Source: a bacterium | Lineage (GTDB): Bacteria; CAIJMQ01; JAADFP01 | Direction of reading: 5' to 3' | Length of the DNA stretch: 16,162 nucleotides | Assembly (NCBI GenBank): GCA_027021085.1 | Contig: JALUVB010000033.1 | Location: 1-16,162, forward strand | In this document: positions 1 to 16,162 of the stretch, piece after piece | How positions within the stretch are numbered: the first letter of the stretch is position 1 | Layout: each line of letters opens with the position of its first letter | The notes under the pieces: model-generated | Databases searched by the model: none | What the model was told of the DNA's origin: nothing | Seen by the model: the letters and a program-made list of their open reading frames with translations, nothing else | Program-made: the position numbers and the translations under genes

Positions 1-125
1 GTTTAACTTTCTACTCTCTTTATGCTTCATGTATATTTTAGCGCCATGTGCTACTTTTCTTTTGGGTAAGTAAAGAGACATTAATGATGAACTTAGTAGC
101 GAGTAGCGGATAGATAGGATTATGG

Positions 126-145
126 ATTCCTGCTTTCGCAGGAAT
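126..145. repeat. 20-bp palindromic hairpin repeat, copy 1
   Basis: ATTCCTGC-TTTC-GCAGGAAT: perfect 8-bp arms around a TTTC loop, followed by GAC. Near-identical units lie at 13715-13734 and 13777-13796. Together they give the consensus TGGATKCCYGC-TTTC-GCRGGMATGAC, a form of short extragenic hairpin repeat that is common in many bacterial genomes. The arm changes are compensated between copies (CCTGC/GCAGG versus CCCGC/GCGGG), which suggests the stem is preserved. Confidence 0.85.
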
Positions 146-209
146 GACGGAGAAAGGGCAGTAAAAAGTAAATAGTGAACAGTAAACAGTAAGCGGTCAA
201 TGGTAACTC

Positions 210-318
210 GGTATCCTGGTTCCCGGGTAATCGTAGTTTCCTGCCTTCTTTCCCCCCACATCCGTCGGGAGAACGGGCAGGGTATCCGGGATACTTAACC
301 TTAAAAGTTGCAGATGGC
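210..318 (-). repeat. ~110-bp dispersed repeat, left copy
   Basis: Read on the minus strand, this starts with GCCAT 16 bases after the stop of the fucosidase-like gene, continues with ACTTTTAAGGTT, and ends with ACCAGGATACC. It matches 13539-13649 in the opposite orientation. By eye the distal 68 bp differ at only three positions, while the proximal ~40 bp are less conserved. In both places the element directly follows a gene end and has the same orientation as that gene. Confidence 0.85.
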
Positions 319-334
319 ATTAGAAATAACTTTT

Positions 335-1303
335 TCAAATTTTACTTCCCAGTTCTTTCAAGGATTTTAACTGTTCTATAAAGGGTTGGGGTATCTGTCC
401 ATCTCCTGCTATGGGTACGTCCCAGGTTATTACTCCTTCCTTGCTTATAAGATCCTTGGTATAACCATAAACAAACTCAATACTAAACCTGGGCTTACCC
501 TTCCCCCACCAGGAGCCAAGATAACCCAGTATATGAAATTGTGCCCCATTAACCCATCTCCCCGGACAGACGGGGAAAGCCAGGGATATCTCCCCTGCCG
601 TATAATCTTCGTATTCGGTAAGGGATATAACCGGGACCTTCACGCCGGGATTGAAGGTAACAAGACTATCAGGATTGCCTGCCTTTGCCGCGGCGGCAAA
701 ACTCTGGAAATTCGGTGGGTTGGAATGTTGATACATCTTCTCCGCATAGTAGCAACCGTCAAACCACCAGCCATGCACATTCTTCCCCCAGCGGGTAGAC
801 CATTCACGGACAATAGCTTCCCAGTTTCTCTGGAATTCTGATAACCGTTCGTCTATTCCCTCCACTATTTTATATCCCTTCTTAAGGTTCCATATCGGGG
901 CATCCCAGGTGGGGGTGCACTTGAGCCTTTCTATTGCTGTTAAATCCCTGGAGGGAGCATGGCTGGGTAAATAGACCATGAGTTTTATCCCCAGCGGATT
1001 GAGCGCAGTATATAAATCCCGGATTAAGTCCCGCCGGGAGCACTTGCTGGGCTTGATACCTACTAAGGAATCGTAGGTTTGGTTAGGTGAACAGTAATAC
1101 CCGGAAATTTGGCCGATAGTAATAAAATAGTAAACTGCCCCCACTTCTTCTAATTGCCTTGCAAGTCTCTCTACGTCAAATTGGTTAACAATTCGGTTCC
1201 ACTCTTCCGGGGTGGTATTCTCTCCGTTAGCAACGGTTTCGGCAAGATAATGGGTAAAAACTCCCCAGCCTGCAGTTTTGAACCAATCTGTGTCTGAACG
1301 CAT
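335..1303 (-). CDS. GH29-like alpha-L-fucosidase-like protein
   Basis: A 322-aa protein resembling short members of the alpha-L-fucosidase (GH29) superfamily. The N-terminal 'DWFKTAGWGVFTHYL' (residues 6-20) corresponds to the family's 'W(F)..gkfGiF.HWG' opening. 'HGWWFDG' (177-183) carries the aspartate (D182) at the place of the GH29 nucleophile. A later 'EDYTAGE' (232-238) may contribute acidic active-site residues, but I cannot assign the acid/base. There is no signal peptide, unlike the two upstream secreted partners, so it may act in the cytoplasm on imported fragments. It is shorter than classical fucosidases (about 430-500 aa) and has no C-terminal beta-sandwich. The start is supported by GGGAGGA seven bases upstream. 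It is the last gene of the minus-strand block. Substrate is unknown; 'fucosidase' is a fold-level label. Confidence 0.7.
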   Translation of the reverse strand: MRSDTDWFKTAGWGVFTHYLAETVANGENTTPEEWNRIVNQFDVERLARQLEEVGAVYYFITIGQISGYYCSPNQTYDSLVGIKPSKCSRRDLIRDLYTALNPLGIKLMVYLPSHAPSRDLTAIERLKCTPTWDAPIWNLKKGYKIVEGIDERLSEFQRNWEAIVREWSTRWGKNVHGWWFDGCYYAEKMYQHSNPPNFQSFAAAAKAGNPDSLVTFNPGVKVPVISLTEYEDYTAGEISLAFPVCPGRWVNGAQFHILGYLGSWWGKGKPRFSIEFVYGYTKDLISKEGVITWDVPIAGDGQIPQPFIEQLKSLKELGSKI

Positions 1304-1325
1304 AATTGTTCCTCCCTGTTTTTTA

Positions 1326-1713
1326 CTATCCTTTCGCTATCTGCTCCAATTCGGCAACATTTCGCCTGAGCAAACTATGCAGCTTTATTATACAGCTCGC
1401 TACCTCCCTACGAAAATCCTGCATCTTCCCGGGATTTAACTTCTTAAATAAAAGCACCGGGTTAGTACTGCCAAACCTATTCGGGATGCTCTCTATGATT
1501 TTTATGCTCGCCTCTCGTTCCTTAACCAGTTCGGGATTATCCTTTATTCTTTCACTCTCTCTTGGTTAGTTTATCCAAGGCAGTCAAATACCTGACATCA
1601 TCTATTCCCTCTCTAGCTGCCTTCCACTGGATAGTAAGAACTACCCCTGCCCGGTAAGGATAGGTGTAACCCTCGGACCAGAAGGTCTTTTTCAGTAAAA
1701 AAATCTCATCATT
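1326..1713 (-). pseudogene. Frameshifted C-terminal remnant of a glycosidase-associated gene (DUF4091-like)
   Basis: The gap between two intact genes holds a broken coding stretch on the minus strand. One frame, entered after an in-frame TGA (1714-1716), reads 'KKTFWSEGYTYPYRAG', then 'WKAAREGIDDVRYLTALDKL', and stops at a TGA near 1568. Moving one base gives a frame that continues smoothly as 'ESERIKDNPELVKEREASIK' and on to a TAG at 1326-1328. The motif W-x-A-x-R-E-G-I-D-D-x-R-Y-L is typical of the C-terminal domain (DUF4091-like) found at the end of many secreted glycoside hydrolases. No start codon or N-terminal domain remains, so about 120 codons of a much longer gene survive. It suggests the operon once had another enzyme. 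An authentic frameshift versus a sequencing error cannot be separated here, but the missing 5' part argues for decay. Confidence 0.65.
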
Positions 1714-1735
1714 TCAATAAACCTGACTTACTAAT

Positions 1736-2596
1736 CTACTCTTTTAGAATCTCAATAGTCCATGGGTTGGAAGTGTAGGTGTTTTTTATCTTTCCCCCTA
1801 AGATATTCGCCCGGAAAATAAGCCTCCCCTGGTCCCCGACATTAACATTACTTATTCTTCCCGGCTTAATCGCTTCAATAGTTACCTCTGCTTCCCATTT
1901 CCTCCCTTCTTTGTCGCTTTTCCTAAGCTGGATGTAAGGCTCTCCATTCAGGCTCACCGGATGTAAAAGGTAGGCTGAGAGTATATCTACGGTAACATCT
2001 ATTGCTGGTTCATCCAAAAACACCTTTATCTTGAATTTATCTCCTTTCCTCAGCTTCTCCCTTGTATCTACCGTCTCCACTACAATAGCATTCTGAGGGA
2101 TCTTCACCATTTTAATCCAGTCAAAGACAAATTTGCCCCCGTGAAAATCCATCCTGAGGAAAAATAATCCTCCATCCTTGTCCCCCGGGAACCTCTGGCT
2201 ATTGAGAACATCAAAAGTCCAGATACCGGGCAGATAACTTCCTCCCATGTTTACCATTCTCCTGCCTCCTCTGCTGCCGTTTATAACCACAAGTCCTTTA
2301 TAGCCAGGGATTGGCTCAATATCCTGTATGTACATCTGGAGATAAGGATAATCCCTGCTCCACTTTACATACTGGCCTGTACTTCCATTAGTGCCCTTAA
2401 TTTTGCTAAGCGTAGTCAATCCCCCTTCCGAGTCAAATTCCACCTGCCCCGTGCGCCAACCTTCAACAGTGCTCCAGTTTTCTTCCCAGAGAGTATTTTT
2501 ATCCGGGAAGGAAACCATTTCTGCCTGACTCTGGAAAACAGTAATTCCAAATAAGAAAACTACCCCTAAAAGGCAAGTAACAACTTTCCCTTTCAT
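1736..2596 (-). CDS. Secreted beta-sandwich protein of unknown function
   Basis: I do not recognise a named family. The start is placed at the ATG at 2596, which gives 286 aa, because AGGAGGGTGG lies just upstream and the residues from there form a clean signal peptide ('MKGKVVTCLLGVVFLFGITVFQSQA', hydrophobic core, AxA-like end). An upstream ATG at 2635 would only add a polar tail inside the preceding gene. The mature protein is rich in beta-type alternation. The first half ends in 'GGKFVFDWIKMVKIP', a pattern seen at the end of carbohydrate-binding jelly rolls ('..DWI.V'). The second half ('EKLRKGDKFKIKVFLDEP' onward) looks like an Ig-like domain. No catalytic motif is visible. It starts 13 bases after the stop of the 951-aa enzyme-like gene, so the two are probably co-translated. 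A role in binding or presenting glycan is inferred. Confidence 0.7.
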   Translation of the reverse strand: MKGKVVTCLLGVVFLFGITVFQSQAEMVSFPDKNTLWEENWSTVEGWRTGQVEFDSEGGLTTLSKIKGTNGSTGQYVKWSRDYPYLQMYIQDIEPIPGYKGLVVINGSRGGRRMVNMGGSYLPGIWTFDVLNSQRFPGDKDGGLFFLRMDFHGGKFVFDWIKMVKIPQNAIVVETVDTREKLRKGDKFKIKVFLDEPAIDVTVDILSAYLLHPVSLNGEPYIQLRKSDKEGRKWEAEVTIEAIKPGRISNVNVGDQGRLIFRANILGGKIKNTYTSNPWTIEILKE

Positions 2597-2609
2597 CTTA
2601 TCCACCCTC

Positions 2610-5465
2610 CTATTTTGCATAAACTTCCCATTCATTTACCTCGGTTATCCCCCGGCTTCGGTAAACTATCAACCGGAGTTTTACGGTTTTTATCGGGTGG
2701 AAAGAAAGCGCAATTCTCGTGGGTTCCGGTCCTATAGGGTCCAACCTCTGGTTCTTAACCTTTGCCAGGACAACCCATTTCCCTTCCTCGGGATTCCACC
2801 CCTGCACCTCATAATCCAGAAGGGCAGGAGTATAGATTACTGTCCTCCCCACGGTTACTTCTCTGGGAAACAGGAGTTCCAGCCAGGCCGGGAATTTACG
2901 GGAAGTATCATACCAGCCCATTCCATCGGTGATGCCATTTACTACCCAATGCAGGTTGGCGATATCTCCTTTAGGAGGATAATTCCCTGAGGACCTGAGC
3001 ATAGTTCCATTCCCTTCATAGGCCAAGTTGCCCGGCTTCTGAAGCCTGGACCGAAAAGTTTTTATTTCTTCCTGGACTGCTCTTATGTTCTTTAATCTTG
3101 GGAATTGGGGATTAGTGGTATAAACATGGGTTGCTACATAGCCAAAACTATCAGTAAAAGCACCATCTTTTAAGGGAATAACTCTATCTTCTGAAATAAC
3201 ATACAGTTTCTTATATCTCTTCAGAAACGGCTGGCTCATCCTGACTTTTATTGTATCTGGGGAGGTATTTACGGCAATAATGTAGATATTCCCCTCATAT
3301 TCCTTCAGCCAGGTAGTAATCTCCGGTTTCTCCGGTTTTAATTTAAGTTCCTTCCCCTTCCCGGGTGAGAGGATTACCTTCTCCAGGGATTTTACCTCTT
3401 TGTGGATATAGGGGATGCCAATTCTTAAGTCCGGATATTCTCCATATTCGATAAACATGTAAGGAGTAAATCCTTTTGCGCCACAGGCAAGGGATAAAAA
3501 CCACATGGTTCTTTCTTCAATATAGGTAGGCGGCCGCCCTTTAATCTGCCCGTAGTCTCCATAGTTAAATGCCTGCAAGGTCACCCACTTGGCCTTTCTC
3601 CCTTTCCCTACCTCATCAATTGTTCTCAGAAACATTTTTATCTTGCTCATATTAGTTATTTTTTGTCCTTTCACAGGAGAAAGGTAAGGGTCTGGGTTGA
3701 GAAGGTCAGCGGCCTCTATATACTTTACTATACCGTCAGGAGTATCGTTGGTGAGATAACAGAAACGATAAGGATCAAGGGACTTTACATACTCATACTC
3801 GGCTTTGAGCCAGGAAGGATTAAAATTGCCAACCTCTGGTTCATCCGCCAGGTAATATCCAATTAGCAAAGGGTCATTCTTTAAAGAAATAACCTTTTCT
3901 CTGATAGCCTTCTTTGCTTCTTCAGAAAGCCTATCACTCTCTTTATACTCTTTTGTCCCTGGTATGAGTCTGCGAATATCCATTCCGGCAAGGTGATAAG
4001 AACCTTCTCGTCCCAGGTTTACTTCCGGGGTGAAAATATCATCCCTCTTCTTTAAGTTGCTTCTCCACCAGCCGCCATACCAGCCAATAGCCAGGAAAGG
4101 TTTCCCATTTATCAAAACATTAAGATTCTTATCTATTCTTACCTCAGTACCATTTTGCGGAGGGGGCAGAACAGAAATGAGGGTTGTTTTACCCCCGATT
4201 TTCCCTCCTTTTTTCCCGAAAAGGGAAATGCTGAGTTCATACCTCCCCGTAGGAAGGTTTTTCGCGTCGTACCTGAAAAGGATTCTTTCTTTCGGAAAAT
4301 AAACCTTTTCTACTATTTTCTTGCCTGTCATAGACACCAGCAAGATATTTGCTGAGTCAATTTTCTTTATAACTTCTTTATTTATTTTAAAAAGTGCCTC
4401 TATTGTTTTTTCTTTCTGGGTGGGATAGATACTGTTGCGGTAAAAAGGTTTTATTATATCTACATCCACCAGGTGGTACTCAGTCTTAATCTCCTGAAAA
4501 CTGCTCTTTAATAATCTCCCCTCTTTATTTTTAAGCAGAAAGACTAAATTTCTTTTACCTAATTGAGAAACAGGGAAAGAAAATCCCACCTCATTCAAGC
4601 CGTAGGTAAGATCTTTTTCTTTTTCCACAACGATTTTCCCCTTTTCGTTATCTAAAACCTCCAAATTTATTTTTTCTCTTCTTTTCTTGCTGTAAATCGG
4701 AAGGGAAAGGTAAATATTCCAGGAACTGTTTGCCGGATAAACCGAGGCCTCTGCCTCTCCAATACGAATAGATGTATAAATATTTTTGTCAAATCTTAAT
4801 CCGGTAAGCGCAGCAAACTTAGCCGGTTGATGAAAACCTCCTACCAGGGGAACGAAGGTGGAAAGCTCTGTTTTCCCACCGGAAAATCTTGCCCGGGTTA
4901 GATTGAAATACCAGTTTTTCTTTGCTCCCGTAAGGTTAAGGGAACCAAAGGGAATAGCTACTTCCGCTGACCAGAAGTTTCTACCTTTATAGACTTTTAC
5001 CTGCCAGAAAGCATTCCAGAAAGAAGTTTTTATTTTGCCACCTTCTTTCCCTAAAAGGTCAAATTGGGTGCCCAGAGTATTAAAAGCAAACTGGTAATAA
5101 TCCTGGTGCTTCCCCCAGGGATCAAGAAAAATTTCTATATCATCATCAAACCAGACAGTTCCGTCTCTGTTTGTTACTTCTGCCTTGAGTTTCCCCATAT
5201 TATCTTCATAGGCAATTATGCCAAAAAAAAGATTGTTCTTATTGTAAACAACTTTAAAAATTGTTTTCTGGAAGGGGATATTCCCGGTATTAAGCAAGAC
5301 AAGGTGATATTCAGGAGTATTCTGCCATATTTTTTCTTTTAATTGACCGTCCAGAACTATTTTATCCGCAGTAAAGCTTGCCCTGACTTCTGGAGTCTCA
5401 GCATAAAGGGCAAATTCTCCCATAAAAACCAGGGCCAAGAAAAAAAATATCATTCTTTTACTCAT
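2610..5465 (-). CDS. Secreted CBM9-like / TIM-barrel glycosidase-like protein
   Basis: 951 aa, multi-domain. Residues 1-22 are a signal peptide ending in ALYA. Residues about 25-225 match the family 9 carbohydrate-binding (CBM9-like) pattern: 'LDGQLKEKIWQNTPEY', 'VVYNKNNLFFGIIAYEDN', 'WFDDDIEIFLDPWGKHQDYYQFAFNT' and 'WSAEVAIPFGSL'. Residues about 230-435 are beta-rich linker domains. From 449 ('LNVLINGKPFLAIGWYGGWW') to about 690 lies a TIM-barrel-like region with 'DPLLIGYYLADEPE' (E542 is a candidate acid/base) and 'RTMWFLSLACGAKGFTPYMF' near the end of the barrel; the nucleophile is not clear. The last ~130 residues ('GDIANLHWVVNGITDGMGWYDTS' and '...YEVQGWNPEEGKWVVLAKV') look like an F5/8 type C (discoidin) sugar-binding domain. 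AAAGGAG precedes the ATG. It follows the pseudopilin gene by 63 bases. It probably acts outside the cytoplasm on a polysaccharide. Some relatives of this kind are catalytically uncertain. Confidence 0.75.
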   Translation of the reverse strand: MSKRMIFFFLALVFMGEFALYAETPEVRASFTADKIVLDGQLKEKIWQNTPEYHLVLLNTGNIPFQKTIFKVVYNKNNLFFGIIAYEDNMGKLKAEVTNRDGTVWFDDDIEIFLDPWGKHQDYYQFAFNTLGTQFDLLGKEGGKIKTSFWNAFWQVKVYKGRNFWSAEVAIPFGSLNLTGAKKNWYFNLTRARFSGGKTELSTFVPLVGGFHQPAKFAALTGLRFDKNIYTSIRIGEAEASVYPANSSWNIYLSLPIYSKKRREKINLEVLDNEKGKIVVEKEKDLTYGLNEVGFSFPVSQLGKRNLVFLLKNKEGRLLKSSFQEIKTEYHLVDVDIIKPFYRNSIYPTQKEKTIEALFKINKEVIKKIDSANILLVSMTGKKIVEKVYFPKERILFRYDAKNLPTGRYELSISLFGKKGGKIGGKTTLISVLPPPQNGTEVRIDKNLNVLINGKPFLAIGWYGGWWRSNLKKRDDIFTPEVNLGREGSYHLAGMDIRRLIPGTKEYKESDRLSEEAKKAIREKVISLKNDPLLIGYYLADEPEVGNFNPSWLKAEYEYVKSLDPYRFCYLTNDTPDGIVKYIEAADLLNPDPYLSPVKGQKITNMSKIKMFLRTIDEVGKGRKAKWVTLQAFNYGDYGQIKGRPPTYIEERTMWFLSLACGAKGFTPYMFIEYGEYPDLRIGIPYIHKEVKSLEKVILSPGKGKELKLKPEKPEITTWLKEYEGNIYIIAVNTSPDTIKVRMSQPFLKRYKKLYVISEDRVIPLKDGAFTDSFGYVATHVYTTNPQFPRLKNIRAVQEEIKTFRSRLQKPGNLAYEGNGTMLRSSGNYPPKGDIANLHWVVNGITDGMGWYDTSRKFPAWLELLFPREVTVGRTVIYTPALLDYEVQGWNPEEGKWVVLAKVKNQRLDPIGPEPTRIALSFHPIKTVKLRLIVYRSRGITEVNEWEVYAK

Positions 5466-5528
5466 TTCTTCGCTCCTTTTTTAAAATATGGATATGTACC
5501 GGGGCTATGCACCTCGCCCACTTTTAGT

Positions 5529-6233
5529 CTACTGTGGCCATCCCCACAGGTTAGTATAGAGCCAATCTGGATATGGCTGGTAAAGCTGCTGACTATTTCT
5601 TGCCTCTACATGCCCATCGGCAAAAGCAGCATTGGCATGGCCACTGTGACGAAAACCTACATGGCCGAGATTACCATTAACTACAAAATACCAGCCTCCG
5701 TATGGCGAATCCCCTTTACTATCAGCAAATATCAAACGGGAAGAAGGAGCTCTAATCTGAGCCTCCCTGCTATATGCAATCAAGCCACCCCAATCCTCCC
5801 CCCCAATGTTATATCGGGGCATTCCATAATGAACTTCTAATTGATAAACTAATCTCCCAGTATTACTGGGGCATTTCAGAATGCCGTTCCGATACTTCAC
5901 TGGAATAACTCCCCAAGCACCGGGTGGCATATCGGGCATATTCAGCTCTTCCCGCATGATGTAGGGCCACCACTCCTGTCCATCTCCTCCAAACCTCTGA
6001 TTGTTGCGGTAAGGGGGAATCCAGCCGTTATAGTCCTGGAGGTAGAACTGCCAGCTCAAAATAATTTGTTTCAGGTTATTTTTACACACTGTACCTCTTG
6101 CCTGCTCCCGTGCTTTCTGCAAAGCGGGGAGCAGTATAGCTGCCAATATCGCTATGATGGCTATAACTACCAGAAGCTCTATCAGGGTGAAAGCCCCTTT
6201 TACTTCCCACAACTTATGGATCTTACCCATCAT
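5529..6233 (-). CDS. Type II secretion/type IV pilin-like pseudopilin with H-X9-DG tail
   Basis: 234 aa from the ATG at 6233. That start is chosen because GGGGAGGT lies five bases upstream and the ATG overlaps the lacI stop as ATGA; a start at 6260 would bury the ribosome-binding site. The N-terminus has a short basic leader, then '[37 protein letters not shown]': a prepilin peptidase site (before AF or F), the conserved Glu and a hydrophobic helix. Near the C-terminus '[18 protein letters not shown]' fits exactly the 'H-X9-DG' prepilin-type processing-associated motif. Such proteins are present in very many copies in Lentisphaerota, Planctomycetota and related genomes, often next to regulators and glycan enzymes. 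The fold suggests secretion or surface display after cleavage; the real task of this family is not established. Its translational coupling to lacI suggests joint control. Confidence 0.88.
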
Positions 6234-7312
6234 CTCGCACCTCCCCTTTTTCCCCGGCATTCACCGGGATTAACCTTTCCCACACTCTCCCGCACAATTA
6301 ATTTTGTCCCACAGGTTATTCTCTTAAAAATGGTAGAATCTCCGTCCTCAATCCTTTTTTCCAGGAGCTCCACGCTCAACCTTCCCATCTCCTCCATGCT
6401 CTGTTCTATGGAGGACAATGTAGGAGAAATATAATGGCAGGCAATGGTATTATCAAAGCCGACTATGCTAAGTTCCTGAGGAACCTGGATTCCCAGAGAA
6501 ATAGCCACCTTGATAAGAGAAATTCCGTAAGTGTCACCCGTGGTAATCACTGCAGTGGGAGGATTAGCCGAACTTTTCCATTTCTTCAGAATCTGGTGGG
6601 CATAATTCTCTATTTCTTTAACCCCTCCTACTTTTGCAGGAGGAAGATAAACATGTTCCTCGTTTATCGGAAGGCGGTAAAACCCCAAGGCTTGATAATA
6701 TCCTTCCAATCTCTCACGAACATGTATGGAAGAAGGCGCTGCTAATCCTTCAGGAGAGATTAATGCGAAAAAACCTATCCTGCGGTGTCCCAGCTCGTAA
6801 AGGTAAGAAACCGCTTGCCTTATGCCTCCCCTGTTATCCGGCATTACCATGTCACAGATAGTATTATCCAGAGCATAGTTCAGAAGAACCACAGGGACAT
6901 AATTCAAAACCTGCATCGCTTCTTCCTCCCTCACCCCCGCCTCGAGAATCACCCCGTCAATCTTGTTGTTCCAGAGCAGGGGAGGAAGACTTTTTTCCCA
7001 GGTCTCTACGATTACGTTTTTCCCCAACTTCTTCGAGGTTTCTTCAATCCCGACAAAAAACCTGTGGTAATAGGGGTCAGAGAGGTTAATTCGGGGAGGA
7101 ATAATATAACCAATATTCCCTGTTTTTTTCCGGTTCAGCTTTTTCTTTTTGAAGTAGCCTAATTCTTTTGCCTTGGATAGAATCAGCTCCTTGGTTTCTT
7201 CAGAGACACTTAATTCCTTTTCCTTTCCGCTCAGGACAAAAGAAACCGTAGTCTGCGAAACTCCTACTTCACGGGCAATTTTACTCTGGGTTACTGAAGA
7301 TTTTGCTTTCAT
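6230..7312 (-). CDS. LacI-family transcriptional regulator
   Basis: 360 aa. The N-terminal LacI helix-turn-helix is clear: '[47 protein letters not shown]' (residues 7-53). It is followed by a periplasmic-binding-protein-like sensor: 'GNIGYIIPP', '[24 protein letters not shown]', 'RLEGYYQAL', '[37 protein letters not shown]'. A polar tail of about 20 residues follows 'LIVRES'. By family it binds an operator as a dimer and responds to a sugar or sugar derivative; the ligand cannot be read here. It heads a minus-strand block of glycan-related secreted genes, which are its likely targets along with itself. A near-consensus promoter and a palindrome lie directly upstream. Confidence 0.92.
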
Positions 7313-7331
7313 AATAATTACCTAATTATTA
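7312..7331. promoter_or_regulatory. Perfect 9-bp inverted repeat in the lacI leader (candidate operator)
   Basis: TAATAATTA-CC-TAATTATTA, perfect arms with a 2-bp centre. It reaches from the first base of the lacI start codon to the first base of the -10 box, and includes the AGGT that would serve as ribosome-binding site. It could be an autoregulatory operator or an RNA hairpin hiding the start. It lacks the central CG usual in LacI operators and is very AT-rich, so an incidental palindrome is possible. Confidence 0.45.
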
Positions 7332-7359
7332 GTATAAACAAAAAATTAATACCTGTCAA
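7331..7359 (-). promoter_or_regulatory. Sigma-70 type promoter of lacI operon
   Basis: On the minus strand TTGACA (7354-7359), a 17-base spacer and TATACT (7331-7336) form a near-consensus housekeeping promoter. Start of transcription is expected near 7324, giving a leader of only about 12 bases with AGGT as a short ribosome-binding site. Confidence 0.7.
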
Positions 7360-7385
7360 GTCATTCGGGAAATTTCGGATGGAAA

Positions 7386-7394
7386 TGGTAAAAT
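7386..7394 (+). promoter_or_regulatory. Possible extended -10 promoter for the polysaccharide block
   Basis: TGG-TAAAAT fits an extended -10 element (TGn before the hexamer) on the plus strand. No good -35 is present. A start seven bases after the hexamer would fall at 7401, directly at the ATG at 7402, which has no Shine-Dalgarno sequence. This suggests a leaderless mRNA, but the evidence is one short motif. Confidence 0.35.
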
Positions 7395-7401
7395 GTAGCT
7401 G

Positions 7402-8364
7402 ATGGCAATACTTTCTCTCTCCTCTTTTTTCCTTGGTATTATCCTGTTTCCCCTTTTCGCACTTATAGGGAGAAAAATCCGCCTGGTAAGCTCTGTTCCC
7501 CTGCATGTGGGAGGAAGAGAAAATATTCCCCTTACCGGAGGCTGGGTGATATTTATTCTCTTTTCTATCTCCGCTTATCTTAGCAAGCTACCCCCTGCCA
7601 TCTTCTGGGGGGCAGCAATTATTTTTTTTGTTGGAGTATGGGATGATTTCAGGGAACTCACTCCCTTAAAGAAATTTTTACTGCAATCTATTTCTGCCCT
7701 GGTGGTAATATTTTCCGGTATTTATACCACCATAGGCTACATGCCTTTTTTCTTTAACTATGGAATAACTTTTCTCTGGATTCTGGGTATTACGAATGCT
7801 ATCAATCTTCTGGATATTATGGATGGTTTAGCCGCCGGCATTTCCCTGTTTTCCCTGGCAGGAATGGCAACAGTAGCCTACTTTAATCATAACCCTTACG
7901 TATACCATTCTTCTATTTTCCTCTTATTTATTCTCCTCTCCTTTCTGATTTTCAATTTCCCACCCGCCAGGATATTCCTGGGCAATTCAGGGAGCGGGTT
8001 GATAGGCTTCCTGCTTGCGGTTTTAGTCATTCCTTTAAGTTTTGCCCCTCCCTCCCACGAGTTAGCGCTCCTTACTCCCCTGCTCCTCCTGGGATTGCCT
8101 ATTTACGATACATTCTTTCTTGTTTATGAAAGGGGAAAAAGGGGGAAATCTTTCCATGAAAAGAGCGAGGACCATTTTGCCTTACTGCTTTTGAAAAAGG
8201 GATGGAAAAAGAGAAAAGTTTTGCTGCTTATGTATTCCTTGAGCGCCCTGCTCGCTGTTTGCGGTATCGGATTGACACGTTTGAGCAATCGTTATGCTTC
8301 TTTTGTTATTATCTTTTTGATTATTGTGCTGGTTCTGGTGGGTAAAAAGGTTTCTAAAAAATGA
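7402..8364 (+). CDS. WecA/MraY-family phosphoglycosyl transferase
   Basis: 320 aa, mostly membrane-spanning (about ten hydrophobic helices). Family members join a sugar-1-phosphate from a UDP-sugar to undecaprenyl phosphate, the first step of many cell-surface glycans. Motifs in order: 'PLTGGWVIF' (43-51), 'GVWDDFRELTPLKKFLLQ' with the DD pair at 81-82, 'TNAINLLDIMDGLAAGIS' (131-148), 'FLGNSGSGLIGF' (192-203) and the cytoplasmic loop 'KSEDHFALLLLKKG' (254-267). The last aligns with the family's His-containing loop in a KDHFALRL-like form rather than HxHH. At residue 195 the metal-binding Asp of 'F(L/M)GDxGS' is Asn, which is unusual. Not true MraY by neighbourhood (no murein genes). Its stop overlaps the next start as ATGA. 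No ribosome-binding site is visible at this ATG. Confidence 0.85.
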   Translation: MAILSLSSFFLGIILFPLFALIGRKIRLVSSVPLHVGGRENIPLTGGWVIFILFSISAYLSKLPPAIFWGAAIIFFVGVWDDFRELTPLKKFLLQSISALVVIFSGIYTTIGYMPFFFNYGITFLWILGITNAINLLDIMDGLAAGISLFSLAGMATVAYFNHNPYVYHSSIFLLFILLSFLIFNFPPARIFLGNSGSGLIGFLLAVLVIPLSFAPPSHELALLTPLLLLGLPIYDTFFLVYERGKRGKSFHEKSEDHFALLLLKKGWKKRKVLLLMYSLSALLAVCGIGLTRLSNRYASFVIIFLIIVLVLVGKKVSKK

Positions 8365-9791
8365 AACAGGTGCACATTGTGGGGGGTGGAATCACCGGTT
8401 TGAGTGTAGCCCGTTACTTAAAAAATGGCCAGGTGCATATATGGGAGAAGGAAGAGGAAGCAGGAGGGCTTTGTTCTTCCTTTAAAATCGGTGAGTTTAC
8501 TTTTGACCGCGATGCTCATTTCTTGCATTTTCGCTCTTCCCGTATAAAGGAGGAAATCCTGAAGAAAAACAAGGATATTCTCATTCCGCATAAACGTTCT
8601 TCCTGGATTTACTGGCAGGACAGGCTTATTCCCTTTCCTTTCCAGAGACATATTTCCCACCTTCCCTCCCCACTCTTTTCCAGGATTACTGCCGAATTAT
8701 TCTCCTGCTGCCAGAGGGAAGAGAAAAACGATACATACCTGGGTAAGCTACTTCTATCCAGGTACGGGACTACGCTATACAATATCTTCTTTCTTCCTTA
8801 CCTGAGCAAATTCTACAAAATCTCTCCCGAGAAGATACCGTTTGAGGAGGTGAAAGATTTCTTCCCTCTGGATAATGTCTCCCAAATTCTCAGCCGGTTG
8901 TTAAACGACCCCACACAGGCAGGAATCCCCTCTGACATATCGCCTAAGACGGGAACATTTCAGCCCGGGGTTAAAGAAAACTCTGATGCGGGTTATAACT
9001 CTCTCTTTTACTATCCTCCCGCGGGAGGGATAGGTACTTTTATGAGCAGGTGGAAGGAAGGGATAGAGAAAAGTATACAAAAAGGAAGGGTAGTAAAGAT
9101 ATACTGGGAGAAAAAAGAAATCGAGGTAGAGACAGAAGAAGTGTACCCCTCCCCTCCTGGCAGCATTCCGCGCAAAGGCATCTCTACTAAAAATTATGAT
9201 TTGCTTGTTTGCACTTTTCCCCTGCCGGAGCTATTTAAAGCTCTTCATCCTTTCCCGGCCAGATTTTTGCATCTTCTACCCTTTTTCTATGCTAACTCTA
9301 TTCTCTGTTACAATATAGGTATAAAAAGTGATAACTGGCAGGGAGTGCACTGGACATATTTTCCAGAAGAAGAATTCACCTTTTTCCGGGTGGGATTCTA
9401 CTCCCATATTGCACCACTCATGGCTCCCCCTAAATGCTCATCCATTTACGTGGAAGTAGCCCTGCATTCGCAGGACAGGGAGAGAGAAGAAGAGCTTGAG
9501 AAAAGAGTGGTGGAAGACCTCATAAAAGCAGGGATACTACGAAATAAAGGAGAAATAGAAGTAATAAGACCGATTTATATCCCTTCCGCTTATCCGCTGT
9601 TTTTGGGCAACCGGAAGGAGTTGGATGATTTCAAGCACTGGCTGCGGGAAAGGGGTATTATCCTGGCCGGGAGATACGGCACATGGAAGTACTATTCCAT
9701 GGAGGATTGCATAAAGGAAGGACAGCAAATAGGAGGGACTTTAGCAGTAGCGGGTAGTGAGGGAGGTTATGAGATACAGGCAGGGGAATAG
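8361..9791 (+). CDS. FAD-dependent amine-oxidase/UDP-galactopyranose-mutase-like protein
   Basis: 476 aa. The N-terminal Rossmann motif 'VHIVGGGITGLSVARYL' (4-20, GxGxxG) is followed by E29 for the ribose and 'EEEAGGLCSS' (31-40), the glycine pair of FAD-binding flavin oxidoreductases. 'DAHFLHFRSSRI' follows. 'GYNSLFYYPPAGGIGTFM' in the middle and 'IILAGRYGTWKYYSMEDCIKEGQQIGG' near the C-terminus match the protoporphyrinogen-oxidase/UDP-galactopyranose-mutase-like group often found in polysaccharide clusters. Members may convert UDP-galactopyranose to the furanose form or modify another nucleotide or lipid-linked sugar; the length fits, but the exact reaction cannot be told from motifs. ATGA overlap with the upstream transferase gene indicates translational coupling and a shared pathway. 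Confidence 0.8.
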   Translation: MKQVHIVGGGITGLSVARYLKNGQVHIWEKEEEAGGLCSSFKIGEFTFDRDAHFLHFRSSRIKEEILKKNKDILIPHKRSSWIYWQDRLIPFPFQRHISHLPSPLFSRITAELFSCCQREEKNDTYLGKLLLSRYGTTLYNIFFLPYLSKFYKISPEKIPFEEVKDFFPLDNVSQILSRLLNDPTQAGIPSDISPKTGTFQPGVKENSDAGYNSLFYYPPAGGIGTFMSRWKEGIEKSIQKGRVVKIYWEKKEIEVETEEVYPSPPGSIPRKGISTKNYDLLVCTFPLPELFKALHPFPARFLHLLPFFYANSILCYNIGIKSDNWQGVHWTYFPEEEFTFFRVGFYSHIAPLMAPPKCSSIYVEVALHSQDREREEELEKRVVEDLIKAGILRNKGEIEVIRPIYIPSAYPLFLGNRKELDDFKHWLRERGIILAGRYGTWKYYSMEDCIKEGQQIGGTLAVAGSEGGYEIQAGE

Positions 9792-9816
9792 GTGGTACTG
9801 GCAACTCACAACTAAC

Positions 9817-9830
9817 AACTCACAACTCTT
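9817..9830. repeat. 14-base dispersed word, also at the right window end
   Basis: AACTCACAACTCTT occurs here and as its exact reverse complement at 16149-16162, upstream of rpoN. A second shortened form (aactcacaact) sits immediately upstream at 9803. Another member of the short-word repeat set in this genome. Confidence 0.6.
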
Positions 9831-10017
9831 GTACCATAGACTTTAGACGTTAGACTGGGAGAGGAGGATGCAGGATAAAAGATGCAGAACAGGGGACAGT
9901 AAGCAGGGATGATAACTCAGTGTCCTGGTTTCCTGGTAATCCTGGTTTCTCGGTTTCCTGGGAGCAAGCCTTATGGTTTCTGCGAGATTGCCGTGGGTTT
10001 TAGGATTTTAAAAAAGG

Positions 10018-10083
10018 TGGAAGAGCAGGCCCCCGACATACGCCGGGACCGACGGACATCGGGAGGGACTTACAGCTCTTCCA
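10018..10083 (+). repeat. Structured inverted-repeat segment
   Basis: TGGAAGAGC (10018-10026) and GCTCTTCCA (10075-10083) form a perfect 9-bp outer stem. The 48-base interior has further self-complementary pieces (CCCCCGA with TCGGGAGGG, and CCGAC with its partner near ATCGG). It could fold in RNA between the FAD gene and the exporter. No poly-U follows, so it is not a standard terminator; a dispersed-repeat origin is also likely because the interior shares the CCGACGGA word with the ~110-bp elements. Confidence 0.5.
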
Positions 10084-10140
10084 GGAGGCAGGAGATAATT
10101 AGGGGAGAGTGGGATTTGTGATTTACTTAACGTTTAGGGT

Positions 10141-10146
10141 TTTAAT
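10141..10146 (+). promoter_or_regulatory. -10-like hexamer before the exporter genes
   Basis: TTTAAT matches TATAAT at five of six positions and lies five bases before the permease ATG. No clear Shine-Dalgarno is present, and the only -35-like element (TTGTGA, 10116-10121) has a long 19-base spacer. Weak evidence, in an AT-rich setting. Confidence 0.25.
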
Positions 10147-10151
10147 TTAAT

Positions 10152-10925
10152 ATGCTTAATAAAATACTGCTCTGGGAAGAGAGGAAGTATTTATGGGAGC
10201 TTTCCCGCAAATTTCTAAGGGATAAATACGTCGGCTCAGTACTGGGGCTCTCCTGGGCATTTATTACCCCGCTTCTACTCGCCGGGGCCATTACTGTGGT
10301 TTTTACCCGGGTGGCCAGGGTATCTCTTCCTCATTATCCCCTCCTGGTTCTCTCCGGCATTTTGCCCTGGATGTACTTTTCCGCCTCTTTAAGCGAAGGA
10401 GCTTACTCCATTTTGAATTATTCTTCCCTTCTTAAAAGATTCACCTTTTCTCCCCTGATTATTCCTCTTTCCCTCAGCGGGGCAAATTTTTTAAACCTCT
10501 TGCTCAGCATGGGAGTAATGTTGCCTATCTTTATCTTCTTTAATAAAAGCATTTTATTCCTCCTGCCCCTCCTTTTCTTCTTCCTGCTGCTTTTCTTCTT
10601 CCTATCTTCCGGTATTATGCTTACCCTGGCCTGGTCAAATGTTTTCCTGCGGGATATAGGTCACCTTACTTCCGTGGGGCTCCTTTTCTGGTTCTGGATA
10701 ACCCCTGTTTTCTACACGCTTTCTTTAGTCCCAGAGCGATTTTTATTCTACCTCTACCTAAACCCCCTCACCCCCTTTATGCGAATATTCCACGCCATCC
10801 TTTACCGGGGTATACTGCCCCGGCCATTTGATGCCTACCTGGCTTTTTTATATACTTTGGTTTTCTGGTTTATAGGGTATATAAGTTTTCTCAGGAAAAT
10901 TCCGGAAGCAAAGAAAAGAATATGA
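10152..10925 (+). CDS. ABC-2 type polysaccharide export permease (Wzm-like)
   Basis: 257 aa with an N-terminal cytoplasmic helix and about six membrane segments, the usual size for O-antigen or teichoic acid exporters. Family marks: 'FLRDKYVGSVLGLSWAFITPLL' (22-43), 'LPHYPLLVLSGILPWMYFSASLSEG' (59-83), 'NVFLRDIGHLTSVGLLFWFWITPVFY' (about 163-188) and 'NPLTPFMRIFHAILYRG' (about 205-221). It would form the channel through which a lipid-linked polysaccharide crosses the inner membrane, with the next gene as ATPase. The two overlap by ATGA, and a permease next to an ATPase with a long tail is the classic Wzm/Wzt layout. No clear ribosome-binding site precedes this ATG. Confidence 0.87.
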   Translation: MLNKILLWEERKYLWELSRKFLRDKYVGSVLGLSWAFITPLLLAGAITVVFTRVARVSLPHYPLLVLSGILPWMYFSASLSEGAYSILNYSSLLKRFTFSPLIIPLSLSGANFLNLLLSMGVMLPIFIFFNKSILFLLPLLFFFLLLFFFLSSGIMLTLAWSNVFLRDIGHLTSVGLLFWFWITPVFYTLSLVPERFLFYLYLNPLTPFMRIFHAILYRGILPRPFDAYLAFLYTLVFWFIGYISFLRKIPEAKKRI

Positions 10926-13537
10926 AAGAAATTGTTATAAAGCTAAGTAATGTAGAACTGGATTACCTTACTCCTTTTTACTTCCCGGGGAAAAAAAGAC
11001 ACTGGGAGAAAATCAAAGCACTGCAAAACATCAATGTGGAAATACAAAAAGGAGAGAGCATAGCCCTGTTAGGTGACAACGGAGCAGGAAAGAGCACCCT
11101 GCTCAAGATAATTGCCGGTCTCCTCAAGCCTGACAAAGGCAGGGTAGAAGTAAGAGGTAAGGTGCGGATACTATCCGAATTGGGGGCCGGGTTTAACGTG
11201 GAAGTCTCCGGGTGGGAAAACATCTTCATACAGGGAAGTCTCTTTGGCTTTTCCCGCCAGGAGATGGAAGAAAAAGCTAACAAGATTGCCAAGTTTGCCT
11301 CCCTGGGAAAGTATCTCTATGCCCCCCTAAAAGCCTACTCAGAAGGAATGTATGTCAGGTTAGCCTTCTCCATTGGTATCTACACAGACCCGGATATTTT
11401 CCTGGTGGACGATATCATTACTGTAGGAGACATCCATTTCCAGGAGAAATGCATTCAAAGATTAGAAAAGATGCGGGAAGAAGGAAAAACCCTGGTTATC
11501 GTCACCCATTCTCTCCCCCTGGCAGAAAGACTGTCCAGCCAGGGGATATGGTTGGAGGAGGGGAAAATAGCTTATGCAGGCCCCATTACCGAGGTAGCTA
11601 ACTCCTACCTAAAACTTTCCGGGAAAAAGGGGAAAGCATTTACCATAGAAGAGGGAAAATTAAGAATTGCATTTCAAGAGGGGAAAATATTTATCCTCTG
11701 GGATAACAACTTACTTTCTCCCTACTACGGTGGCTATACTACTATTACCAAGAATAACAATGCTGTTATCTCCCCCCTCCAGAAGTGGAAGATGGAAAAA
11801 CACAGCTCTGGTGAAATAATTGCCCGGGGAGATTTCCTGGAACTTCCTCTCTCCCAGACCTGGAAGATTAAGGTAATCAGCGAAAGAGAATGGGAATGGG
11901 AGGTAATCATGGAGCCCCGAGATAAAGTAAGGTTGGAAGAGGTGCAAACCGGGCTGCTGCTTTCCGAAGATTACAGGTTTCTCTGGAGGGGAAATAAAAA
12001 GGAAGAATTGCCTTGCTACAAAGGAAAAGAATGGAAGCCTTTCCGGGAGGAAATAGATTCTTCCCCCTTCCTCATTTCTGCCCGCTCAGGTTCATCCTAC
12101 CCTGCGGTTCTCTGGGAACCATTCCTAAAATTTGATAAGAAACAAATTTTTCTTTCCGGGGAAGAAACAGGAGGAAAAGCTTTTTACTGGGGATGGAAAG
12201 CAAAGGAATGGATACCCGGCAAGCACCTGATTTTTTCCGGCAGGATGAAACTTGTCTCACCTGCTCTTTTGCCTTTGAAACAGGCAAAAAAGGCAGAGGG
12301 AGATATTTACCGTATAGAAGAAGGACAGATTAAAATCTTCTCCGGAAAGCATGAGCTTACCGCGCCCGGGGGACTGGCACTGATATTTGAGTACCAGGGA
12401 AAACTCTACCTGCCGGATACGGGTAAAATAGCCCGCTCTTTTTCCGAACGGGAAAAAGAAATACGGTTTACCTGGGAAGACCTGCCCCTATATGCCCTTT
12501 TTCGCCTCCATGACGAGAAAGATAGTCTGCGCTGGCAAATAGAGATGATAAGCGAAGAAAAATTAGCATTAATAAATCCCCGCGTGGTTCTCAACCTTCT
12601 TCCCTGCTTTGATAAATGGTTTACCCTGCAAGAAGAAGGGAATTTCCCGGAAAATCTCCGCTGGTTTCCTCATACCCCCTCCCCTACCTCTTTTCTGGCC
12701 GTAAAGGGGAAAAACTCTCCGCTCCTCTGTTTCAGTATTGAGGAAAATGAAGATGTCTTTTCCCTTATTGAGAAAAGGAAGGAGATGATTATCCTGCAAC
12801 ATTTCAGGGGATACAGGGTCAATATAGAAAAGGGAAGAAACCTGCTCTTTAAGGGGAAAATAGCCCTGGGGGAAAAAGAGGAAGATTTTTACCAACGAAG
12901 AGAAGCAGAGAAAAAGGAAATTTTCAGAAAACTTCAGGAGCAGGGACTGAAAGCAGGAAACATTTCCTTTTTCCTGGATAGAGGAAGGGGAAGAATCTTT
13001 TACCGGGGAAGAGAAATCACCTCTTCCTGGGGTCTTTACGTAAGCATACTCACTCCAGAAGGGTGGCGGGAATCATTTAAGGGAACATGGAACGTATACC
13101 AGGAGAAAGAAGGAGAACTTGTAGCTGAAGGCAGGCACTTCTTCCTTCCCCTGCTTCAGAAATGGAGATTACGGGTGAAAGACAGGGGAATAGTATGGTC
13201 ATGGGAAGGCAAGAAAGAAGAAAAATTTAACATCAGGGAAGTGCATGCCTCCCTGATGTTAAAAGATGAATACGCAAAATACGAGATGGGGCAAAGCAGG
13301 AGCTTTCCTGAACTTGCAGAAGATTGGACAAATCTCTGGGAAGGAAAGGTAAAAAATAGTTTACGGGTGAAAGGGAGAAAAAATCTCCCCGCTGTTTCTT
13401 TTTCTGGTTCTTCCCGTAACGGCATTATCAAGAACTCGCCTTCCTCTCTCAAGGGAAGAGTATTGGAATACAGAGTGGATACAAATAAAATGAAATTCCA
13501 GGGACATATATGGATAGGAGATACTATTGATTCTTAA
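10922..13537 (+). CDS. Wzt-like polysaccharide export ATPase with a triplicated C-terminal region
   Basis: 871 aa, about twice a normal Wzt (400-470) and far more than KpsT (about 220). Residues 1-235 are the ATPase: Walker A 'GDNGAGKST' (51-59), the Wzt-type 'LSELGAGFNVEVSGWENIF' (84-102), signature 'YSEGMYVRLAFS' (139-150), Walker B 'PDIFLVDD' (157-164) and the H-loop 'IVTHS' (H196). At 164 Asp stands where the catalytic Glu is usual. Residues 242-452, 466-652 and 679-868 look like three copies of one module. Shared marks are 'G-(K/R/Q)-I-x-I/F ... G-L/G-Y', then 'LPL-x-Q-x-W' followed by 'W-x-W-E', then 'PAV/PLL' and a closing 'F-x-G-x-(I/M)-x-(I/L)'. The copies are strongly diverged and beta-rich. 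In classical Wzt a single C-terminal beta-sandwich binds the chain end of the exported polysaccharide; a similar role here is inferred, and the module is not the standard one I know. Confidence 0.85.
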   Translation: MKEIVIKLSNVELDYLTPFYFPGKKRHWEKIKALQNINVEIQKGESIALLGDNGAGKSTLLKIIAGLLKPDKGRVEVRGKVRILSELGAGFNVEVSGWENIFIQGSLFGFSRQEMEEKANKIAKFASLGKYLYAPLKAYSEGMYVRLAFSIGIYTDPDIFLVDDIITVGDIHFQEKCIQRLEKMREEGKTLVIVTHSLPLAERLSSQGIWLEEGKIAYAGPITEVANSYLKLSGKKGKAFTIEEGKLRIAFQEGKIFILWDNNLLSPYYGGYTTITKNNNAVISPLQKWKMEKHSSGEIIARGDFLELPLSQTWKIKVISEREWEWEVIMEPRDKVRLEEVQTGLLLSEDYRFLWRGNKKEELPCYKGKEWKPFREEIDSSPFLISARSGSSYPAVLWEPFLKFDKKQIFLSGEETGGKAFYWGWKAKEWIPGKHLIFSGRMKLVSPALLPLKQAKKAEGDIYRIEEGQIKIFSGKHELTAPGGLALIFEYQGKLYLPDTGKIARSFSEREKEIRFTWEDLPLYALFRLHDEKDSLRWQIEMISEEKLALINPRVVLNLLPCFDKWFTLQEEGNFPENLRWFPHTPSPTSFLAVKGKNSPLLCFSIEENEDVFSLIEKRKEMIILQHFRGYRVNIEKGRNLLFKGKIALGEKEEDFYQRREAEKKEIFRKLQEQGLKAGNISFFLDRGRGRIFYRGREITSSWGLYVSILTPEGWRESFKGTWNVYQEKEGELVAEGRHFFLPLLQKWRLRVKDRGIVWSWEGKKEEKFNIREVHASLMLKDEYAKYEMGQSRSFPELAEDWTNLWEGKVKNSLRVKGRKNLPAVSFSGSSRNGIIKNSPSSLKGRVLEYRVDTNKMKFQGHIWIGDTIDS
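13226..13263. repeat. Perfect 14-bp inverted repeat inside the ATPase gene
   Basis: TTTAACATCAGGGA and TCCCTGATGTTAAA flank a 10-base loop. The arms are perfect and lie in frame within the third C-terminal module, encoding 'FNIREVHASLMLK'. In RNA this would be a strong hairpin about 275 bases before the stop codon. No U-tract follows. Confidence 0.85.
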
Positions 13538-13538
13538 A

Positions 13539-13649
13539 GCCATGAACGACTTTTAAGGTTGACTGTCCAGAAAATGCCCTACCCGTTCTCCCGACGGATA
13601 TGGGGGGAAAGCAGGCAGGAAACTACGATTACCCGGAAACCAGGATACC
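13539..13649 (+). repeat. ~110-bp dispersed repeat, right copy
   Basis: It begins with GCCAT two bases after the stop of the ATPase gene, continues with ACTTTTAAGGTT and ends with ACCAGGATACC. It is the inverted counterpart of 210-318 (65 of 68 identical in the distal part by eye). It has TGCC/GGCA and CTCCC/GGGGG complementary stretches, so it may fold. There is no poly-U tract to make it a normal terminator. Confidence 0.85.
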
Positions 13650-13714
13650 AATTCACCATTCACTGTCTTCCTGTCTATAGTCTAAAGTCTATGGTCTAAG
13701 GTCTAAAATCCTGG

Positions 13715-13734
13715 ATGCCTGCTTTCGCAGGCAT
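13715..13734. repeat. 20-bp palindromic hairpin repeat, copy 2
   Basis: ATGCCTGC-TTTC-GCAGGCAT, perfect 8-bp arms; same flanks (TGG before, GAC after) as the copy at 126-145. Confidence 0.85.
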
Positions 13735-13776
13735 GACATGTGGGCTGGTTTTTCTCCTTTTTGCTTCTCTCTTGTC

Positions 13777-13796
13777 ATTCCCGCGAAAGCGGGAAT
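13777..13796. repeat. 20-bp palindromic hairpin repeat, copy 3
   Basis: ATTCCCGC-GAAA-GCGGGAAT, perfect arms, inverted relative to copies 1 and 2 (GTC before, CCA after). It fits the pattern ATTCCC-N8-GGGAAT, which is the form of the neisserial dRS3 repeat; that is a resemblance in form and not evidence of kinship. Confidence 0.85.
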
Positions 13797-13919
13797 CCAT
13801 ATTCCTCTCCAAGAAACCAGGACTACCAAGATACCAGCCCCTGCTCACTATTTACTGCTCACTGTTTACTGCTTCCCCAGTCTAACGTCTATAGTCTTTC
13901 CTGCCCCCCTCGCCACTAT

Positions 13920-14678
13920 CTACTCGCTACTCGCTACTTTCCCACTGCTTCCTGAATCCTTTTTTCTGCCCTTAGCCAATTTCTTCTCTTTCAGCTCATA
14001 GGTAAGGATAATGGATTCGGCAATTTCTTTCATGGGCTTTCTTGTCTTCATAGAATACCTTCTCATCAGGTTGTAGGCATCTGCTTCGTCAATATCCTCC
14101 TCTTTCATAAGAATCCCTTTTGCCCTTTCTACTACTTTTCTTGTTTCCAGCTCTTCTTTTATGATTTGTGTTTCAATCATAAGTTTCCAGTTATCTATCA
14201 CGATGGCTGCCTGGTTGGCAATAGATTCCAAAATATGAATCTCTGCCGGGGTAAACTCATGGGGCTCTGAAGTATAAAAATTTAACACCCCTATTACTCT
14301 CCCCTTTACCCTTAAGGGCAAAGATAAGAGTGAACAGAGCCCTTCCTCCCTGGCAATCTCCTGGTAAAAATAACGCGGGTCCTCCCGCACATCAGGAGAG
14401 ACAATGGGCCTGTTTTCCAGAGCTACCCTCCCGGCAATTCCCTCCCCTAATTTAACAGGAGGCTTATGAAGGTATTTATTGCTTATCGATTGGGTAGCCC
14501 TTATGGTCAACTCCTTTTTCTCCGGGTTCAACAGCATAAGGGAACATATTTTGAATCCCATAACTTCGGCAGTGACCGTTACGATAAGCTTCAAAATATC
14601 TTCAATATACTGGTCAGAAGTAATAGCATAAGAAATGCGTGAGAGTGCCTCCAATTTTTTTTCTAATTCACCAGCCAT
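13920..14678 (-). CDS. GAF-ANTAR transcription antitermination regulator
   Basis: 252 aa, cytoplasmic. Residues about 15-163 are a GAF sensor domain ('ILKLIVTVTAEVMGFKICSLMLL', 'LGEGIAGRVALENRPIVSPDVREDPRY', 'LLSLPLRVKGRVIGVLNFYT', 'FTPAEIHILESIANQAAIVIDN'). A short helical linker leads to an ANTAR RNA-binding domain (about 170-229: 'EELETRKVVERAKGILMKEEDIDEADAYNLMRRYSMKTRKPMKEIAESII'), which keeps the usual 'V.RAKGILM' and 'A...LRR.SM' features. ANTAR proteins bind paired hairpins in leader RNA and prevent termination; the GAF part would sense a small ligand, not identified. The last residues 'KVASSE' come from the dispersed word tagcgagtagcg, so the original C-terminus may have been replaced. 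It starts 10 bases after the rpoN stop, with only a weak GTAGGT as ribosome-binding site. Confidence 0.88.
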   Translation of the reverse strand: MAGELEKKLEALSRISYAITSDQYIEDILKLIVTVTAEVMGFKICSLMLLNPEKKELTIRATQSISNKYLHKPPVKLGEGIAGRVALENRPIVSPDVREDPRYFYQEIAREEGLCSLLSLPLRVKGRVIGVLNFYTSEPHEFTPAEIHILESIANQAAIVIDNWKLMIETQIIKEELETRKVVERAKGILMKEEDIDEADAYNLMRRYSMKTRKPMKEIAESIILTYELKEKKLAKGRKKDSGSSGKVASSE

Positions 14679-14688
14679 GCAATACTAC

Positions 14689-16056
14689 CTACTTTCTCCT
14701 CATACGGGCAGGGAGGATGGATAGCTCTTCCCGGTATTTACTTACTGTTCGCCGGGCAATAGGAAACCCCTTGCTCTTAAGAATCTGAGCTATTTTTTCA
14801 TCGCTTAACGGTTTTTCAGGGTCTTCGTTCTCGATAATCTTTTTGACCTCTTCCTTGAGAGAGGTGCTGGACATATCCTCGTTACCCGGCGCCATACCGC
14901 TGAAGAAGTACTTCATGGGAAAAACACCTCGCGGTGTTTCCATGTACTTACGGGAAGTAACCCGGCTCACGGTAGAAGGGTGTACCTCCAGGACATCAGC
15001 CACTTCTTTCAAGGTAAGAGGTTTGAGATGTTTTGGCCCCTTATCAAAAAACGTTTTTTGCTTTTCCACGATAAACTCTGCAACTCTTTTTATCAGGTCA
15101 TACCTGCCATTCAAATTCTTCAGCAGCCACATAGCATCTCTCAGCTTCTCTCTCAAGAATTGGTACTCCTTTTTCTTCTTTTTCCTTTCCTGTAATATTT
15201 TTCTATATAAAGGACTTATTCTTATAGGGGGGACCTCATCCTGGTTTACCAATACAGAGTAACCCCGGGATGTTTTCTTAACACTTACATCAGGGGTTAT
15301 ATACAGGGGACGAAGGGAAGAATATTCCCTGCCCGGTCTGGGCTCTAAGGCGGCAATCTTTCCGGCAATCTTTCTTATCTCCTCTTCTGAAATCCCCAGC
15401 TTCCTGGCCAGAAAAGAAAACTTTTTCCCGGCAATATCTCCCAGGTACTCCTTAACCACCAGGCGAAGTATCGGATTAGAATCTCCTTTCCTGTCCAGCT
15501 GCAATAAAAGACACTCTTCCAGGCTTCTGGCTCCCACCCCGGGCGGGTCAAACGACTGAATGACTTTCAGGACTTTTTCAACTTCGGAAGAAGAAATTTT
15601 CAATACCTCGGCAATATCCTCCAGGGGAAACTTGAGATAACCGTTCTCATCTATGTTAGCAATAAGAATCTCCCCTATTTCCTGTTCCTTGGGAGAAAGA
15701 TCAGACATTCTGAGCTGCCGCAATAGAGTATCCTGCAAAGAAGGTGGACGAGCAGAAATCTCGTGGGTATAATCTTCCCTTCCTCTTTCCCGGATATTCT
15801 GTGTAGCCTGGAAATAGTCTCTCCAGTTGTCATCTAAATTAAGTATTTCTTCCAAGAGAGGATCGTTGATTTCTTCTTCCTCCCTGTTTTCTTCCTCTTC
15901 TACTACTTCTAAAAAAGGATTTTGTTGAAGTTCTTGCTCCAGGATATTCCTCAATTCCATAATAGGCAGTTGGAGAATTTGCATGGCCTGCTGCATTTGA
16001 GGAAGAAGAAGGAGCCTCTGCACCTGGCGGGGAAGTAAATCTGTTCTTAGTTCCAT
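14689..16056 (-). CDS. rpoN: RNA polymerase sigma-54 factor
   Basis: 455 aa from the ATG at 16056, within the normal range for RpoN. Region I is the Gln/Leu-rich activator-responsive part ('LLPRQVQRLLLLPQMQQAMQILQLPIMELRNILEQELQQNPFLE'). An acidic region II follows ('EEEENREEEEINDPLLEE'). The core-binding domain has 'IGEILIANIDENGYL' and 'VIQSFDPPGVGARSLEECLLLQL'. The DNA-binding part contains 'LTLKEVADVLEVHPSTVSRVTSRKYMETPRGVFPMKYFF'. The RpoN box 'ARRTVSKYREELSILPARMRR' ends the protein. A GTG at 16128 could lengthen the N-terminus by 24 residues, but these do not look like RpoN, and the region upstream is repeat-like. The neighbours differ from the proteobacterial rpoN locus: no hpf or ptsN downstream, and instead a GAF-ANTAR gene. 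Confidence 0.93.
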   Translation of the reverse strand: MELRTDLLPRQVQRLLLLPQMQQAMQILQLPIMELRNILEQELQQNPFLEVVEEEENREEEEINDPLLEEILNLDDNWRDYFQATQNIRERGREDYTHEISARPPSLQDTLLRQLRMSDLSPKEQEIGEILIANIDENGYLKFPLEDIAEVLKISSSEVEKVLKVIQSFDPPGVGARSLEECLLLQLDRKGDSNPILRLVVKEYLGDIAGKKFSFLARKLGISEEEIRKIAGKIAALEPRPGREYSSLRPLYITPDVSVKKTSRGYSVLVNQDEVPPIRISPLYRKILQERKKKKKEYQFLREKLRDAMWLLKNLNGRYDLIKRVAEFIVEKQKTFFDKGPKHLKPLTLKEVADVLEVHPSTVSRVTSRKYMETPRGVFPMKYFFSGMAPGNEDMSSTSLKEEVKKIIENEDPEKPLSDEKIAQILKSKGFPIARRTVSKYREELSILPARMRRK

Positions 16057-16062
16057 AGCTTC

Positions 16063-16091
16063 ATTATAATCTGATTCACCTCTTGCTTCAA
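16063..16091 (-). promoter_or_regulatory. Possible promoter of rpoN
   Basis: On the minus strand TTGAAG (16086-16091), a 17-base spacer and a perfect TATAAT (16063-16068). The expected start falls on the A of the ATG at 16056, and no Shine-Dalgarno lies at the usual distance. If real, the mRNA is leaderless; it would also exclude the longer GTG start at 16128. Confidence 0.45.
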
Positions 16092-16162
16092 GGAAAAGAG
16101 CTATCTGCACCCGGGAATATAGCGGCACCTGGTTCAGGATTAAAGTCCAAGAGTTGTGAGTT

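Follow-up and report, generated by a model that had tools for sequence, protein, structure and literature searches.

Wzm/Wzt O-antigen exporters such as those of E. coli O9a, Klebsiella O12 and Aquifex aeolicus carry a C-terminal Wzt_C domain. This classical carbohydrate-binding domain (CBD) is fused behind the nucleotide-binding domain (NBD), where it binds completed chains by their cap, approves them for export and modulates ATPase activity (PMC9445017). The CBD of A. aeolicus Wzt is a dimeric β-sandwich that binds 3-O-methyl mannose (PMC9445017), and systems that terminate their chains export only the terminated ones (PMC11231755).

Here, we describe a window, the whole 16,162-nucleotide stretch of bacterial DNA that was analysed, which encodes an 871-residue Wzt-like protein. 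The locus resembles the Wzt_C exporters in its Wzm partner, its Wzt-type NBD, the fusion of an extra domain immediately after the NBD and its glycan gene neighbourhood. The module found in that position, however, has no Wzt_C match, has the predicted fold of a supersandwich where Wzt_C has a jelly roll, and occurs in one to three copies. Wzt-linked carbohydrate-binding modules (CBMs) have reportedly been surveyed by Mann, Kimber and Whitfield (Glycobiology, 2019), and that survey may already include tandem or otherwise unusual C-termini of Wzt. We propose that the C-terminal modules probably act as non-catalytic cytoplasmic substrate readers of a Wzm/Wzt exporter and that their ligand is probably a glycan that radical-SAM enzymes make or modify.

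A Wzt-like ATPase in a glycan gene neighbourhood

The genes and ATPase features relevant to export are as follows.

7402-8364, + strand: WecA-like polyprenyl-phosphate sugar-1-phosphate transferase (Glycos_transf_4; PF00953, E 1e-32)
8361-9791, + strand: FAD-dependent amine-oxidase-like protein, upstream of wzm in 3/3 family genomes
10152-10925, + strand: Wzm-like ABC-2 permease (PF01061 ABC2_membrane, 29 bits, cut-off 26.9)
10922-13537, + strand: 871-aa Wzt-like protein, N-terminal ABC ATPase followed by three modules
10922-11629, + strand: Wzt-like ABC ATPase domain, residues 1-236 (PF00005, from sequence)
11072-11098, + strand: Walker A motif GDNGAGKST of the Wzt-like ATPase (from sequence)

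A Pfam profile search of the 871-aa protein places the PF00005 match at residues 34-164 (E 2e-19), and the NCBIfam models closest to the ATPase domain are Wzt/RfbE (5.5e-55) and TagH (1e-44), both scoring below their equivalog cut-offs. The permease matches galactan_ABC_perm (6e-7), likewise below the cut-off, and the end of its gene shares 4 bases with the start of the Wzt gene. A Wzt/TagH-related ATPase thus adjoins a Wzm-type ABC-2 permease, the composition of a Wzm/Wzt exporter, and the WecA-like transferase and glycosyltransferase neighbours suggest that, in a Wzm/Wzt-type exporter of a lipid-linked glycan, this protein forms the ATPase half. The two closest genomes keep the order transferase, FAD protein, Wzm and Wzt. 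One is G001, also represented by L011, a MAG with the label Caldisericota, and the other is G002; their Wzt C-terminal parts are 80% and 34% identical to the window's protein, respectively.

Within FLVDDIITVGD (window 11399-11431, residues 160-170), an Asp takes the place of the catalytic Glu right after the Walker B Asp. This residue is found in the window's Wzt and both orthologs, whereas module-bearing Wzts of other phyla have DE at this site; the substitution could possibly slow the ATPase.

Elsewhere in the window, a reverse-strand cluster (335-7312) with LacI regulator, prepilin-like, CBM9-domain and alpha-L-fucosidase-like proteins looks like a separate glycan-degradation locus. The intergenic regions hold a 90-nt inverted pair of 90% identity (196-285 and 13574-13663), a 26-nt direct pair around the palindrome CCTGCTTTCGCAGG (123-148 and 13712-13737) and shorter inverted pairs (9828-9873 and 13666-13897). 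These are dispersed mosaic repeats, and the open reading frames called within them are probably not genes.

Three homologous modules behind the ATPase

The sequence-only reading of the window had proposed three related β-rich blocks in the C-terminal part of the protein. We delimited them with the full profile of the module.

11642-12259, + strand: module block A, residues 241-446 (other-phyla profile E 2.1e-22; mutarotase-like supersandwich model)
12296-12874, + strand: module block B, residues 459-651, more diverged than A and C (other-phyla profile E 1.6e-12)
12875-12943, + strand: B-C linker, charged, its start helical in the model
12944-13516, + strand: module block C, residues 675-865, in which the signature is most complete (other-phyla profile E 1e-30)

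An independent profile, built from 72 modules of other phyla only and containing no sequence from the window's family, matches the 871-aa protein three times, at residues 241-360, 464-648 and 676-855, with the E-values listed above. The real protein reaches 227 bits with this profile, whereas 2000 residue-shuffled C-termini reach 7.1 bits at best. When three-ortholog alignments are compared profile to profile, the internal repeats are also detected, significantly for A and C (E 3e-10) and modestly for A and B (3e-4) and for B and C (2e-4). The previously drawn borders (242-452, 466-652 and 679-868) agree with ours within 7 residues, and the motifs quoted with them are found in the alignment. 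That the protein carries three homologous modules of ~190-205 residues is therefore well supported. The 630-residue C-terminal part has no match in Pfam, NCBIfam or PDB sequences, and no known PDB sequence relative was found.

The family signature is largely aromatic, and these residues may in part belong to the fold core. In block C it comprises W723, W748, Y784, F795, W802, N838 and R846. Block A keeps W289, W314, Y351 and W371 and has L411 and K419 at the N and R positions, while block B, with I503, F527, F563 and W581, has replaced the two most conserved tryptophans of the family (I503, F527) and lost the signature N and R (I623). Both N and R are thus kept in block C only, with several of the aromatics remaining in A and the fewest signature residues in B. 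Since these residues differ among the blocks, neither the multivalent binding suggested earlier nor equality of the three readers finds support; the sequences would agree just as well with blocks that divide the work or with a single reader plus spacers.

The latter arrangement, in which block C is the sole reader and blocks A and B are diverged spacers (a ruler) or dimer stabilisers, is a version of the substrate-reader proposal and compatible with it. We consider it a tentative possibility: the substitutions in A and B agree with it, as does the other-phyla profile, which scores C highest and B lowest, but A and B are no less constrained than C. Comparing G000 and G001, two species of the genus, dN/dS is 0.11 for A, 0.12 for B and 0.14 for C, with 0.06 for the ATPase, and all three blocks are under purifying selection. 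A and B moreover each form a conserved clade of their own (see below).

Predicted fold of the modules

The AlphaFold model of block C has a pLDDT of 96.7 and a pTM of 0.92 and contains 17 strands and no helices. For A and B modelled together the pLDDT is 86, block A ranging from about 73 to 98 by ten-residue blocks, and the strand order of block B resembles that of A and C. This prediction used an alignment of A+B; in the alignments of the 871-aa protein (A4) and of a 639-aa stretch (A3), single modules accumulated on block C, and both were dropped for that reason. All three blocks are modelled as all-β, in line with the original β-rich description.

Foldseek matches block C to an aldose-1-epimerase (3nre, 8e-6), then to glucoamylase, GH38 and rhamnogalacturonan lyase. 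With VIA, the same block aligns with the 3bga supersandwich (Z 17.3, r.m.s.d. 2.8, 182/195 residues) and with mutarotases at Z of about 16, block A aligns with 3nre (Z 18.5, r.m.s.d. 2.8, 203 residues aligned), and block B aligns with the N-terminal domain of 9ju0 (Z 14.7, 188 residues aligned, one row only). The supersandwich covers most of each domain in the three predicted models. Blocks A and C are clearly galactose-mutarotase-like supersandwiches as modelled, and block B is assigned to this fold with less support, an outcome that answers the call for a fold search made with the initial description. A viral structure library gave no match to the module at E 1e-3.

The modules compare with the galactose-mutarotase-like superfamily (GalM, YeaD; the supersandwich domains of GH2, GH38 and GH97; rhamnogalacturonan lyases) at Z of about 14-18 with most of the domain aligned. 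They differ from its members in their 4-13% identity, their compact size of 190-205 residues, the absence of a conserved catalytic His pair and their fusion to a cytoplasmic ABC ATPase. The possible link to Wzt_C raised in the sequence-only reading found no sequence support, and the predicted fold is a mutarotase-like supersandwich. Searches with Wzt_C (PF14524) gave no profile match in the window's own genome, in the 630-aa C-terminal part or in 70 modules (E up to 1), and the best 50 structural matches listed are supersandwiches, with the Wzt CBD absent among them, a list too short to speak against a jelly-roll fold with a swapped C-terminal strand.

Distribution and evolution

The module is not confined to this protein but occurs in one-, two- and three-copy versions in several phyla and in a radical-SAM enzyme. 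It lies behind a Wzm/Wzt ATPase in at least five lineages, and every module examined is C-terminal to a Wzt-like ATPase, with the sole exception of the copy inside the radical-SAM protein. With the first profile it was detected in 10/386 sampled genomes, compared with 74/290 for Wzt_C, so that it is not widespread. By phylum, it is present as one copy in 4/4 genomes for G048, in 5/8 for G083, in 1/5 for G039 (one copy) and in 58/68 for G282, nearly all with two copies; three-module Wzts occur in the window's family and in G391, from another phylum. No module was found on plasmids by tblastn, nor in viral contigs by a pattern scan that reaches close relatives only.

When 51 modules are placed in a tree, the sequences of the three genomes fall into one clade per block (bootstrap 100, 98 and 97), so the triplication predates the window's family, and A, B and C are separate ancient lineages. 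In the three-module Wzt of G391, A and B are sisters, so this triplication is a separate event, with the caveat that this A is a long branch; triplication arose at least twice.

Two further arrangements were observed. A single Wzm is followed in the G083 phylum by two distinct module-bearing Wzts, one with two modules (the second partly matched) and the other with one (L016 9708-12957, - strand; L112 6977-10190, + strand), which suggests a heterodimeric exporter. In two phyla, proteins of 661-801 aa with an unassigned N-terminal half lie beside module-bearing Wzts.

L122 4849-7254: C-terminal GT2 protein
L124 11126-13504: C-terminal GT2 protein
L015 225-2210: C-terminal GT2 protein

A link to radical-SAM enzymes

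In the window's family, a giant protein has the module after a B12-radical-SAM domain and before two radical-SAM/SPASM units.

L018 758-5353: giant module-bearing radical-SAM gene
L013 6619-11136: giant module-bearing radical-SAM gene
L019, partial (window's genome): giant module-bearing radical-SAM gene

The gene lies directly downstream of Wzt in G002, whereas G001 and the window's genome have it on a contig separate from Wzt. Its copies of the module have lost the two most conserved tryptophans. This partner belongs to the domain family of the HpnJ/AprD4/BchE-type B12-radical-SAM enzymes and matches the HpnJ model TIGR03471 at E 3.5e-78, with 264 and 275 bits, short of the cut-off of 577.6; unlike the HpnJ type, it is fused to the module and to two SPASM radical-SAM units. 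Adjoining the giant gene on L013 is a gene (2133-6626, - strand) for a 1497-aa protein with three tandem B12-radical-SAM units, and directly downstream of the giant gene in G001 lies a probable SAM methyltransferase (L018 1-776, - strand; N-terminal sequence judged by eye).

Radical-SAM genes recur in other phyla. A gene for a 443-aa radical-SAM protein is found within the 1.5-kb flank of 20/29 two-module loci of the G282 phylum, a radical-SAM gene 51% identical to it adjoins Wzt in G039, and HpnJ-like B12-radical-SAM genes, which belong in one family with the N-terminal part of the giant protein (44-48% identity), lie in the same cluster as Wzt in the G048 and G083 phyla. By motif, a clear radical-SAM neighbour is present at 1/30 Wzt_C loci. 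Either of the two radical-SAM families occurs in 9/10 module genomes versus 20/351 others (Fisher p 4e-10, a value that ignores kinship among non-independent genomes and uses E-value cut-offs chosen after seeing the data). At 18 loci with these radical-SAM families, from genomes that lack the module, a search at E up to 1 revealed no divergent copy of it, and no Wzm/Wzt pair lay alongside, the one Wzt-type neighbour being a weak ATPase match, which indicates that both families also have other uses.

That the module is common to both proteins suggests that the radical-SAM enzyme and the exporter meet the same glycan, and its presence in a radical-SAM enzyme suggests that the exporter may read an unusual sugar modification before release. 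A partial parallel is the Klebsiella O7 terminator ORF6-O7, a terminating enzyme with a predicted fused CBM; it is a methyltransferase-kinase with an immunoglobulin-like CBM and not a radical-SAM enzyme, and sharing of this module with its Wzt is not reported (PMC11231755). Our literature search found no paper joining Wzt, radical SAM and polysaccharide export.

A module common to Wzt and a radical-SAM protein is also what homotypic docking would predict. The modules could then associate with one another or with a protein partner (the radical-SAM enzyme, Wzm or glycosyltransferases) and so build a synthesis-export complex, and both the copy number, ranging from 1 to 3, and the largely hydrophobic or aromatic nature of the most conserved residues are compatible with this. 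We nevertheless find docking unlikely, as most organisms with a module-bearing Wzt show no second module protein in the genomes searched and the fold is typical of carbohydrate-active proteins.

Function of the modules

The mutarotase-like fold serves many enzymes, so catalysis by the modules is possible. The columns of the 70-module alignment contain neither the conserved catalytic His pair and Glu of galactose mutarotase nor any invariant Asp or Glu; the best His column holds His in 42/70 modules and Lys in block C. Binding is favoured as the more likely activity because no such His pair or invariant acid was found. That the modules are enzymes (an epimerase, lyase or similar) editing the glycan during export thus appears very improbable, despite the aldose epimerases, glycoside hydrolases and polysaccharide lyases among the best structural matches, several of these hydrolases using the supersandwich as an accessory domain.

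Recognition of a glycan by the modules, as put forward from the sequence alone, remains the best explanation, given their place behind the NBD, their sugar-enzyme fold and their linkage to glycosyltransferases and radical-SAM enzymes, although the predicted fold is not the Wzt_C sandwich. Because the module sits in the same place as the classical CBD, the same job is the simplest reading by analogy. As cytoplasmic substrate readers, the modules would occupy the position of the jelly-roll cap-binding domain, and we infer that they bind glycan and gate export. Block C, and perhaps A, would bind the end of the finished glycan, and the diverged block B would have a structural role or another ligand. 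Once bound, the chain would be presented to the Wzm channel and its recognition coupled to ATP turnover, as in A. aeolicus Wzt. Two observations point to a sugar that radical-SAM enzymes make or modify as the probable ligand: the module is built into such an enzyme, and radical-SAM genes recur beside module-bearing Wzts.

A bolder and rather doubtful extension is that these loci represent a separate type of capped-glycan export. Its radical-SAM terminators or modifiers would share a homologous mutarotase-fold reader with the exporter, so that one mark would be recognised twice, on its formation and on export of the chain. With six modules per transporter dimer, the three-module version would then read several features of one chain.

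Quality control in the export of surface glycans is known from a few prototypes with a jelly-roll cap reader. The module described here is a domain family absent from Pfam and NCBIfam and, if it is indeed a second, structurally unrelated reader present in several phyla, exporter readers would have been recruited more than once, and the radical-SAM enzymes named above become candidates for unknown glycan chemistry.
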